Of a stretch of DNA of 63,009 nt, positions 1-63,009 are shown in pieces (the first letter of the stretch is position 1; the number at the start of each line of letters is the position of its first letter). The position numbers and the translations under genes were made by a program. Below the pieces are notes generated by a model. That model was given only the letters and a program-made list of their open reading frames with translations. It made no database searches and had not been told where the DNA came from. This DNA is from Enorma burkinafasonensis (GTDB lineage: Bacteria > Actinomycetota > Coriobacteriia > Coriobacteriales > Coriobacteriaceae), in assembly GCF_902150035.1 (NCBI RefSeq), contig NZ_LR597510.1, positions 1-63,009 of the forward strand, written 5' to 3'.

Positions 1-127
1 CATCTCCACCATTCCTTCAACTGGGAAAATGCCGCCCCCGGGGCCCGGATAGGACCTCGGGGGCGTTCGGTTAACTGCGGGAGCGTGCCGTCAGCTCAAT
101 GTGTTCGGTTGGGATCGGAAATCAACC
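1..127. repeat. Left arm of a perfect 127 bp terminal inverted repeat
   Basis: Positions 1-127 are the exact reverse complement of 62883-63009. Identity stops abruptly: base 128 no longer pairs with base 62882. The arm holds, on the minus strand, the last 11 codons and stop of the metallophosphoesterase gene found whole at the other end, plus its terminator hairpin (33-40 with 58-65). No reading frame continues leftward across 127/128: in the phosphoesterase frame a TAG stop sits immediately next to the boundary. This arm is therefore a detached gene tail, not a second gene. It may be a real genomic inverted repeat or an assembly-graph end, since 127 is a common assembler k-mer length. Confidence 0.95.
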
Positions 128-147
128 TACGAAAGCTAATCGCGAGG

Positions 148-175
148 TTGTCTAATTACTGCGAACAATTATAAT
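148..175 (+). promoter_or_regulatory. Promoter of the AAA ATPase gene
   Basis: A -35-like TTGTCT (148-153) and a perfect TATAAT (170-175) are separated by 16 bp. They lie in an AT-rich 90 bp stretch (128-217), which is unusual against the GC-rich remainder. The start codon follows at 218 with a GGAGA ribosome site at 209-213. The promoter begins only 20 bp inside the edge of the inverted repeat. Confidence 0.6.
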
Positions 176-217
176 ACTTTATAACGATTTATTTTCAAGA
201 ATGCGATTGGAGATGCA

Positions 218-1396
218 ATGATCGATTTCCGCAACCCATATACGCCAGGTGCGGGCGTCATGCCACGGTACTTAGCCGGACGCAGTGACCTCGTCGATAG
301 CGCCCGACAGCGCCTCCAGGCTGTTTCTGAGGGTTACCAGGCGCGATCTGTCATCTACTACGGCCTGCGCGGGGTGGGGAAGACAGTCCTTCTCAACGCG
401 GTCGAGGAGGAGGCCGATAAACTCGAGGTCCTTTGCCGCCATATCGAGGTCAAGGAGGACGGCGATCTCACCAAAACGTTAGCGAGCGCATCGAACGCCT
501 TCGTGGTGAGCCTGAGCGCATTCCAGGCTGCGAAGAGCTGGCTCAACAGGCTCGCATCGGTTGCCAAATCGTTCAGCGCTACTTGGAATCCTGCAGACAA
601 CACGCTATCGCTCGGTCTCAAAGACGCCGCCCTCACCACGGCGACGGCTGGAACCGGTGATCTGTCGAACGACTTGACCCAGCTGTTTGTGGAGCTCGGG
701 AAATGCGCGCGGCAATGTGGGAAGACCATCTGCTTCTGCGTCGACGAAGTCCAGTACGCTCGCAAAGAGGAGCTGGAGGCGGTCATGACGGCCCTCCATC
801 GCACGAGCCAGCTCAACCTCCCCATCATCTTCTTCTGTGCCGGCTTGCCGCGGATCCTCAAAGATGCGGGCGATGTCAAGTCGTATTCCGAGCGCCTCTT
901 CGAGTTCATCGAGGTCGACTCGCTGAGCGCGAGCGCTGCCGCCGAGGCGATCGTCGAGCCGGCCAAGCCGTTCGGCGTGGCGTATGACGAGGACGCGGTC
1001 GAGCTCATCGTCCAGGAGACCGCCGGGTATCCGTATTTCATCCAGGAGATGTGCGCGACGATTTGGGAGCGCTGCGACGGGCGGCGCATCACCGCAGACA
1101 ACGTCGCCGCCAACATCGAAGAGACCAACAAGAGGCTCGACAAGGGGTTCTTCCTCGTGAGGTACAACCGCTGCACGGCGCGCGAGCAGGAGTTCCTGCA
1201 GGCTATGGCATCGTGCGGCGAGCTGCCGTGCACGATCGCCAACGTCGCGAAGGCGATGGGGCGCAAGGTCACGGCCATCAGCCCCTTCCGCGGCAAGCTC
1301 ATCAACAAGGGTCTCATCTACGCTACGGGAAGAGGGGAGATCGATTTCACCGTTCCGCGATTCGATGCCTTCCTCAAGCGCGTGCAGGGGATGTGA
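218..1396 (+). CDS. AAA family ATPase (Orc1/Cdc6-like ATP-binding protein)
   Basis: A 392-residue cytosolic P-loop ATPase. Walker A GLRGVGKT is at residues 49-56, Walker B ICFCVDE at 171-177, and a sensor-like strand (LPIIFFCAGLPR) at 201-212. The C-terminal ~80 residues look like a winged helix. This layout fits the stand-alone AAA ATP-binding proteins distantly related to Orc1/Cdc6, whose function is mostly unknown; some belong to mobile or defence contexts. It starts at ATG 218 after GGAGA. The first half uses less GC-biased codons than the neighbours and the leader is AT-rich, which suggests acquired DNA. It stands alone: the next gene belongs to sugar transport. Partner and substrate cannot be named from sequence. 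Confidence 0.75.
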   Translation: MIDFRNPYTPGAGVMPRYLAGRSDLVDSARQRLQAVSEGYQARSVIYYGLRGVGKTVLLNAVEEEADKLEVLCRHIEVKEDGDLTKTLASASNAFVVSLSAFQAAKSWLNRLASVAKSFSATWNPADNTLSLGLKDAALTTATAGTGDLSNDLTQLFVELGKCARQCGKTICFCVDEVQYARKEELEAVMTALHRTSQLNLPIIFFCAGLPRILKDAGDVKSYSERLFEFIEVDSLSASAAAEAIVEPAKPFGVAYDEDAVELIVQETAGYPYFIQEMCATIWERCDGRRITADNVAANIEETNKRLDKGFFLVRYNRCTAREQEFLQAMASCGELPCTIANVAKAMGRKVTAISPFRGKLINKGLIYATGRGEIDFTVPRFDAFLKRVQGM

Positions 1397-1543
1397 CCCG
1401 TTCGGCTCGTTCAGCCCGCCCCGTGCATACCGCTCGCAAATCTTTAGTCCCAAGGGCGGCGGCATGCGTTAAACTATGAGAGTCGTTTATTGTGGCCCGG
1501 CGGGCGCCGTCCGAACCGGGACAATGCAAAAAAGGAGACAGCT

Positions 1544-1807
1544 ATGGTTTCTGAGAAGGTCACCCTCGTCAACCCCCAGGGTCTTCACATGCGTCCTGCG
1601 GGCCTCTTCGCCTCCACCATGGGCAAGTTCGCCTGCGACGTGACCGTCGTCACCCCCGAGAAGGAGGTCAACGGCAAGAGCCCCATGGCCCTCATGGCCG
1701 CCGGCATCCCCTGCGGCACCGAGGTCGAGATCCGCTGCGACGGCGCTGACGAGGCCGACGCCCTCACCACCGCCATCGACCTCATCAAGAGCGGTCTCGG
1801 CGAGTAG
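1544..1807 (+). CDS. ptsH: Phosphocarrier protein HPr
   Basis: An 87-residue PTS phosphocarrier of the usual length. The phosphoryl acceptor His15 lies in NPQGLHMRPAG, and the regulatory serine region (NGKSPMALM, Ser46) is present. It takes phosphate from Enzyme I and passes it to sugar-specific EIIA domains in the cytosol. Ser46 could be a target of HPr kinase, but no hprK gene is in view. The start at 1544 follows AAAGGAG. Enzyme I lies 126 bp downstream beyond a terminator-like hairpin. No EII gene is nearby, so this is the general PTS pair. Confidence 0.96.
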   Translation: MVSEKVTLVNPQGLHMRPAGLFASTMGKFACDVTVVTPEKEVNGKSPMALMAAGIPCGTEVEIRCDGADEADALTTAIDLIKSGLGE

Positions 1808-1853
1808 ACCACCTGCCATGTCTCGCATAGCGAGCATCTAAGTTTGTGTGGAG

Positions 1854-1889
1854 AGCGCAGGTGCCTGCATGGTGCCTGCGCTTTTCTGT
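1854..1889 (+). terminator. Attenuating hairpin between ptsH and ptsI
   Basis: AGCGCAGG (1854-1861) pairs perfectly with CCTGCGCT (1875-1882) across a 13 nt loop, followed by the T-rich run TTTCTGTT. It lies between two genes of one pathway on the same strand, so it probably acts as a partial terminator that lets HPr exceed Enzyme I. A second perfect hairpin (CCCGGGT 1891-1897 with ACCCGGG 1904-1910) follows without a T-run. Confidence 0.6.
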
Positions 1890-1933
1890 TCCCGGGTATA
1901 GGGACCCGGGTTGCACGGAGAGAGGAACTGCAC

Positions 1934-3637
1934 ATGTACGAGGGAGTCAACGCATCCGAGGGCATCGGCATCGGCTCGGTCGTCCTGGCCGTCGAGCCCG
2001 ATCTGTCCTTCGAGCCGCATGCGGTCGAGGATGCCGCGGCCGAGAAGGCGCGCTACCAGGCCGCGCTCGACGTCTTCTGCAAGAAGACCGAGGCCCAGGC
2101 CGAGCGCATGAAGGTCACCGTGGGTGAGAACGAGGCCGAGATCATGAGCGGCCACATCATGCTCGCTCAGGACCCCGGTCTCGTGGACGGCATCAACGCC
2201 GCCATCGACGGCGGCACCTGCGCCGAGCAGGCGCTCGTCGAGACGTCCACCATGTTCGAGAACATGTTCCTGAGCATGGACGACGAGATGTTCCGCCTGC
2301 GCGCGGCCGACATCGCCGACATCCGCACCGGCATCCTGGCCGAGCTGCTCGGCCGCGACGTGGTCGACCTGTCCGCGCTGCCCGCCGGCAGCATCATCGT
2401 GGTGCACGACCTCACCCCGTCCATGACCGCCACCATCGACAAGGAGAACGTGGCCGGCATCGTGACCGAGGTCGGCGGCCGCACCTCCCACTCCGCCATC
2501 ATCGCCCGCGCGCTCGAGATCCCTGCGGTCCTCTCGGTCGCCAACGCCTGCGGCGCCCTGCACAACGGCATGACCGTCGTCGTCGACGGCATCAACGGCC
2601 ACGTGCTCGCCGAGCCTGATGAGGCCACCCTCGCCGACTACCAGGCCCGCGCCGCCGCCTTCGCGGAGGAGAAGCACGCGCTCGAGGCCTTCCGCGGCAA
2701 GCCCACGGTCACGGCCGACGGCGACAAGAAGGTGCTCGCCTGCAACATCGGCAACCCCGAGGACGCCAAGGGCGCCATCGACCACGACGCCGAGGCCATC
2801 GGGCTTTTCCGCTCCGAGTTCCTGTTCATGGACGCCAAGGAGCTCCCGACCGAGGACGAGCAGTTCGAGGCCTACCGCAAGGCGGCCGTGACGCTCAAGG
2901 GCGCGCCGGTCATCATCCGCACGCTCGACGTGGGCGGCGACAAGGAGATTCCGTACCTCAAGCTCCAGAAGGAGGACAACCCCTTCATGGGCTACCGCGC
3001 CGTGCGCTACTGCCTCGACAACTCCGACGAGTACAAGGTCCAGCTCCGCGCCCTGCTGCGCGCGAGCGCCTTCGGCGACATCAAGATCATGATCCCGCTC
3101 GTCACCTGCGTCGAGGAGGTCCGCCAGGTCAAGGCGCTCGTCGAGGAGTGCAAGGAGGAGCTGCGCTGCGAGGGCCGCAAGTTCGACGAGAACATCGAGG
3201 TCGGCGTCATGATGGAGACGGCAGCCGCCGCCAACATCGCCGACCTGCTCGCCGAGGAGGCTGCGTTCTTCTCCATCGGCACCAACGACCTCACGGGCTA
3301 CACCATGGCCTCCGACCGCGGCAACGACAAGGTCTCCTATCTCTACAGCTGGTACTACCCGGCGGTGCTGCGCGCCATCAAGAACATCATCACCAATGGC
3401 GTCAAGGCCGGCATCATGGTGGGTATGTGCGGCGAGGCCGCGGCCGACCCGCTGCTCACGCCGCTGCTGCTCAGCTGGGGCATGGAGGAGTTCTCGGTCT
3501 CCGCGCCGAGCATCCTGCGTACCCGCAAGACCATCTCCCAGTGGTCGAAGGCCGACGCCGACGCCCTCGAGGCCGAGGTCATGCAGCTCAAGACCGCCGA
3601 AGAGGTCAAGGCCGCGCTCCAGAAGGCCGCCCGCTAG
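1934..3637 (+). CDS. ptsI: PTS Enzyme I (phosphoenolpyruvate-protein phosphotransferase)
   Basis: A 567-residue cytosolic enzyme that autophosphorylates from PEP and phosphorylates HPr. The swivelling domain carries the active-site histidine in GGRTSHSAIIAR (His186). The C-terminal PEP-binding barrel has the DVGGDKEIPYL and MVGMCGEAA motifs, with the catalytic cysteine near residue 499. Length matches the family (570-575). ATG 1934 was chosen because AGAGAGGAA precedes it and the protein begins at the normal N-terminus; upstream in-frame codons belong to the hairpin region. It follows ptsH. Confidence 0.96.
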   Translation: MYEGVNASEGIGIGSVVLAVEPDLSFEPHAVEDAAAEKARYQAALDVFCKKTEAQAERMKVTVGENEAEIMSGHIMLAQDPGLVDGINAAIDGGTCAEQALVETSTMFENMFLSMDDEMFRLRAADIADIRTGILAELLGRDVVDLSALPAGSIIVVHDLTPSMTATIDKENVAGIVTEVGGRTSHSAIIARALEIPAVLSVANACGALHNGMTVVVDGINGHVLAEPDEATLADYQARAAAFAEEKHALEAFRGKPTVTADGDKKVLACNIGNPEDAKGAIDHDAEAIGLFRSEFLFMDAKELPTEDEQFEAYRKAAVTLKGAPVIIRTLDVGGDKEIPYLKLQKEDNPFMGYRAVRYCLDNSDEYKVQLRALLRASAFGDIKIMIPLVTCVEEVRQVKALVEECKEELRCEGRKFDENIEVGVMMETAAAANIADLLAEEAAFFSIGTNDLTGYTMASDRGNDKVSYLYSWYYPAVLRAIKNIITNGVKAGIMVGMCGEAAADPLLTPLLLSWGMEEFSVSAPSILRTRKTISQWSKADADALEAEVMQLKTAEEVKAALQKAAR

Positions 3638-3750
3638 GGGAGTGCCTCGGTAAAGGCTCCGTAAGGCCCGATGGGCCATAGCTTGCATCCGCTGCATGGC
3701 GCGACTATGCTTGCGCCATGCAGCTTCGTGCGAAAGGAAGGTGGCAGCCT

Positions 3751-4680
3751 ATGTTCTACACCCTTACCGCCAACCCGGCCGTCGACATGACGGTCCAGTG
3801 CCCCACGCTCGTCCCCAACGAGAACGTGCGCTCGTATTCCGCCAGCTACACCGCGAACGGCAAGGGCCTCGACGTGTCCTTCGCCCTGAAGAAGTTCGGC
3901 GTCGACTCGGTCGCGCTCGGGTTCTTCGCCGGCTTCACCGGCAAGTACGTCGTCGATGAGACCATGAACATGGGGTGCCTGTGCCGCCCGGTCTGGATCG
4001 ACGGCATCACGCGCATCTGCGGCTACTTCAACGATGGCGAGAACGAGTACGGCGTGCTCAACCCCGGCCCCGTGCTGACCCCGCAGGGCGAGCAGGAGCT
4101 CCTGAACATCCTGGACAACACCGGCGACCTCGAGTGCCTCGTCGTGTCCGGTTCGCTCCCGCCCAAGGCGTCGAAGGACTTCCTCGACAAGGTCGTCGAC
4201 CACGCCCAGGCGCGCGGCGCCGACGTGGTGCTCGACCTCTCGAGCGACAAGCTCAAGACGCTCTGCGCCAAGCACCCGCTGCTCATCAAGCCCAACCACC
4301 ACGAGATGCGCGAGATCTTCGGCGTGCAGATCGACACGGACGACGACGCCCGCCGCGCGCTCGCGCTCGCGCACGAGGCCGGCGTGCAGAACGTGCTGCT
4401 CACCATGGGCAGCCGCGGCAGCGCCTACTTCTCCAACGGCGAGGATATCTGGTATGCCAAGCGCGACTTCAACATCAAGCTCGTGTCCTCCGTCTGCGCC
4501 GGCGACTGCACCCTCGCGGCGTTCCTCTACAAGTGGTACCACGACCGCGACAACGTCGCGGACGCGCTCAAGCTCGCCATGGCGACGGGCGCGAACGTCG
4601 CCGAGAGCGTCGGTTTGGGCGACTTCGGCCATGTCGACGAGTACAGCAAGCGCGTGACTGTGCGCAAGCTCGCGCGCTAG
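3751..4680 (+). CDS. PfkB-family sugar-phosphate kinase (1-phosphofructokinase or tagatose-6-phosphate kinase type)
   Basis: A 309-residue ribokinase-fold kinase beginning FYTLTANPAVDMTV, typical of the FruK/LacC subgroup. That subgroup makes fructose-1,6- or tagatose-1,6-bisphosphate in the cytosol. ATG 3751 is preferred over ATG 3718 because it follows AAAGGAAGG and gives the family N-terminus. The C-terminal anion-hole motif, usually GAGD, reads CAGD (VSSVCAGDCTL), while the catalytic Asp is kept. No fructose EII or DeoR regulator is adjacent, so the exact substrate is open. It sits 113 bp after ptsI, which suits a role downstream of PTS uptake. Confidence 0.85.
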   Translation: MFYTLTANPAVDMTVQCPTLVPNENVRSYSASYTANGKGLDVSFALKKFGVDSVALGFFAGFTGKYVVDETMNMGCLCRPVWIDGITRICGYFNDGENEYGVLNPGPVLTPQGEQELLNILDNTGDLECLVVSGSLPPKASKDFLDKVVDHAQARGADVVLDLSSDKLKTLCAKHPLLIKPNHHEMREIFGVQIDTDDDARRALALAHEAGVQNVLLTMGSRGSAYFSNGEDIWYAKRDFNIKLVSSVCAGDCTLAAFLYKWYHDRDNVADALKLAMATGANVAESVGLGDFGHVDEYSKRVTVRKLAR

Positions 4681-4759
4681 GCCCGCGTGCGGGGCGCCCC
4701 GCGCCCGGTGGGCACAGGCGCCCCCGCGCCCCCGGTGCCTCGGCCCCATAGCCATCCCG

Positions 4760-4794
4760 ACCGCCTCCGCGCCCGCGCGCGGGGGCGGTTCCTT
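4760..4794 (+). terminator. Terminator after the PfkB kinase gene
   Basis: ACCGCC (4760-4765) pairs with GGCGGT (4784-4789), with further GC pairing inside the loop, followed by TCCTT. The tail is weak, but it lies at the end of the ptsH-ptsI-pfkB group and before a new -10 box (TATACT, 4830-4835). Confidence 0.4.
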
Positions 4795-4870
4795 GTGCCG
4801 CGCCTGGCCGCCGTCCGCGTGCGGCACGCTATACTGATGTCACCGACAGGTCCGAGAGAGGGGGCATGAC

Positions 4871-6328
4871 ATGACGAGCGATCCGCGCGATGCCGCGTCC
4901 GCGGCCGCACCGCGCGTCGGTGCCCCCGCGCTCAACGGGACCGTGCTGCCCGCGCCGGCGCTCCGCGTGCTGCGCTCGCTCGAGGCCGCGGGCCTCGAGG
5001 CCTGGGTCGTCGGCGGCTGGGTGCGCGACGCCCTGCGCGGCGCCCCGTGCCACGACGTCGACATCTGCTGCGCGGGCGCCTGGGAGGAGAACGACCGCGC
5101 GCTCGAGGCCGCGGGCATCCGCGTGATCGAGTCGGGTACGCGCTTCGGCGGCATCACCGCCGTTTGCGACGGCGAGCGCATCGAGGTCACCACGTACCGC
5201 CTCGATGGCTTCTACACCGACGGCCGCCACCCCGAGGAGGTCACGCGTGCCACCTGCGTCGAGGACGACCTGGCCCGGCGCGACTTCACCGTGAACGCCA
5301 TGGCCTGGCACCCCGAGCGCGGGCTGCTCGACCGCTACGACGGCGAAGGGGACCTCGCGCACGGCGTCATCCGCGCGGTGGGGGAGCCGCGCCGGCGCTT
5401 CGAGGAGGACGCGCTCAGGATGCTGCGCGCCGTGCGGTTCGCCTGCCGGCTCGACTTCGCCATGGACCCGGCCACGGCGCGGGCGCTGGCCGACTGCGCG
5501 CCGCTGCTCGACGCCGTCGCCCGCGAGCGCGTGGGCTGGGAGCTCGACGGCATCCTCGCCACCGGGCACGGCGGCGACGCCCTCATCCGCTACCCCGAGC
5601 TCATGTGCGCGGCGATCCCCGAGCTCGCGGCCTGCCGCGGCTTCGACCAGCACAGCCGCTACCATGCCTTTGACGTCTACGATCACATCGCGCGCGTGCT
5701 CACGGTCGCCGGCGAGCTCGCCCGGGCGCGCATCGACGGGGGGGACCCCGACCGCCCGCCCTCGGCATCGCTCATGTGGGCGGCGCTTCTGCACGACATC
5801 GCCAAGCCCGAGTGCTTCACCTTGGACGACCGGGGCAACGGGCACTTCTACGGCCACCCCGAACGGGGCGCGCGCACGGCCGAGGCCATCATGCGCCGCC
5901 TCTCCTGCTCGACGGAGCTCACGCGCGACGCCTGCCTCATCATCCGCCACCACGACCGGCCGCTCCGCACCGAGCGCACCGACCTGCTGCGTCTGCTCGG
6001 CCTCTTCGCGGGCGAGGGGCTCAATACCGTGCGGCTCGTGAACGAGCTCTTCGACATCAAGCGCGCCGACACGCTCGGCAAGGCACCGTTCTGCTTCTAC
6101 TACGTGGACGAGATCGAGCGCATGCGCGAGATGGTGCGCGAGCTTCTCGCCAACCACGAGGCGTACAGCCTGCAGACGCTCGCGCTCGGCGGGCGCGACC
6201 TCATAGCCGCCGGCGTGAAGCCGGGCCCGCGCATCGGGGTCCTGCTCCAGCGCGCGCTCGACGGCGTGGTCGACGGCGTGGTGGCGAACGACCGCGCCGA
6301 GCTGCTCGCGTTCTTGAGGCTCGACTAA
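4871..6328 (+). CDS. cca: CCA-adding enzyme (tRNA nucleotidyltransferase) with HD domain
   Basis: A 485-residue class II nucleotidyltransferase. The N-terminal fold has VVGGWVRDALRG and the metal-binding pair in HDVDI, then RRDFTVNAMAW, the standard poly(A)/CCA polymerase head motif. An RNA-binding middle region follows, then an HD phosphohydrolase-type domain (LLHDIAKP; later RHHDRP). It adds or repairs the CCA end of tRNAs. ATG 4871 follows a GAGAGAGGGGG ribosome site; an ATG at 4866 is out of frame. It forms its own unit with a -10 box (TATACT) at 4830. Confidence 0.93.
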   Translation: MTSDPRDAASAAAPRVGAPALNGTVLPAPALRVLRSLEAAGLEAWVVGGWVRDALRGAPCHDVDICCAGAWEENDRALEAAGIRVIESGTRFGGITAVCDGERIEVTTYRLDGFYTDGRHPEEVTRATCVEDDLARRDFTVNAMAWHPERGLLDRYDGEGDLAHGVIRAVGEPRRRFEEDALRMLRAVRFACRLDFAMDPATARALADCAPLLDAVARERVGWELDGILATGHGGDALIRYPELMCAAIPELAACRGFDQHSRYHAFDVYDHIARVLTVAGELARARIDGGDPDRPPSASLMWAALLHDIAKPECFTLDDRGNGHFYGHPERGARTAEAIMRRLSCSTELTRDACLIIRHHDRPLRTERTDLLRLLGLFAGEGLNTVRLVNELFDIKRADTLGKAPFCFYYVDEIERMREMVRELLANHEAYSLQTLALGGRDLIAAGVKPGPRIGVLLQRALDGVVDGVVANDRAELLAFLRLD

Positions 6329-6424
6329 GGCCGCGGGCGCCGTTTCTCGCGGCGGGCCGGCGCCGGGCCCCATCCGCCCGCTTCCCGCATCCGATGCCGA
6401 CCGGTCTATGCTAAGATGGTCACG

Positions 6425-6450
6425 GTAACACGAATGGTTACTTTCGTAAC
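6425..6450 (+). promoter_or_regulatory. Candidate operator made of three GTAAC half-sites
   Basis: GTAAC (6425-6429), GTTAC (6437-6441) and GTAAC (6446-6450) form two overlapping inverted repeats, with 7 and 4 bp spacers. They lie just before a -10-like TATGAT (6454-6459) ahead of the transporter operon. This layout suits a dimeric repressor blocking the promoter. The regulator is not encoded next door. Confidence 0.45.
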
Positions 6451-6460
6451 ACTTATGATG

Positions 6461-6481
6461 ACGGGGCATGCGCCCCGTTTC
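6461..6481 (+). promoter_or_regulatory. Leader stem-loop of the transporter operon
   Basis: ACGGGGC (6461-6467) and GCCCCGT (6472-6478) form a perfect 7 bp stem with an ATGC loop, followed by TTT. It lies between the -10-like box and the ribosome site of the first gene (GAAAGGA). It could be a weak attenuator or a 5-prime stabilising structure. Confidence 0.4.
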
Positions 6482-6497
6482 CATGAAAGGACGCGCC

Positions 6498-8153
6498 ATG
6501 GCCGCTTTCGACGGGAATCGCACGACCGGGCTCACGCGCCGCGGGTTCGTCTCGCTTGCGGGGGCGGCGGCGCTCGCGGCGGCGGGCACGCAGGCCGCCT
6601 GTTCGGGGGACGACGCCGGCGCGGATGCCGGTTCCGCCGCCGGGGACGCTGCCGTGCAGGTCATCGTCGCGATGAACACGGGCAGCGAGCCCGCGGCGGG
6701 CTTCGACCCGCTCATCGCATGGGGCTGCGGCGAGCACGTGCACGAGCCCCTCATCCAGTCCACCCTCATCACCACCGACGAGAACCTGGAGTTCGTCTGC
6801 GACCTCGCCACGGAGTACGGCTGCTCAGAGGACGGCCTCACCTGGACCTTCGCCCTGCGCGACGATGCGGCCTTCAGCGACGGCGAGCCGCTCACCGCCT
6901 CTGACGTGGCGTTCACGGTGAACTCGATCGTCGCGAGCGACGTCGCGGAGGCGGACCTCTCCATGGTGGACGAGGCGGTGGCCACGGGCGAGTACACGGT
7001 CGAGCTCCACCTCAACAAGCCGTACAACGCGCTGCTCTACACGCTCGCGGTGCTCGGCATCGTGCCCGAACACGCCTATGGGGAGGGCTACGGCCAAAAC
7101 CCCATCGGCTCCGGCCGCTACCTGCTCGAGCGCTGGGACCGCGGCCAGCAGGCGATCTTTCGCGCCAACCCGGGCTACTACGGCGAGGCGCCCCTCATGG
7201 AGCGTGTGGTCGTGGTGTTCATGGACGAGGACGCCGCGCTCGCCGCGGTCGCCGCGGGCGAGGTCGACATCGCCTACACCTACGCCACGCACGCGAGCCA
7301 GAGCTTCGAGGGCTACGAGCTCGTGTCGTACGCGACGGTCGACTCGCGCGGCATCTCGCTGCCGACCCTTCCTGCCGGCGGGACCAAGACGGTCGAGGGC
7401 GACATGGCGTACCCCACCGGCAACGACGTCACCTGCGACATCGCCGTGCGCCGCGCCATCAACCAGGGCATCGACCGCGAGCAGGTGATCGAGCACGTGC
7501 TTTCGGGCTATGGCAAGGTCGCCTACAGCGTGGGCGACGACATGCCGTGGTCGAGCGAGGACATGCAGGTCGCCTACGATCCCGATGCCGCCCGCGCCCT
7601 CCTCGACGAGGCGGGCTGGGCGCCGGGGGAGGACGGCATCCGCGTGCGCGACGGCGTGCGCGCCGCCTTCGACATCTGGTACGCGTCGGACGACTCCGTG
7701 CGCCAGGCCATGGCGAACGAGCTCGCCTCCCAGCTCGCGGAGCTGGGCATCGAGGCGAGCCCGCGCGGCGGCAGCTGGGACGAGATCTACCCCAACCAGT
7801 ACGCCCAGCCGGTGCTCTGGGGTTGGGGCTCCAACTCGCCCATCGAGGTCTACGCCTTGAACTACTCCACGGGCTGGGGCAACTACGCCTGCTACGAGAG
7901 CGCCGCCATCGACGCGCACCTCGACGAGGCGCTCGCGCAGCCCGAGGTCGAGGAGTCCTATGGGCATTGGCGGCTCGCCGCGTGGGACGGGGCGGACGGC
8001 TTCGCCCCCAAGGGCGCGGCCACCTGGGCCTGGATCGCCAACGTCGACCACCTCTACTTCAAGCGCGCGGGACTCTCCGTCGCGGAGCAGAAGCCCCATC
8101 CGCACGGGCACGGCTGGTCGCTCGTGAACAACGTCGACCGTTGGAGCTGGTAG
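6498..8153 (+). CDS. Extracellular solute-binding protein, peptide/nickel family (SBP_bac_5)
   Basis: A 551-residue lipoprotein. A twin-arginine-like RRGFVSLAG segment and a hydrophobic stretch end in the lipobox-like QAAC near residue 38. The mature part has the usual family 5 features: an early FDPLIAWGCGEHV segment, DGLTWTFALRDDAAFSDGEPL, and the central binding lobe. The C-terminus carries a His-rich HPHGHGW motif, which together with the His-rich ATPase downstream hints at metal rather than peptide uptake. ATG 6498 follows GAAAGGA; the in-frame ATG at 6468 lacks a ribosome site. It is the first gene of a five-gene operon with tight spacing. Confidence 0.85.
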   Translation: MAAFDGNRTTGLTRRGFVSLAGAAALAAAGTQAACSGDDAGADAGSAAGDAAVQVIVAMNTGSEPAAGFDPLIAWGCGEHVHEPLIQSTLITTDENLEFVCDLATEYGCSEDGLTWTFALRDDAAFSDGEPLTASDVAFTVNSIVASDVAEADLSMVDEAVATGEYTVELHLNKPYNALLYTLAVLGIVPEHAYGEGYGQNPIGSGRYLLERWDRGQQAIFRANPGYYGEAPLMERVVVVFMDEDAALAAVAAGEVDIAYTYATHASQSFEGYELVSYATVDSRGISLPTLPAGGTKTVEGDMAYPTGNDVTCDIAVRRAINQGIDREQVIEHVLSGYGKVAYSVGDDMPWSSEDMQVAYDPDAARALLDEAGWAPGEDGIRVRDGVRAAFDIWYASDDSVRQAMANELASQLAELGIEASPRGGSWDEIYPNQYAQPVLWGWGSNSPIEVYALNYSTGWGNYACYESAAIDAHLDEALAQPEVEESYGHWRLAAWDGADGFAPKGAATWAWIANVDHLYFKRAGLSVAEQKPHPHGHGWSLVNNVDRWSW

Positions 8154-8156
8154 CCG

Positions 8157-9233
8157 GTGCCTGTCAGGGATCCCCATGCTACGGGGCGCGCGGGCGCGTC
8201 CCCTGACGGCCGCGGCGCGCGCCGCGCCGGCGGGCAGGATGCCCCGCGCCGCCTGCCCTTCGCGGTGCGCCTCGCCGCGCGCTTCGCCCTGCTCATGCTC
8301 GCTGTGAGCTTCGTCACGTTCTGGCTGGTGGGCAACTCGCCCATCGACCCCGTCCAGGCGAACGTGGGCCAGGTCGCCTACGCCACGATGTCGCCCGAGC
8401 GCCGCGCGCAGCTCGCCGAGCGCTGGGACGCGGGCACCCCGGTGCTCGAGCGCTACGCGGCGTGGCTCGCCGATGCCGTCCGCGGCGACCTGGGCGAGAG
8501 CCTGCGCTACAACGAGCCGGTCGTCGCCGTGGTGGCGGAGCGCTTCACGAGCTCCGTGGTGCTGCTCGCCGCGAGCTGGCTTGTCGCCGGACTGCTCGGC
8601 ACCGCGCTCGGCGTCGCCTCCGGCGCGCGGCCGGGAAGCCTGCTCGATCGCGCGGTGCGCGGCTACTGCTACCTGCTTTCGGCCACGCCCACGTTCTGGC
8701 TGGCCCTGGTCGCGCTCATGGTCTTCTCCGTCTACCTGGGCTGGTTCCCCCTGGGCTTTTCGGTCCCCATCGGGTCTTCCGGCGCGGTCCCGCTCGCCGT
8801 GCGCCTGCACCACATCGTGTTGCCGGCGCTCGTGCTCTCGCTCACCGGCGTCGCCAACGTGGCGCTCCACACCCGCGAGAAGACCCGCGAGGTCATGGCG
8901 AGCGACTACGTGCGCTTCGCGCGCTCGCGCGGGGAGTCGGCGCGCTCCATCGTGCTGCGGCACGGCGTGCGCAACCTCATCATCCCGGCGCTCACGCTCC
9001 AGTGCGCGCAGATCAGCGAGATCTTCGGCGGCTCGATCCTGGTGGAGCAGGTCTTCTCGTATCCCGGGCTGGGACAGGCCGCGGTGACGGCGGGCCTCGG
9101 CGGCGACGCGCCGCTGCTGGTCGGGCTCGCGCTCGCCTCGGCCGCCCTCGTGTTCGCGGGAAACGCGCTCGCGAACGCCCTCTACGGCGCGGTCGACCCG
9201 CGCCTCAAGGGGGAGGTGGCCCATGTCGAGTGA
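8157..9233 (+). CDS. ABC transporter permease, DppB/NikB type
   Basis: A 358-residue inner-membrane protein with a short polar, Arg/Gly-rich cytosolic N-terminus. One transmembrane helix follows near residues 42-60, then an extracellular loop with the family pattern GDLGESLRYNEPV, then about five helices. The EAA loop is seen in MASDYVRFARSRGESARSIVLRHGVRNLIIP, broken here for length as SDYVRFARSRG and NLIIP. It begins at GTG 8157, 3 bp after the binding-protein stop, and overlaps the next permease by 11 bp, so translation is coupled. With its partner it forms the channel. Confidence 0.9.
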   Translation: MPVRDPHATGRAGASPDGRGARRAGGQDAPRRLPFAVRLAARFALLMLAVSFVTFWLVGNSPIDPVQANVGQVAYATMSPERRAQLAERWDAGTPVLERYAAWLADAVRGDLGESLRYNEPVVAVVAERFTSSVVLLAASWLVAGLLGTALGVASGARPGSLLDRAVRGYCYLLSATPTFWLALVALMVFSVYLGWFPLGFSVPIGSSGAVPLAVRLHHIVLPALVLSLTGVANVALHTREKTREVMASDYVRFARSRGESARSIVLRHGVRNLIIPALTLQCAQISEIFGGSILVEQVFSYPGLGQAAVTAGLGGDAPLLVGLALASAALVFAGNALANALYGAVDPRLKGEVAHVE

Positions 9234-10143
9234 CGCGCGCGCGGACGTGCCCGCAACCACGGCACCGATGCCGGACGCCGCCCCGGGCGCCCGCACCGTG
9301 TTCCACGTACCGGCCGCATCGGGCCGCCTGAGCGGCAGGCGGGCGCTTCTGCTCATGTTCGCCGCCGTCGCCGCCGCGCTCGCGGCGATCGCCGTCGCAG
9401 GCGCCCTCTCGCAGGACCGCGCCGCGGCGGTGGACTTCGCCGCGCGCAACCTCGCCCCCAGCTCCGCGCACCCCTTCGGGACGGATTGGATGGGCCGCGA
9501 CATGCTCGCGCGCACGCTCGCGGGGCTCTCGACCTCGATCGGGGTGGGGCTGCTCGCAGCCGCGGCATCCTCGGTCATCGCGCTCGCGCTCGAGACCGCG
9601 GCGGCGCTCGGCGGCCCGCGCGTCGACGCCGCGGTCGAGTGGCTCATCGACCTCGTGATGGGCATCCCGCACCTGGTGTTGCTCATCCTCATCAGCTACG
9701 CGCTCGGGCGCGGCACGGCGGGCGTGCTCGTGGGCATCGCCGTCACGCACTGGCCGAGCCTCGCGCGCGTCCTGCGCGCCGAGATCCTCCAGGTGCGCGC
9801 GCAGCCGTTCTTCGCCTGCTCGACGGCGCTCGGCGTCTCGCGCGCGCGGCTGGTGGCGGCGCACGTCATCCCCCATGTGCTGCCGCAGTACCTGGTGGGG
9901 CTCGTGCTCCTCTTCCCGCACGCGGTCCTGCACGAGGCGTCCATCACCTTCCTGGGCTTCGGCCTCCCGCCCGAGCAGCCCGCGATCGGCGTGATCCTCT
10001 CGGAGGCCATGGGCTACCTCACGACCGGCGCCTGGTGGCTCGCGGTGTTCCCCGGCTTGGCGCTGCTCGCGTGCGTGCTGCTCTTCGACCGCGCCGGAGC
10101 GCTCTTGCGCCGCCTCGTCGATCCCGAGGGGGCGCAGGCATGA
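9223..10143 (+). CDS. ABC transporter permease, DppC/NikC type
   Basis: A 306-residue permease with a ~40-residue polar N-terminus, a first helix at about 44-64, the characteristic HPFGTDWMGRDMLARTLAG segment after it, and four to five further helices. It pairs with the upstream permease. Start ATG 9223 lies inside the 3-prime end of the previous gene; its stop overlaps the next start in ATGA. The neighbours give a complete importer with two different ATPases, the arrangement of dipeptide, opine and nickel systems. Confidence 0.9.
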   Translation: MSSDARADVPATTAPMPDAAPGARTVFHVPAASGRLSGRRALLLMFAAVAAALAAIAVAGALSQDRAAAVDFAARNLAPSSAHPFGTDWMGRDMLARTLAGLSTSIGVGLLAAAASSVIALALETAAALGGPRVDAAVEWLIDLVMGIPHLVLLILISYALGRGTAGVLVGIAVTHWPSLARVLRAEILQVRAQPFFACSTALGVSRARLVAAHVIPHVLPQYLVGLVLLFPHAVLHEASITFLGFGLPPEQPAIGVILSEAMGYLTTGAWWLAVFPGLALLACVLLFDRAGALLRRLVDPEGAQA

Positions 10144-11111
10144 TGCGCGATCGCCTCGAGCCGGAGACGGCTTCGCCGGAGGCGCCCGCAGCCGCGCACC
10201 GCGACACCGAGCTGCACCACCACCATACCCATGCGGACGGCTCGCGCCATGCGGCCGGGCACCATCTGCTCACGGTCGAGCACCTGGGCGTGTCCTTCAC
10301 CATGTACGACCCCGCCGCCCCCTTCTTCTCCGCGAAGAAGGTCGAGCTGCCCGTCATCCGCGACCTCTCGGTCTCGGTGCACGAGGGCGAGGTCCTCGCC
10401 GTGGTGGGCGCGAGCGGCTCGGGAAAGACGCTTCTTGCCGACGCTATCCTGGGGCTCTATGAGCCGAACGCCCGCGTGGAGGGCTCGATCTTCTTCGATG
10501 GGCGGCGTGTCGGCGCCCACGACCTGGCGCGTCTGCGCGGACACGGGATCTCGCTCGTGCCGCAGAGCGTGACGCACCTGGACCCGCTCATGAGGGTGGG
10601 GGAACAGGTCGTCGGGGCCTGCTCGGGAGCGCGGCGCCGCGAGCGCGCGGAGCGCATGCGGGAGCTCTTCGCACGCTACGGTCTTGCGCCCGAGGTCGAG
10701 CGGCTCTACCCGCATGAGCTCTCGGGCGGCATGGCCCGCCGCGTGCTCCTCATGTGCGCACTCATGGACGAGCCCCGCCTCATCGTGGCGGATGAGCCCA
10801 CGCCCGGGCTCGACCTCGAGCTCGCGGTGCGCGCCCTCGACGACCTCAGGACCTTCGCGCGCTCGGGCGGCGGCGTGCTGCTCATCACGCACGACCTCGA
10901 GCTCGCGCTCACCGTGGCCGACCGCGTCGCGGTCTTCAAGGACGGCACCGTGGTGGAGGAGACCTCGTGCGCGAGCTTCGCGGCGCCGGAGCTGCTGCGC
11001 CACCCGTTCTCGCGGGCGCTCTGGCATGCGATGCCGGAACACGATTTCGCCGCCGGCGCAGACGCGGGCGCGGACGATGGGAGGTGCCCCGATGGGCCTC
11101 GTCGCCGATAG
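10140..11111 (+). CDS. ABC transporter ATPase with His-rich N-terminus (DppD/NikD-like)
   Basis: A 323-residue nucleotide-binding subunit. Residues 20-42 carry nine histidines (H20, H26-29, H31, H37, H41, H42), an unusual extension for this family and a typical metal-chelating composition. Then come Walker A GASGSGKT (90-97), Q-loop VPQSVTHL, signature HELSGGMARR, Walker B LIVADEPTPGLD and H-loop LITHD. It hydrolyses ATP on the cytosolic face. The start ATG 10140 overlaps the permease stop. The His-rich segment supports nickel or another transition metal as cargo, but this is inference. Confidence 0.88.
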   Translation: MMRDRLEPETASPEAPAAAHRDTELHHHHTHADGSRHAAGHHLLTVEHLGVSFTMYDPAAPFFSAKKVELPVIRDLSVSVHEGEVLAVVGASGSGKTLLADAILGLYEPNARVEGSIFFDGRRVGAHDLARLRGHGISLVPQSVTHLDPLMRVGEQVVGACSGARRRERAERMRELFARYGLAPEVERLYPHELSGGMARRVLLMCALMDEPRLIVADEPTPGLDLELAVRALDDLRTFARSGGGVLLITHDLELALTVADRVAVFKDGTVVEETSCASFAAPELLRHPFSRALWHAMPEHDFAAGADAGADDGRCPDGPRRR

Positions 11112-11769
11112 CATCTCGTTTTCCTATCCGAGCGGCCGCTCGGTGCTGGATGGCCTGTCGCTCATGGTCGAGCCGGGCGAGTGCGTCGCCCTCGCGGCGC
11201 CCTCGGGCACGGGCAAGACCACACTCTGCCGTCTGCTCGCCGGGTACCTCCGTCCGCAGGCCGGTACGGTCACCGTCGACGGCGCGCCCCTTCTCGCACG
11301 TGGCGGCCTCTTCCGCCACCCGCCTGCGTCTCCGCGTCCGGTCCAGCTGATCTGGCAGCACCCCGAGCAGGCGTTCGACCCGCTCGCGCGCCTCGACGTG
11401 AGCGTTTCGGAAGGGCTCCCTCATACGACCGGGAACGACTCGCCCGCGCTCCGCCGCCCCGAGCTCGACCGAATCCGCTCGACAGGTCTTCTCGAGCGGT
11501 TTGGCGTGCGCGAGGCGTGGCTCGACCGCTTCCCGCACGAGCTCTCGGGCGGCGAGCTCATGAGGCTCTGCGTCGTGCGCGCGCTGCTCGCCCGGCCACG
11601 CTACCTCATCTGCGACGAGATGACGGCCATGCTCGATGCCGTCACGCAGGCCTCGCTCTGGCGCGAGGTGCTCGCGCTCGCCGATGAGCGCGCGATGGGC
11701 CTCGTCATCGTGTCGCACAGCCCCGCGCTCGTGCGGCGCATCGCGACGCGCACCGTGCGCCTCGGGTAG
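11092..11769 (+). CDS. ABC transporter ATPase (DppF/NikE-like)
   Basis: A compact 225-residue ATPase. Walker A APSGTGKT is near residues 38-45, signature HELSGGELMRL, and Walker B YLICDEMTAMLD with H-loop VSHS. The shortness and the lack of the C-terminal oligopeptide-binding extension (normally ~60 residues more in DppD/OppF) resemble NikE rather than OppF. ATG 11092 follows GGGAGGTG and overlaps the preceding ATPase gene by 20 bp. It is the last gene of the operon, and no clear terminator follows at once. Confidence 0.87.
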   Translation: MGLVADSISFSYPSGRSVLDGLSLMVEPGECVALAAPSGTGKTTLCRLLAGYLRPQAGTVTVDGAPLLARGGLFRHPPASPRPVQLIWQHPEQAFDPLARLDVSVSEGLPHTTGNDSPALRRPELDRIRSTGLLERFGVREAWLDRFPHELSGGELMRLCVVRALLARPRYLICDEMTAMLDAVTQASLWREVLALADERAMGLVIVSHSPALVRRIATRTVRLG

Positions 11770-11810
11770 ACGGCTCTCAGGGTGCTCGGGCCGCCGTTCC
11801 GACATTCGAT

Positions 11811-11937
11811 CGTCTTGGCGGTGGTTGTTTTCGGAACGGTAGGGTAGCGCTTTGCGTCAGGAACCGTTTATCTGGGCTTTCGTCGCAAGGGAATCGCGGT
11901 GTACCGGCTGTTTTCCGATCTACCCACCGCCAAGACG
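11811..11937. repeat. Inverted repeat with 14 bp perfect arms
   Basis: Arm 11811-11824 (CGTCTTGGCGGTGG) is the exact reverse complement of 11924-11937, with about 99 bp between. It lies in the non-coding gap after the transporter operon. The inner sequence near the right arm (GCTGTTTTC then CGAT) recurs in the neighbouring repeat at 12115-12255, so both may be copies of one intergenic repeat family. A long RNA hairpin acting as terminator is the alternative. Confidence 0.6.
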
Positions 11938-12114
11938 GCCGAGTTGGGAAACCGAGGGGAAAGCCGGTGTTGACGCGCGATCCGTCGCCCCGTGTCGTCC
12001 TGCATCGGGGCGTCGTCTCGCTTGAGGCGCGCCCCACATCGATTTTTATATATCTAATTTAAAAAACCCATGTCCACAGGCCGGCAACCGGCGTCTTCGG
12101 CGGCAGCCGGGGAA

Positions 12115-12255
12115 GTTCAGACAAGAATACTGTGGGTTACTCGTGCGAGGCGGGTGTCACGGGGCATTGCCAGACGGCTATCCAGCTGTTTTCTCGATGG
12201 GGAACGGGTGTGGCGGGGGCTTGCCGCGAATGACCCACAGTATTCCTGCTTGAAC
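12115..12255. repeat. Imperfect inverted repeat, 23 bp arms (REP-like element)
   Basis: The arms 12115-12137 and 12233-12255 match at 20 of 23 positions when one is reverse-complemented, with a perfect 13 bp core GAATACTGTGGGT at 12125-12137. Similarity fades inward, as if two copies of a longer repeat face each other. Both arms read as the same peptide pattern (ILWV) in one frame, which explains the short reading frames seen here. It looks like a dispersed intergenic repeat pair; copies elsewhere in the genome cannot be seen from this window. Confidence 0.6.
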
Positions 12256-12408
12256 ATCACGCTGGCCGGATCGGAATGGCGTCCGCACGCCCCATGCCTT
12301 TCCAAGCGCCGCCCCTACCGTTTCCGTTGCGTGAATTCGCCGGGCTCGACCGCGCCGGCGCGGTGCCCGAGTGATACCATGAAGGCCCGTAAAGACCACA
12401 GGTTCTGA

Positions 12409-14094
<1,686 letters not shown>

Positions 14095-14098
14095 GGCC

Positions 14099-15049
14099 GT
14101 GGCCGCGCCCGCCCGCAACGGCGCCGCGCGCCCCGGCGCCGCGCCCACGGCGCTCGAGCGCGCGGTGAGGGAGTACCTGGCGTTTCTCGCCGTCGAGCGC
14201 AACCTCGCGCGCAACACGGTCGAGGGCTACCGGCGCGACCTCTCCGCCTATACCGGCTTCCTCGCCGAGCGGGACGTCACCGACCCCGACCGCGTCGCGC
14301 GCGCCGACATCGACGCGTTCGTCGTCGCGCGCCGCGATGCCGGCTACGCGGACGCCTCGGTCGAGCGCGCGCTTTCCGCCATCAAGGGCCTCCACGCCTT
14401 CATGCTGCGCGAGGGGCTCACGACAGCGCATCCCACCGCGGCGCTCCGCCTGCCCAAGAAGGAGGAGCACCTGCCCGACTTCCTCACGATCGACGAGGCC
14501 CGCGCCCTGCTCGAGCAGCCGTTCCCCGATACCGCCGCGGCCGCGCGCGACCGTGCCATCCTGGAGGTGCTCTACGGGTGCGGCCTGCGCGTGAACGAGC
14601 TTTCAGGTCTCGACCTGCGCGACCTCTACCTCGACGAGGAGTTCATGCGCGTGGTGGGCAAGGGGTCCAAGGAGCGGCTCGTCCCCATCCTGGGCACCGC
14701 GCGCGCGGCGCTCATGGGCTATCTCGACGGGCCGCGCGACGAGCTCGCGCGCCACGCCCGATCGGGCCAGGCGACCTCGGCGGTCTTTCTCAACAAGAAC
14801 GGCGGGCGGCTCTCGCGCCAGTCGGTGCACGCGCTTTGCGAGCGCTACGGCCGCGCCGTGGGCATCGAGGGGCTGCACCCGCACACGCTGCGCCACTCGT
14901 TCGCGACCCACATGCTCGCCGGCGGCGCCGACCTGCGCGTCCTGCAGGAGATCTTGGGCCATGCCGACATCTCGACCACGCAGGTCTACACGCACCTCGA
15001 CCGCACGCAGCTGCGCGAGGTGTACCTTGCCGCCCACCCGCGCGCGTGA
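14099..15049 (+). CDS. xerD: Tyrosine recombinase XerD
   Basis: A 316-residue tyrosine recombinase. The N-terminal core-binding domain (EYLAFLAVERNLARNTV) is followed by the catalytic domain: Arg in GCGLRVNELSGL, His-x-x-Arg in HTLRHSFATHML, the second His in LGHADISTTQ, and the nucleophile Tyr in VYTHLD. It resolves chromosome dimers at dif together with XerC, which is not in the window. GTG 14099 was chosen since it directly follows the pyrG stop; the first ~20 Ala/Pro-rich residues may be non-essential. No dif-like site was recognised nearby. Confidence 0.9.
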   Translation: MAAPARNGAARPGAAPTALERAVREYLAFLAVERNLARNTVEGYRRDLSAYTGFLAERDVTDPDRVARADIDAFVVARRDAGYADASVERALSAIKGLHAFMLREGLTTAHPTAALRLPKKEEHLPDFLTIDEARALLEQPFPDTAAAARDRAILEVLYGCGLRVNELSGLDLRDLYLDEEFMRVVGKGSKERLVPILGTARAALMGYLDGPRDELARHARSGQATSAVFLNKNGGRLSRQSVHALCERYGRAVGIEGLHPHTLRHSFATHMLAGGADLRVLQEILGHADISTTQVYTHLDRTQLREVYLAAHPRA

Positions 15050-15191
15050 CGGGGCGCCGAGCGCCATCTCGACCGCAGCCGCGCGCATACGCGCCCACCC
15101 GCGCACCTTGCTCGCGCCGTCTCCCCAGGCCACCGGCCACCTGCGGCTTCTCCGTTTCGACACAATTCCTTCGGCCGTCTGCGAAAATCGG

Positions 15192-15217
15192 TTCAAGTAA
15201 AACTTGAAGGTTAGGTT
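15192..15217 (+). promoter_or_regulatory. Motif shared by the mraZ and ftsZ upstream regions
   Basis: TTCAAGT (15192-15198) and ACTTGAA (15202-15208) form a perfect inverted repeat with an AAA spacer, followed by GGTTAGGTT. The 14 bp AAACTTGAAGGTTA here recurs exactly upstream of ftsZ (30430-30443). MerR-type regulators such as actinobacterial FtsR bind motifs of this general kind near division genes; that regulator is a guess, the shared sequence is seen. Confidence 0.55.
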
Positions 15218-15221
15218 CACC

Positions 15222-15250
15222 GAGCCCCCATCGACCGGTGGGGGCTCTTT
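15222..15250 (+). terminator. Intrinsic terminator before the dcw cluster
   Basis: GAGCCCCC (15222-15229) pairs with GGGGGCTC (15240-15247) around a 10 nt loop, followed by TTTCG. It would end either the pyrG-xerD transcript or a short leader RNA started at the division motif just upstream. Confidence 0.75.
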
Positions 15251-15323
15251 CGTACCGCGAACCCAACATCTTGTGTTCCGCCTTGGGTGGAGGCGGGGTG
15301 CCCGCGGGCCCGTCGAGGGGCGC

Positions 15324-15350
15324 TGGGGTACCGTTGGGGGAGAGAGTGGG
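15324..15350 (+). promoter_or_regulatory. Candidate MraZ operator repeats
   Basis: Three TGGG repeats (15324, 15335, 15347) recur every 11-12 bp on one strand, about 105-130 bp before the mraZ start. In other bacteria MraZ binds tandem TGGG-type boxes in its own leader with about 10 bp spacing. The GC-rich context makes chance occurrence possible. Confidence 0.45.
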
Positions 15351-15452
15351 AGAAAGTGTTGCGAAAGGGGGAGTCAACCCATATTATTGAAAGCGTCGAC
15401 GGCGGGGTGGCTCCCGCATCTGCCCACGAGTAAGCCTAAGGGGGTGCAAGCG

Positions 15453-15887
15453 GTGTATCTGACAGGTACCTACGATCGCAATCTCGATGCGAAGGGTCGT
15501 CTGTCTCTGCCGCCTGCCTTCCGTAAGCAGCTTGGGGACCAGGTGCGCGTCCTCGCCGCTCCTGAGAAGGAGATCGACGCCGTGTACGTGTTCACCGAGG
15601 ACACGTTCCGCGACTGGCTCATGTCGGTGTTCGAGTCAAAGGGTGGCTACAACCCCACGAACGAGCAGCATCGACTGGTCAAGGAGGCTCTTAACGGTGC
15701 GGCAACCACACTTGAAATAGACTCCGCCGCCCGTATCAGCCTTCCCGAGTCGGTCCGGGGAGAGGCCCATCTCGACCGCGAGGTGACCGTTGTGGGCAAC
15801 GACGACCGCCTGGTGATCTGGGATCGCGCGACGCACGAGGCCCGCAAGGCCTCCGTGAAGAGCGCGCTCGCGGACTTCTTCAACTAA
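15453..15887 (+). CDS. mraZ: Transcriptional regulator MraZ
   Basis: A 144-residue double AbrB-like DNA-binding protein, the first gene of the dcw cluster. It begins VYLTGTYDRNLDAKGRLSLP; the second half repeats the fold with DSAARISLPESVR. GTG 15453 gives the family length and follows GGGGG at 15440-15444; the open frame continues upstream but without homologous sequence. MraZ rings bind tandem repeats ahead of their own gene and tune the wall and division genes. rsmH starts 21 bp later. Confidence 0.95.
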   Translation: MYLTGTYDRNLDAKGRLSLPPAFRKQLGDQVRVLAAPEKEIDAVYVFTEDTFRDWLMSVFESKGGYNPTNEQHRLVKEALNGAATTLEIDSAARISLPESVRGEAHLDREVTVVGNDDRLVIWDRATHEARKASVKSALADFFN

Positions 15888-15908
15888 CGGTCCTGGGAGG
15901 GTGCGTGC

Positions 15909-16898
15909 ATGGCAACGGGAACGTTGACACCAGAATATCGGCATGAACCTGTCATGCTCCGGGAAGTGCTCACAGCGCTTCAGCTGGAGAGCGGGTCCGT
16001 CGTGTGCGACTGCACGCTCGGCGGCGCCGGCCACTCGGTCGAGATGGCCCGCGCGATCGGCGAGGACGGCCTGCTGATCGGGATCGATCAGGATGACATG
16101 GCACTCGCCGCGGCCACCGAGCGGCTCGACCGCGAGGCGCCGGGTACGCCGCACAAGCTCCTGAAGGGCAACTTCGGGGACTTGGACGAGCTCCTCTGCC
16201 GGGCCGAGGTGCCCGGCGTCGACGGCATCCTCTTCGATCTTGGCGTTTCGAGCCCGCAACTCGATATCCCAGGAAGGGGCTTCTCGTATCACGAGGACGC
16301 CCCGCTCGATATGCGGATGGATCCGGGGAACAACCCCCTAAACGCAGCTCAGGTCATCAACACCTACAACACAGCAGACCTGACCCGGATCCTCAGCATC
16401 TACGGGGAGGAGAAGTTCGCCCCGCAGATCGCCCGCGAGATCGTGCGGCGTCGCGAGACGCGCCCGATCGAGACCACCGGCGAGCTCGTCGAGGCCATCA
16501 AGGCGGCCATCCCGGCCGCGGCCCGCAGGCGCGCAGGCCACCATCCCGCGCGCAAGAGCTTCCAGGCCATCCGCATCGAGGTGAACCACGAGCTCGAGGT
16601 GCTCGAGCGCGGCCTCGAGGCGGCGGTGCGGTGGCTCAACCCGGGAGGGCGCATCTGCGTCATCTCGTACCACTCGCTTGAGGACCGCATCGTGAAGCGG
16701 CTCTTCCAGGAGCTGAGCCAGGGCTGCACCTGCCCGCCGGAGATCCCGGTGTGCGTGTGCGGGAACGTGCCGATACTCAAGGTCATCACCCGTAAACCGC
16801 TCGTTGCATCCGCCGAAGAGGTGGAGCGCAACCCGCGGGCGAGGTCGGCGAAGATCCGCGTGGCCGAGCGGACGGAGGGCATCCGTCAACGCTCGTGA
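15909..16898 (+). CDS. rsmH: 16S rRNA m4C1402 methyltransferase RsmH
   Basis: A 329-residue SAM-dependent methyltransferase (formerly MraW). It shows YRHEPVMLREVL at the N-terminus, the SAM motif CDCTLGGAGHS, FDLGVSSPQLD, and the late SYHSLEDRIVKRLF and NPRARSAKIRV motifs. It N4-methylates C1402 in the 30S subunit. ATG 15909 follows GGGAGG. It is in the standard dcw position between mraZ and the ftsL-like gene. Confidence 0.96.
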   Translation: MATGTLTPEYRHEPVMLREVLTALQLESGSVVCDCTLGGAGHSVEMARAIGEDGLLIGIDQDDMALAAATERLDREAPGTPHKLLKGNFGDLDELLCRAEVPGVDGILFDLGVSSPQLDIPGRGFSYHEDAPLDMRMDPGNNPLNAAQVINTYNTADLTRILSIYGEEKFAPQIAREIVRRRETRPIETTGELVEAIKAAIPAAARRRAGHHPARKSFQAIRIEVNHELEVLERGLEAAVRWLNPGGRICVISYHSLEDRIVKRLFQELSQGCTCPPEIPVCVCGNVPILKVITRKPLVASAEEVERNPRARSAKIRVAERTEGIRQRS

Positions 16899-16985
16899 CG
16901 CGAGGGCTTCGAAGATCCCACCCGTATCGCTAGAAACGCACTGCAAACGAACCGACGATCGATTTGGGATGGGAGGCCGAGCACC

Positions 16986-17495
16986 ATGGCACGCTATGAT
17001 TCCAATCTCGCATACGCCTTCGACGCCGCGGCCGCTCCCGAGCGCGCCCGCACCGCCGCGCCGGCCCGCGCCCCGCAGGGCCGCCCGCACCTCGACGTCT
17101 ACACCGGCGAGGGTCGCGAGGCCAACCAGCTGGTGAGCCCGGTCTTCACCCATGTCGTGAAGGTCTTCTGTGTGCTCGTCGCGCTCGTTTTCACCATCGG
17201 TATCGCCCGTGTTACCATCGCAGGCGCCACCGCCTCGTACCTGAACGCGAACGCCGAGGTCTCCTCGTCGCTCGAGGCCGCGCGCGACGACAGCTCGAGC
17301 CTCGAGGTGATGAACTCGGTCTACGGCGCCGACACGCGCATCCGCGACCTCGCGATGGGCACGCTCGGCATGGTCGAGCCCGAGGGCTCGGTCACGCTCG
17401 ATCTGAGTGAGCCCGACGCCGCTGCGACGGAGGGCGACGCGCTCAATGCGGCGGCAGCCGAGGCGGACGCTCCCGCGCCCGTCGCGGCCCAGTAG
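16986..17495 (+). CDS. FtsL-like division membrane protein
   Basis: A 169-residue bitopic protein in the ftsL position. A ~50-residue polar cytosolic part precedes a helix at about 55-80 (VVKVFCVLVALVFTIGIARV). A short helical region with a coiled-coil look (about 85-125) and an acidic Ala/Asp/Pro-rich tail follow. Sequence homology to FtsL is weak as usual for this fast-evolving family; position and topology support the call. It would scaffold FtsQ and FtsI-FtsW at the septum. It follows GGGAGG and ends 23 bp before ftsI. Confidence 0.7.
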   Translation: MARYDSNLAYAFDAAAAPERARTAAPARAPQGRPHLDVYTGEGREANQLVSPVFTHVVKVFCVLVALVFTIGIARVTIAGATASYLNANAEVSSSLEAARDDSSSLEVMNSVYGADTRIRDLAMGTLGMVEPEGSVTLDLSEPDAAATEGDALNAAAAEADAPAPVAAQ

Positions 17496-17518
17496 GCTAC
17501 CGATCAGATCAGGCACCT

Positions 17519-19432
17519 ATGTCAGCTAACCGATATGGATACGATTCCCGCGGCGGTTCGTCCTCGAGCCGCCGCGGTTCGGGTTCCGCGGGCCGCGGGC
17601 CGGCATCGCGTCGCTCCGCCCGCGGCGGTCGCCCGGCTGCGGGCGGCGAGCGCCGCGGCTCGGCCTCCGGCCGCGGTGGCCGCGCGGGGTCGGGCTCGTC
17701 CGGCGGCGGCAGGCCCCCGCGCCCGCCGCGCGGCGGCCGCCCCCAGGTCGACCTGCTCCACAGCGACCTCGACCGCGAGCGCATCCCACGGCGCAACGTC
17801 GTGATGGGCGCCTTCGGGTTCTGTGTGGCCCTCGGCGTGGGCAAGCTCATCGACTACCAGGTGGTGAACGCGGGGACCTACCGCGACCGCGCCGACCAGC
17901 GCCGCGTCTCCAACCAGACACTCTTCGCCAAGCGCGGCACCATCTACGACCGTAACGGCAACGTGCTCACCTCGAGTGTGGAGTGCCAGAACGTCTACGT
18001 GAACCCGCAGCTCATCGATGACGAGGACGAGGCGGTCTCCGCTCTCGTGGAGCTCCTCGGCGTCGACGAGGAGGAGTGCCGCGAGAAGGTCGGCCGCGAC
18101 ACCACGTTCGCCTACATCAAGCGCCAGGTCGACCAGGACATCGCCGACGCCCTCGCCGACCGCGAGATCGCCGGCATCGAGTTCGAGCAGACCATGAAGC
18201 GCGTCTACCCCTACGGCAACCTCGCCTCGCAGGTGCTGGGCGTGGTGAACATCGACAACGAGGGTGTCTCGGGCCTGGAGAGCTACTACGACGAGCAGCT
18301 CCAGGGTGTGAACGGCTCGATCGTGCGCGAGCGCGCCCGCGACGGCTCCTACATCGCCGGCGGCGCCTACGAGAAGGTGAACGCCGAGGACGGCGAGGAC
18401 CTGGTGCTCGCGCTCGACGTGAACATCCAGTCCGCCGCCGAGAAGGCGCTTGCCGAGGCGGTCCAGTCGTCGGGAGCCAACTACGGCTCGATCCTCGTGA
18501 TGGACCCCCAGACCGGCGAGATCTTCGCCGCCTGCTCGAACCCCACCTACGACCAGACCGACCTCGCGAACACCGAGGCTGCGGACATGAACCTGCGCGT
18601 CGTGACCGACGCCTACGAGCCCGGCTCGGTGTTCAAGGCCCTCGTCACGGGCATGGGCATCGACATGGGCGCCTTCACGCCCGACTCGACCTTCGAGGTC
18701 CCCGCCCGCGTCAAGGTGGGCGACGACTGGGTGACCGACGTCGACAAGCGCGACTACGGCATGACCATGACGGTCCGCGAGATCATGCGCCGCTCGTCCA
18801 ACACCGGCATGGTCCTTTTGGGCGAGCAGATCGGGGCCGACGCCTTCGCCGAGTACCTCGACACCTATGGGATCGGGCACGAGTCGGGCATCGACTTCCC
18901 GGGCGAGTCGACGGGCATCGTGCGCGAGCGCAGCGAGTACGACGGCTCGACTCTGGGCTCGATGTCGTTCGGCCAGGGCATCGCCGTCTCGCCCATCGAG
19001 GTCGCCCGCGCCGTGGCGAGCATCGCCGGCGGCGGGGTGGCGCACACGCCGCACTTCCTCAAGTCGCACCACGGCGAGGAGGTCGACTGGAGCGACGGCG
19101 ACGTCGAGACCATCAGCCCCGAGGCCGCCGAGGCCGTGACGTCGATGATGGTGACGGTCGTGGACGAGGGCACCGGCTCGGGCGGCCAGGTGCCCGGCTA
19201 CGACGTCGCGGGCAAGACCGGCACGGCGGAGCGCGCGAGCGAGGAGGGCGGCTACCAGGAGAACAACTTCATGGCCTCCTTCATGGGCTTCGCGCCGGCG
19301 AGCGACCCGAAGGTCCTCGTCTACGTGACGCTCGACGGTACGGCGGGCTCCGGCGGCGGCCAGGCGGCGCCGCCCTTCGCCGCGGTGATGGGGCAGGCGC
19401 TCTCGATCCTGGGCGTGGAGCGCACGCGCTAG
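17519..19432 (+). CDS. ftsI: Septal peptidoglycan transpeptidase FtsI (PBP3)
   Basis: A 637-residue class B penicillin-binding protein. Residues 10-75 are a Gly/Arg/Ser-rich, strongly basic, disordered cytosolic tail. A single helix spans about 93-112, then the pedestal domain, then the transpeptidase: SVFK with nucleophile Ser370, the SSN motif in RRSSNTG, and KTGT near the C-terminus. No PASTA domains follow. It cross-links septal wall with FtsW. murE, normally next, is absent and a 193 bp gap follows instead. Confidence 0.95.
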   Translation: MSANRYGYDSRGGSSSSRRGSGSAGRGPASRRSARGGRPAAGGERRGSASGRGGRAGSGSSGGGRPPRPPRGGRPQVDLLHSDLDRERIPRRNVVMGAFGFCVALGVGKLIDYQVVNAGTYRDRADQRRVSNQTLFAKRGTIYDRNGNVLTSSVECQNVYVNPQLIDDEDEAVSALVELLGVDEEECREKVGRDTTFAYIKRQVDQDIADALADREIAGIEFEQTMKRVYPYGNLASQVLGVVNIDNEGVSGLESYYDEQLQGVNGSIVRERARDGSYIAGGAYEKVNAEDGEDLVLALDVNIQSAAEKALAEAVQSSGANYGSILVMDPQTGEIFAACSNPTYDQTDLANTEAADMNLRVVTDAYEPGSVFKALVTGMGIDMGAFTPDSTFEVPARVKVGDDWVTDVDKRDYGMTMTVREIMRRSSNTGMVLLGEQIGADAFAEYLDTYGIGHESGIDFPGESTGIVRERSEYDGSTLGSMSFGQGIAVSPIEVARAVASIAGGGVAHTPHFLKSHHGEEVDWSDGDVETISPEAAEAVTSMMVTVVDEGTGSGGQVPGYDVAGKTGTAERASEEGGYQENNFMASFMGFAPASDPKVLVYVTLDGTAGSGGGQAAPPFAAVMGQALSILGVERTR

Positions 19433-19512
19433 GCTCACCGGCCGGCCCTGGAGCTCCAGTTGCACACCTTGTGCGATTGGCCGCCCCGCCCGCCGGGCGC
19501 GTGCGCCTACGC

Positions 19513-19545
19513 TACAATAACCTGCTGGTACCGCATGGCGGTGCC
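19513..19545 (+). promoter_or_regulatory. Promoter -10 and leader stem-loop before murF
   Basis: TACAAT (19513-19518) is followed 9 nt later by an 8 bp stem, GGTACCGC (19527-19534) with GCGGTGCC (19538-19545), one pair being G-U, with a 3 nt loop. No good -35 is visible. It lies in the gap between ftsI and murF, so murF onward may have its own transcript. Confidence 0.4.
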
Positions 19546-19625
19546 GGGGGCGCCCGGGTGCGGGCGCACGATGGAGACGTCGGGCCGGATGAGCTTCGGC
19601 CCCGTATATACGAGGGGACGGCACC

Positions 19626-21071
19626 GTGGAGCTTGCTGTCAGAGAGATCCGGGAGGCGACCGGCGCCGAGCTTCGCGCCGGCGACCCCGAGCGCGTGTGC
19701 ACGCGCTGCGTTATCGATTCGCGCGAGGCCGGCGAGGGGGCGCTCTTCGTCGCGTTTCCCGGCGAGCGCGTTGACGGCAACGACTTCGCCGCGCAGGCGA
19801 TCGAGGCCGGCGCCGCGGCCGTGGCGCTCACGCGCGAGCCTACCGCCCGCGAGCTCGAGCTCGCGGTGGAGCGCGGCTGCGCGGTTTTCACGGTCGATGA
19901 CGCCGAGGGGTTCCTCCTCGCGCTCGCGCACCGCTGGCGGCGCATCCTCGGCTGCACCGTGGTGGGCATCACCGGCTCCATCGGCAAGACCACCACGAAG
20001 GACATCCTCGCCGGCGTGCTCGCGCGCCGCTTCCGCGTGCACGTGACCGGCGGCAACTTCAACAACCTCATCGGCATGCCGCTCACCATCCTCGCGGCCC
20101 CGCGCGGCACCGAGGTGCTCGTGCTCGAGATGGGCATGAACTCCCGCGGCGAGATCGAGCGGCTCACGCGCTGCGCCGAGCCGTCGCTCGCCGTCATCAC
20201 CAAGGTGGGCACCTCGCATATCGGCATGCTCGGCAGCCGCGAGAACATCGCGCGCGCCAAGGCCGAGATCGTGGACGGCATGGTGCCCGTGCCCCAGGGT
20301 GCGACGGCGGGGGAGCCGGGCGCGGCGCCGCTTCTGGTGCTCACCGGCGAGGACGCCTTCACGCCGTTCATCGCCGACACCTTCGCCCGCCCGGCGGGCG
20401 TCGAGGTGCTTCTGGCCGGCTTCGAGGAGCTCGACGCCGTGCGCGCCAGCGCCGTCGAGCTCGACGACGAGGGCCGTCCGCACTTCGCGCTCAAGCTCGA
20501 GGACGGCACCTCGATCGACACCATGCTCTCCATCACGGGCCGCCAGTCCGTGGCGAACGCCGTGCTCGCGGCCGCCGTCGCCGCCCGCCTGGGCGCGAGC
20601 GCGGAGGATATCGACCAGGCGTTCCGCGCGCTCGCCATCACGGGGCGGCGCCAGGAGATCCGCCGCGCGCGGTGCGGGGCGCGCATCATCGACGACTCGT
20701 ACAACGCGAGCCCCGAGTCCACGGCCGCCGCGCTCGACCTCATGTGCATGCTGCCGGCCCGCGGCCGGCGCATCGCCGTTCTGGGCGAGATCGGCGAGCT
20801 GGGGGGCGAGTCCGCGCGTCTGCACGGGCTCGTGGGTGCCTACGCCGCCGCCAAGAAGCCGGACCTCCTCGTCTGCGTGGGCGGCCCCGGCGCCGAGGAG
20901 ATGCTCGCGGCCGCCCGCCTCATGGGGCTCGACGAGGACGTGACGCTGCTCGCGAGCTCGGCGGAGGAGGTCGCGCGCCTCATCGCGGGCGACCTTACGG
21001 CAGATGATACGGTGCTGGTCAAGGGCTCGCGCTTCGTGGGCCTCGACCGCTTCGTCGAGGAGGTGTGCTAG
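19626..21071 (+). CDS. murF: UDP-MurNAc-tripeptide:D-Ala-D-Ala ligase MurF
   Basis: A 481-residue Mur ligase. The N-terminal domain binds UDP-MurNAc-tripeptide; the central ATPase domain has the P-loop GITGSIGKTTTK and later EMGMNSRGEIERL; the C-terminal domain contains DDSYNASPES, specific for MurF. It adds D-Ala-D-Ala to complete the pentapeptide. GTG 19626 follows GAGGGGACGG. The mraY start is immediately after its stop, so translation is coupled. Confidence 0.95.
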   Translation: MELAVREIREATGAELRAGDPERVCTRCVIDSREAGEGALFVAFPGERVDGNDFAAQAIEAGAAAVALTREPTARELELAVERGCAVFTVDDAEGFLLALAHRWRRILGCTVVGITGSIGKTTTKDILAGVLARRFRVHVTGGNFNNLIGMPLTILAAPRGTEVLVLEMGMNSRGEIERLTRCAEPSLAVITKVGTSHIGMLGSRENIARAKAEIVDGMVPVPQGATAGEPGAAPLLVLTGEDAFTPFIADTFARPAGVEVLLAGFEELDAVRASAVELDDEGRPHFALKLEDGTSIDTMLSITGRQSVANAVLAAAVAARLGASAEDIDQAFRALAITGRRQEIRRARCGARIIDDSYNASPESTAAALDLMCMLPARGRRIAVLGEIGELGGESARLHGLVGAYAAAKKPDLLVCVGGPGAEEMLAAARLMGLDEDVTLLASSAEEVARLIAGDLTADDTVLVKGSRFVGLDRFVEEVC

Positions 21072-22103
21072 ATGCTCGGCAATCCCGCGTACCCGACCTA
21101 CCAGACGTTTCTGGCGCTCGGCATCGCCGCGGTCGTGGCGATGGCGCTCATGCCGCTGTGGATCCGGCTGCTCCGGTTCGAGGGCATCGGCCAGCAGGTC
21201 CGCGCCGACGGCCCCGAGCGGCACCTCGTGAAGCAGGGCACGCCCACCATGGGCGGCGTGGTCATCCTCGTCTCCGTGCTCGCGACGACGCTCATCATGG
21301 CGCGCTTCACCACCGAGATCGCGCTCGTGCTGGGCGCCACCATCGCGACGGGGCTGCTCGGCCTCATCGACGACGCGACCTCCGTCTCGCACGGGCGCTC
21401 GCTCGGCCTCACGCCGCACGCCAAGATGATCGGTCTGACCGTCATCTGCGTGACGTTCTGCCTGCTCGCCGTCAACTGGTGCGGCGTCGACCCCCTGGTG
21501 CGTTTCCCGGGCGGGCTCTCCATCGACCTCGGCATCCTCACCACGACGCTCGGCGAGGGCGCCGGGGCGTTCAGCATCCCGTGGCTCTACGTCGCCTTCA
21601 CGTGGCTGCTCATCGCGGGTCTCTCCAACGCGGTGAACCTCACCGACGGCCTGGACGGCCTGGCCGGCGGCACCTCGATGATCGCCATGCTCATCATGGC
21701 CGCCTTCGCCTTCATCTCGGGCGACGCCAACCTCGCGGTGTTCTCCGCCGCCTGTGCGGGCGCGTGCCTCGGCTTTCTGTGGTTCAACTGCTACCCCGCG
21801 AGCATCTTCATGGGCGACACGGGGTCGCTCGCCCTGGGCGCGGGCTTCGCGTGCATGGCCATCATGACCGGCACCGAGGTGGTCTCGCTCATCGTGGGCG
21901 GGCTTTTCATCATCGAGGCCCTCTCGGTGATGATCCAGGTCGTGAGCTTCAAGGCCACGGGGAAGCGCGTCTTCCTCATGGCCCCCATCCACCATCATTT
22001 CGAGAAGATGGGCTGGGCCGAGACGAAGGTCGTCATCCGCTTCTGGATCGTGGCGGCCGCCTTCGGCGCGCTCGGGCTCGCCCTCGCCTTCCAGCTGGGA
22101 TAG
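21072..22103 (+). CDS. mraY: Phospho-MurNAc-pentapeptide transferase MraY
   Basis: A 343-residue polytopic membrane enzyme with about ten helices. It transfers phospho-MurNAc-pentapeptide to undecaprenyl phosphate, giving lipid I. Diagnostic cytosolic loops are seen: GTPTMGGV, the Asp pair in LIDDATSVS, NLTDGLDGLAGG, FMGDTGSLALG and the HHHFE motif. It abuts murF with no gap and its stop touches a possible GTG start of murD. Confidence 0.97.
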   Translation: MLGNPAYPTYQTFLALGIAAVVAMALMPLWIRLLRFEGIGQQVRADGPERHLVKQGTPTMGGVVILVSVLATTLIMARFTTEIALVLGATIATGLLGLIDDATSVSHGRSLGLTPHAKMIGLTVICVTFCLLAVNWCGVDPLVRFPGGLSIDLGILTTTLGEGAGAFSIPWLYVAFTWLLIAGLSNAVNLTDGLDGLAGGTSMIAMLIMAAFAFISGDANLAVFSAACAGACLGFLWFNCYPASIFMGDTGSLALGAGFACMAIMTGTEVVSLIVGGLFIIEALSVMIQVVSFKATGKRVFLMAPIHHHFEKMGWAETKVVIRFWIVAAAFGALGLALAFQLG

Positions 22104-22111
22104 TGACCGCG

Positions 22112-23521
22112 ATGCCTCTGCCTCAAACGTTCAGCCTGCTCGTGCTCGGCCAGGGCGGGACCGGTCTCGCCGTCGCCCGATGGGCTTCGGCCCACCTGGG
22201 CGGGCGCGTGAGCTCCGTCACCGTCTACGGCGGCGCCTCCTCGAAGGAGACCGACGCCACCCGCGAGCTCGCGCGCGCCGGCGTGCGCTTCGTCTTCTCG
22301 ACCGAGGAGGTCGCGGGCGCCTACGATGTCTGCGTGGCGAGCCCCGGCATCTCGGAGTTCTCGGATTTCTTCGCCTCGGCGGCGGCCCATGCGACCGAGA
22401 TCATGGGCGAGCCCGAGTTCGCCTGGCGCCTCTCGCCGGAGCGCTGGATCGCGATCACCGGCACGAACGGCAAGACCACCACGACCTCGCTCGTGAACCA
22501 CCTGCTCAACGCCGCCGGGATGCCGTGCAGCGCGGTGGGAAACATCGGGACGGCACCCATCGCCGCCGTCGACTCCCGGGCTCCTGGCTCGTGGTTCGCG
22601 GCCGAGCTGTCGAGCTACCAGCTCGCGACGACGACCGAGCTGCACCCGCGCGTCGCCGTCCTGCTCAACATCACCGCCGACCATCTGGCCTGGCACCGCA
22701 CGCACGAGGCCTACGCGGCGGCGAAGCGCCGCATCTTCGCGAACCTCGTTCCGGGCGACCTCGCCGTGGTCTCGATGGACGACCCCGAGGCCGCGGCGTG
22801 CGCGCCCGCGGCCGCCTCGCACGGCGCCGCCGTGCTCGAGCTCGCGCTCGCCGACACCGGGGCGGAGCATGCCGCCTTCGTGCGCGACGGGGTGCTCACC
22901 GTGCGCCTCGCCGGCACGGAGCGCCCGCTCGTGCCCGTCAGCGAGCTCGGCATCGCCGGCGACCACAACGTCACGAACGCGCTCGCGGCCGCGGCCGCGG
23001 CCCTCTGGGTGGGGGCCGACCCCGCGCGGGTCGATGCGGCCTTACGCTCCTTCGCGCCGCTCGAGCACCGCATCGAGCCCGTCGCGACCGTCGACGGGGT
23101 GCGCTACGTGAACGATTCCAAGGCGACCAACACCGACGCCGTGGAGAAGGCGCTCACCGCCTTCCCGCAGGTGGGCGTGGTGCTGCTCGTGGGCGGGTCC
23201 GACAAGGGCACGCCGCTCGAGGGCTTCGCCCAGCGCGTCGCGGCGTCCTCGGTCAAGGCCGTGGTGTGCTTCGGCGCCGCCCGCCAGCGCTTCCTCGACG
23301 CCTTCCGCGAAGCGGACGGCCAGGGCGCCCTCGACATCGCCGAGGCGGGCGACCTCGCCGACGCGGTGCAGGTCGCGCGCTCGCTCGCCGCCGCGGGCGA
23401 CGTGGTCCTGCTCTCGCCGGCTTGCGCGTCCTACGACGAGTTCTCCGGCTTCGAGGAGCGCGGCCGGCGCTTCAAGGAGCTCGTGGCCGACCTCGGGCCG
23501 CGCGACGGCTCCGGGCGCTAG
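22112..23521 (+). CDS. murD: UDP-MurNAc-L-alanine:D-glutamate ligase MurD
   Basis: A 469-residue Mur ligase. A Rossmann-like N-terminus (LLVLGQGGTGLAVARW) binds the nucleotide sugar, the ATPase domain holds ITGTNGKTTT, and the last domain shows NDSKATNTDAV and LLVGGSDKG. It adds D-Glu to UDP-MurNAc-L-Ala. ATG 22112 gives the expected start; an in-frame GTG at 22103, overlapping the mraY stop, is the alternative and would add three residues. ftsW follows after 9 bp. Confidence 0.94.
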   Translation: MPLPQTFSLLVLGQGGTGLAVARWASAHLGGRVSSVTVYGGASSKETDATRELARAGVRFVFSTEEVAGAYDVCVASPGISEFSDFFASAAAHATEIMGEPEFAWRLSPERWIAITGTNGKTTTTSLVNHLLNAAGMPCSAVGNIGTAPIAAVDSRAPGSWFAAELSSYQLATTTELHPRVAVLLNITADHLAWHRTHEAYAAAKRRIFANLVPGDLAVVSMDDPEAAACAPAAASHGAAVLELALADTGAEHAAFVRDGVLTVRLAGTERPLVPVSELGIAGDHNVTNALAAAAAALWVGADPARVDAALRSFAPLEHRIEPVATVDGVRYVNDSKATNTDAVEKALTAFPQVGVVLLVGGSDKGTPLEGFAQRVAASSVKAVVCFGAARQRFLDAFREADGQGALDIAEAGDLADAVQVARSLAAAGDVVLLSPACASYDEFSGFEERGRRFKELVADLGPRDGSGR

Positions 23522-23530
23522 GGGGCGTAG

Positions 23531-25189
23531 ATGGCGACCACGAAGCGCGAAGCCCGGGCGGGATCCGGGGCGAAGGACAAAGAGAACGCGCGCGAGCGGC
23601 AAGCGAGCCGGCGCGCGCGCCGCGGCGCGGGCGAGCACTCGGCCCTCGGCGAGAAGCTCATCGCCGGCGTGCCCGCGCGCATCATGCGCCCGCGGCTCGT
23701 CTTCCTGAGCTGCCTCGCGGCGCTGCTCGCGTTCGGCCTGCTCATGGTCTACTCCGCCTCGTCGGTCGAGGCGCTCAAGGAGACGGGCAGCTCGACGTAC
23801 TACCTCGGCCGCCAGGCGACCTTCATGGCGGCGGGCGTCGCGCTCATGCTCGCGGCCTCGCGCGTCTCGCTCGACTTCATGCGCTCGGGGCTCATGTGGG
23901 GCATCTGGCTCGGCTTTCTGGCGCTCCTGCTCGCCGTGCTCCTCGTGGGCGTGAACGTGGGCGGCGCCACGCGCTGGATCGTGATCGCCGGTTTCCAGTT
24001 CCAGCCCTCGGAGTTCGCCAAGGCCGTGCTCATCCTCACGGCCGCCAAGATCTTCCACGAGTACTACGAGGAGGGCTCGCTCGACACGGCGGCGTTTCTG
24101 CTGCAGCTGGCGGTCTGCGTCATCGCCCCGCTCGCCGCGATCATCCTCGAGCCCGACATGGGCACCTGCCTCATCATCGCCTCGACCGTCTATGCGATGT
24201 GCTACTTCGCCGGGTTCTCCTACCCGCTTATCGGCTTCATCTTCGTCACGGGCGTGCTTTTGGTGCTCATCTTCGTGCTGGGCTCGAGCTACCGCTCGGC
24301 GCGCCTCTTCACGGCGAGCGACCCGTGGCTCGACCCGTACGGCGACGGCTACCAGGCCACGCTCGCCATCATGGCCTTCGCCTCGGGCGGGCTGTTCGGC
24401 CGGGGCATCGGCAACTCCACGATGAAGTACAACTACCTGCCCGAGGCCCACAACGACTACATCCTCGCCATCATCGGCGAGGAGCTGGGCTTCGTGGGCA
24501 CGCTCGTCTTCTTCGCGCTCTACCTCATGATGATCTACGCCGCCTTCAAGATCGCCGCGCAGTCGCCCACGGTGCACGGCAGGCTCGTCGCCTACGGCTC
24601 GGCCTTCATGATCATGGCGCAGTTCCTGGTGAACATCCTCGGCATCCTGGGTGTCACGCCCATGACGGGCAAGACGCTGCCGTTCATCTCCTACGGCGGC
24701 TCCTCGATGATGGCCATGCTCATCCTCGCGGGCCTCATCCTGCGCGTGTCGATCGAGAGCAACCCGCTCACCTCGCACGACGCGCGCCGCGCCGCCTTCC
24801 AGGTGGTGCGCGAGGACGCGGCGGGTGGCGTCGCGGACGCGGCTCCCGGCACCATCGAGGGCAGCACCGCGGGCGCGCCCCGGGTGCGCGGAACCGGCCG
24901 GCAGCGCGGCTTCTCCGTGGTGGACGGCGCCGCCCCCGAGGGGCAGGCCCGCCCGTCCGGCAGGAGGTCCGCGGGCGGGGCGGGGGAGCGGCGCCGCCCG
25001 CAGGGCACGGACAGGCCGCCGCGCGCTGACGCGGGCCGGCGCGGGTCCTGGGAGCGGGTCGACCTGGGCGCCGACCCGGCGGACCGCCTGCGCTCGCGCG
25101 GGGTCCGCACGAACTATGATGGGACGGAACCGTCCCGCGACCGGCGGGGCCGCGGGCGCGACCGGGGGAGGAACAGCCATGACCGCTAG
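23531..25189 (+). CDS. ftsW: Septal peptidoglycan polymerase FtsW (SEDS)
   Basis: A 552-residue SEDS glycosyltransferase with ten predicted helices between about residues 55 and 410. Conserved parts include QPSEFAK, the long external loop with LPEAHNDYI (catalytic Asp), and FISYGGSSM. A ~50-residue basic N-terminal tail and a ~130-residue Arg/Gly-rich disordered C-terminal tail are added on the cytosolic side, making it longer than the usual ~400 residues. It polymerises septal glycan with FtsI. Its end overlaps murG by 11 bp. Confidence 0.94.
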   Translation: MATTKREARAGSGAKDKENARERQASRRARRGAGEHSALGEKLIAGVPARIMRPRLVFLSCLAALLAFGLLMVYSASSVEALKETGSSTYYLGRQATFMAAGVALMLAASRVSLDFMRSGLMWGIWLGFLALLLAVLLVGVNVGGATRWIVIAGFQFQPSEFAKAVLILTAAKIFHEYYEEGSLDTAAFLLQLAVCVIAPLAAIILEPDMGTCLIIASTVYAMCYFAGFSYPLIGFIFVTGVLLVLIFVLGSSYRSARLFTASDPWLDPYGDGYQATLAIMAFASGGLFGRGIGNSTMKYNYLPEAHNDYILAIIGEELGFVGTLVFFALYLMMIYAAFKIAAQSPTVHGRLVAYGSAFMIMAQFLVNILGILGVTPMTGKTLPFISYGGSSMMAMLILAGLILRVSIESNPLTSHDARRAAFQVVREDAAGGVADAAPGTIEGSTAGAPRVRGTGRQRGFSVVDGAAPEGQARPSGRRSAGGAGERRRPQGTDRPPRADAGRRGSWERVDLGADPADRLRSRGVRTNYDGTEPSRDRRGRGRDRGRNSHDR

Positions 25190-26303
25190 CCTCAACATCG
25201 CCATTGCCGCCGGCGGAACGGCCGGCCACGTGAATCCGGCCCTGGCGCTCGCCGAGGAGCTCCGCGAGCGCGGGCACCGGGTGACGTTTTACGGCGAGAC
25301 CCGCCGCCTGGAGGGCACCCTCGTGCCGCAGGCGGGCTTCGCCTTCCAGCCGATCGACGTGACCGGCTTCGACCGCTCGCGCCCTTGGACGCTCGTCTCG
25401 GCCCTGGTGAGGCTCTCGCGCGAGGCGGCGCGCCTCACGCGCCTCTTCGAGGACGACGCCGCGCTCAGGCCCGACGTGGCGATCGGCTTCGGCGCCTACG
25501 TGGAGCTGCCGCTCGTGCGCGCCGCGGCGCACCTGGGGATCCCGTACGCCCTGCACGAGCAGAACTCCGTGCCGGGGCTCGCCAACAAGCAGTCCGCCAA
25601 GGGCGCCTCGCTCATCGCCGTCGCGCAGCCGAGCGTCTCGGCGGTCTTCGAGCAGCGCGGCGCCGCGCCTGAGCGCATCGTGTTCACCGGTAACCCCGTG
25701 CGCCGCTCCGTGCTCGCGGGGGACCGCGTGCGCGGCCGTGCCGCGCTCGGCGTGCGCGACGGGGAGACGCTCCTCGTCACCTTCGGCGGCTCGCTCGGGG
25801 CGCACCACCTGAACGAGCGCATGATCTCCCTCAAGGAGGCCCTCCTGGCCCTTTCCGGCGTGCACGTGCTCCACTCGACCGGCGCCGACGACTACGACGG
25901 CACCGAGCGCGCCCTCGCGCTCGCGCCCGCCGAGGCCGAGCGCTACCGCGTGCGGCCCTACATCGACGACATGGGCGACGTGCTCGCGGCGGCCGACCTC
26001 GTGCTCTCGCGCGCCGGCGCCTCCTCGATCGCCGAGATCGCGGCGCTCGCGGTGCCCTCGGTCCTCGTGCCCTACCCGCACGCCACGGCCGACCACCAGA
26101 CCACCAACGCGCGTCTTCTGGTCGATGCCGGCGCTGCCGTCATGTTCCCCGACGCCCGCATCGACGACGCGGATTTCGCCGACGAGCTGCTGGGGTTGCT
26201 CGCGGACCCCGAGCGCCGCGCGGCGATGCGCGAGCGCGCCCGCGGGCTCGAGCAGGCGCGGGCGGCGGAGCGCCTCGCCGACGCGCTCGAGGGGCTCGCG
26301 TAG
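25179..26303 (+). CDS. murG: UDP-GlcNAc transferase MurG (lipid II synthase)
   Basis: A 374-residue GT-B glycosyltransferase. The N-terminal lobe starts IAIAAGGTAGHVNPALALAEEL, the glycine-loop signature; the C-terminal lobe has TFGGSLGAHHLNE, and SRAGASSIAEIAALAVPS for UDP-GlcNAc binding, then ATADHQTTNA. It adds GlcNAc to lipid I on the inner membrane face. ATG 25179 follows GGGGGAGGAA and overlaps ftsW. The next gene is 123 bp away behind a small hairpin. Confidence 0.95.
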   Translation: MTASLNIAIAAGGTAGHVNPALALAEELRERGHRVTFYGETRRLEGTLVPQAGFAFQPIDVTGFDRSRPWTLVSALVRLSREAARLTRLFEDDAALRPDVAIGFGAYVELPLVRAAAHLGIPYALHEQNSVPGLANKQSAKGASLIAVAQPSVSAVFEQRGAAPERIVFTGNPVRRSVLAGDRVRGRAALGVRDGETLLVTFGGSLGAHHLNERMISLKEALLALSGVHVLHSTGADDYDGTERALALAPAEAERYRVRPYIDDMGDVLAAADLVLSRAGASSIAEIAALAVPSVLVPYPHATADHQTTNARLLVDAGAAVMFPDARIDDADFADELLGLLADPERRAAMRERARGLEQARAAERLADALEGLA

Positions 26304-26380
26304 GGCGCGGGCGCGCCCGCCGCGCCGGCCGCCGCGCCACAAGCGCGCCGATTTGAAGTAAACTGATACGTTTGACAAGG

Positions 26381-26399
26381 GGGACCGCCGCGCGGTCCC
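26381..26399 (+). promoter_or_regulatory. Hairpin in the murC leader
   Basis: GGGACCG (26381-26387) pairs with CGGTCCC (26393-26399) over a 5 nt loop. No T-run follows, so it is more likely a leader structure than a terminator. It lies between an AT-rich TTTGAAGTAAACT patch (26352-26364), a possible promoter, and the AAAGGAG of murC. Confidence 0.35.
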
Positions 26400-26426
26400 T
26401 ATCCCCTGATAAAGGAGCACTCACTT

Positions 26427-27845
26427 ATGGGACAGACCTCAGCGACCCTGAACGCGCCCGACTCGATGCGTGTGCATTTTATCGGCGTGGGAGGTGCCGG
26501 CATGAGCGGCATCGCGCTCGTGCTGCATGAGCGCGGCTACGCGGTGAGCGGCTCCGACCTCAAGAAGTCCCGCTACATCCGCCAGCTCATCCGCGCCGGC
26601 GTGGACATCCACATCGGGCACGACGCGGCGACCATAGACGAGGTGCGCCCGGACGTGGTGGTGGTCTCGACCGCTATCCCCGAGACCAACCCGGAGCTCA
26701 TGCGCGCCCGCGAGCTCAAGATCCCCGTCTGGCCGCGCGCCAAGATGCTCTCCGAGCTCGGCCACGGCTACACCACCGTCGCCATCGCCGGCACGCACGG
26801 CAAGACCACGACGTCCTCCATGTGCGCCACGATGCTCGACCGCATGGGCCTCGACCCGAGCTTCCTCATCGGCGGCATCGTCGAGGGCTACGACACCAAC
26901 GGCCGCAACGGGCAGGGCCCGCACTTCGTCTGCGAGGCCGACGAGTCCGACAAGTCGTTCCTCTACCTCGACCCCGACGTGGTCGTGGTGACCAACATCG
27001 AGGCCGACCACCTCGACCACTACGACTCGCTCGACGAGATCGAGCGCACCTTCGCCGAGTTCATGGGCCTCGTCGGCGAGGAGGGCACCGTCATCGCCTG
27101 CGCCGAGAGCCCGCATCTCGCCGAGCTCGCGCGAGGCACCGGCCGGCGCGTGGTCACCTACGGCACCGCCGCGGACGCCGACGTGCGCTGCATCCCCGAC
27201 GAGCGCACCGAGGGCCTCGCCGGCGGCTGCACCGTGCGCTTCCCCGACGGAAGCGAGCGCCACGTAACCATCAAGGCCAACCCGGGCCTCCATAACCTCC
27301 TGAACGCCACCGCGTCGCTTACCGTGGCCTGGGTGCTCGACCTCGACACCGCCGCCGCGGCCGAGGCGCTCTCGGGCTTCGCCGGGGTGCGCCGCCGCTT
27401 CACGCACGTGGGCGACATCGACGGGATCACCGTCGTGGACGACTACGGGCACCATCCCACCGAGATCAAGGCGACGCTCGCCGCCGCCGCGCGCCTCGGC
27501 TACCCGAGCGTGGGCGTGGTATTCCAGCCGCATCGCTACTCGCGCCTCCAAGCCTTCGCCGACGACTTCGCCGACGCCTTCGCCGAGGCGGACCGCCTCG
27601 TGCTCATCGACGTGTTCTCCGCGGGCGAGATGCCCATCCCGGGCGTCACGAGCCGCATGCTCGCCGACCTGGTGCGCGAGCGGCACCCGGGCAAGGAGGT
27701 CGTCTACGTGGGCGACCGCATGAAGCTTCCCGAGGTGCTCGCCGAGGTGGTGAAGCCGGGCGACCTGTTCATCACCATGGGCGCCGGCGACGTGACCGCC
27801 GTGGGGCCCGAGTTCATCGAGTACCTCTCCCAGCGAGAGGCGTAA
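26427..27845 (+). CDS. murC: UDP-MurNAc:L-alanine ligase MurC
   Basis: A 472-residue Mur ligase that adds the first amino acid, L-Ala. The N-terminal FIGVGGAGMSGIA is diagnostic for MurC; the ATPase domain has IAGTHGKTTTSS; the C-terminal domain has DDYGHHPTEIKATL and FQPHRYSR. ATG 26427 follows AAAGGAGCACT. murB starts 7 bp after the stop. Confidence 0.96.
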   Translation: MGQTSATLNAPDSMRVHFIGVGGAGMSGIALVLHERGYAVSGSDLKKSRYIRQLIRAGVDIHIGHDAATIDEVRPDVVVVSTAIPETNPELMRARELKIPVWPRAKMLSELGHGYTTVAIAGTHGKTTTSSMCATMLDRMGLDPSFLIGGIVEGYDTNGRNGQGPHFVCEADESDKSFLYLDPDVVVVTNIEADHLDHYDSLDEIERTFAEFMGLVGEEGTVIACAESPHLAELARGTGRRVVTYGTAADADVRCIPDERTEGLAGGCTVRFPDGSERHVTIKANPGLHNLLNATASLTVAWVLDLDTAAAAEALSGFAGVRRRFTHVGDIDGITVVDDYGHHPTEIKATLAAAARLGYPSVGVVFQPHRYSRLQAFADDFADAFAEADRLVLIDVFSAGEMPIPGVTSRMLADLVRERHPGKEVVYVGDRMKLPEVLAEVVKPGDLFITMGAGDVTAVGPEFIEYLSQREA

Positions 27846-27852
27846 GGGTCTC

Positions 27853-28764
27853 ATGGGCCTCTTCAACGCGGTCATGGCGCTCTCCGGGGCCGTCGACACC
27901 GACGTCTCCGAGCACGAGCGCCTCGCGCGCCACACCACCTACCGCATCGGCGGCCCCGCCGACCTGTTCGTGACCTGCCACAGCTACCACGCGCTGCGCC
28001 GCACCGTCGACGTGCTCGCGCGCGAGCGGGTCCCCTGGGTCGTCATCGGCCGCGGGTCGAACCTGCTCGTCGCCGACGAGGGCTACCGCGGCGCGGTCAT
28101 CACGCTCGGCAACGAGTTCGGCCGTACGGTGCTCGCCGACGATGGCCGCACGCTCACGGTGGGCGCGGGCGTGGTGCTCATGCGACTCGTGAACGAGGCC
28201 TACGCGAAGGGCCTCTCAGGGCTGGAGTTCGCCGTGGGGATCCCCGGCACCGTGGGCGGCGCGGTCTCCATGGACGCCGGCACGCGCACCGAGTGGATCG
28301 GCTCGGTCGTGAAGGAGGTCGTCACCTTCAAGCCGGGCGCGGGTTTTCGCCACTACGGCGCCGGCGACATCGTCTGGGGCTACCGTACCTGCACGCTCCC
28401 GCGCGACGAGATCGTGCTGGAGGCCACGCTCGAGCTCGAGCCCGCCGCGAAGCTCGACATCCGCACCAAGATGGAGCGCTACCTCTCCCGGCGCCGCCGC
28501 ACGCAGCCGATCGGCGTCGCGAGCTGCGGCTCGGTCTTCCGCAACCCGCCCGAGGGAAGTGTAGGGAAGATGGTCGAGGACTGTGGATTGAAGGGTTTTT
28601 CGGTCGGCGGGGCCGAGGTATCGCCCGTCCACGGTAACTTTATCGTGAACACGGGAACCGCGACGGCATCCGACGTCGCCGCGGTCATCAGGCACGTCTA
28701 CGAGAAGGTTCAGGAGGAGTATGGCGTCGAGCTTCAACCGGAAGTCAAGTTCCTCGGCTTCTAG
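27853..28764 (+). CDS. murB: UDP-N-acetylenolpyruvoylglucosamine reductase MurB
   Basis: A 303-residue FAD enzyme that reduces enolpyruvyl-UDP-GlcNAc to UDP-MurNAc with NADPH. The FAD domain has HTTYRIGGPADL and IGRGSNLLV; GIPGTVGGAVSMDAG follows; the C-terminal part has RRRTQPI and the active-site serine segment SCGSVFRNP, then the late glutamate in VELQPEV. It is the MurB type II without the Tyr-loop insert. Its last 44 bp overlap ftsQ in another frame. Confidence 0.95.
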   Translation: MGLFNAVMALSGAVDTDVSEHERLARHTTYRIGGPADLFVTCHSYHALRRTVDVLARERVPWVVIGRGSNLLVADEGYRGAVITLGNEFGRTVLADDGRTLTVGAGVVLMRLVNEAYAKGLSGLEFAVGIPGTVGGAVSMDAGTRTEWIGSVVKEVVTFKPGAGFRHYGAGDIVWGYRTCTLPRDEIVLEATLELEPAAKLDIRTKMERYLSRRRRTQPIGVASCGSVFRNPPEGSVGKMVEDCGLKGFSVGGAEVSPVHGNFIVNTGTATASDVAAVIRHVYEKVQEEYGVELQPEVKFLGF

Positions 28765-30301
28765 CGCCTCCAAACCGACCTTCCGCCGCGCCGGCGCCTC
28801 CTCGTCGCGCCCCGCCCAGGGCCCGCGCCCCAAGAAGGCGGCGCGCCCGGGCGCGGCACCCGCCAAGAAGAAGGCTCCCGCCAGGAAGGCCCCGGCAGCG
28901 GCCGGCGCCGCCCGCGGCGGCTCGCTTCTGGGCGGGACGGGCAAGGCCAAGGCCGCCCGCCCGCGCAAGACCTCGCTTTCGGCCCCCGCAGCCAAGTCCG
29001 CCTCGCCTAAGCCGCAGGCCCCGAAGGCCCGCGTCCAGGCCAAGGGCGCCGCGCCCGCCGGCAAGGGCGCCGCCCCCACCGTGCGCCGTCCCGCCGGCAA
29101 GCCCGCGGGCGGCAGGCGCCCGGCCGGCCCCGGCACCAAGCGCGTCCTCTCCACGCCGCCGTCCAAGAGGACGGTATCCGGCGGGAAGGGGTTCGCGCTC
29201 CCGGCCCTCCCGCACATCCCGCTGCCCAAGCTTCCCGCGCTGCCGGGGCGCTTCATCGGCATCGCCCTCGCGGCCGTCCTCGCGCTCGGCGTGCTCGGCA
29301 TCGTGGTGGCCAACTCGCCGCTCTTCGCGATCACGGACGTGGTCGTGAACGGCAGCGAGCACGTCACGCAGGAGGCGGCCGAGCAGCTGGTCGACGTGCC
29401 CCAGGGCTCGACCCTCATGAACGTCGACGTGGGCGCCATCGAGGAGTCGCTCGGGCAGAACCCCTGGATCGCCGGCGCGGACGTGGAGCGCCGGTTCCCG
29501 CATACCCTCGTGGTGACGCCCCGCGAGCACGAGGTCGTCGCCATCGCGTTCATCGCCTCGAGCGACGTCGCGTGGAGCATCAGCGCCGAGGGGACATGGA
29601 TCGCGCCGATCTCGCTCTCCGTCACGGTCGATGCCGAGGGCAACGTCGCGCCCGCCTCCGCGCTCGCGCCTGCGGACGCGGGGACGCCGGCATCGGCCGA
29701 TGCGCAGGACGCCGCCGCGGACGATGCGGCGGACGGCGATGCCGCTGTGGCAGATGACGGGGCGGGGGAGCCGTCCGACGGCGGATCTGCCGCCGCGGCT
29801 TCCGATACCTCCGATGAGGGCGGCGCGGCGTCGGGCGACGATGCGGACGCCGCGGACGATGCCGGCGACGGGGAGGCGGCTGACGCCGTCCAGCAGGCGC
29901 CGGCGGTCGCGGTGCCGGAGGGGAGCCAGCTCCTCACGGGCATGGATGCCGCCGTCGCGCTCGCCCAGCAGGACGGGGTCGTGCTCTTCACGGATGTCGC
30001 CGCCGACATCGAGCCGTCCTCGGGCGCCGAGGTCACCTCGGAGGTGCTCCTCGCGGGCCTCGAGTACGTGAACGGCTTTACGGCCTCCTTCCGCTCCGAG
30101 GTGCGCGAGCTGTCGCTCGAGTCGGTCGAGGCGATCTCGGCCATCCTGAAATCGGGCATTGAGGTCTCGCTCGGCGAGCCGGTCGACATCGCCACGAAGG
30201 AGCGCATCATAACCCGCCTGCTCGAGCAGGAGCAGGGCGTGGTCTACATCAACGTGAGCACGCCTGACCACTACACCTTCAGGCAGGCGCAGAGCGACTA
30301 G
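28721..30301 (+). CDS. ftsQ: Division protein FtsQ with long basic tail and acidic insert
   Basis: A 526-residue bitopic protein, about twice the usual FtsQ length. Residues 1-170 are Lys/Ala/Pro/Arg-rich and disordered; a helix spans about 177-197; the POTRA domain is at about 203-272 (DVVVNGSEHVTQEAA, LGQNPWIAGADVERRFPHT). A ~95-residue Asp/Ala/Gly/Ser low-complexity stretch (about 303-398) then splits POTRA from the C-terminal beta domain (about 400-520). The AGGAGGAGT site right before ATG 28721 fixes the start inside murB. FtsQ links FtsL and its partners to the septal synthase. Confidence 0.88.
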   Translation: MASSFNRKSSSSASSASKPTFRRAGASSSRPAQGPRPKKAARPGAAPAKKKAPARKAPAAAGAARGGSLLGGTGKAKAARPRKTSLSAPAAKSASPKPQAPKARVQAKGAAPAGKGAAPTVRRPAGKPAGGRRPAGPGTKRVLSTPPSKRTVSGGKGFALPALPHIPLPKLPALPGRFIGIALAAVLALGVLGIVVANSPLFAITDVVVNGSEHVTQEAAEQLVDVPQGSTLMNVDVGAIEESLGQNPWIAGADVERRFPHTLVVTPREHEVVAIAFIASSDVAWSISAEGTWIAPISLSVTVDAEGNVAPASALAPADAGTPASADAQDAAADDAADGDAAVADDGAGEPSDGGSAAAASDTSDEGGAASGDDADAADDAGDGEAADAVQQAPAVAVPEGSQLLTGMDAAVALAQQDGVVLFTDVAADIEPSSGAEVTSEVLLAGLEYVNGFTASFRSEVRELSLESVEAISAILKSGIEVSLGEPVDIATKERIITRLLEQEQGVVYINVSTPDHYTFRQAQSD

Positions 30302-30372
30302 ACCTGACCGGTGAACGGTTGATGCCCTGACCTGCGTATCTCCTGCGAAATCCACATTTTGGGCCGCGTCGG

Positions 30373-30402
30373 TTGACTTCAAAGCGCGTTTTGTGCAAAC
30401 AT
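30373..30402 (+). promoter_or_regulatory. Candidate ftsZ promoter
   Basis: TTGACT (30373-30378) is a good -35. An AAACAT at 30397-30402 with 18 bp spacing is a fair -10; CATATG just after is an alternative. The stretch is AT-richer than its surroundings and lies in the 183 bp gap before ftsZ. Confidence 0.5.
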
Positions 30403-30429
30403 ATGCCGGTTTACCTCGACGTTTAATGT

Positions 30430-30450
30430 AAACTTGAAGGTTAAAGTTAG
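30430..30450 (+). promoter_or_regulatory. Second copy of the division-gene motif, upstream of ftsZ
   Basis: AAACTTGAAGGTTA at 30430-30443 matches exactly the sequence upstream of mraZ at 15200-15213, and continues AAGTTAGG with AACTT/AAGTT symmetry. It lies 40 bp before the ftsZ start and downstream of the TTGACT promoter. It is a candidate site for a regulator shared by the two units. Confidence 0.55.
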
Positions 30451-30484
30451 GACCAGATCCGCAGCCCGATTTCGGAGGACCGAC

Positions 30485-31624
30485 ATGCACGAGAACGAGA
30501 TCAGCAATTACCTCGCCGTTATCAAGGTAGTCGGCGTGGGCGGCGGCGGAACCAACGCGGTCAACCGCATGATCGAGGAGGGCATCCGCGGCGTCGAGTT
30601 CGTCGCCATCAACACCGACGCCCAGGCACTCGCGATCTCGGATGCGGACATCAAGGTGCACATCGGCACCGACCTCACTCGCGGCCTCGGCGCCGGCGCC
30701 AACCCCGAGATCGGCCGCAAGGCGGCCGACGAGAGCCGCGACGACATCCAGGAGGCGCTCGCCGGCGCCGACATGGTGTTCATCACCGCGGGCGAGGGCG
30801 GCGGCACGGGCACGGGCGCCGCTCCCATCGTGGCCGACATCGCCATGAACGACATCGGCGCGCTCACGGTCGCCGTCGTCACCAAGCCCTTCACCTTCGA
30901 GGGCCGCAAGCGCAAGGCCAGCGCCGAGGAGGGCATCCGCACGCTCGCCGACTGCGTCGACACCATGATCGTCATCCCCAACGACAAGCTGCTCGATATC
31001 GCCGAGAAAAAGACCACCATGCTCGAGGCCTTCGCCACGGCCGACGGCGTGCTCTCGCAGGGCACCCAGGGCATCACGGACCTCATCACCGTGCCCGGCA
31101 TCATCAACCTCGACTTCGCCGACGTGAAGACCATCATGAAGCAGGCCGGCACGGCCATGATGGGCATCGGCACCGCCTCCGGCGACAACCGCGCCGTGGA
31201 CGCCGCCCAGCAGGCCATCTCGAGCCGCCTGCTCGAGAGCTCCATCGACGGCGCGACCCGCGTCCTGCTCTCCATCGCCGGCTCCAAGGACCTCGGCATC
31301 CAGGAGATCAACGACGCCGCCGACCTCGTCGCGAACGCCGTCGACTCCGAGGCCAACATCATCTTCGGTACCGTTGTGGACGAGTCCCTTGGCGACCAGG
31401 TGCGCATCACCGTCATCGCCACCGGCTTCACCGACCGCAACGTCAACCGCCAGGACGAGCTCTTCACGCCCGCGAGCTCCCGTGCCGAGCGCGAGCCGGC
31501 CGGCGCCCACGCCGCGCCCGCCCAGAGCGCTCCCTCGACGCGCACCATCGGCGGCACCGAGGTCCCCAACTTCGGCAACGACCAGTTCGAGCTGCCCGAC
31601 TTCCTGAAGCGCGGCAACTTCTAA
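30485..31624 (+). CDS. ftsZ: Cell division GTPase FtsZ
   Basis: A 379-residue tubulin-like GTPase that forms the Z-ring. The N-terminal domain shows [16 protein letters not shown] and the signature [13 protein letters not shown]; the T7 loop [11 protein letters not shown] supplies the catalytic aspartate. A short ~45-residue linker leads to the conserved C-terminal peptide [11 protein letters not shown], which binds SepF in bacteria lacking FtsA. ATG 30485 follows GGAGGACC. An upstream in-frame ATG at 30434 lies in the regulatory motif and is not used here. Confidence 0.97.
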
Positions 31625-31761
31625 GGGCCGGGGCCCATCACCAACGGATCGTCTGCCAGGCGCCTCGGTTCCCGGGGCGCCTGCTCATATCCACCCGAGG
31701 CGGCCCGCTCACCGGCCGCACCAGACGGCGTCGCGCAGGCGCCGTGAGAAAGGACCGCACC

Positions 31762-32550
31762 ATGGAGCTCACGCGCATCGAACATGACGGGGTCGCCCTC
31801 GTCGGAAGCCTCGAGGGGCCGGTGGCCTTCGGCTTCACCGAGCGCACAGGCGGCGTCTCGGTGGCGCCCTTTACCTCGCTGAACCTCGGCGCGCATGTGG
31901 GCGACGACCCCGAGGCGGTGGGGGAGAACCGCCGCCGCGCGCTCGCCGCGCTCGGCGCCGAGGGCCTCGCGGGGTGCCTCATCGTGCCCAACCAGGTGCA
32001 CGGCGACCATGTGGCCATTGTGCGCACGGGCGACGACGCGGAGCTCGAGCGCGTGCGCGCCGAGGCCGCCGAGGGCGCCGACGCGATCGTGTGCCGCGCC
32101 CCGGGCGTCCCCGTGCTTCTGTGCTTCGCCGACTGCGTGCCGGTCATCGTCGTCGCCGAGGGCGGGTTCGCCGTGGCGCACTCCGGCTGGAAGGGCACGT
32201 ACGCCGGCATCGCGGGCAAGGCGGCGCGCCTGCTCGCCTCCGAGCTCGGCTGCGACCCCGCCGGCATGGACGCCTTCATAGGCCCGCACATCCTCGGGGA
32301 CGAGTACGAGGTCTCGCCCGAGCTCATCGAGCGCTTCGGCGAGCGCTACCCTGCCTCGGTGCGCCCGGGCTCGCGCCTGCTCGACCTGGCGGCGGCCATC
32401 CGGCAGTCGCTCGAGGCGGCGGGGCTTGCGGCGGAGCGCATCTGCGACACGGGGCTCTCGACGCTCTCGGGCACGGACCGCTTCTACTCGTACCGCGGCG
32501 AGGGCGGCACCTGCGGGCGCCATGGGGCCATCGCCGTGCTGCGCGCGTAG
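31762..32550 (+). CDS. pgeF: Laccase-domain purine nucleoside phosphorylase / peptidoglycan editing factor PgeF
   Basis: A 262-residue YfiH/DUF152 protein. Metal-site motifs are seen in NQVHGDHV, FADCVPVIV (Cys) and HSGWKGTYAGI (His). The family acts on purine nucleosides and, in some species, keeps wrong amino acids out of wall precursors. It sits between ftsZ and yggS as in many Gram-positive bacteria. ATG 31762 follows GAAAGGA; a GTG at 31744 is in frame but lies in front of the ribosome site. Confidence 0.9.
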   Translation: MELTRIEHDGVALVGSLEGPVAFGFTERTGGVSVAPFTSLNLGAHVGDDPEAVGENRRRALAALGAEGLAGCLIVPNQVHGDHVAIVRTGDDAELERVRAEAAEGADAIVCRAPGVPVLLCFADCVPVIVVAEGGFAVAHSGWKGTYAGIAGKAARLLASELGCDPAGMDAFIGPHILGDEYEVSPELIERFGERYPASVRPGSRLLDLAAAIRQSLEAAGLAAERICDTGLSTLSGTDRFYSYRGEGGTCGRHGAIAVLRA

Positions 32551-32677
32551 GCCCGGCGCCCCGCACGCCGCGGCAGGCCGGCCGTATCGTAAACCTTGCG
32601 TGAGGCTTTGCGGTCGCGGGCCGCGCACGTGTCGCCTGCGCTAGTATGGAGGCGTCGCTACGTGAAGGAAGGCGCTC

Positions 32678-33415
32678 ATGGACGAATATCTCGAGGCGAT
32701 CAGCCGCCGGCGCGCGGAGATCATGGAGCGCGTCGACGCCGCGCTGGCCGCCTGCGGCCGCGCCCCCGGCGAGGTCAAGGTCATGGCGGTCTCCAAGACC
32801 GTCGACGTCGTGCAGGTGCTCGCCGCCATCGAGGCGGGGTATAGGCTCTTCGGCGAGAACCGGCCGCAGGAGCTCGCCCGCAAGCTCGAGGGCCTCGCGC
32901 TCGTGCCCGGGTTCGAGCCGGTGCGCTTCGACATGATCGGGAACCTCCAGAAGAACAAGATCAACGCGGTGCTCGGCCGCGCGGCGTGCATCCACTCCAT
33001 CAGCTCGGCGCACCTCGCGGAGGCGGTCTCCTCGCGGGCGGAGCGCCGCATGGAGGAGGGGAGCCTCACCGCGCCCCAGCCGGTGCTCCTGGAGGTCAAC
33101 GTCTCCGGCGAGGCCTCCAAGTCGGGCTTCGACCCCGCCGAGCTGCGCCGTGTGCTTCCGGAGTTGGGTGAGCTTCGTGGAATCGCCATCCGCGGGCTTA
33201 TGACCATGGCCCCGCAGGGGGATAAGGATATCGCGCGGTCCACGTTCGAGGGCCTGCGCGAGCTTCGCGACGAGCTCGCGGCCGCCTGCCCCGCGCTCGA
33301 CCTCGCGGAGCTCTCCTGCGGCATGAGCGAGGACTTCGAGGAGGCGATCCTCGAGGGGTCGACCCTCATCCGCCTGGGCAGGGTGGTCTTCAACCCCGCC
33401 TTTACGCTAGAATAG
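32678..33415 (+). CDS. PLP-binding homeostasis protein YggS/YlmE
   Basis: A 245-residue alanine-racemase-fold protein of the PLPBP family. The lysine holding PLP is in VKVMAVSKTVD; HMIGNLQ-type pairing appears as FDMIGNLQKNK; MTMAPQGD and LSCGMSEDFEEAI are diagnostic. It controls cytosolic pyridoxal phosphate and has no known enzyme activity. It follows GAAGGAAGG. It lies in the ylmDEFG-divIVA-like string next to sepF. Confidence 0.92.
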   Translation: MDEYLEAISRRRAEIMERVDAALAACGRAPGEVKVMAVSKTVDVVQVLAAIEAGYRLFGENRPQELARKLEGLALVPGFEPVRFDMIGNLQKNKINAVLGRAACIHSISSAHLAEAVSSRAERRMEEGSLTAPQPVLLEVNVSGEASKSGFDPAELRRVLPELGELRGIAIRGLMTMAPQGDKDIARSTFEGLRELRDELAAACPALDLAELSCGMSEDFEEAILEGSTLIRLGRVVFNPAFTLE

Positions 33416-33440
33416 GCAGGTCGGGGCAACAACGACCTGC
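33416..33440 (+). promoter_or_regulatory. Stem-loop between yggS and sepF
   Basis: GCAGGTCG (33416-33423) pairs with CGACCTGC (33433-33440), 9 nt loop, no T-run. It starts 3 bp after a -10-like TAGAAT (33408-33413). It may be an operator or the leader structure of the sepF transcript. Confidence 0.35.
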
Positions 33441-33478
33441 GACCGTCACGAACCGCGGCATGCAGAGAGGTTGAGAAC

Positions 33479-34219
33479 GTGAGCTTCCTAGACGACATCA
33501 AAAGCAGGCTTCCCTTCGGCCAGAACCAGGACGACTACGCCCAGGACGGCTATGACGAGGGCGACGGCTACGACGAGTACTACGACGACGGCTACCAGGA
33601 CGACTACCAGGTGGCCGATTCCGCCTACGGCGCGGGCGACGGCAGCGTCTCCGAGCCCACGTACCGCTCGCAGGCCGACCCGTCCAACGGCGTGCTCGGC
33701 CAGACGCGCCGCGGCGAGGCCGAGTCCGTCGCGGTCTACACGCGCTCGGGCCAGCTCGTGGGCGACGCCGACCGCCACGGCGCCACGTACAACCCGCCGG
33801 CGCGCAGCCAGGACGCCTACCGTCCCGGCGCCTACGACACGCCGTCCACGTTCGCGGCATCGGTGCGCGAGCACGCTGCCCAGACACGCACGGCCCCCGC
33901 GCCCGCGGTGGAGCAGCATGCGTCCTCGATCCTCTCGTCCACGCCCCAGCTGCCCGCCTACGTGCTGCGCCCCGAGAGCTACGACGACGTCGAGACCGTC
34001 GTGCGCCGCGTGCGCACCAAGCAGCCCGTGGCGCTCGTCTTCGTGGGCGTGCGCACCGAGATCGCCAAGCGCGTGCTCGACTTCAGCTACGGGTTCGCCT
34101 GCGGGCTCGGCGCCTCGGTCAAGGAGGTGGGCGACCGCGTGTTCATGGTCCTGCCCGCCGGCTGCGAGGTCAAGCAGTCCGACCTGGTAAAGCTACGCGA
34201 CGACGGCTACCTCAAGTAG
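33479..34219 (+). CDS. sepF: Cell division protein SepF
   Basis: A 246-residue cytosolic protein anchoring FtsZ to the membrane. The first ~14 residues (SFLDDIKSRLPFG) can form an amphipathic membrane helix. Residues 17-45 are extremely Asp/Tyr-rich. A disordered linker follows. The SepF core is at about 155-246 (RPESYDDVETVVRRV, ending in DLVKLRDDGYLK). GTG 33479 is the start; the ribosome site AGAGAGG is upstream. With no ftsA in the cluster, SepF is the likely sole anchor. Confidence 0.93.
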   Translation: MSFLDDIKSRLPFGQNQDDYAQDGYDEGDGYDEYYDDGYQDDYQVADSAYGAGDGSVSEPTYRSQADPSNGVLGQTRRGEAESVAVYTRSGQLVGDADRHGATYNPPARSQDAYRPGAYDTPSTFAASVREHAAQTRTAPAPAVEQHASSILSSTPQLPAYVLRPESYDDVETVVRRVRTKQPVALVFVGVRTEIAKRVLDFSYGFACGLGASVKEVGDRVFMVLPAGCEVKQSDLVKLRDDGYLK

Positions 34220-34268
34220 CCCCGAAGGAGCGCTGATCACCATCACACCCTACCAGCTCGCCGAGGTC

Positions 34269-34511
34269 TTGAGCACGCTCGTCAACTTCTACGAGATGCT
34301 CATCCTCGCCTACATCCTCATGTCCTGGTTCCCCATCCGCGAGGGGAGCCTCGTCTACGACATCGGCATGGTCCTGCAGCAGCTGTGCGAGCCGTTCCTC
34401 GGGCTCTTCAGGCGACTCATCCCCCCTATGGGCGGGCTCGACTTCTCGCCGGTAATTGCAATAATTGCGTTGAATCTCGTGTCGAGGTTCGTTATCGGTA
34501 TAATCTTGTAG
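34269..34511 (+). CDS. YggT/YlmG family membrane protein
   Basis: An 80-residue protein with two hydrophobic helices (about 5-20 and 60-78) around FPIREGSLVYDIGMVLQQLCEP, then FRRLIPPMGGLDFSP, the YggT pattern. The start is uncertain. TTG 34269 gives a normal N-terminus but has no ribosome site. The GAAGGAG at 34224-34230 is placed for an unusual ATC start at 34236 or 34242 in the same frame, which would add about ten residues (TPYQLAEVL). The family acts near sepF in division or osmotic tolerance. Confidence 0.85.
   Translation: MSTLVNFYEMLILAYILMSWFPIREGSLVYDIGMVLQQLCEPFLGLFRRLIPPMGGLDFSPVIAIIALNLVSRFVIGIIL
34499..34504 (+). promoter_or_regulatory. TATAAT box before divIVA
   Basis: A perfect TATAAT lies in the last codons of yggT, within an AT-rich patch (34451-34510) that is unusual for coding DNA here. 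It is 61 bp before the divIVA start. No clear -35 at 17 bp is present. Confidence 0.4.
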
Positions 34512-34564
34512 ATAAGCGGCAAGGGGCGGTATGCGCCCATTGACACGTGAACGAAGGAGTTCCC

Positions 34565-35239
34565 ATGGCCATTACACCTGCTGATATCCAGGCCCAGACG
34601 TTTTCCGAGGCCAAGCGCGGCTACGATCCCGCCGAGGTCGACGTCTTCCTCGAGCAGCTCGCGTCCGAGGTCGACGCCATGCTCGCCAAGATCGTCGACC
34701 TGAAGAACCGCCTCACAGCGACCCAGCAGCAGCTCGCCGACGCGCAGGCCCAGCTCGCCGCCGGCCCCGCCGCGGCCATCGCCGCGCCGCAGCAGCCCTC
34801 CACCTCCGCCTCCGAGCGCCAGATCTCGGCTGCCCTCATCGCCGCCCAGCAGACCGCCGAGGCGATCGTCGCCGAGGCGCAGCAGAACGCCGAGCACATC
34901 TCCAGCGAGGCCGACGCCAAGGCGCGCGACGTCATCCGCCAGGCCCTCCAGGAGAAGCAGGAGGAGCTCAAGGAGATCGACCGCCTCAAGGCCTCCCGCG
35001 AGGAGTTCAAGGCCGAGTACCTGAAGCTCCTGCAGCACTTCATGGACGACGCGCAGAACTCGTTCCCCTCCGACTTGCTGAGCTCCACGCCCGTCGGCTC
35101 CGCCGCCGCGAGCTACGAGCCCGCGCCCGCCGTCCCGGCGCCGGCGCCCGCGCCCGTGGCCGAGCCCGCCCCGGAGCCGGTCCCCGTGGCCGATCCCTTC
35201 GCGCCGCTCGACAACTTCGGCGTGGACGACCTCGACTAG
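34565..35239 (+). CDS. divIVA: Polarity/septum-site protein DivIVA
   Basis: A 224-residue cytosolic coiled-coil protein that senses curved membrane. The N-terminus ITPADIQAQTFSEAKRGYDPAEVDVFL is the family membrane-binding domain (written here in two parts: TPADIQAQTF and GYDPAEVDVFLEQL). Coiled coils span about 30-60 and 80-170. The C-terminal ~45 residues are Pro/Ala-rich. ATG 34565 follows GAAGGAG; an in-frame GTG at 34547 precedes the ribosome site. It ends the division cluster before a strong terminator. Confidence 0.93.
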   Translation: MAITPADIQAQTFSEAKRGYDPAEVDVFLEQLASEVDAMLAKIVDLKNRLTATQQQLADAQAQLAAGPAAAIAAPQQPSTSASERQISAALIAAQQTAEAIVAEAQQNAEHISSEADAKARDVIRQALQEKQEELKEIDRLKASREEFKAEYLKLLQHFMDDAQNSFPSDLLSSTPVGSAAASYEPAPAVPAPAPAPVAEPAPEPVPVADPFAPLDNFGVDDLD

Positions 35240-35270
35240 GCTCGTTCGCGACCGACCGCATAGGCATGCT

Positions 35271-35300
35271 ACGGCCCCGGTGACCCCGGGGCCGTTTCCG
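35271..35300 (+). terminator. Intrinsic terminator after divIVA
   Basis: ACGGCCCCGG (35271-35280) pairs perfectly with CCGGGGCCGT (35286-35295) over a 5 nt loop, followed by TTCCGTT. It closes the sepF-yggT-divIVA group. Confidence 0.8.
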
Positions 35301-35467
35301 TTGGATGCGCCGGCACGGCCGGGGCTTGGGCGCGCCGCCGCGCCCGCGGCGGCCGCCTGCCCGTCAACGTCTGGCGAACAAATCGCTCCCGCCGCGCCGC
35401 GCCCGCGCGCGAGCGGGCATAATGGACGGGAGTAATACCGACGCGATCTCGATCGAAAGGACGTCTC

Positions 35468-36538
35468 ATGGGTAGATCTGGTGGCGGGCGCTCTGGCGGG
35501 GGCTTCGGCGGCGGCTTCTCGGGCGGCGGGCGCTCGTTCGGCGGCTTCTCCGGCGGCGGTGGCCGCGGCAGGAGCGGTGGCCGCTCGGGCGGGTTCGGCG
35601 GCTTCGGGCGCGGCCCGCGGCCGATGGGGCCGCCTCCGCGGGGTTACCATACGGGCGGCGGCTTCTGGCCTTTCATGGTCGGCTACGGCATAGGGCGCGG
35701 TTCGCGCGGCGGCGGGGGAGGCCCAGCGGGTCCTTCGCCGCAAGGAAGTGGTTGCTCATTCGGCGGGTGCCTGGGCATCATTGTGATGCTGATTGTCCTT
35801 TCGATGCTGTTCTCGTTGCTGAGCGGCGCGATGTCGTGCTCGGCAGAATCTCTGTCGGCTCCTTCATCTACGGTCGAGCGCGAGGCGCTGCCGGCAGGCG
35901 CCGCGAGCGACGACGCGGGCTACTACACCGACGCCGACGGCTCCTGGATCTATGACTCCGCCACGCTCGAGCGCGGCCTGCGCGCCTTCCAGGATGAGAC
36001 CGGCGTGGCGCCGTACGTCTACATCCTGCCTAACGGTGCCGAGACCTCGGTGAGTGCGTTGGGCCAGATGGCGAATCAACTATACGATGAGCTCTTCGAC
36101 GACGAGGCTCACTTCCTGCTCGTGTTCTGCGATGATAACCACGGTTCGTTCAACTGCGGGTACGCGGTGGGCAGCCAGGCCAAGACCGTTATGGACGACG
36201 AGGCCATCGGCATCCTCGCGGACTACCTCGACCGGTACTACCAGGAGGCCGACACCGAGGAAGAGGTCTTCGCCGACGCCTTCGAGAGCACGGGCGAGCG
36301 CATCATGCACGTCACGACCTCGCCTCTGGTCTACATCGCGGTGTGCGCCGCGATCGTGGCCGTCGCGGCCCTCGTGTACCTGGGCGTGAAGCGCTACCGC
36401 GCCTCGAAGGAGCGGGAGGCCGAGCGCATGCAGGAGGTGCTCAACACGCCGCTCGAGACCTTCGGCGACCAGGACCTCGAGGATCTGGAGCGCAAGTACG
36501 GGAAAGATCCTGGAGACGACGAGGGGCCCTTCTCGTAG
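35468..36538 (+). CDS. TPM-domain membrane protein with Gly/Arg-rich N-terminus
   Basis: A 356-residue protein. Residues 1-98 are Gly/Ser/Arg/Phe-rich (RSGGG, GGFGGGF, RGRSGGRSG repeats). A helix follows at about 101-120, then a TPM (TLP18.3/Psb32/MOLO-1) domain at about 150-285 with the pattern GVAPYVYILPNG and HFLLVFCDDN, and a second helix at about 286-306 with a charged tail. The Gly-rich part is usually C-terminal in TPM proteins. It lies 86 bp before pspA, and TPM genes beside pspA are known from Bacillus, suggesting membrane-stress work. Confidence 0.8.
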   Translation: MGRSGGGRSGGGFGGGFSGGGRSFGGFSGGGGRGRSGGRSGGFGGFGRGPRPMGPPPRGYHTGGGFWPFMVGYGIGRGSRGGGGGPAGPSPQGSGCSFGGCLGIIVMLIVLSMLFSLLSGAMSCSAESLSAPSSTVEREALPAGAASDDAGYYTDADGSWIYDSATLERGLRAFQDETGVAPYVYILPNGAETSVSALGQMANQLYDELFDDEAHFLLVFCDDNHGSFNCGYAVGSQAKTVMDDEAIGILADYLDRYYQEADTEEEVFADAFESTGERIMHVTTSPLVYIAVCAAIVAVAALVYLGVKRYRASKEREAERMQEVLNTPLETFGDQDLEDLERKYGKDPGDDEGPFS

Positions 36539-36624
36539 GGGAGCGGACGGGTACATACCGGACGAGCGCCCGGGAGGCGCCCGGACGGATAGGAAACAGG
36601 TTCGATACGACAAGGAGTACGGAC

Positions 36625-37305
36625 ATGGGAATGCTCGATAGGTTCGCGGACATCATCAAGGCCAACATCAACGACCTTCTGGACAAGGCCGAGGATCCCG
36701 CCAAGATGGTCGACCAGTACCTGCGCGACCTCACCGAGTCGCTCGCCGAGGTGAAGCAGGAGACCGCCGGCGTCATGGCGGAGGAGACCCGCGCGCAGCG
36801 CCTCGTCGACGAGAACGACGCCGAGATCGCCAAGTACGACGACCTCGCGCGCCAGGCGCTCAAGGCCGGCAACGAGGGCGACGCCCGCGCGTTCCTCGCC
36901 AAGAAGCAGCAGCTCGAGGCCAAGGGCGACAGCCTCGGCAAGGCCGCCCAGGCCGCGCACGACAACGCGACCAAGATGCGCCAGATGCACGACAAGCTCG
37001 TCTCGGACATCGAGGCGCTCAAGAGCCGCCGCGAGGCCATCAAGGCCAAGGTCGCCGTCGCCAAGACGCAGGACAAGGTCAACGCCGTCAGCTCCGCCGG
37101 CGATAGCGCCGCTGCCGCCATGAGCGCCTTCGACCGCATGGAGGCCAAGGCGGACGAGATGCTCGACCGCTCCAACGCCATGACCGAGCTCAACGCCGAG
37201 CCGGTCGACTCGGCTGCCGAGCTCGAGAAGAAGTACGCCGACGCCGGCTCCACCGCGGCCGTCGATGGGGAGCTCGCCCGCCTGAAGCAGGAGATGGGCC
37301 TCTAG
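36625..37305 (+). CDS. pspA: Phage-shock protein A / IM30 family
   Basis: A 226-residue almost entirely helical protein (MGMLDRFADIIKANINDLL, then long coiled coils to about 190). The N-terminal amphipathic helix and the DLLDKAEDPAKMVDQYLRD segment are typical. ESCRT-III-like PspA coats damaged membrane. ATG 36625 follows AAGGAG. It is the second gene after the TPM protein and ends at a strong bidirectional hairpin facing the nitroreductase gene. Confidence 0.93.
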   Translation: MGMLDRFADIIKANINDLLDKAEDPAKMVDQYLRDLTESLAEVKQETAGVMAEETRAQRLVDENDAEIAKYDDLARQALKAGNEGDARAFLAKKQQLEAKGDSLGKAAQAAHDNATKMRQMHDKLVSDIEALKSRREAIKAKVAVAKTQDKVNAVSSAGDSAAAAMSAFDRMEAKADEMLDRSNAMTELNAEPVDSAAELEKKYADAGSTAAVDGELARLKQEMGL

Positions 37306-37348
37306 CCTCTCGCCGCCCCGAGCGCCCGGCACCGACCCCGGACATGAG

Positions 37349-37388
37349 GCGCCGGGCACCGGTCGAAGTACCGGTGCCCGGCGCTTGC
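37349..37388. terminator. Strong bidirectional terminator between pspA and the nitroreductase gene
   Basis: GCGCCGGGCACCGGT (37349-37363) pairs perfectly with 37370-37384 over a 6 nt loop, a 15 bp stem. It stands between two convergent genes. The T tract is short on the plus side (TTGCC). Confidence 0.75.
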
Positions 37389-37404
37389 CGTATCTATCGG
37401 TCCG

Positions 37405-37941
37405 CTAGGCGCGCGGGTCGAGGAAGCGCTCGCGGGGGATGCAGCGCTCGGCGCGCTTCTCGGGGGCGGCGATCTCCTCTGCCGGATAGCCGAGCGTGAG
37501 CATCGAGACGGGCTCGACGCCCTCGGGCAGGTCGAACTCGGCGCGCACGATGGCGGGGTCAAACATGCACACCCAGCAGGTGCCCAGGCCGAGCTCGGTC
37601 GCCTGCATCATCATCTGATCGACGACGATCGAGGTGTCGATGAGCGAGGAGTTCATGCCGTCGGTGGTGCGCACCCAGGCGTCGCCGGTGACGGCGCAGG
37701 CGATGAGCACGACGGGCGCCCCGAAGACGCTGCCGTCGCGGTCGAAGTGGTGCGCGGCGCGGGCGGCCTTGGCGCGCAGTTCGGGCGTGTCGCAGACGAT
37801 GACGCGCGTGGGGTGGTTGTTGTGGGCCGAGGGCGCGATGCGGCCCGCCTCGATCACGGCGTCGAGCGCCTCGGCGGCGACGGCGCGGCTCTCGTAGGCA
37901 CGGCAGGAGAAGCGCGAACGGGTCAGGTCGGCGAAGGACAT
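37405..37941 (-). CDS. Nitroreductase family FMN protein
   Basis: A 178-residue flavin enzyme. It starts MSFADLTRSRFSCRAYESRAV, the usual FMN phosphate-binding entry, with RIAPSAHNNHPTRVIV, then GLGTCWVCMFDP, and YPAEE near the end. Such proteins reduce nitro compounds, quinones or enones with NAD(P)H; the substrate is not deducible. ATG at 37941 follows GGAGCTGCC on the minus strand; the open frame continues upstream without homology. Confidence 0.88.
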   Translation of the reverse strand: MSFADLTRSRFSCRAYESRAVAAEALDAVIEAGRIAPSAHNNHPTRVIVCDTPELRAKAARAAHHFDRDGSVFGAPVVLIACAVTGDAWVRTTDGMNSSLIDTSIVVDQMMMQATELGLGTCWVCMFDPAIVRAEFDLPEGVEPVSMLTLGYPAEEIAAPEKRAERCIPRERFLDPRA

Positions 37942-38158
37942 GGCAGCTCCAATCCACGGTAGGATGCGCCCGCAGGCAAACGGGTGCCGGGTTCCCTCCA
38001 TTGTAGCGCCGTGCGGGCGGGTGCCCGGTCGCATGCATTCGCCGACCGAGTGATACGATTCGGCGCGCGTGGGTATCAACCAGACAGTTGGGCGTCCGGG
38101 TGGGCGCCTGTCCATGCGGAGCTGCGCCATGGCCCCGCTGGTGTGGGAAGGAGACAAG

Positions 38159-39319
38159 ATGGCACAGCGTTTCATGCTCAACGAGACCTCGTATCACGGC
38201 TCCGGCGCGATCGCCGAGATCCCCAACGAGATCGCCGCCCGCGGCTTCAAGAAGGCCTTCGTGGCGTCCGACCCGGATCTGGTGAAGTTCGGCATCACCG
38301 CCAAGGTGACCGACCTGCTCGACGCCGCCCAGATCCCCTATGAGGTCTACTCCGACATCAAGCCCAACCCCACGATCGAGAACGTCCAGCACGGCGTCGA
38401 GGCCTTCAAGGCGTGCGGCGCCGACTGCATCGTCGCCATCGGCGGCGGCTCCTCGATGGACACCTCCAAGGCCATCGGCATCATCATCGCGAACCCCGAG
38501 TTCGAGGACGTGCGCTCGCTCGAGGGCGTCGCACCCACCAAGAACCCCTGCACGCCGATCATCGCCGTGCCCACCACCGCCGGCACCGCGGCCGAGGTCA
38601 CGATCAACTACGTCATCACCGATGTCGAGCGCATGCGCAAGTTCGTGTGCGTCGACCCGCACGACATGCCGATCGTCGCCGTGGTCGACCCCGACATGAT
38701 GGCCACCATGCCGGCGGGCCTCACCGCCGCCACCGGCATGGACGCGCTCACGCACGCCATCGAGGGCTACACCACCAAGGGCGCCTGGGAGCTCTCCGAT
38801 ATGTTCCACCTGAAGGCCATCGAGCTCATCTCCAAGCACCTGCGCGACGCCGTCGCCGAGGCCAAGAGCGGCGAGCCCGGCAGCGGTCGCGAGGGCATGG
38901 CGCTCGGCCAGTACATCGCCGGCATGGGCTTCTCCAACGTGGGCCTCGGCATCGACCACGCCATGGCGCACACCCTCTCCGCGCACTACGACACGCCGCA
39001 CGGCGTGGCCTGCGCGATGCTCCTGCCCATCGCCATGGAGTTCAACAAGCCCGTCGTGGCCGAGCGCCTGGCCGACGTCGCCGTCGCCATGGGCGTCGAC
39101 ACCACCGGCATGACGACCGACGAGGCCGCCGACGCCGCCATCGCCGCGGTGCGCCAGCTCTCCGCCGACGTCGAGATCCCCAAGGTCTGCGAGGCCATCA
39201 AGGCCGACGAGCTCGACCAGATCGCCGATGACGCGCTCGCCGACGCCTGCTACCCGGGCAACCCGCGCGAGGCCGACCACGCGATCGTCGTGGAGCTCTT
39301 CAAGAAGATCATGGCGTAG
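38159..39319 (+). CDS. fucO: Lactaldehyde reductase (iron-dependent alcohol dehydrogenase)
   Basis: A 386-residue group III alcohol dehydrogenase that closely follows E. coli FucO along its length: QRFMLNETSYHGSGAI at the start, the NAD-binding GGGSSMDTSKAIG, PTTAGTAAEVTINYVITD, and the metal ligands in DALTHAIEG and GIDHAMAHTLSAHYDTPHG. It reduces L-lactaldehyde to 1,2-propanediol with NADH, an electron sink in fucose or rhamnose fermentation. ATG 38159 follows GAAGGAG. No fucose genes are adjacent. Confidence 0.88.
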   Translation: MAQRFMLNETSYHGSGAIAEIPNEIAARGFKKAFVASDPDLVKFGITAKVTDLLDAAQIPYEVYSDIKPNPTIENVQHGVEAFKACGADCIVAIGGGSSMDTSKAIGIIIANPEFEDVRSLEGVAPTKNPCTPIIAVPTTAGTAAEVTINYVITDVERMRKFVCVDPHDMPIVAVVDPDMMATMPAGLTAATGMDALTHAIEGYTTKGAWELSDMFHLKAIELISKHLRDAVAEAKSGEPGSGREGMALGQYIAGMGFSNVGLGIDHAMAHTLSAHYDTPHGVACAMLLPIAMEFNKPVVAERLADVAVAMGVDTTGMTTDEAADAAIAAVRQLSADVEIPKVCEAIKADELDQIADDALADACYPGNPREADHAIVVELFKKIMA

Positions 39320-39344
39320 ACCGGATCCACGCACGCGCATGCCG

Positions 39345-39374
39345 GGGCGGTCCGCTGGGGCGGGCCGCCCTTTT
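39345..39374 (+). terminator. Terminator after fucO
   Basis: GGGCGGTCCG (39345-39354) pairs with CGGGCCGCCC (39361-39370), one G-U pair, 6 nt loop, followed by TTTT. It precedes the RNase P RNA promoter. Confidence 0.8.
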
Positions 39375-39399
39375 GCATGGCGCGATGCGCCGCGCGTGC

Positions 39400-39405
39400 T
39401 ACAAT
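39400..39405 (+). promoter_or_regulatory. -10 box of rnpB
   Basis: TACAAT ends 7 bp before the predicted first base of the RNase P RNA (39413), the normal distance. A TTGCAT at 39373-39378 has 21 bp spacing and is a poor -35. Confidence 0.55.
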
Positions 39406-39412
39406 ACCCCCT

Positions 39413-39800
39413 GCGAAGCGGGCCGGACGGTCGCGCGCGGGGCTCCGGGCTCGGCCCGGTTCACCCGCGTGAGGAAAGTCCGGGCTCCACAGGGCAGGAT
39501 GCTGGCTAACGGCCAGGCGGGGCGACCCGACGGAAAGTGCCGCAGAAAAGAAGACTCCCACCTGCGGGGAGGCGCCTCGGCGCCGAAGCGCAAAGGGAAA
39601 AGCTGAAACGGTGGTGTAAGAGACCACCAGCGTCGCGGCGACGCGGCGGCTTGGTAAACCCCATCCGGAGCAAGCGCGAATAGGGGTGCCACGGTGCGGC
39701 CCGCACCGCACCCGGGTGGCGTGCGCAGAGCGGCGCGGTAACGCGTCCGCCAAGATAAATGACCGTCCCCGACAGAACCCGGCTTACAGGCCCGCTTCGC
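39413..39800 (+). ncRNA. rnpB: RNase P RNA, bacterial type A
   Basis: About 388 nt. The outer helix P1 is GCGAAGCGGGCC (39413-39424) with GGCCCGCTTCGC (39789-39800). The universal core is present: GAGGAAAGTCCGGGCTCC at 39472-39489 and, near the 3-prime end, ACAGAACCCGGCTTACAGG at 39772-39790. It is the catalytic RNA that trims tRNA 5-prime ends. Ends are set from P1 pairing and the -10 position and could shift by a few bases. Confidence 0.95.
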
Positions 39801-40045
39801 CTCCATGCTGTCGGCGGCCGGTGCCCATCCGGTCATCCGGGTATCAGGGCAATGTAAGCTGAGCGTAAAGATTTGCGGCCGCACTCGAAAACATCCCAGC
39901 TCGCAGGCGTCGCGCCGTGCATGACGGCCCGAGATTTGCCGGCAAATATCCAGATGAACATCAGGTTAACGTTAAGAAACGGTAAAATAGCCCGTGGTCG
40001 TATCGTCGTGTGCGCGTGCGCGCACCGCATCGGGGAGAACGAATC

Positions 40046-41098
40046 TTGGACGTCTCGGTAACCCAGTTCATCGGTCAGGTGGCCACCAACCCCATCCTGG
40101 CGATCACTGTCCTGCTCACCTTGGGTGTCATCTTCGTCAACGGCTGGACCGACGCCCCCAACGCCATCGCCACGGCGGTGACCACGCGCAGCATCAACGT
40201 GCGCCCCGCCATCATCATGAGCGCCGTCTTCAACTTTTTGGGCGTGCTCCTCATGACGATGGTCAACTCCTCGGTCGCCTCGACCATCTCCAACATGGTC
40301 GACTTCGGCACCGACACCCAGATGGCGCTCATCGCGCTGTGCGCCGCGCTCTTCTCGATCGTGGTCTACAGCGTGGGCGCCTCGATCTTCGGCATCCCCA
40401 CGAGCGAGAGTCACAGCCTCATCGCCGGCCTCACGGGCGCCGCCATCGCCATCCAGGGTGGTCTCGACGGCGTCAACGGCGAGGAGTGGGTGAAGGTTCT
40501 CTACGGCCTCGTGCTCAGCCTCATCCTGGGCTTCGCGCTCGGCTGGGGCATCTGCAAGCTCGTCACCATCCTCTGCGCGGGCATGGACCGGCGGCACACC
40601 AACAAGGCGTTCAAGTACGCGCAGATCTTCGGCGCCGCCGCCATGAGCTTCATGCACGGCGCGCAGGACGGCCAGAAGTTCATCGGCGTCCTGCTTTTGG
40701 GCGTGGCGTTCTGCAACGGCCAGCCCGACCTCGCGAGCGCCGTCATCCCCGTCTGGCTCATGCTCCTCTGCAGCGTGACCATGGGCGTGGGCACGAGCGT
40801 GGGCGGCGAGAAGATCATCAAGTCCGTGGGCATGGACATGGTCAAGCTCGAGACCTTCCAGGGCTTCTCGGCCGACCTCGCCGGCGCCGCCTGCATCCTG
40901 CTCTCGACGCTCACCGGCATCCCGGTATCGACCACGCACACCAAGACCAGCGCCATCATGGGCGTCGGCGCCGTGAAGCGGCTGTCGGCCATCAACTTCG
41001 GCGTGGTCCGCGACATGATGCTCACCTGGGTGTTCACGTTCCCGGGCTGCGGCCTCATCAGCTTCGTCATGGCGAAGCTCTTCATGATGGTGTTCTAG
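40046..41098 (+). CDS. Low-affinity inorganic phosphate transporter, Pit family
   Basis: A 350-residue polytopic protein with two inverted PHO-4 halves: VNGWTDAPNAIATAVTTRS near residue 32 and the second copy in FMHGAQDGQKFIGV. GIPTSESHSLIAGLTGA and GIPVSTTHTKTSAIMGV are the paired signature repeats. It carries metal-phosphate with protons. TTG 40046 is the start since GGGGAGAA lies 6 bp ahead; an upstream in-frame codon lacks that. A PhoU-like partner follows at 41175. Confidence 0.92.
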   Translation: MDVSVTQFIGQVATNPILAITVLLTLGVIFVNGWTDAPNAIATAVTTRSINVRPAIIMSAVFNFLGVLLMTMVNSSVASTISNMVDFGTDTQMALIALCAALFSIVVYSVGASIFGIPTSESHSLIAGLTGAAIAIQGGLDGVNGEEWVKVLYGLVLSLILGFALGWGICKLVTILCAGMDRRHTNKAFKYAQIFGAAAMSFMHGAQDGQKFIGVLLLGVAFCNGQPDLASAVIPVWLMLLCSVTMGVGTSVGGEKIIKSVGMDMVKLETFQGFSADLAGAACILLSTLTGIPVSTTHTKTSAIMGVGAVKRLSAINFGVVRDMMLTWVFTFPGCGLISFVMAKLFMMVF

Positions 41099-41174
41099 AC
41101 CGCGTTTCGCATGACCTGCCGCGCCGGGCGGTCCGGCGCGTACCCGTTCGCACATCACGACATTGGAGGATCTG

Positions 41175-41798
41175 GTGGCTAGGAAGAACGACGCATTCTA
41201 TTTCGAGACCTTCTGCGCGAGCGCCGACTACTCGCTGCAGGCGGCCCAGCTGCTCTCGAAGATCATGCACGATTTCGATCCCGACACGCTCGAGCAGTCG
41301 CTCGAGGAGATGCACGCCATCGAGCAGGCGGCCGACGAGAAGAAGCACGAGATCCAGGACGCGCTCGTCACCGCGTTCGTGACGCCCATCGAGCGCGAGG
41401 ACATCGGCGAGCTCAGTGAGTCGCTCGACACGGTGGTCGACCGCATCGAAGGCGTGCTGCATCGGCTGTACTTCGACAACATCCGCGAGATGCGCCCCGA
41501 CGCGCTCGAGATGGTCGAGACGGTCGTGCGCGGCTGCGAGGCCATGCGCCGGCTCGTGGGCGAGCTCGCGCACTTCCGCAAGTCCAAGTCGATCCGCAAG
41601 TACGTGGTCGAGCTCAACAGCATCGAGGAGGAGGCCGACGCCCTCTACATGAAGGCGATGCGCGAGCTGCACACCGCCTGCACCGACCCCATCGTGATCT
41701 TCACCTGGCACGAAACCTACTCGTTCCTCGAGTACTGCGTCGATTACTGCGAGGAGGTCGCGGACCGCATCGACACGATCGTGATGAAGAACAGCTAA
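41175..41798 (+). CDS. DUF47/PhoU-like phosphate transport regulator
   Basis: A 207-residue helical PhoU-like protein (DUF47, TIGR00153 type) with repeated metal-binding acidic patterns such as EMHAIEQAADEKKHEI and NSIEEEADALY. It nearly always pairs with Pit transporters and probably gates them. GTG 41175 is chosen because TTGGAGGA is just upstream; the TTG at 41163 lies in the ribosome site itself. It is 76 bp after pit. Confidence 0.9.
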   Translation: MARKNDAFYFETFCASADYSLQAAQLLSKIMHDFDPDTLEQSLEEMHAIEQAADEKKHEIQDALVTAFVTPIEREDIGELSESLDTVVDRIEGVLHRLYFDNIREMRPDALEMVETVVRGCEAMRRLVGELAHFRKSKSIRKYVVELNSIEEEADALYMKAMRELHTACTDPIVIFTWHETYSFLEYCVDYCEEVADRIDTIVMKNS

Positions 41799-41845
41799 GC
41801 CGCACGCGCTTCACGGCGGCGCTTGCCGCCGGGCTTGCTACCATT

Positions 41846-41873
41846 GAGGGCGGTGCCTTGGGGCGCCGCCCTC
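41846..41873 (+). promoter_or_regulatory. Stem-loop in the yigZ leader
   Basis: GAGGGCGG (41846-41853) pairs with CCGCCCTC (41866-41873) and four further inner pairs make a 12 bp stem with a 4 nt loop. No T-run follows. A TACCAT box (41839-41844) lies directly before it. Confidence 0.35.
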
Positions 41874-41910
41874 GTCGCATTGACGATTCTAGGCATGAAG
41901 GGCCGGTGAA

Positions 41911-42546
41911 ATGGAGAGCTACCTCACGATGCGCGCCGGGTGCGAGGCGCAGGGCGAGTTCGTCGACCGCAAGAGCCGCTTCATCGCCCAGCTGGTGCAT
42001 GTCGAGGACGAGGAGGCCGCGGCCGCGCACATCGAGGCGGTCCGCGCCCGGCACTTCGATGCACGGCACAACGTCCCCGCCTGGATCTTGCGCGACGGGC
42101 GGGAGCGGGCGAGCGACGACGGCGAGCCGCAGCGCACGAGCGGCATGCCCACGCTCGAGGTGCTGCGCGGCGCCGGCTTGAGAGACGTCTGCTGCGTGAC
42201 GACCCGCTATTTCGGCGGGACGCTGCTCGGGCCCGGCGGGCTCGCGCGCGCCTATACCGCCGCCGCGCACGCCGCGATCGAGCGGGCGGTGGAGCAGGGG
42301 ATGGTCGTGGAGATGACGGCCGTGGTCCCGGTGGAGGTGCGCGTGGGGTACGCCCTGCTGGAGCAGGTGCGGCATCTCGCCGAGCGCGCCGGCGGCAAGG
42401 TGCGCGATTGCGCCTACACCGACGAGGTAGCGCTCTCGATCGCGTTCCGCGCCGGCGACGAGGAGGCGTTCATCGCGGCCGTGACCGAGCTCATGGCCGG
42501 GAAGCCCCGGCTCGAGCGGGGCGCGGAGCGCTTCGCCGAGTTCTAG
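41911..42546 (+). CDS. YigZ/IMPACT family protein
   Basis: A 211-residue protein. The N-terminal UPF0029 domain has SRFIAQLVHVEDEEAA, then SDDGEPQRTSGMP and VTRYFGGTLLGPGGLARAY, the IMPACT signature. The C-terminal ~70 residues match the DUF1949 EF-G-like fold. Eukaryotic IMPACT regulates GCN2; the bacterial role, perhaps in translation, is not settled. ATG 41911 has a weak ribosome site (GGTGAA). It converges on the C_GCAxxG_C_C gene. Confidence 0.9.
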   Translation: MESYLTMRAGCEAQGEFVDRKSRFIAQLVHVEDEEAAAAHIEAVRARHFDARHNVPAWILRDGRERASDDGEPQRTSGMPTLEVLRGAGLRDVCCVTTRYFGGTLLGPGGLARAYTAAAHAAIERAVEQGMVVEMTAVVPVEVRVGYALLEQVRHLAERAGGKVRDCAYTDEVALSIAFRAGDEEAFIAAVTELMAGKPRLERGAERFAEF

Positions 42547-42603
42547 GGACGCCTGCGGGCGCGCTGCCTGTGCTCTCCCGCCGCGAAGTGGGAGCGCTCC
42601 GAT

Positions 42604-43050
42604 CTAGCGCTGGCTCTCGGCGATGATCCCGATCGCGAGGCGCATGGCGTCCTCGATGCAGCCGGGGCAGCTGCGGAGCGGCCCGTGGTCGCAGCCTATG
42701 CCCTTGAGCTCGCGGCAGACGGTGCCGCCGTTCTTGACGCGGAACCCCTCGACCAGCGCGTCGACGAGTCGGTAGGTCTCGGCCTTCGTGGTGCCGGCGG
42801 CATCGCTGCCGCCGCTGTTCAGCTGACTGAGCGCGATCACGGCGCCCGAGATGGCGCCGCAGGTCTCGTTGTTGCCGCCCATGCCGCCGCCGAACCCCTC
42901 GGCCAGGCGGTAGCAGGTCTCGAAATCGGCGCCGACCTCGGGCGCGAGCGCGCACGCGACCGACTGCGCGCAGTTGAACTTGCGGCGGTGCAGGGCGTCC
43001 GCCTGGGCGACGAGCTCCTCGGTGCGCGCGGTGATGTCGGAGGCTGCCAT
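42604..43050 (-). CDS. C_GCAxxG_C_C family redox protein
   Basis: A 148-residue Cys-rich protein with seven cysteines (27, 46, 64, 112, 120, 128, 131). The family pattern is visible: FNCAQSVA, GFGGGMGGNNETCGAISGAV and the late C-x7-C-x7-C-x2-C group. These proteins are common in anaerobes and are thought to bind metal clusters or serve in redox chemistry; the function is unproven. ATG at 43050 follows GAGAGGAA on the minus strand. Confidence 0.9.
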   Translation of the reverse strand: MAASDITARTEELVAQADALHRRKFNCAQSVACALAPEVGADFETCYRLAEGFGGGMGGNNETCGAISGAVIALSQLNSGGSDAAGTTKAETYRLVDALVEGFRVKNGGTVCRELKGIGCDHGPLRSCPGCIEDAMRLAIGIIAESQR

Positions 43051-43245
43051 GGCGGTTCCTCTCTTCTCGATGTTATGCCCAAGGGACGGACGGGCATGCG
43101 GCGAATGCGCGGCGATAGGGCCGTGCGGTCTCTCGCCTGCATCATAGCACCCGGCCCGGGGCTTCTTACGGTAGCGTCTCTGTAAAACTTCACGCGTCCG
43201 TGGCGTGCGCCCCCGCGCAAGGGGTACCCTAGGTAGACATGGCCT

Positions 43246-43261
43246 CCGGGCGGGCGCCCGG
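43246..43261 (+). promoter_or_regulatory. Stem-loop in the metY leader
   Basis: CCGGGC (43246-43251) pairs with GCCCGG (43256-43261) over GGGC. It lies after a -10-like TACCCT (43225-43230) and 39 bp before the start codon. No SAM, T-box or other sulfur riboswitch pattern was recognised here. Confidence 0.3.
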
Positions 43262-43299
43262 TCGCCGAGACGATTCCGTACACGGTTAGGAGCGATTCC

Positions 43300-44580
43300 A
43301 TGCAAGAGCATATCGGCACCACGTGCGTGCAAGGCGGGTACCGTCCGGGTGACGGCGAGCCGCGCCAGGTCCCCATCTACCAGTCCACCACGTGGAAGTA
43401 CGATACCTCCGAGCACATGGGGCGCCTCTTCGACCTCGAGGAGGCCGGCTACTTCTACACGCGCCTGCAGAACCCCACGAACGACTACGTCGCCCAGAAG
43501 ATCTGCGAGCTCGAGGGCGGCTCGGCCGCGATGCTCACGAGCTCCGGCCAGGCGGCGAACTTCTTCGCCGTCTTCAACATCGCCGGCTGCGGCGACCACG
43601 TCGTGGCGAGCTCCGCGATCTACGGCGGCACGTTCAACCTGCTCGCCCACACGCTCGAGCGCATGGGCATCGAGAGCACGTTCGTCGCGCCCGACTGTAC
43701 CGACGCCGAGCTCGAGGCGGCGTTTAAGCCCAACACGAAGGCCGTCTTCGGCGAGTCCATCGCCAACCCCGCCCTCGATGTGCTCGACATCGAGCGCTTC
43801 GCCGCCGCCGCGCACGCGCACGGCGTGCCGCTCATCGTGGACAACACGTTCCCCACGCCCATCATGTGCCGTCCCATCGAGTGGGGCGCCGACATCGTGA
43901 CGCACTCCACCACCAAGTACATGGACGGCCACGGCGCCGCCGTGGGCGGTGCCATCGTGGACTCCGGCAACTTCGACTGGGAGGCGCACGCCGACAAGTT
44001 CCCTGGCCTCACCACGCCGGACGAGACCTACCACGGCGTCGTCTACACGCAGAAGTTCGGGCAGGCCGGTGCCTTCATCACCAAGGCGACCTCGCAGCTC
44101 ATGCGCGACTTCGGCTGCATCCAGAGCCCGCAGAACGCGTTTCTGCTCAACATGGGCCTGGAGAGCCTGCACGTGCGCATGCCCCAGCACGTCAAGAACG
44201 GCCAGGCCATGGCCGAGTTCCTCTCTGGGCATCCCAAGGTCCGCTTCGTGAAGTACCCGGGCCTCCCGGGCGACCCCTGGCACGAGCTGGCGCTCAAGTA
44301 CATGCCCAACGGCACCTGCGGCGTCGTGAGCTTCGGCTTTACCGGCGGGCGCGCCGCGGCCGAGGAGTTCATGAAGAACCTGCGCGTCGCGCAGATCGCC
44401 ACCCACGTGGCCGACGCCCGCACCTGCGTGCTGCACCCCGCGAACGCGACGCACCGCCAGATGACCGACGCGGAGCTCGAGGCGGCCGGCATCGCGCCCG
44501 ACATGGTGCGCCTGTCCTGCGGCATCGAGGACACGCAGGACCTCCTCGACGACGTCGCGCAGGCCCTCGAGCACTGCTAG
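43300..44580 (+). CDS. metY: O-acetylhomoserine aminocarboxypropyltransferase (sulfhydrylase)
   Basis: A 426-residue Cys/Met-metabolism PLP enzyme. The PLP lysine lies in HSTTKYMDGHG; other family marks are YTRLQNPTNDYV, SSGQAANFF, IVDNTFPTP and LSCGIEDTQDLL. Length and the TTWKYDTSEHMG start fit the sulfhydrylase rather than cystathionine enzymes. It makes homocysteine from O-acetylhomoserine and sulfide. ATG 43300 follows TTAGGAG. The next gene begins 4 bp after its stop. Confidence 0.92.
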   Translation: MQEHIGTTCVQGGYRPGDGEPRQVPIYQSTTWKYDTSEHMGRLFDLEEAGYFYTRLQNPTNDYVAQKICELEGGSAAMLTSSGQAANFFAVFNIAGCGDHVVASSAIYGGTFNLLAHTLERMGIESTFVAPDCTDAELEAAFKPNTKAVFGESIANPALDVLDIERFAAAAHAHGVPLIVDNTFPTPIMCRPIEWGADIVTHSTTKYMDGHGAAVGGAIVDSGNFDWEAHADKFPGLTTPDETYHGVVYTQKFGQAGAFITKATSQLMRDFGCIQSPQNAFLLNMGLESLHVRMPQHVKNGQAMAEFLSGHPKVRFVKYPGLPGDPWHELALKYMPNGTCGVVSFGFTGGRAAAEEFMKNLRVAQIATHVADARTCVLHPANATHRQMTDAELEAAGIAPDMVRLSCGIEDTQDLLDDVAQALEHC

Positions 44581-44584
44581 CGCC

Positions 44585-45529
44585 GTGGGCACCCGCTCGT
44601 TCGCGTTCCCGAGCGCCGATGGCGCCTCGACCGTCCGCGCCCGCCTTTGGGTACCGGACGGCTCCGGGGCGCCCGCGCGCCCGCGCGGGCTCGTGCAGAT
44701 TGTGCACGGGATGTCCGAGCACATCGGCCGCTACGAGCGCTTCGCCGGCGAGCTTGCCGACTCGGGCTTCGCCGTCGTCGCCCACGACCAGATCGGCCAC
44801 GGCGCCACCGCGGCTGCGGGCGATCTGGGCCATCTGCCGGTCGATGGGGGAGCGGAATGCCTCATCGCCGACGTCGCGGAGGCCCGCGCGCGGGCCGAGG
44901 GGCTCTGCGGCGCGGACGGGCTGCCCTACATCCTCTTCGGTCACTCCCTCGGCAGCTTCATCGCCCGCGTGTACCTCACGCGGGCTGCCGATGTCGCCGC
45001 CGCGATCGTCTGCGGCACGGGCCAGCAGCCGCTCGCGCTCGCCCGTGCGGGCAACCTGCTCTGCCGAGTCCTCGCCCGCGTGCGAGGAGAGCGGTCGCGC
45101 AGCCCGCTCGTGCACGGCCTCGCCGTCGGCGCCTACGGGCGCGCGATACCGGGTGCGCGCACGGACTTCGACTGGCTCTCGCATGACCCCGCCGTGGTGG
45201 ACGCCTATATCGGCGACCCGCTCTGCGGGCGCGAGTTCACCGTCGGGGGCTACGCCGCGGTGACGGCGCTCGCCGCTGCGGCCCAGGACCGCTCGCGGGC
45301 GCGACGGATCCCCTCCGGGCTTCCGATGCTCTTCATCGCGGGAGAGGGCGACCCGGTGGGCGATTTCGGCCGCGGCGTGCACCGCGCGGTCGGGCAGTAC
45401 CGCGCGCTCGGCATGGATCGCGTCGAAGAGATCGTCTACCCGGGACTTCGTCACGAGATCCTGAACGAGCCGGAACGCGGTCGCGTCGTCGCCGACATTC
45501 TCGCGTGGCTCGAGGGGCTCGGCCTCTAG
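44585..45529 (+). CDS. Alpha/beta hydrolase (monoacylglycerol lipase/lysophospholipase-like)
   Basis: A 314-residue cytosolic serine hydrolase of the Hydrolase_4 family. The oxyanion region QIVHGMSEHIGRYERFA is diagnostic, the nucleophile is in FGHSLGSF, the acid in AGEGDPVGD, and the histidine in GLRHEILNE. Substrates are probably lipid esters. It starts at GTG 44585, close behind metY, with no separate ribosome site visible, so coupling is likely. Confidence 0.87.
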   Translation: MGTRSFAFPSADGASTVRARLWVPDGSGAPARPRGLVQIVHGMSEHIGRYERFAGELADSGFAVVAHDQIGHGATAAAGDLGHLPVDGGAECLIADVAEARARAEGLCGADGLPYILFGHSLGSFIARVYLTRAADVAAAIVCGTGQQPLALARAGNLLCRVLARVRGERSRSPLVHGLAVGAYGRAIPGARTDFDWLSHDPAVVDAYIGDPLCGREFTVGGYAAVTALAAAAQDRSRARRIPSGLPMLFIAGEGDPVGDFGRGVHRAVGQYRALGMDRVEEIVYPGLRHEILNEPERGRVVADILAWLEGLGL

Positions 45530-45567
45530 GCAGGCCCGGTATGCAGCCGGAGGGCCGGTGCATCGTG

Positions 45568-46563
45568 CTACGGCGCGATGGGTTTTAAGACCGTGAGGGC
45601 ACCGGGCAGAAGCTCGATGGAGGCGCATTGGCCACGGACCCGCTCGCCGTCCGCCTGCATGGGGTAGTCGCGCCCCTCGAGCTCGATATCCACCCGGCGC
45701 GCCCGCTCGAAGCGGATGTAGCGCGATCCCACGTGCCCTCCGTTCTTCGCCCGGAGCAGCAGCCCGAGCGCGGTCACGCGCGTCGCGCGGCCGCTCGCGA
45801 TGCACACGTCGAACAGGCCGTCCGTCGGGTCGGCGTCGGGGCAGATATGGAAGCCCGAGCCGTACGTGGGCCCCAGCTGCACGGCCATGATGAAGGTGCG
45901 GAAGCGCTCGGCGTCTCCGCCATCGAGCGCTATCTGGGCGGGGTAGGGCTGGAACCGGCGCGCGAGGACGTCGACGCCGCTCGCCATGTAGAGGGCGTTG
46001 CCGGTGAGGTGCGTCTTCTCGCGCAGCTCGTAGGTGCCGATGGCGACCGCCGCGTCGAGCCCGAAGGAGAACGTCTCGACGAAGTGCTCGTGCGCGCTCG
46101 GCGGCTCCCCGGCGGCGCGCGCCTCGCGGTCGCTCCAGAGCGAGAGCCGGCCCACATCGAACGGCACGCGCTCGCAGGCGAGGTAGCGCGCGAGGCTCCC
46201 TCCTGTGAAATCGCTCATGCCGAGCGTTCGCGCGAAGTCGTTGCCCGACCCCACGGGCACGACGCCCATCGCGGGGCGCCGCGCCCGGTCGATGGCCATA
46301 AGGCCGTTCGCCACCTCGTGCACGACGCCGTCGCCCCCGAGCGCGATGACCGAGTCGAAGCCCGCCGCCGCGCGCGCGAGCTCCTCGGCATGCCTTGCGC
46401 GCTCGGTGTACACGAGCTCGAACGATGCCCGGTCGTGGTGGTAGAGCGAGAGGAAGCGCTGCAGCCGCTCCGCCACGCGCTCGCTCGTCCCGAGCTGCGC
46501 CGTAGGGTTCGCGATGATGAGGGTGCGGCCAAGTTCCTCGGTCGGTATGCCGGTATCGTTCAT
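45568..46563 (-). CDS. Diacylglycerol/lipid kinase (DagK family)
   Basis: A 331-residue kinase. IIANPTAQLGTS at the N-terminus, the nucleotide motif ALGGDGVVHEVANGL, and VPVGSGNDFARTLG are the DAGK catalytic signatures; the C-terminal beta-rich part ends with MQADGER. It phosphorylates diacylglycerol or a related lipid at the membrane. ATG at 46563 follows GAGGACG on the minus strand. It converges with the hydrolase gene, which may supply lipid products. Confidence 0.9.
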   Translation of the reverse strand: MNDTGIPTEELGRTLIIANPTAQLGTSERVAERLQRFLSLYHHDRASFELVYTERARHAEELARAAAGFDSVIALGGDGVVHEVANGLMAIDRARRPAMGVVPVGSGNDFARTLGMSDFTGGSLARYLACERVPFDVGRLSLWSDREARAAGEPPSAHEHFVETFSFGLDAAVAIGTYELREKTHLTGNALYMASGVDVLARRFQPYPAQIALDGGDAERFRTFIMAVQLGPTYGSGFHICPDADPTDGLFDVCIASGRATRVTALGLLLRAKNGGHVGSRYIRFERARRVDIELEGRDYPMQADGERVRGQCASIELLPGALTVLKPIAP

Positions 46564-46674
46564 GTCGTCCTCATGGTCCGTGCCTGCTGATCTTGGCATC
46601 CATTATGGCGCATAGGCGCTCGTATTCGGGTGCGCATCGGGAAGATGGGGCATCGGTTGAGGGTGCCCGCCGCC

Positions 46675-46703
46675 TTGCCCGTACCGGGCAAAACCCGTAT
46701 AAT
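46675..46703 (+). promoter_or_regulatory. Consensus promoter of the tRNA pair
   Basis: TTGCCC (46675-46680) and TATAAT (46698-46703) are 17 bp apart, the best sigma-70-type promoter in the window. tRNA-Pro starts 16 bp after the -10 box. Confidence 0.85.
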
Positions 46704-46718
46704 GCTTCCCCGGACGCA

Positions 46719-46795
46719 CGGGACGTGGCGCAGTCTGGTAGCGCGCGTGCTTTGGGAGCACGATGCCGCAGGTTCGAATCCTGTCGTCCCGACCA
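46719..46795 (+). tRNA. tRNA-Pro (anticodon TGG)
   Basis: A 77 nt cloverleaf including an encoded CCA end. The acceptor stem is CGGGACG with CGTCCCG, the anticodon loop is CTTTGGGAG with TGG, and the T loop is GGTTCGAATCC. Confidence 0.96.
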
Positions 46796-46798
46796 TAT

Positions 46799-46872
46799 GC
46801 GGGCGTAGTTCAATGGTAGAACCCCAGCCTTCCAAGCTGATGACGCGGGTTCGATTCCCGTCGCCCGCTCCA
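46799..46872 (+). tRNA. tRNA-Gly (anticodon TCC)
   Basis: A 74 nt cloverleaf with an encoded CCA end, 3 bp after tRNA-Pro. The acceptor stem is GCGGGCG with CGCCCGC, the anticodon loop is CTTCCAA with TCC, and the T loop is GGTTCGATTCC. Both tRNAs share the upstream promoter and the terminator that follows. Confidence 0.96.
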
Positions 46873-46880
46873 GGAAAATC

Positions 46881-46920
46881 GCAGGCCAGAAGCTTAAGGC
46901 ATCTGGCCTGCTTTCGTTTT
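46881..46920 (+). terminator. Terminator of the tRNA operon
   Basis: GCAGGCCAGA (46881-46890) pairs perfectly with TCTGGCCTGC (46902-46911) over an 11 nt loop, followed by TTTCGTTTT. Confidence 0.92.
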
Positions 46921-47073
46921 GCGCCAAGGCGCGCATGCGACGTCGCACCCGGTCGCCGCCTTGCTGCGCTGCGGCGCGTGTTTCCGGCTTCGCTTCTGTT
47001 TCGCGTTGTTTCGACCGTGTTGCATCTGCGTTTCAAGAGCACGGCCGTTCCCATGGCGGGAATCGCCTCGCGC

Positions 47074-47095
47074 TACACTCTATCCGGCTAGAGTG
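47074..47095 (+). promoter_or_regulatory. gdhA promoter -10 with overlapping palindrome
   Basis: A -10-like TACACT (47074-47079) overlaps the perfect inverted repeat CACTCTA (47076-47082) / TAGAGTG (47089-47095) with a 6 bp spacer. An operator covering the -10 is a natural reading. It lies 46 bp before the start codon. Confidence 0.5.
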
Positions 47096-47140
47096 CCCGC
47101 CGTGCCACCACCGGCCGGGCATGAATTGGAGGAGGAATCG

Positions 47141-48496
47141 ATGAACTATACCCAACGTGTGATCGACGAGCTGCGCGAGCGCTACGCCGACCAGCCGGAG
47201 TTCCTACAGGCCGCGACCGAGGTCCTCGAGACCATCGAGCCCGCCGTCGCAGTCCACCCCGAGTTCGAGGAGGTCTCGCTTCTCGAGCGCCTCGTCGAAC
47301 CGGAACGCGTGGTCATGTTCCGCGTCCCGTGGATCGACGACGCCGGCAAGGTGCAGGTCAACCGCGGCTACCGTGTCGAGTTCAACTCCGCGCTCGGTCC
47401 CTACAAGGGCGGCCTGCGCTTCAACCCAACCGTTACCCTCGGCATGCTCAAGTTCCTCGGCTTCGAGCAGATCTTCAAGAACTCCCTTACCACGCTGCCC
47501 ATGGGCGGCGGCAAGGGCGGATCGGATTTCGATCCCAAGGGCAAGTCCAACCGCGAGGTCATGGCGTTCTGCCAGTCGTTCATGACCGAGCTCAGCCGCC
47601 ATATCGGCCCCAACACCGACGTCCCTGCCGGCGACCTGGGCGTGGGCGGACGCGAGATCGGCTTCATGTTCGGCCAGTACAAGCGCCTCCGCAACGAGTG
47701 GAGCGGCGTGCTCACCGGCAAGGGCCTCTCGTTCGGCGGCTCGCTCGCCCGCACCGAGGCCACGGGGTACGGTCTCGTCTACTTCGTCGACGAGTACCTC
47801 AAGAGCAAGGGCGATTCCTTCGAGGGCAAGAAGGTCGTCGTGCACGGTTCCGGCAACGTCGCCATCTACGCGGTCCAGAAGGTCGCCCAGCTCGGCGGCA
47901 CCGTGATCTCGGCTTCCGACACCAAGGGCTGGATCGAGGACCAGGACGGTATCGACTACAAGGTGCTCGAGCACATCTACGACAAGAAGCGCTCCGGTCA
48001 CGACCAGGGTGTGAGCCTCGCTATGTACATCGACGAGCGTCCCGGCGCCGTATGGCATGAGGGCGACGGCCGCGGCGTCTGGCAGCTGCCCTGCGATATC
48101 GCCCTGCCGTGCGCCCGCGAGAACACGCTTACGCTCGACGACGCCAAGACGCTCGTCGCGAACGGCTGCAAGGTCGTCGGCGAGGGCGCCAACATGCCCA
48201 CGACCTTGGAGGCGACGACCTATCTTCTGGACCACGGCGTCGCGTTCATGCCCGGCAAGGCTGCCAATGCCGGCGGCGTGCTGGTCTCGGGACTCGAGAT
48301 GAGCCAGAACGCCGAGCACCTCACGTGGACGTTCGAGGAGGTCGACGGCAAGCTCGAGAAGCTCATGCGCGACATGTTCCACAACGTCGACGACACCGCT
48401 CGTGCGTACGGTCACGAGGGGAACTACGTGTACGGTGCGAACATCGCCGGCTTCCTCAAGGTCGCCCATGCCATGATGGACCAGGGCGTGTGCTAG
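47141..48496 (+). CDS. gdhA: NADP-type glutamate dehydrogenase
   Basis: A 451-residue hexameric-type enzyme that aminates 2-oxoglutarate. Substrate-site motifs: GPYKGGLRF, TTLPMGGGKGGSDFDPKG with the catalytic lysine region, and TDVPAGDLGVGGREIG. The nucleotide domain has VVVHGSGNVAIYAVQK. Length fits the short NADP(H) form (about 450). ATG 47141 follows TTGGAGGAGGAA, a very strong ribosome site; the frame opens far upstream over the terminator and is not coding there. Confidence 0.95.
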   Translation: MNYTQRVIDELRERYADQPEFLQAATEVLETIEPAVAVHPEFEEVSLLERLVEPERVVMFRVPWIDDAGKVQVNRGYRVEFNSALGPYKGGLRFNPTVTLGMLKFLGFEQIFKNSLTTLPMGGGKGGSDFDPKGKSNREVMAFCQSFMTELSRHIGPNTDVPAGDLGVGGREIGFMFGQYKRLRNEWSGVLTGKGLSFGGSLARTEATGYGLVYFVDEYLKSKGDSFEGKKVVVHGSGNVAIYAVQKVAQLGGTVISASDTKGWIEDQDGIDYKVLEHIYDKKRSGHDQGVSLAMYIDERPGAVWHEGDGRGVWQLPCDIALPCARENTLTLDDAKTLVANGCKVVGEGANMPTTLEATTYLLDHGVAFMPGKAANAGGVLVSGLEMSQNAEHLTWTFEEVDGKLEKLMRDMFHNVDDTARAYGHEGNYVYGANIAGFLKVAHAMMDQGVC

Positions 48497-48520
48497 CCAC
48501 TTCGACCCTTGCGAGCGATC

Positions 48521-48557
48521 GGGCGGGCCGGTTCTAATATGAACCGCCCGCCCTTTC
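48521..48557 (+). terminator. Terminator of gdhA
   Basis: GGGCGGGCCGGTTC (48521-48534) pairs with GAACCGCCCGCCC (48541-48553), with one bulged base, over a 6 nt loop, followed by TTTCC. Confidence 0.85.
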
Positions 48558-48609
48558 CCGTTCGCGGTGGGCGGTCGCGCGCCTGGCGCGCGATGGATGC
48601 GGATCAGGT

Positions 48610-48759
48610 AGACATCTTTTTCGATTTTGCTCGATGTATCCTGGGAGTCTATCAGTGCGTTTTCCCAAGCAGGCGCATAGAGCGAATCCTATCCTGCGAA
48701 AACGCGCCCGCATTCCGGCCAGTGAGGCGGCCAATCGTGCAATATCGAAAAAAGTGTCT
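48610..48759. repeat. Nested inverted repeat, 26 bp outer arms
   Basis: The outer arms 48610-48635 and 48734-48759 match at 22 of 26 positions when one is reverse-complemented (AGACA..TTTTTCGAT..TTGC..CGAT). An inner pair GCGTTTTC (48657-48664) / GAAAACGC (48698-48705) is perfect and followed by further pairing (GCAGG with CCTGC). It is AT-richer than its surroundings. It looks like a small mobile-type or structured intergenic repeat; no coding frame is inside. Confidence 0.6.
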
Positions 48760-48814
48760 TACGAAGCTCGCCCAAAGGGGCGGAGCTTCCTAAACTATGC
48801 ATGGGTCGCCCCGG

Positions 48815-49861
48815 TCAACAGGGGCTGAGGCCGAATGCGCTGCGCAACCCGTTGAGAAGCTCGATCTGCTTGGGTCTGTATCCGCGCGTCCGCATCCGAT
48901 ACTGCTTTCCGGCGCGCCGGTAGAGCGCCCGCGCGATCGCCTCGAGGGATTCGATGTCCCTGAGCATGGTGTAGTTGATCGAGAACGTCACGATACCCAT
49001 CACCGCAAGCCCTGCCGCCCGCCGTTCGTCATGGATGCGGGCGCCGGGGCTGTCGTGGTCCCCTCCGTTGTATTCCATGGTCGCACGCGCGATGTCGATA
49101 TAGGCATCGCAGACGGCGTAGGGCATCCCCGATGCTGCTTGGGCATCAGGCGTGAAATCGACCCTGCGGTTCAGCTCGATCTGAACGATCCCGAAGCCGC
49201 CCCGTTCCTGGGGAGTGTGGTATTGACCTGCGATGATGGCTTCGGCGGGCGAGCGCGCGCCGTCGAGGGCGCAGCGCGCCGCCACACGAGCGGCTTTGAC
49301 CCCGTGCATGCCGGGGCTGCCCGAAAGCATCCGCTCGAGGACGCGCTTGCAGGTTGCGGGTTCGCTCTCGAGGTATCCCGGCTCACGTGAATATGGGTCG
49401 TCGGGTCGGTCATGGCGCATGGGCTGCTCGCCCAGCGAGAACCCGCCGCAGAGCTCATATGCGAGCGCCAGCGACTCCTCGAACGTATGGGTCTGGGCGT
49501 ATTGGAGGAAGGCGATCTCCGGCGAGGTCGCATACAGCCCTCGGGACACCTCCATGAGGCTCCCCTCGGGAAGGGGCACGGTGAGCAGATGGGGGCTCAT
49601 GAGCGAGGAGGGCCTTCGCGCACCGCCGGTCGACATCAAGCAGTCGATCGCGCCGCTGCCGTCCCAGAACCCGTAGCGAAGGAGCTCGCCATCATCGATG
49701 CGGCGGATGCCCGATTCGCTGCGCGCGAGCACGGAGCGCTGCTCCGGCACGGATAGTCTTCTCCAGGGGAGGTGCCCGTAGCGGCAGCGGGCGTAGCGGA
49801 TCGCGCGGAGCGCGTTCGCATGCGATATGACCGTTGTCGGAGGGTGCGATTCATCTCTCAT
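48815..49861 (-). CDS. Uncharacterised protein with a possible C-terminal DUF559/Vsr-like nuclease fold
   Basis: A 348-residue orphan. I do not recognise a named family with certainty. The C-terminal part (about 265-310) shows RATMEYNGG, then H-x-x-x-x-x-x-R and DERRAAGLAVMGI, similar in layout to the E-Y-x-G ... D-x-R-R-x-x-x-L-x-x-x-G of Vsr/DUF559 proteins in the PD-(D/E)XK group. The N-terminal half resembles regulators of the AbiEi kind only in general pattern (SRGLYATSPEIAFLQYA). Nine or more Coriobacteriia-like features cannot be checked here. ATG at 49861 has no good ribosome site, so the true start may be internal. GC use is lower than in its neighbours. Confidence 0.6.
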   Translation of the reverse strand: MRDESHPPTTVISHANALRAIRYARCRYGHLPWRRLSVPEQRSVLARSESGIRRIDDGELLRYGFWDGSGAIDCLMSTGGARRPSSLMSPHLLTVPLPEGSLMEVSRGLYATSPEIAFLQYAQTHTFEESLALAYELCGGFSLGEQPMRHDRPDDPYSREPGYLESEPATCKRVLERMLSGSPGMHGVKAARVAARCALDGARSPAEAIIAGQYHTPQERGGFGIVQIELNRRVDFTPDAQAASGMPYAVCDAYIDIARATMEYNGGDHDSPGARIHDERRAAGLAVMGIVTFSINYTMLRDIESLEAIARALYRRAGKQYRMRTRGYRPKQIELLNGLRSAFGLSPC

Positions 49862-50075
49862 GGGGGCACCCTAACGCGTCTGCCACGTGTCTGCAAGAGG
49901 GGGTATAGGTTTGCCGAGGATTGCCGTTCGCGCTCGGTGAACGGTATGCGAGCCTGTTGGAAACGAGGAAGAACCTGGGAAGATTTGGGATAGGAAGCGG
50001 TAAGGATCGAAAGCCTAGGGCGCCTTCGTCGAAGGGGGCAGGACGAGGGAGCTGGGCAGGCGCGGGGTGGCGGCC

Positions 50076-50081
50076 TATAAT
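50076..50081 (+). promoter_or_regulatory. TATAAT box of the small membrane protein gene
   Basis: A perfect TATAAT with a fair TGGGCA (50053-50058) 17 bp upstream. A CGCATGCG palindrome (50086-50093) follows at the probable transcription start. Confidence 0.55.
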
Positions 50082-50126
50082 GTCTCGCATGCGATGATGC
50101 CTGCTCCCTGAGCCCTGGAGGTTCCC

Positions 50127-50399
50127 ATGCCCGATTCCATTCCCAAAGACGTCGCGTCGATCGTGCTCGGGGCGATCTCGCTCGCGCTGTCGTTCGTGCC
50201 CGTGCTGGTGCTGCAGGTCGCGGGGATCGCGGTTGGAGCCTATGGGTTCACGCTCGCGCGCGCCGCGCGCCGCGCCGACTACCGCAAGGACCTGACCTGC
50301 ACCGTCGGCAAGATCTGCTGCGTCGCCGGCGTCGTGCTCTGCGCGCTCGGCCCGGTGCTCTACGTCGCCGGGACGGTGATCCTGGCTATCGCGGGATAG
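50127..50399 (+). CDS. Small two-helix membrane protein of unknown function
   Basis: A 90-residue protein. Hydrophobic helices lie at about 9-38 (IVLGAISLALSFVPVLVLQ) and 60-88 (ICCVAGVVLCALGPVLYVA), joined by a basic loop ARAARRADYRKD. This is the DUF4190-like pattern of small actinobacterial membrane proteins, though the match is only general. ATG 50127 follows CTGGAGG. It stands alone between its own TATAAT and the amylosucrase promoter. Confidence 0.75.
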   Translation: MPDSIPKDVASIVLGAISLALSFVPVLVLQVAGIAVGAYGFTLARAARRADYRKDLTCTVGKICCVAGVVLCALGPVLYVAGTVILAIAG

Positions 50400-50414
50400 G
50401 CCGCGCGGACGTGC

Positions 50415-50420
50415 TATAGT
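50415..50420 (+). promoter_or_regulatory. -10 box of the amylosucrase gene
   Basis: TATAGT lies 93 bp before the start codon and 15 bp after the previous stop. No convincing -35 is seen, so an activator, perhaps the AraC protein encoded downstream, could be needed. Confidence 0.4.
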
Positions 50421-50512
50421 TATCCCGGCGACAGACGATGCGCGGTGAACACGCGCGAGGGAGGCGGCGGGCGCGGTCCGTGCGCCATCTCCCGCATAAC
50501 CGGGGAGCTCAC

Positions 50513-52417
50513 ATGTCGTCTCGAACCGATTCCGATACCAAGCAGAATAGCGCTGCCGACGAGGTCTTCTTGCGGCGTCTCGCCCGCCATCATGACGAGC
50601 TCCGCTGGCTCTACATGGAGCTCTATGACAACGGTGACATGTTCGCCGAGCTGTGCGACTGCCTCAGGGCCGCCTTCGATGAGCGCCCCGCCCCGCTCAA
50701 GGAGCTCGATGCAAAGCGCGAGTCGGCGGGCGCGTGGTACCGCGACCGGTCCATGCTCGGGATGCAGCTGTATATCGAGAACTTCGCGGGGACGATCCGC
50801 GGGGTGGAGGAGAAACTGCCCTATATCGAACGGTGCGGCGTGAACTACCTGCATCTCATGCCCTTCCTGGATACGCCGGCAGACAGAAGCCGCTCGGACG
50901 GCGGCTACGCGGTCTCGGATTTCCGCCGCGTCAACCCGGCACTCGGCACCATGGACGACCTCGCGCATCTCGCGCGCACCTGCCACGAGCGCGGCATCAG
51001 CCTCTGCATGGACTTCGTGATGAACCACACGTCGGATGAGCACGAGTGGGCCCGCCGGGCGCGCGCGGGCGAGGGCGAGTACATGAGCCGCTACTTCTTC
51101 ACGGCCGACCAGGGCGCGATCGAGCGCTACGGCCGCGAGGTGCCGCAGGTCTTCCCGACGACGGCACCGGGCCATTTCACGTACGTCCCGGAGCTGGGGC
51201 AGTCGGTCATGACCCAGTTCTATCCCTACCAATGGGACCTGAACTACCGCAACCCGCGCGTGTTCAACGAGATGATGTGCAACTTCCTCTTCCTCGCGAA
51301 CCAGGGCATGGACGTCATCCGCCTCGACGCGGTGCCCTACATCTGGAAGCAGCTGGGCACCAACTGCCGCAACCTGCCGCAGGTGCACACGATCGTGCGC
51401 ATGATGCGCATGATCGCCGAGATCGTGTGCCCGGGGGTCATGCTCCTGGGCGAGGTGGTGATGGCGCCCGTCGAGGTCGTACCGTATTTCGGGACGGTCG
51501 ACAAACCGGAGTGCCACATGCTCTACAACGTGACCACCATGGCCACGACCTGGCATACCGTCGCCACGCGCGACACGCGTCTGCTGCGCAACCAGCTGAA
51601 CGCGGTCAGCGGCCTGCCGCGCGCCTACACCTTCCTCAACTACCTGCGCTGTCACGACGATATCGGCTGGGGCCTCGACTACCCGGCGCTCAGGCGATGG
51701 GGGATGGAGGAGGTCCCGCACAAGTGCTACCTGAACGAGTTCTTCCAGGGGCATGTGCCGGGCAGCGTCGCGCGCGGCGAGCTCTACAACGCCGACCCCG
51801 TGACGGGCGACGCGCGCCTCTGCGCGACGACGGCGTCCATGTGCGGCGTCGAGGCGGCGGGTTTCGAGGGCGACGGGCAGAAGATGGACCTGGCGCTGCG
51901 CAAGGACGTGATGCTCCACGCCTACATGCTCACGCTCTCGGGGTTGCCCATCCTCTACAGCGGCGACGAGGTGGCGCAGGTGAACGACTACGGCTACCAC
52001 GACGACCCGGAACGGGCGGACGACTCGCGCTACATCCACCGCGGGCGCTTCGACTGGGACCTCGCGCGCCTCATCGACCGGCACGGCACGGTGCAGAATC
52101 GGATCTTCCGCGCGCTCGCCAAGCTCGAGCGCGTCCGCCGCTCGAGTGCGCTCTTCGATGCGGACGCCGAGGCGTACGCCAAGGACTACAGCGATCCCGC
52201 GATCCTGTGGATCGTACGCCGCACGGGGACCGAGGAGCTCCATGCCGTCTTCAACTTCGACGATGCCGGGAAGACGGTGTGGATGCCCGAGCGCGCCGCC
52301 TACACCGACCTGCTCACCGGCGTGACGGCGAGTATCGGGACCTTTAGGCTCGAGGCCTGGGACTTCGTGTGGATGAGCCGGCCCATCGCCGGGGGACGGG
52401 CGGCGTCGGGGCGCTAG
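50513..52417 (+). CDS. Amylosucrase (GH13 family, subfamily 4 type)
   Basis: A 634-residue GH13 enzyme that aligns by eye with Neisseria amylosucrase: SDGGYAVSDFRRVNPALGT, MNHTSDEHEWA, QWDLNYRNPRVF, IWKQLGTNCRNLPQ. Catalytic residues are the nucleophile Asp272 (RLDAVP), acid/base Glu314 (LLGEVV) and Asp382 (CHDDIGWG), spaced as in that enzyme (286, 328, 393). It splits sucrose and builds alpha-1,4-glucan or hydrolyses it. No signal peptide, so cytosolic. ATG 50513 follows GGGGAG. It faces the AraC gene with 6 bp between stops. Confidence 0.9.
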   Translation: MSSRTDSDTKQNSAADEVFLRRLARHHDELRWLYMELYDNGDMFAELCDCLRAAFDERPAPLKELDAKRESAGAWYRDRSMLGMQLYIENFAGTIRGVEEKLPYIERCGVNYLHLMPFLDTPADRSRSDGGYAVSDFRRVNPALGTMDDLAHLARTCHERGISLCMDFVMNHTSDEHEWARRARAGEGEYMSRYFFTADQGAIERYGREVPQVFPTTAPGHFTYVPELGQSVMTQFYPYQWDLNYRNPRVFNEMMCNFLFLANQGMDVIRLDAVPYIWKQLGTNCRNLPQVHTIVRMMRMIAEIVCPGVMLLGEVVMAPVEVVPYFGTVDKPECHMLYNVTTMATTWHTVATRDTRLLRNQLNAVSGLPRAYTFLNYLRCHDDIGWGLDYPALRRWGMEEVPHKCYLNEFFQGHVPGSVARGELYNADPVTGDARLCATTASMCGVEAAGFEGDGQKMDLALRKDVMLHAYMLTLSGLPILYSGDEVAQVNDYGYHDDPERADDSRYIHRGRFDWDLARLIDRHGTVQNRIFRALAKLERVRRSSALFDADAEAYAKDYSDPAILWIVRRTGTEELHAVFNFDDAGKTVWMPERAAYTDLLTGVTASIGTFRLEAWDFVWMSRPIAGGRAASGR

Positions 52418-52423
52418 GCGGCG

Positions 52424-53281
52424 TCAGCGCGTCGTGTTCTGCTGGCGCCACGCGCGCGGTGAGATGCCGACTGCGTTTCTGAACGCGCGCGAGAAGTGCA
52501 GCTGGTTGGGGTAGCCGACCTCGCGCCCGACCTGGGCGATGGAGAGCGTCGAGAGCTTGAGCAGCTCGCAGGCCTTCTCCATGCGGTAGCCGATGAGGAA
52601 CTGCTGCGGGGACACCCCCATGGCCTCGCGGAACACCTTGCCGAAATAGCTGCGGTTGAGGCCCACGCTGCGCGCGATGTCCTCGACGCCGACGTTGTCG
52701 CGGTAATTCTCCTCGATGAAGTTCAGGGCGTGGTCGACGTAGAAGTCGTGCAGCTTGTTCGGCGCCTGCGAGCGATGCGGCTCAACCGAGCTCAAGAACG
52801 CCTCGAAGAAGAAGTACGTGCAGCCGACCAGGTACACCGGCGATTCGGCGCGGTGATCGAGGAGGCTCCTCATGGCGTCGACCATCTGGCGCGCCTTCCC
52901 GTCGTCGCGCGAGCGGTAGATCGGGTAGGCGGGGGAGAGCCCCGTGCGGTCGAGCAGGCTTTTCACATGGGACCCGTCGAACTCGACCCAGATGTACTCC
53001 CAGGGCGTCTTGAGGTCGGCCACGTAGGTGGTCACCTGGCCCGGGAAGATCAGGAAGCCCTCGCCGGCTGAGACCTCGAAGGTCGCGGGCTCGGCGTCCT
53101 CCGCGCCGCTCGCCGTGAGCGTCCCGCACCCGTCGAGCACGTAATGGAAGAGGTAGTGCCCGCGCCGCGCCGGGCCGAAGGCATGGCCGGGCGTGCAGAC
53201 CTCGCGCCCGTATTGATAGGGGGTGAGGTCGGTGTAGATCCCCCCGTCGAAGGTCGAGAACTCGATTTCATGCGGACGCAT
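52424..53281 (-). CDS. AraC-family regulator of the alpha-galactoside locus
   Basis: A 285-residue regulator. The N-terminal cupin-like sensing domain (FHYVLDGCGTLTASG, VSAGEGFLIFPGQVTTY) fits AraC_binding; the C-terminal double helix-turn-helix covers about 185-280 (VEDIARSVGLNRSYFGKVFREAMGVSPQQ in two parts, then GYPNQLHFSRAFRNAVGISP). It resembles MsmR/RafR regulators. ATG at 53281 follows AAAGGAGGG on the minus strand; the frame opens further upstream over the promoter. It is divergent from msmK and probably activates the importer with sugar bound. Confidence 0.93.
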   Translation of the reverse strand: MRPHEIEFSTFDGGIYTDLTPYQYGREVCTPGHAFGPARRGHYLFHYVLDGCGTLTASGAEDAEPATFEVSAGEGFLIFPGQVTTYVADLKTPWEYIWVEFDGSHVKSLLDRTGLSPAYPIYRSRDDGKARQMVDAMRSLLDHRAESPVYLVGCTYFFFEAFLSSVEPHRSQAPNKLHDFYVDHALNFIEENYRDNVGVEDIARSVGLNRSYFGKVFREAMGVSPQQFLIGYRMEKACELLKLSTLSIAQVGREVGYPNQLHFSRAFRNAVGISPRAWRQQNTTR

Positions 53282-53325
53282 GGTCCCTCCTTTGCGGCGA
53301 CGCAAGGTATCGTGTTGGTGCGATA

Positions 53326-53353
53326 AATATACCATAATGCACGGATAGTTCAA
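53326..53353 (-). promoter_or_regulatory. Promoter of the araC-type regulator
   Basis: On the minus strand TTGAAC (53353-53348) and TATATT (53331-53326) are 16 bp apart. The -10 lies inside ATATACCAT (53327-53335), which is repeated inverted as ATGGTATAT at 53389-53397, where a plus-strand -10 (TATATG) with TTGTCC at 53368-53373 could drive the other direction. Confidence 0.65.
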
Positions 53354-53516
53354 TAAGGATATATTATTTGTCCATACAAACGAGAACAATGGTATATGTG
53401 ATCGAAAACGCGCGGAAGCTCAGGGCATGCCGCTAAATCCCCCCTGCTACGATGCGGTGTAGATACCTTGTGGTCCATTTGGCGAGCCTACCGTTAGGGA
53501 GGGGAAATCGACCGTT

Positions 53517-53555
53517 CGTCGAATCTGTTTGGAGAGCAAACGTCGAATCTATACA
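53517..53555 (+). promoter_or_regulatory. Candidate operator and promoter of the msm importer
   Basis: The direct repeat CGTCGAATCT (53517-53526 and 53541-53550) flanks the inverted repeat GTTTG/CAAAC (53527-53541). A TTTGGA (53528-53533) and TATACA (53550-53555) with 16 bp spacing could be the promoter. Direct repeats of this length are usual for AraC-type proteins near the -35 box. Confidence 0.5.
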
Positions 53556-53703
53556 CCAGATACCAGTGATAACAACGAATAGGGAATAAAACATACCCGT
53601 AAGCGAGTTACAGCTAGCAAAAAGATAACTTCTAGAATCAAGACGGAACGCTTTGTCTGTCGCCATCAGCAAAGCAGGGAACCGCGATGGAAGGGGTCGC
53701 TCG

Positions 53704-54813
53704 ATGGCTGGACTTACGCTTGAACACGTAGGCAAGAAGTATCCCAACGGCTACGAGGGGGTGAAGGACTTCAATCTCGAGATCGCCGACAAGGAATTCA
53801 TCATCTTCGTCGGTCCGTCCGGCTGCGGCAAGTCCACCACCTTGCGCATGATCGCCGGCCTCGAGGACATCACTTCGGGCACGCTCAAGATCGACGGCCG
53901 CGTGGTGAACGATGTCGAGCCCAAGGACCGCGACATCGCCATGGTCTTCCAGAACTACGCGCTCTACCCGCACATGACGGTCTACGAGAACATGGCTTTC
54001 CCGCTGCGCCTGCGCAAGGTCGACCAGGCCCAGATCGACAAGATCGTGCACGATGCCGCCCGCATCCTCGACCTCGAGAAGCTGCTCGACCGCAAGCCCT
54101 CCGCGCTTTCCGGCGGCCAGCGCCAGCGCGTCGCGATGGGCCGCGCCATCGCCCGCCAGCCCAAGGTGTTCCTGATGGACGAGCCGCTCTCCAACCTCGA
54201 CGCCAAGCTCCGCGTGCAGATGCGCGCCGAGATCTCCAAGCTCCACGACCGCCTGGGCGCCACGATCATCTACGTCACGCACGACCAGACCGAGGCCATG
54301 ACGCTCGGCACCCGCATCGTGGTCATGAAGGAGGGCGTGATGCAGCAGGTGGACACGCCGTCCAAGCTCTACGCCGAGCCCTGCAACCTGTTCGTCGCCG
54401 GCTTCATCGGCTCCCCGCAGATGAACTTCATCGACGCCCGGGTGGGCGAGCGCGACGGGCGCGTTAACCTCACCTTCGGCGCCAACACCGTCACCGTGCC
54501 CGATGCGAAGGCCGATGCGCTCAAGCCCTACGTCGGCAAGGTCGTCGTCGCCGGCATCCGTCCGGAGGACGTCGTCGAGGAGCACGAGTACGCCGAGAAC
54601 CGGAACCTCTCCGAGCAGATCGACGCTACCGTGACCGTCTACGAGCTCCTGGGCTCGGAGGCCATGATCTACGGCGACGTCGACGGAGGCGCCATCTCGG
54701 CCCACATCTCCGCCGCGAACCCCGTGCGCACCGGCGACCGCATCAAGGTCGCCTTCGATATCGACAAGCTCCACGTGTTCGACAAAGAGACCGAGCTTGC
54801 CATCGTCCACTAG
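53704..54813 (+). CDS. msmK: Sugar ABC transporter ATPase (MsmK/UgpC type)
   Basis: A 369-residue ATPase: Walker A GPSGCGKST, Q-loop VFQNYALYPHMTVYENMAF, signature LSGGQRQRVAMGRAI, Walker B FLMDEPLSNLDAKLR, H-loop VTHDQTEAM, then the ~130-residue OB-type regulatory domain of CUT1 importers (GIRPEDVV). It can serve several sugar systems. ATG 53704 follows GGAAGGGG; the frame opens at 53653 without a ribosome site. It heads the msm operon, an order that differs from many CUT1 loci where the ATPase is encoded elsewhere. Confidence 0.93.
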   Translation: MAGLTLEHVGKKYPNGYEGVKDFNLEIADKEFIIFVGPSGCGKSTTLRMIAGLEDITSGTLKIDGRVVNDVEPKDRDIAMVFQNYALYPHMTVYENMAFPLRLRKVDQAQIDKIVHDAARILDLEKLLDRKPSALSGGQRQRVAMGRAIARQPKVFLMDEPLSNLDAKLRVQMRAEISKLHDRLGATIIYVTHDQTEAMTLGTRIVVMKEGVMQQVDTPSKLYAEPCNLFVAGFIGSPQMNFIDARVGERDGRVNLTFGANTVTVPDAKADALKPYVGKVVVAGIRPEDVVEEHEYAENRNLSEQIDATVTVYELLGSEAMIYGDVDGGAISAHISAANPVRTGDRIKVAFDIDKLHVFDKETELAIVH

Positions 54814-54837
54814 ATGAGCCCGAGAGGAGAGCACAGC

Positions 54838-56154
54838 ATGCTTACCAAGCCAATTTCGCGCCGCTCGCTCCTGGGGCTCACCGCCGCGGGCGCCGCGTCG
54901 CTCATGTTCGCGGGCTGCGCGCACGAGCGGAGCGACGGTAAGGTGGAGGTCGAGATCGTCTCCTACAAGCAGGAGGCCGTGAGCATCTTCGAGCAGATCA
55001 TGGCCGACTTCAACGCGAGCCATGACGACATCTACCTGAACATCCAGAGCCCGGCGGACGCCGTGACCGTCATGAAGACGCGCTTCGTGCGCGAGAACTA
55101 CCCCGACGTGATCGGCATCGGCGGCGACGCCGACTACGCGAGCTTCGTCGATTCTGAGATCCTCGCCGACGTCTCCGGCTACGCCGGCATCGAGAACGTG
55201 CAGCCGGCCTACCGCGACATCCTCGAGAGCGTCACCTACGTCCCCATGGAGGGCATCTACGGCGTGCCCTATGTCGCCAACGCCGCGGGCATGCTCTACA
55301 ACAAGCGGATGTTCGCCGACAAGGGCTGGGAGATCCCCGAGACCTGGGACGAGCTCATCGCGTTGTGCGACCGGATCGTCGCGGAGGGGGAGGTTGCCCC
55401 GTTCTACCTGGGCTACGCCGACACCTGGACGATTCTCTCCCCGTGGAACTCCATCACGGTGAACATGGTGCCCGCGGACCTCGCGCGCCAGGTGAACGCC
55501 GGCGAGGCGAAGTTCGCCGACTACTACGGCGAGCCTGCGCGCCGTATGCGCCAGCTGCTCGTCTACAGCCAGACCACGATCGGCGACCCCGGCCCGTTCT
55601 CGATCCAGTACAACGACGCGTGCACGCGCTTCGCCAACGGCATGTCCGCGATGTTCCCGTGCGGCAGCTTCGCGGTCCCGCAGATCCTGCGCGCCGGCAC
55701 CGACATCGAGGTCGGCATGTTCGCCATGCCCTCCGCGGACGACCCCGCAGACCGCATCGTGGTCTCCGGTGTCGACCTGCAGTGGTGCGTCGCCGAGACC
55801 TGCCAGCACAAGGACGCCGTTTTCGAGGTGCTCGACTTCCTGTCCTCGCCCGAGTACATGCAGACCTACATCGCCGACCAGCGCGCCATCCCCTGCATCG
55901 AGGGCGACTTCGAGCTCGACCCCCTGTTCGACGACATCAAGCCCTGGCTGGACGAGGGCCGCGTCCTCGACTACCTTGACCACTCCTACCAGAGCGCCAT
56001 GGCGGTCGACGCGCAGCTGCAGACCATGCTCCAGGACGACCGCGACGACGATGCCGCCATCGCCGCGTTCCTCGAGAAGTTCGACAGCGACTGGCAGCGC
56101 TACAACCGCAACGTCATCCGCAAGGTCCAGGAATACGAAGAGAGCCAGGGATAA
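54838..56154 (+). CDS. msmE: Sugar-binding lipoprotein (CUT1, MsmE type)
   Basis: A 438-residue lipoprotein with SRRSLLGLTAAGAASLMFAGC as signal and lipobox (given here as RRSLLGL and MFAGC), Cys near residue 22. The mature part has the SBP_bac_1 features VPYVANAAGMLYNKRMF and GWEIPETWDELI. Together with the downstream alpha-galactosidase it likely binds raffinose or melibiose. ATG 54838 follows AGAGGAGAG; ATG 54814 precedes that site. Confidence 0.92.
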   Translation: MLTKPISRRSLLGLTAAGAASLMFAGCAHERSDGKVEVEIVSYKQEAVSIFEQIMADFNASHDDIYLNIQSPADAVTVMKTRFVRENYPDVIGIGGDADYASFVDSEILADVSGYAGIENVQPAYRDILESVTYVPMEGIYGVPYVANAAGMLYNKRMFADKGWEIPETWDELIALCDRIVAEGEVAPFYLGYADTWTILSPWNSITVNMVPADLARQVNAGEAKFADYYGEPARRMRQLLVYSQTTIGDPGPFSIQYNDACTRFANGMSAMFPCGSFAVPQILRAGTDIEVGMFAMPSADDPADRIVVSGVDLQWCVAETCQHKDAVFEVLDFLSSPEYMQTYIADQRAIPCIEGDFELDPLFDDIKPWLDEGRVLDYLDHSYQSAMAVDAQLQTMLQDDRDDDAAIAAFLEKFDSDWQRYNRNVIRKVQEYEESQG

Positions 56155-56166
56155 GGAGGAGAGGCA

Positions 56167-57039
56167 ATGGCAAGTCTCGCAAAGAGCAAGATCGGCTCGG
56201 GCCGCGCAAGGACGTTCTACGCGATCCTCATCCCGGTGCTCGTGCTGTTCGTCGCGTTCAACACCTACCCGCTCATCACGGGGTTCTTCTACAGCTTCAC
56301 CGACTCGAAGGGCTACGGCGCCTTCAACATGGTGGGCCTGCTCAACTACGCGGACCTGTTCACCGACACGCGCGTGCTTAACTCGTACCTGTTCACGTTC
56401 AAGGTCGCGGTGGTCGCCACGATCCTGACGAACGTGATCTCGCTCATGCTGGCCATCGCGCTGTCGAGTAAGATCAAGTTCAAGAGCGCGCTGCGCGGCC
56501 TGTTCTTCGTGCCGCAGATCCTGGGCGCGCTCGTCGTGGGCTACGTGTTCCAGTTCCTGTTCACCTGGCTCATCCCGGCGTTCTTCAACACCGACTACAC
56601 GATCCTCGGCGACCCCAACTGGGCGTGGATCGCCATCGTCGTGGTGCTCGTGTGGCAGTCCTGCGCGCAGACCACCATCATCTACATCACGGGCCTCTCC
56701 TCGGTACCCGAGGACGTCTACGAGGCCGGCTCGCTTGACGGCGCCACGGGCTGGAACAAGTTCCGCTACATCACCCTGCCGCTCATCATGCCGTCCGTGA
56801 CCACCAACATGGTGCTCGTGATGAAGAACATGCTCATGGTCTTCGACCAGATCGTCGCCATGACGAGCGGCGGCCCCTCGCAGTCCACCGAGTCCATCTC
56901 GTACCTCATCTACAACAACGGCCTGTCGGGCGGGCAGTTCGGCTTCCAGTGCGCCAACGCGGTCATCTTCTTCATTCTGATCGCCGCGATCTCGATCCTG
57001 CAGACGCGCTTTTTGAACAGCAGAGAGGAGCAACTGTAA
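56167..57039 (+). CDS. msmF: Sugar ABC transporter permease (MsmF type)
   Basis: A 290-residue permease with six helices (first at about 18-38) and the EAA loop DVYEAGSLDGATGWNKF then ITLPLIMPS. MsmF-like proteins form the channel with MsmG. ATG 56167 follows AAGGAGGAGAGG, and its stop overlaps the msmG start. Confidence 0.93.
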   Translation: MASLAKSKIGSGRARTFYAILIPVLVLFVAFNTYPLITGFFYSFTDSKGYGAFNMVGLLNYADLFTDTRVLNSYLFTFKVAVVATILTNVISLMLAIALSSKIKFKSALRGLFFVPQILGALVVGYVFQFLFTWLIPAFFNTDYTILGDPNWAWIAIVVVLVWQSCAQTTIIYITGLSSVPEDVYEAGSLDGATGWNKFRYITLPLIMPSVTTNMVLVMKNMLMVFDQIVAMTSGGPSQSTESISYLIYNNGLSGGQFGFQCANAVIFFILIAAISILQTRFLNSREEQL

Positions 57040-57878
57040 TGGCTGGCAAAGAGAAGGTGAAAGAGCGCGTCAACTGGCCCGTCACCATCCTTTTGATCGC
57101 GCTCGCGGCCGTAACCATCGTATTCCCGCTCTACATGGCGGTGCGCATCGCGGTGGCCGAGAACTACCCCATGGGGCTCGAGATCTTCACGCTCCCCGAG
57201 ACGTGGGACCTCGCGAACTTCATCGAGGCCATCGAGGCGACCGACTTCCCCGTGACGTTCATGAACTCGCTCGTCATCACCGTCGTGGCGGTCGTGGTGT
57301 CGATCGTGGTGCATTCGCTCGCGGCCTACGCCATCGGGCGCAACATGGAGCGCAAGCCCTTCAAGCTGTCGTACTACTTCATCGTGGCGGGCATGTACGT
57401 CCCGTTCGCGATCCTCATGATGCCGCTCGTCAAGCAGACGTCCGTGCTGCACCTCGACAACATGTTCGGCGTGATGATCCTCTACATCGTGTTCTACATG
57501 CCGATGAACATCATGCTCTACACGGGCTACCTGCGCAACATCCCCATCGCGCTCGAGGAGGCCGCGCGCGTGGACGGCGCGAGCACCTGGACGACGTTCT
57601 GGAAGGTCATCTTCCCGATCATGAAGCCCATGCACGCGACCGTCGCGATCCTCACGGGCCTCGCGGTGTGGAACGACGTCATGACCCCGCTCGTCATCAT
57701 GGGCGGCTCGGGCGTGAACACGCTGCCGCTCGCGCAGATGACGTTCCAGACGGCGTTCGGCACCGACTACTCGCTCGCGTTCGCATCCTACCTGCTCGCC
57801 ATGCTGCCGATGATCATCTTCTACATCTTCGCGCAGAAGCAGATCATCAACGGCGTCACCAACGGTGCCGTGAAGTAG
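57039..57878 (+). CDS. msmG: Sugar ABC transporter permease (MsmG type)
   Basis: A 279-residue permease with a helix at about 14-35, a large extracytoplasmic loop, five further helices and the EAA loop EEAARVDGASTWTTFWKVIFP. ATG 57039 overlaps the TAA of msmF after GAGAGGAG. It ends the importer operon; a new promoter follows before the alpha-galactosidase gene. Confidence 0.93.
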   Translation: MAGKEKVKERVNWPVTILLIALAAVTIVFPLYMAVRIAVAENYPMGLEIFTLPETWDLANFIEAIEATDFPVTFMNSLVITVVAVVVSIVVHSLAAYAIGRNMERKPFKLSYYFIVAGMYVPFAILMMPLVKQTSVLHLDNMFGVMILYIVFYMPMNIMLYTGYLRNIPIALEEAARVDGASTWTTFWKVIFPIMKPMHATVAILTGLAVWNDVMTPLVIMGGSGVNTLPLAQMTFQTAFGTDYSLAFASYLLAMLPMIIFYIFAQKQIINGVTNGAVK

Positions 57879-57928
57879 CGAGGTTCTGTTGCGCTGCGGA
57901 TGCCCTTTCACGGGGGCGCGCCGAAACC

Positions 57929-57971
57929 TATACTGATAGCGCCCCGGCTGGAACTTGGTTCCGGCCGGGGC
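57929..57971 (+). promoter_or_regulatory. -10 box and strong leader hairpin of the alpha-galactosidase gene
   Basis: TATACT (57929-57934) is followed 7 bp later by GCCCCGGCTGGAAC (57941-57954) paired with GTTCCGGCCGGGGC (57958-57971), a 14 bp stem with one G-U pair and a 3 nt loop. No T-run follows. It would start at the first transcribed bases. It could stabilise the mRNA, or act as a rho-independent stop for the importer with the tail lost. Confidence 0.55.
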
Positions 57972-58022
57972 ATCGCCACGACCGTACATCCCGATGCCAG
58001 CTGCTAGGAAGGCCCGATCCCC

Positions 58023-60218
58023 ATGCCCATCTCCTTCGATGCCGCGACGAGGCTCATCACGCTCGATACCGAGAACTCCACCTACCAGATGCTGGTGGAC
58101 CGGCACGGCTACCTCCAGCACCTCTATTACGGGGACCGCACGGCGGGCGATATGAGCTACCTCGTGACCTATGCTGACCGCAGCGGCATGTGCGGCTGCC
58201 CCTACGACGTGCACGACCGCACCTACTCGCTCGACGTGCTGCCCCAGGAGTTCCCCTTCCAGGGGAGCGGCGACATGCGCTCCACGCTGCTGTCGGTCCG
58301 CGACGCGACGGGCGCCTTCGGCTGCGACCTGCGCTACGCGGAGCATGACGTACGGCCCGGGCTCTTCTCGCTGCCGGGCCTGCCCGCTGCCTACAGCGAC
58401 GATGCGGCGGACGGCGCGGAGACCCTTTCGCTCACCCTGCGCGACGAGCGCCTGGGGCTCGAGGTCGAGCTCCTCTACGGCGTGCTTCCGCGGATCGACA
58501 TCATCGTGCGCGCGGCGATCGTGCGCAACCGTGGGCGCGCCCGCGTCACCGTGGAGCGCCTGCAGTCGGCCTGCCTCGACTTCGTGCACGGCGACTTCGA
58601 CGTCTACACCTTCAACGGGCGCCATGCGATGGAGCGCCGGCCCGACCGCCACCGTGTGGGGCACGGCACCTTCAGCGTGGGCAGCCGCCGCGGGATGTCC
58701 TCGAACCAGTACTGCCCGTTCATGATCCTTTCCGACCACGACGCGACGGAGCGCTCCGGCCGGGCGTGGGCGATGAACTTCGTCTACAGCGGCGGCTTCG
58801 AGGCCGAGGTCGAGCGTGACCAGTACGAGCAGGTGCGCATGGTGATGGGGCTCTCGCACGAGCGGCTGTCCTACCCGCTCGAGCCGGGGGAGCGCATCGT
58901 CGCGCCCGAGGTGATCCTCACGTACTCAAGCGCCGGGGTGGAGCGCATCTCGCACAACATGCACCGCTGCATCCGCCGCCACATCTGCCGCGGCCCCTGG
59001 CGCGACCGGCCCCGCCCGGTGCTCATCAACAGCTGGGAGGCGGCGTACTTCAACTTCACGGGCGAGAGCCTGCTCATGCTCGCGAAGAAGGCGGCCGAGC
59101 TCGGCATCGAGCTCTTCGTCATGGATGACGGGTGGTTCGGCAGGCGCGACGACGACGTGACCTCGCTCGGCGACTGGCACGTCAACGAGGAGAAGCTCGG
59201 CGGCCCGCTCAAGCACCTGGTCGATGACGTCAACGCACTCGGCATGAAGTTCGGCATCTGGGTCGAGCCGGAGATGATCAGCGAGGACAGCGACCTGTAC
59301 CGCGCGCACCCGGACTGGGCGCTCGTGTTGCCGGGCAAGAACCCGGTGCTCGGCCGCGACCAGCTCGTGCTCGACCTCTCGCGCGCCGACGTGCGCGAGA
59401 ACCTCTACGGGCAGCTGTGCGGTGTGCTCGACCAGGCGAACATCGCCTACGTGAAATGGGACTACAACCGCAGCATCGTGGACGCCTACTCCAACGTGGC
59501 GACCGACCAGGGCAAGGTGCTCTACGACTACATGCTCGGCCTCTACGAGCTGCTCGAGCGGCTCATCGAGCGCTACCCGGACATCCTGTTCGAGGGCTGC
59601 TCGGCGGGTGGCGGGCGCTTCGACGCCGGCATGCTCTACTACACGCCGCAGATCTGGACGAGCGACAACACCGATGCCGTCGACCGCCTGACCATCCAGT
59701 ACGGCACCTCCTTCGGGTTCCCAGCGTCGGCCATGGGGGCGCACGTCTCGGCGTGCCCCAACGAGATCAACGGGCGCGAGGTGCCCATCTCGGCGCGCGG
59801 CACGGTCGCGATGGCGGGCGGTGGCTTCGGCTACGAGCTCGACCTGCTCACGCTGCCCGAGCGCGCCTGCGAGCACATCAGGCGCCAGATCGAGCTGTAC
59901 CGCGATATCGAGGGGCTGGTCCGCGAGGGCCTCTACTACCGCTTGAGCTCGCCGGTCGAAGATGACGTCTGCGCCTGGGAGTTCGTCGCGGAGGACGGGT
60001 CGCGCGCCGTGGTGGGCGCCGTCGTGCTCGAGGTCGAGGGCTACGGTGTTGCGAACTACGTCGTGCCGCGCGGTCTCACGCCGCACGCGCGCTACCGCGA
60101 CGAGGAGACGGGCGCCGTCTACCCCGCGGACGCCCTCATGGACATGGGGTTCCCCCTGCCGGTGGGGTGCGCCCAGTACGCGAGCTTCGTCTACCGCCTC
60201 GCGCGGGTCGACGACTGA
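58023..60218 (+). CDS. Alpha-galactosidase (GH36)
   Basis: A 731-residue GH36 enzyme. N-terminal beta-supersandwich, then the catalytic barrel with MDDGWFGRRDDD, KFGIWVEPEMIS, the nucleophile Asp480 (YVKWDYNR) and the acid/base Asp548 (TSDNTDAV), and a C-terminal beta domain. These are the family positions. It frees galactose from raffinose-type sugars and melibiose; no signal peptide, hence cytosolic, matching import of intact sugars. ATG 58023 follows GGAAGG. The next gene is 50 bp away. Confidence 0.95.
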   Translation: MPISFDAATRLITLDTENSTYQMLVDRHGYLQHLYYGDRTAGDMSYLVTYADRSGMCGCPYDVHDRTYSLDVLPQEFPFQGSGDMRSTLLSVRDATGAFGCDLRYAEHDVRPGLFSLPGLPAAYSDDAADGAETLSLTLRDERLGLEVELLYGVLPRIDIIVRAAIVRNRGRARVTVERLQSACLDFVHGDFDVYTFNGRHAMERRPDRHRVGHGTFSVGSRRGMSSNQYCPFMILSDHDATERSGRAWAMNFVYSGGFEAEVERDQYEQVRMVMGLSHERLSYPLEPGERIVAPEVILTYSSAGVERISHNMHRCIRRHICRGPWRDRPRPVLINSWEAAYFNFTGESLLMLAKKAAELGIELFVMDDGWFGRRDDDVTSLGDWHVNEEKLGGPLKHLVDDVNALGMKFGIWVEPEMISEDSDLYRAHPDWALVLPGKNPVLGRDQLVLDLSRADVRENLYGQLCGVLDQANIAYVKWDYNRSIVDAYSNVATDQGKVLYDYMLGLYELLERLIERYPDILFEGCSAGGGRFDAGMLYYTPQIWTSDNTDAVDRLTIQYGTSFGFPASAMGAHVSACPNEINGREVPISARGTVAMAGGGFGYELDLLTLPERACEHIRRQIELYRDIEGLVREGLYYRLSSPVEDDVCAWEFVAEDGSRAVVGAVVLEVEGYGVANYVVPRGLTPHARYRDEETGAVYPADALMDMGFPLPVGCAQYASFVYRLARVDD

Positions 60219-60268
60219 TCTAGCGGGGGCGGCCCGCCGGCAGGCGTTCGAGAGGGGAGCGTGAGCGG

Positions 60269-62227
60269 ATGCTCGATGATTACCGCAAGGCCCGCAGGCG
60301 CGCGCAGAAGCGCTTCCAGGATGACGTCTCGGCGGGCAGGTACCCGTACCCGCCCGCGCTCGACGACATCCTGAAAGGGGAGGGCTACCAGGGCGAGATC
60401 CCCATGGGCACCATGGAGATCGACATGGAGCTCGTCGCCGGCACGCGCACGCGGGGCCGGCAGAACAGCTTCTCGGCAGACTTCATGCCGCTGCCGGAGG
60501 CCTCCTCCGAGTTCGCGATGAAGTGGAGCGACCTCATCGACGCGCAGCGCGCTGAGGGCATCCGCGAGCCGATCGTCGCCTTCGAGTTTCTGCAGCGCTT
60601 CTACGTGCAGGAGGGCAACAAGCGCGTATCGGTCCTGCGCTACCTGGGGCAGCCCACGATCCTCGCTAACGTCACGCGCGTGATCCCCATGCCCTCCGAC
60701 AGCAAGGCGTTTTGCGTCTACCAGGAGTTTGCACGGTTCTACGACGTGGCGCCCGTCTACGGCATCGTGCTCGAGGAGGAGGGCGCCTACGCCCGCCTCG
60801 CGGCGCTTTGCGGCCACGACCTCGAGACTCCCTGGCCCGAGGATGACGTGCGCTCGCTGAGGAGCGCCTTCGACGCCTTCTCGGTCGCCTTCAGGAAGCT
60901 CGGCGGCGCGGCCACGGGCATCACGGCGGGCGAGGCCTTCCTCATCTACCTCAAGATCTACGGCTTCGAGGCGGCCTCCTCGGACCTGCCGTCGACCGTC
61001 GAAGCGCACGTCAAGGCCATCTGGGGCGAGTTCGTGGTCTCGCGCGACGGCGGCAGGGTCGCCTACCTCGAGGATCCGAGCTCGTTCAGGCTCCCCATCA
61101 TCCCCGAGATCAAGCACATCTACAAGCAGGCCATAAGCCTCAAGCCCTTCCGCGCGTCGTTCATCTACGAGTACGCGCCCGAGACCGACGGCTGGACGGC
61201 CCTGCACGAGCGCGGCCGCCTCGTGCTCGAGCGCAAGCTGGGCACGACGGTCGAGACGGAGGCCTACCGCGACTGCCTCGCGGACGCGGCGTTCGACCGC
61301 GCGGTCGAGCGGGCCGACGCGCGGGAGGCGGACCTCATCGTCACGGTGTCGCCGACGCAGATGGGCCAGGCGCTGCGCGGGGCGGTGCGCCATCCGGGCC
61401 GCGCGTTCATCAACTGCTCGGTGAGCCTCTCGCACAGCGCCGTGCGCACGTTCAGCGGCCGGCTGTACGAGGCGAAGTTCCTGCTCGGCGCGCTGGCGGC
61501 GAGCATGGCGGACAACCATCGGGTAGGTTACGTCGCCGAGACCCCGGTCTTCGGCAGCGTGTCCGAGATCAACGCCTTCGCCATCGGCGCCCAGATGGTC
61601 GACCCGGCGGCCACGATCTTCCTCAAGTGGTTCTCGGCCAAGGACTACGACTGGAAGCGCGAGCTCGCCGACGACGACGTGCGCATCGTGTCGGCGCGCG
61701 ACTACCCCGACCCGGCCGCCCCCGCCGAGGCATGGGGCCTCTACCGCGTGGAGTCCGACGGAACGACGACGCACCTCGCGGAGCCCATCTGGAAGTGGGG
61801 GCGCTACTACCAGCTCATCGTCCAGTCGATCCGCAACGAGACCTGGCGCAAGGAGGGGAGCGCGCGAGCGGGGGAGGCCCTCAACTACTGGTGGGGCCTG
61901 AGCGCGGGCGTGCTCGACGTACGCCTGTCGAGCGAGCTGCCGCGCGGCCAGCGCGTGCTCATCGAGCTTTTGCGCCAGTCGATCCTCACGCGCCGGCTCG
62001 ACCCGTTCGCGGGCGAGCTGCGCAGCTGCGAGGGCGTCGTGCAGGACGAGCGCGCTGGCCGCCTGCCGAGCGAGCAGATCGTGCGCATGAGCTGGCTCAA
62101 CGAGAACGTGGTGGGACGCCTCCCCGAGCAGTGCGAGCTCACGGACGACAGCCTCGAGAAGGTCGAGGTGAGCGGCCTCATACCGCTCGATGTCGCACGG
62201 CTGCCCAAGGCGAGGCGCACGGTATGA
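60269..62227 (+). CDS. Fusion protein: ParB-like domain plus BMP (basic membrane protein) ligand-binding domain
   Basis: A 652-residue protein with no signal peptide or helix, so cytosolic. The basic N-terminus (DDYRKARRRAQKRF) leads to a ParB-like region with EGNKRVSVLRYLG at about 115-128. Residues ~295-460 match the BMP/Med nucleoside-binding fold: SFIYEYAPETDGWT, ADLIVTVSPTQMG, GRLYEAKFLLGALAASM, INAFAIGAQMVDP. A ~190-residue tail of unknown fold follows. BMP proteins normally are surface lipoproteins of nucleoside ABC importers; a cytosolic fusion is unusual. Its stop overlaps the phosphoesterase start (ATGA). GTG/ATG alternatives exist; ATG 60269 follows GGGGAGCG. Confidence 0.75.
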   Translation: MLDDYRKARRRAQKRFQDDVSAGRYPYPPALDDILKGEGYQGEIPMGTMEIDMELVAGTRTRGRQNSFSADFMPLPEASSEFAMKWSDLIDAQRAEGIREPIVAFEFLQRFYVQEGNKRVSVLRYLGQPTILANVTRVIPMPSDSKAFCVYQEFARFYDVAPVYGIVLEEEGAYARLAALCGHDLETPWPEDDVRSLRSAFDAFSVAFRKLGGAATGITAGEAFLIYLKIYGFEAASSDLPSTVEAHVKAIWGEFVVSRDGGRVAYLEDPSSFRLPIIPEIKHIYKQAISLKPFRASFIYEYAPETDGWTALHERGRLVLERKLGTTVETEAYRDCLADAAFDRAVERADAREADLIVTVSPTQMGQALRGAVRHPGRAFINCSVSLSHSAVRTFSGRLYEAKFLLGALAASMADNHRVGYVAETPVFGSVSEINAFAIGAQMVDPAATIFLKWFSAKDYDWKRELADDDVRIVSARDYPDPAAPAEAWGLYRVESDGTTTHLAEPIWKWGRYYQLIVQSIRNETWRKEGSARAGEALNYWWGLSAGVLDVRLSSELPRGQRVLIELLRQSILTRRLDPFAGELRSCEGVVQDERAGRLPSEQIVRMSWLNENVVGRLPEQCELTDDSLEKVEVSGLIPLDVARLPKARRTV

Positions 62228-62919
62228 GGATCCTCGCGATCTCGGATGTCGAGGAGGCGTGGCTCACCGACCGCTACGACCGCGAGCGCATGGCGGGCGT
62301 CGACGTCATCGTGTCGTGCGGCGACCTCGCGGCATCCTACCTCGAGCACATCGTGACCCTCGCCAACGTCCCTTTGCTCTACGTGCCGGGCAACCACGAC
62401 ACGGCCTACGCGCGCCACGCCCCCGAGGGTTGCGTCGACATCGACGGCTGCATCGCCACGTACCGCGGGCTGCGCTTCATGGGGCTTGGCGGCTCCGTGC
62501 GCTACAACGACCGCGTCTACGGCTACACCGAGCAGGAGATGCGCTGGCGCGCGACCAAGCTGTCGCTCATCGCCCGCATGTCCGGCGGCATCGACGTCTT
62601 GGTGACCCACGCGCCGGCATACGGCCACGGCGACCTCGGCGACCTGCCCCACCGGGGCTTCGAGGCGTTCAACGCGGTCCTCGACGCGCTCGCCCCCGAC
62701 ACCATGGTCCACGGCCACGTGCACCTGGAGTACGGGCGCATCGCGCGCGTGAGCAGGCACGCGAGCGGCACGCGCATCGTCAACGCCTGCGGCTCGCGCG
62801 TCTTCGAGGTGCCGGACGCGCCCGGGGCCGACCCGCGCGACTGCTCGCTTGCCGTGCGCCGCGTGGCGCGCGGCGGGTTGGTGGTTGATTTCCGATCCCA
62901 ACCGAACACATTGAGCTGA
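62224..62919 (+). CDS. Metallophosphoesterase with altered first metal motif
   Basis: A 231-residue calcineurin-like phosphoesterase. Motifs in order: ISDVE (Asp8, Glu10; the usual D-x-H reads D-x-E), SCGDL (Asp34), PGNHD (Asn57, His58), VTHAP (His129) and HGHVH (163-167). The segment GLGGSVRYNDRVYGYTEQEM is shared by a subgroup of uncharacterised proteins. It is translationally coupled to the ParB-BMP fusion gene. The last 11 codons and stop are inside the right arm of the 127 bp inverted repeat. Substrate unknown; a cyclic or modified nucleotide is possible given the partner. Confidence 0.85.
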   Translation: MRILAISDVEEAWLTDRYDRERMAGVDVIVSCGDLAASYLEHIVTLANVPLLYVPGNHDTAYARHAPEGCVDIDGCIATYRGLRFMGLGGSVRYNDRVYGYTEQEMRWRATKLSLIARMSGGIDVLVTHAPAYGHGDLGDLPHRGFEAFNAVLDALAPDTMVHGHVHLEYGRIARVSRHASGTRIVNACGSRVFEVPDAPGADPRDCSLAVRRVARGGLVVDFRSQPNTLS

Positions 62920-63009
62920 CGGCACGCTCCCGCAGTTAACCGAACGCCCCCGAGGTCCTATCCGGGCCCCGGGGGCGGCATTTTCCCAGTTGAAGGAATG
63001 GTGGAGATG
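62883..63009. repeat. Right arm of the 127 bp terminal inverted repeat
   Basis: Exact reverse complement of 1-127. It begins inside the 3-prime end of the phosphoesterase gene, covers its stop at 62917-62919 and its terminator, and runs to the end of the window. The repeat may continue beyond the window on both sides. Confidence 0.95.
62945..62984 (+). terminator. Terminator after the phosphoesterase gene
   Basis: CGCCCCCG (62945-62952) pairs perfectly with CGGGGGCG (62970-62977) with further GC-rich pairing in the 17 nt loop, followed by GCATTTT. The same hairpin occurs inverted at 33-65 in the left repeat arm. Confidence 0.8.

Follow-up and report, generated by a model that had tools for sequence, protein, structure and literature searches.

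Why should a 63-kb contig begin and end with the same 127 bases in opposite orientation? The window, that is, the whole stretch of 63,009 nucleotides analyzed here, comprises one entire contig (C35) of the Enorma burkinafasonensis draft genome, which consists of 2,234,109 bases in 48 contigs. The first-pass annotation described a perfect 127-bp inverted repeat closing the window, and direct comparison within the window bore this out: bases 1-127 are the exact reverse complement of bases 62883-63009, and the match between the two arms stops at base 128. A chance origin is excluded, because the 127-mer occurs 23 times in the genome. As detailed below, both arms are ends of a multicopy insertion sequence (IS), and the inverted repeat is real sequence trimmed by software, not a special switch.

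The arms are ends of a multicopy insertion sequence

It had been suggested that the parent genome be searched for further copies and for the length of the repeat outside the window. Among the 23 occurrences of the 127-mer, 22 were full length and one was 126 bp long. In 15 cases the sequence made up the outermost 127 bases of a contig and in one case the outermost 126 bases, and in the remaining seven it lay 208 bases inside the contig end. These seven copies therefore extend 208 bases further, forming 335-bp IS ends that include the 3' portion of a reading frame and whose last 127 bp are 100% identical to the window arm. All 23 copies have the same orientation relative to the contig end, and the flanking DNA beyond their CAACC tip is different at each of them. 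A multicopy 127-mer that sits at contig ends and has differing flanks has the appearance of a mobile-element end in a short-read assembly. The window contains two such right ends, the first of which is followed by a gene that lies outside the IS:

1..127, + strand: right-terminal 127 bp of IS30-family copy A, transposase direction +, with the remainder of the IS off the contig (23 genome copies, unique flanks, full identity to the 335-bp IS ends)
218..1396, + strand: AAA ATPase gene (AAA_16, by domain match), just inside the left insertion
62883..63009, - strand: right-terminal 127 bp of IS30-family copy B, transposase direction - (exact repeat, multicopy, unique flanks)

The left end of the IS was found in 21 places in the genome, every one of them at a contig end, where it was cut to 127 bases (17 ends), 126 bases (3 ends), or 124 bases (1 end). 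The IS interior was sought in the assembly and not found; thus, no complete copy was seen in the E. burkinafasonensis draft. The left end (e.g., at the right end of contig C47) contains a long near-perfect palindrome (CCCACATTCATCCGCACATGTGCGGATGAATGTGGG) with a strong predicted fold, located upstream of the transposase start.

Assignment of the element to the IS30 family

Judged from its sequence, the element is an IS30-family insertion sequence, by both transposase and anatomy. The seven longer ends match the end of an annotated Collinsella aerofaciens IS30-family element (NZ_OY725717.1, transposase WP_320677881.1) at 91%. Identity between the two elements is ~91% across the last 335 bp and 98% across the left 127 bp. 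The transposase of this element is recognized by the NCBIfam model NF033563 (IS30 family) with a score of 104.6 bits (E=7e-30), the cut-off being 80 bits. The IS30-family DDE transposase is thus assigned via a complete relative, to which the only part of the gene assembled in the Enorma draft, its 3' end, aligns. The terminal inverted repeats, typically ~20-30 bp in this family, are imperfect, with the left and right tips matching at 17 of the first 27 positions, and the direct target duplication, the length of which varies within the family, is 13 bp. The C. aerofaciens element has the same tips as the Enorma IS and a 13-bp duplication at two of its three copies; it differs by a few percent divergence and by its length of 1636 bp. 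A hairpin is predicted near the right end:

62945..62977, + strand (the same at 33-65, - strand): predicted subterminal hairpin of the IS right end, from folding

The C. aerofaciens element retains the predicted stem and has a different loop; perhaps the hairpin acts as a read-in terminator.

Contiguous genomes of same-family relatives carry whole elements of 1636-1638 bp with the same termini. Nine elements of 1638 bp are present in one such genome (G034), all nine with 13-bp duplications; a second (G016) has three elements of 1636 bp, two of them with the duplication; and a third (G028) has six copies of differing lengths, all with the duplication. Together, 17 of the 18 complete copies in these three genomes are flanked by a 13-bp duplication. 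The copy without it (G016, C1:698500-700500) may mark a rearrangement at that site. In Collinsella sp. AK_207A, contigs were also found to start exactly with the identical 127 bp, and in C. aerofaciens D40t1 this sequence lay 29 bases in from contig ends.

With IS30 of Escherichia coli, the Enorma element shares the family, as defined by the transposase model, and imperfect terminal repeats. However, IS30 duplicates 2 bp of its target (PMC9333248), in contrast to 13 bp here; thus, the element is not IS30 itself. ISMfau-2 of Mycoplasma faucium, which has an IS30-like transposase, is flanked by direct repeats of 19-29 bp (PMC11062135). It resembles the Enorma IS in having long, locus-specific direct repeats, but their length is variable, whereas that of the Enorma IS is fixed at 13 bp. 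Our literature search found no paper on IS30 elements with 13-bp duplications.

Target duplications identify two separate insertions

We compared the flanks of the 21 left ends with those of the 23 right ends. For 19 of the 21 left ends, the flank had exactly 13 bp in common with that of a right end, with one partner each at that length. When the flanks were moved at least 3 bases off the IS as a control, the pairs vanished, save for a single pair at one of 57 offsets. A search of the 19 sites for a consensus target motif revealed only weak preferences (no more than 0.73 bits per position). Two left ends (C23L and C3L) and four right ends (C45L, C30L, C16R, and C13L) were unpaired in this comparison; IS-adjacent deletions, IS-IS recombination, and contigs absent from the draft are possible causes. 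Both arms of the window were paired, the left (C35L) with contig C3 through TACGAAAGCTAAT and the right (C35R) with contig C26 through ACCAACCCGCCGC:

128..140, + strand: 13-bp target duplication of copy A, with its second copy at the right end of contig C3
62870..62882, - strand: 13-bp target duplication of copy B (sequence as on the - strand), with its second copy at the right end of contig C26

Because the arms pair with two different contigs, they represent two separate IS insertions in opposite orientation. This bears on the proposal that the repeat is purely an artefact, in which a single true copy gave rise to two arms through a fold-back chimera or a contig looping through the same graph node. 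In its favor, the arms are as long as the largest common k-mer. However, 21 further copies of the arm exist in other contexts, and each arm has its own 13-bp duplication, common to a different contig, which is the decisive argument against a fold-back chimera. We therefore rejected the chimera, the separate duplications linking the arms to C3 and C26, and consider an artefactual origin of the repeat to have almost no chance of being correct.

The right insertion replaced the end of a phosphoesterase gene

According to the first-pass annotation, the right arm was the native tail and terminator of a phosphoesterase gene, and the left arm was a copy detached from it. The gene in question runs into the IS:

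62224..62919, + strand: metallophosphoesterase gene, the last 11 codons and stop of which come from the IS (native end GGLVG-stop, here GGLVVDFRSQPNTLS-stop)

On the one hand, the reading frame does enter the right arm and stop inside it, and a hairpin follows. On the other hand, the native end of the gene, GGLVG-stop, is found on contig C26, past the common 13 bp; when C35 was joined to C26 after removal of one duplication, this native end was restored, with a tRNA-Leu gene beyond it. In addition, the phosphoesterase-tRNA-Leu region is uninterrupted in a relative (G002; 75% identity over query 9-800), both flanks of the right insertion are adjacent in G001, and the arm sequence occurs at 21 further places next to unrelated DNA. 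The native end on C26, the uninterrupted region in G002, and the adjacent flanks in G001 show that the right arm is not native, and this candidate was rejected; we see practically no likelihood that the right arm is a gene tail and the left arm its copy, both being multicopy IS ends. The IS thus swapped the phosphoesterase tail GGLVG for GGLVVDFRSQPNTLS and left the metallophosphoesterase domain (residues 1-188) intact.

The length of the arms reflects the assembly

In de Bruijn assembly, the final k bases of a repeat form the start of a unitig leaving it. Consequently, each arm has a biological inner boundary (127/128), namely the tip of the IS, and an outer boundary determined by software. 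This outer cut probably corresponds to the assembler k-mer, and from the recurring cut length we infer that the genome was assembled at k = 127. In SPAdes, the largest k-mer is 127 and contigs overlap at their ends (PMC5481147). Thus, the earlier suggestion of an assembly effect, in which a contig enters and leaves the same graph node at k = 127, holds for the length and position of the arms and fails where it invoked a fold-back chimera, given the arms' own duplications and different partner contigs.

It is almost certain that two IS30-family copies in opposite orientation flank the 63 kb and that the assembly broke at them. In this scenario, two copies of one ~1.64 kb element, which we infer to be full length, lie on either side of the 63-kb stretch with their right ends facing inward, and each insertion duplicated 13 bp of its target. 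The assembler would have been unable to span the ~23 near-identical copies, so that contigs were broken there, and the k = 127 IS bases left on contig ends would make the window seem closed by a perfect inverted repeat.

Opposed copies and inversion of the 63-kb block

For a flip of the 63 kb, the available homology would consist of two whole IS copies of ~1.6 kb, rather than of 127 bp. IS-IS recombination could in principle flip the block, as with any pair of IS copies in opposite orientation. Between about 985.7 and 1064 kb, G001 is collinear with the window, beyond which C26 carries on in the expected direction. G001 appears to be ~8 kb longer than the window at each of two points, about 11.8-12.4 kb and about 57.9-58.0 kb. 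A tRNA-Arg gene at the end of C3 has a relative at G001 985,009-985,086, immediately beyond the left limit of the window's relatives and in the opposite orientation. This tRNA-Arg(TCT) beside the left insertion (contig C3, about 30.0 kb; L146:19673-19749) lies on the opposite strand relative to the window genes in G001 (C1:985009-985086). None of the C3 proteins matched when compared with the G001 stretch at 950-1090 kb. The strand switch of the tRNA and the lack of C3 protein matches in G001 suggest that an older rearrangement at the tRNA probably preceded the IS insertion.

Could homologous recombination between the opposed copies make them a switch that inverts the 63-kb block? Opposed ~1.6 kb copies presumably present on both sides would permit it, but simple insertion into the unflipped order agrees with both the target duplications and the G001 collinearity, and we regard such a switch as very unlikely. 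The target duplications give the order at insertion; they are silent on later flips, because contigs broken at an IS are identical in either orientation.

Terminal inverted repeats of assembler-k length should prompt a check for multicopy IS ends first, which here removed a false lead. Where IS copies have broken an assembly, matching target duplications offer a means of rejoining the contigs. It is unlikely that a Coriobacteriaceae clade of the IS30 family, with an unusually long and strictly fixed 13-bp duplication, has opposed copies that allow large chromosome blocks, such as these 63 kb with the dcw cluster, to switch orientation. The finding is an ordinary one, apart from the small specialist point that this IS30 clade makes a target duplication fixed at 13 bp.
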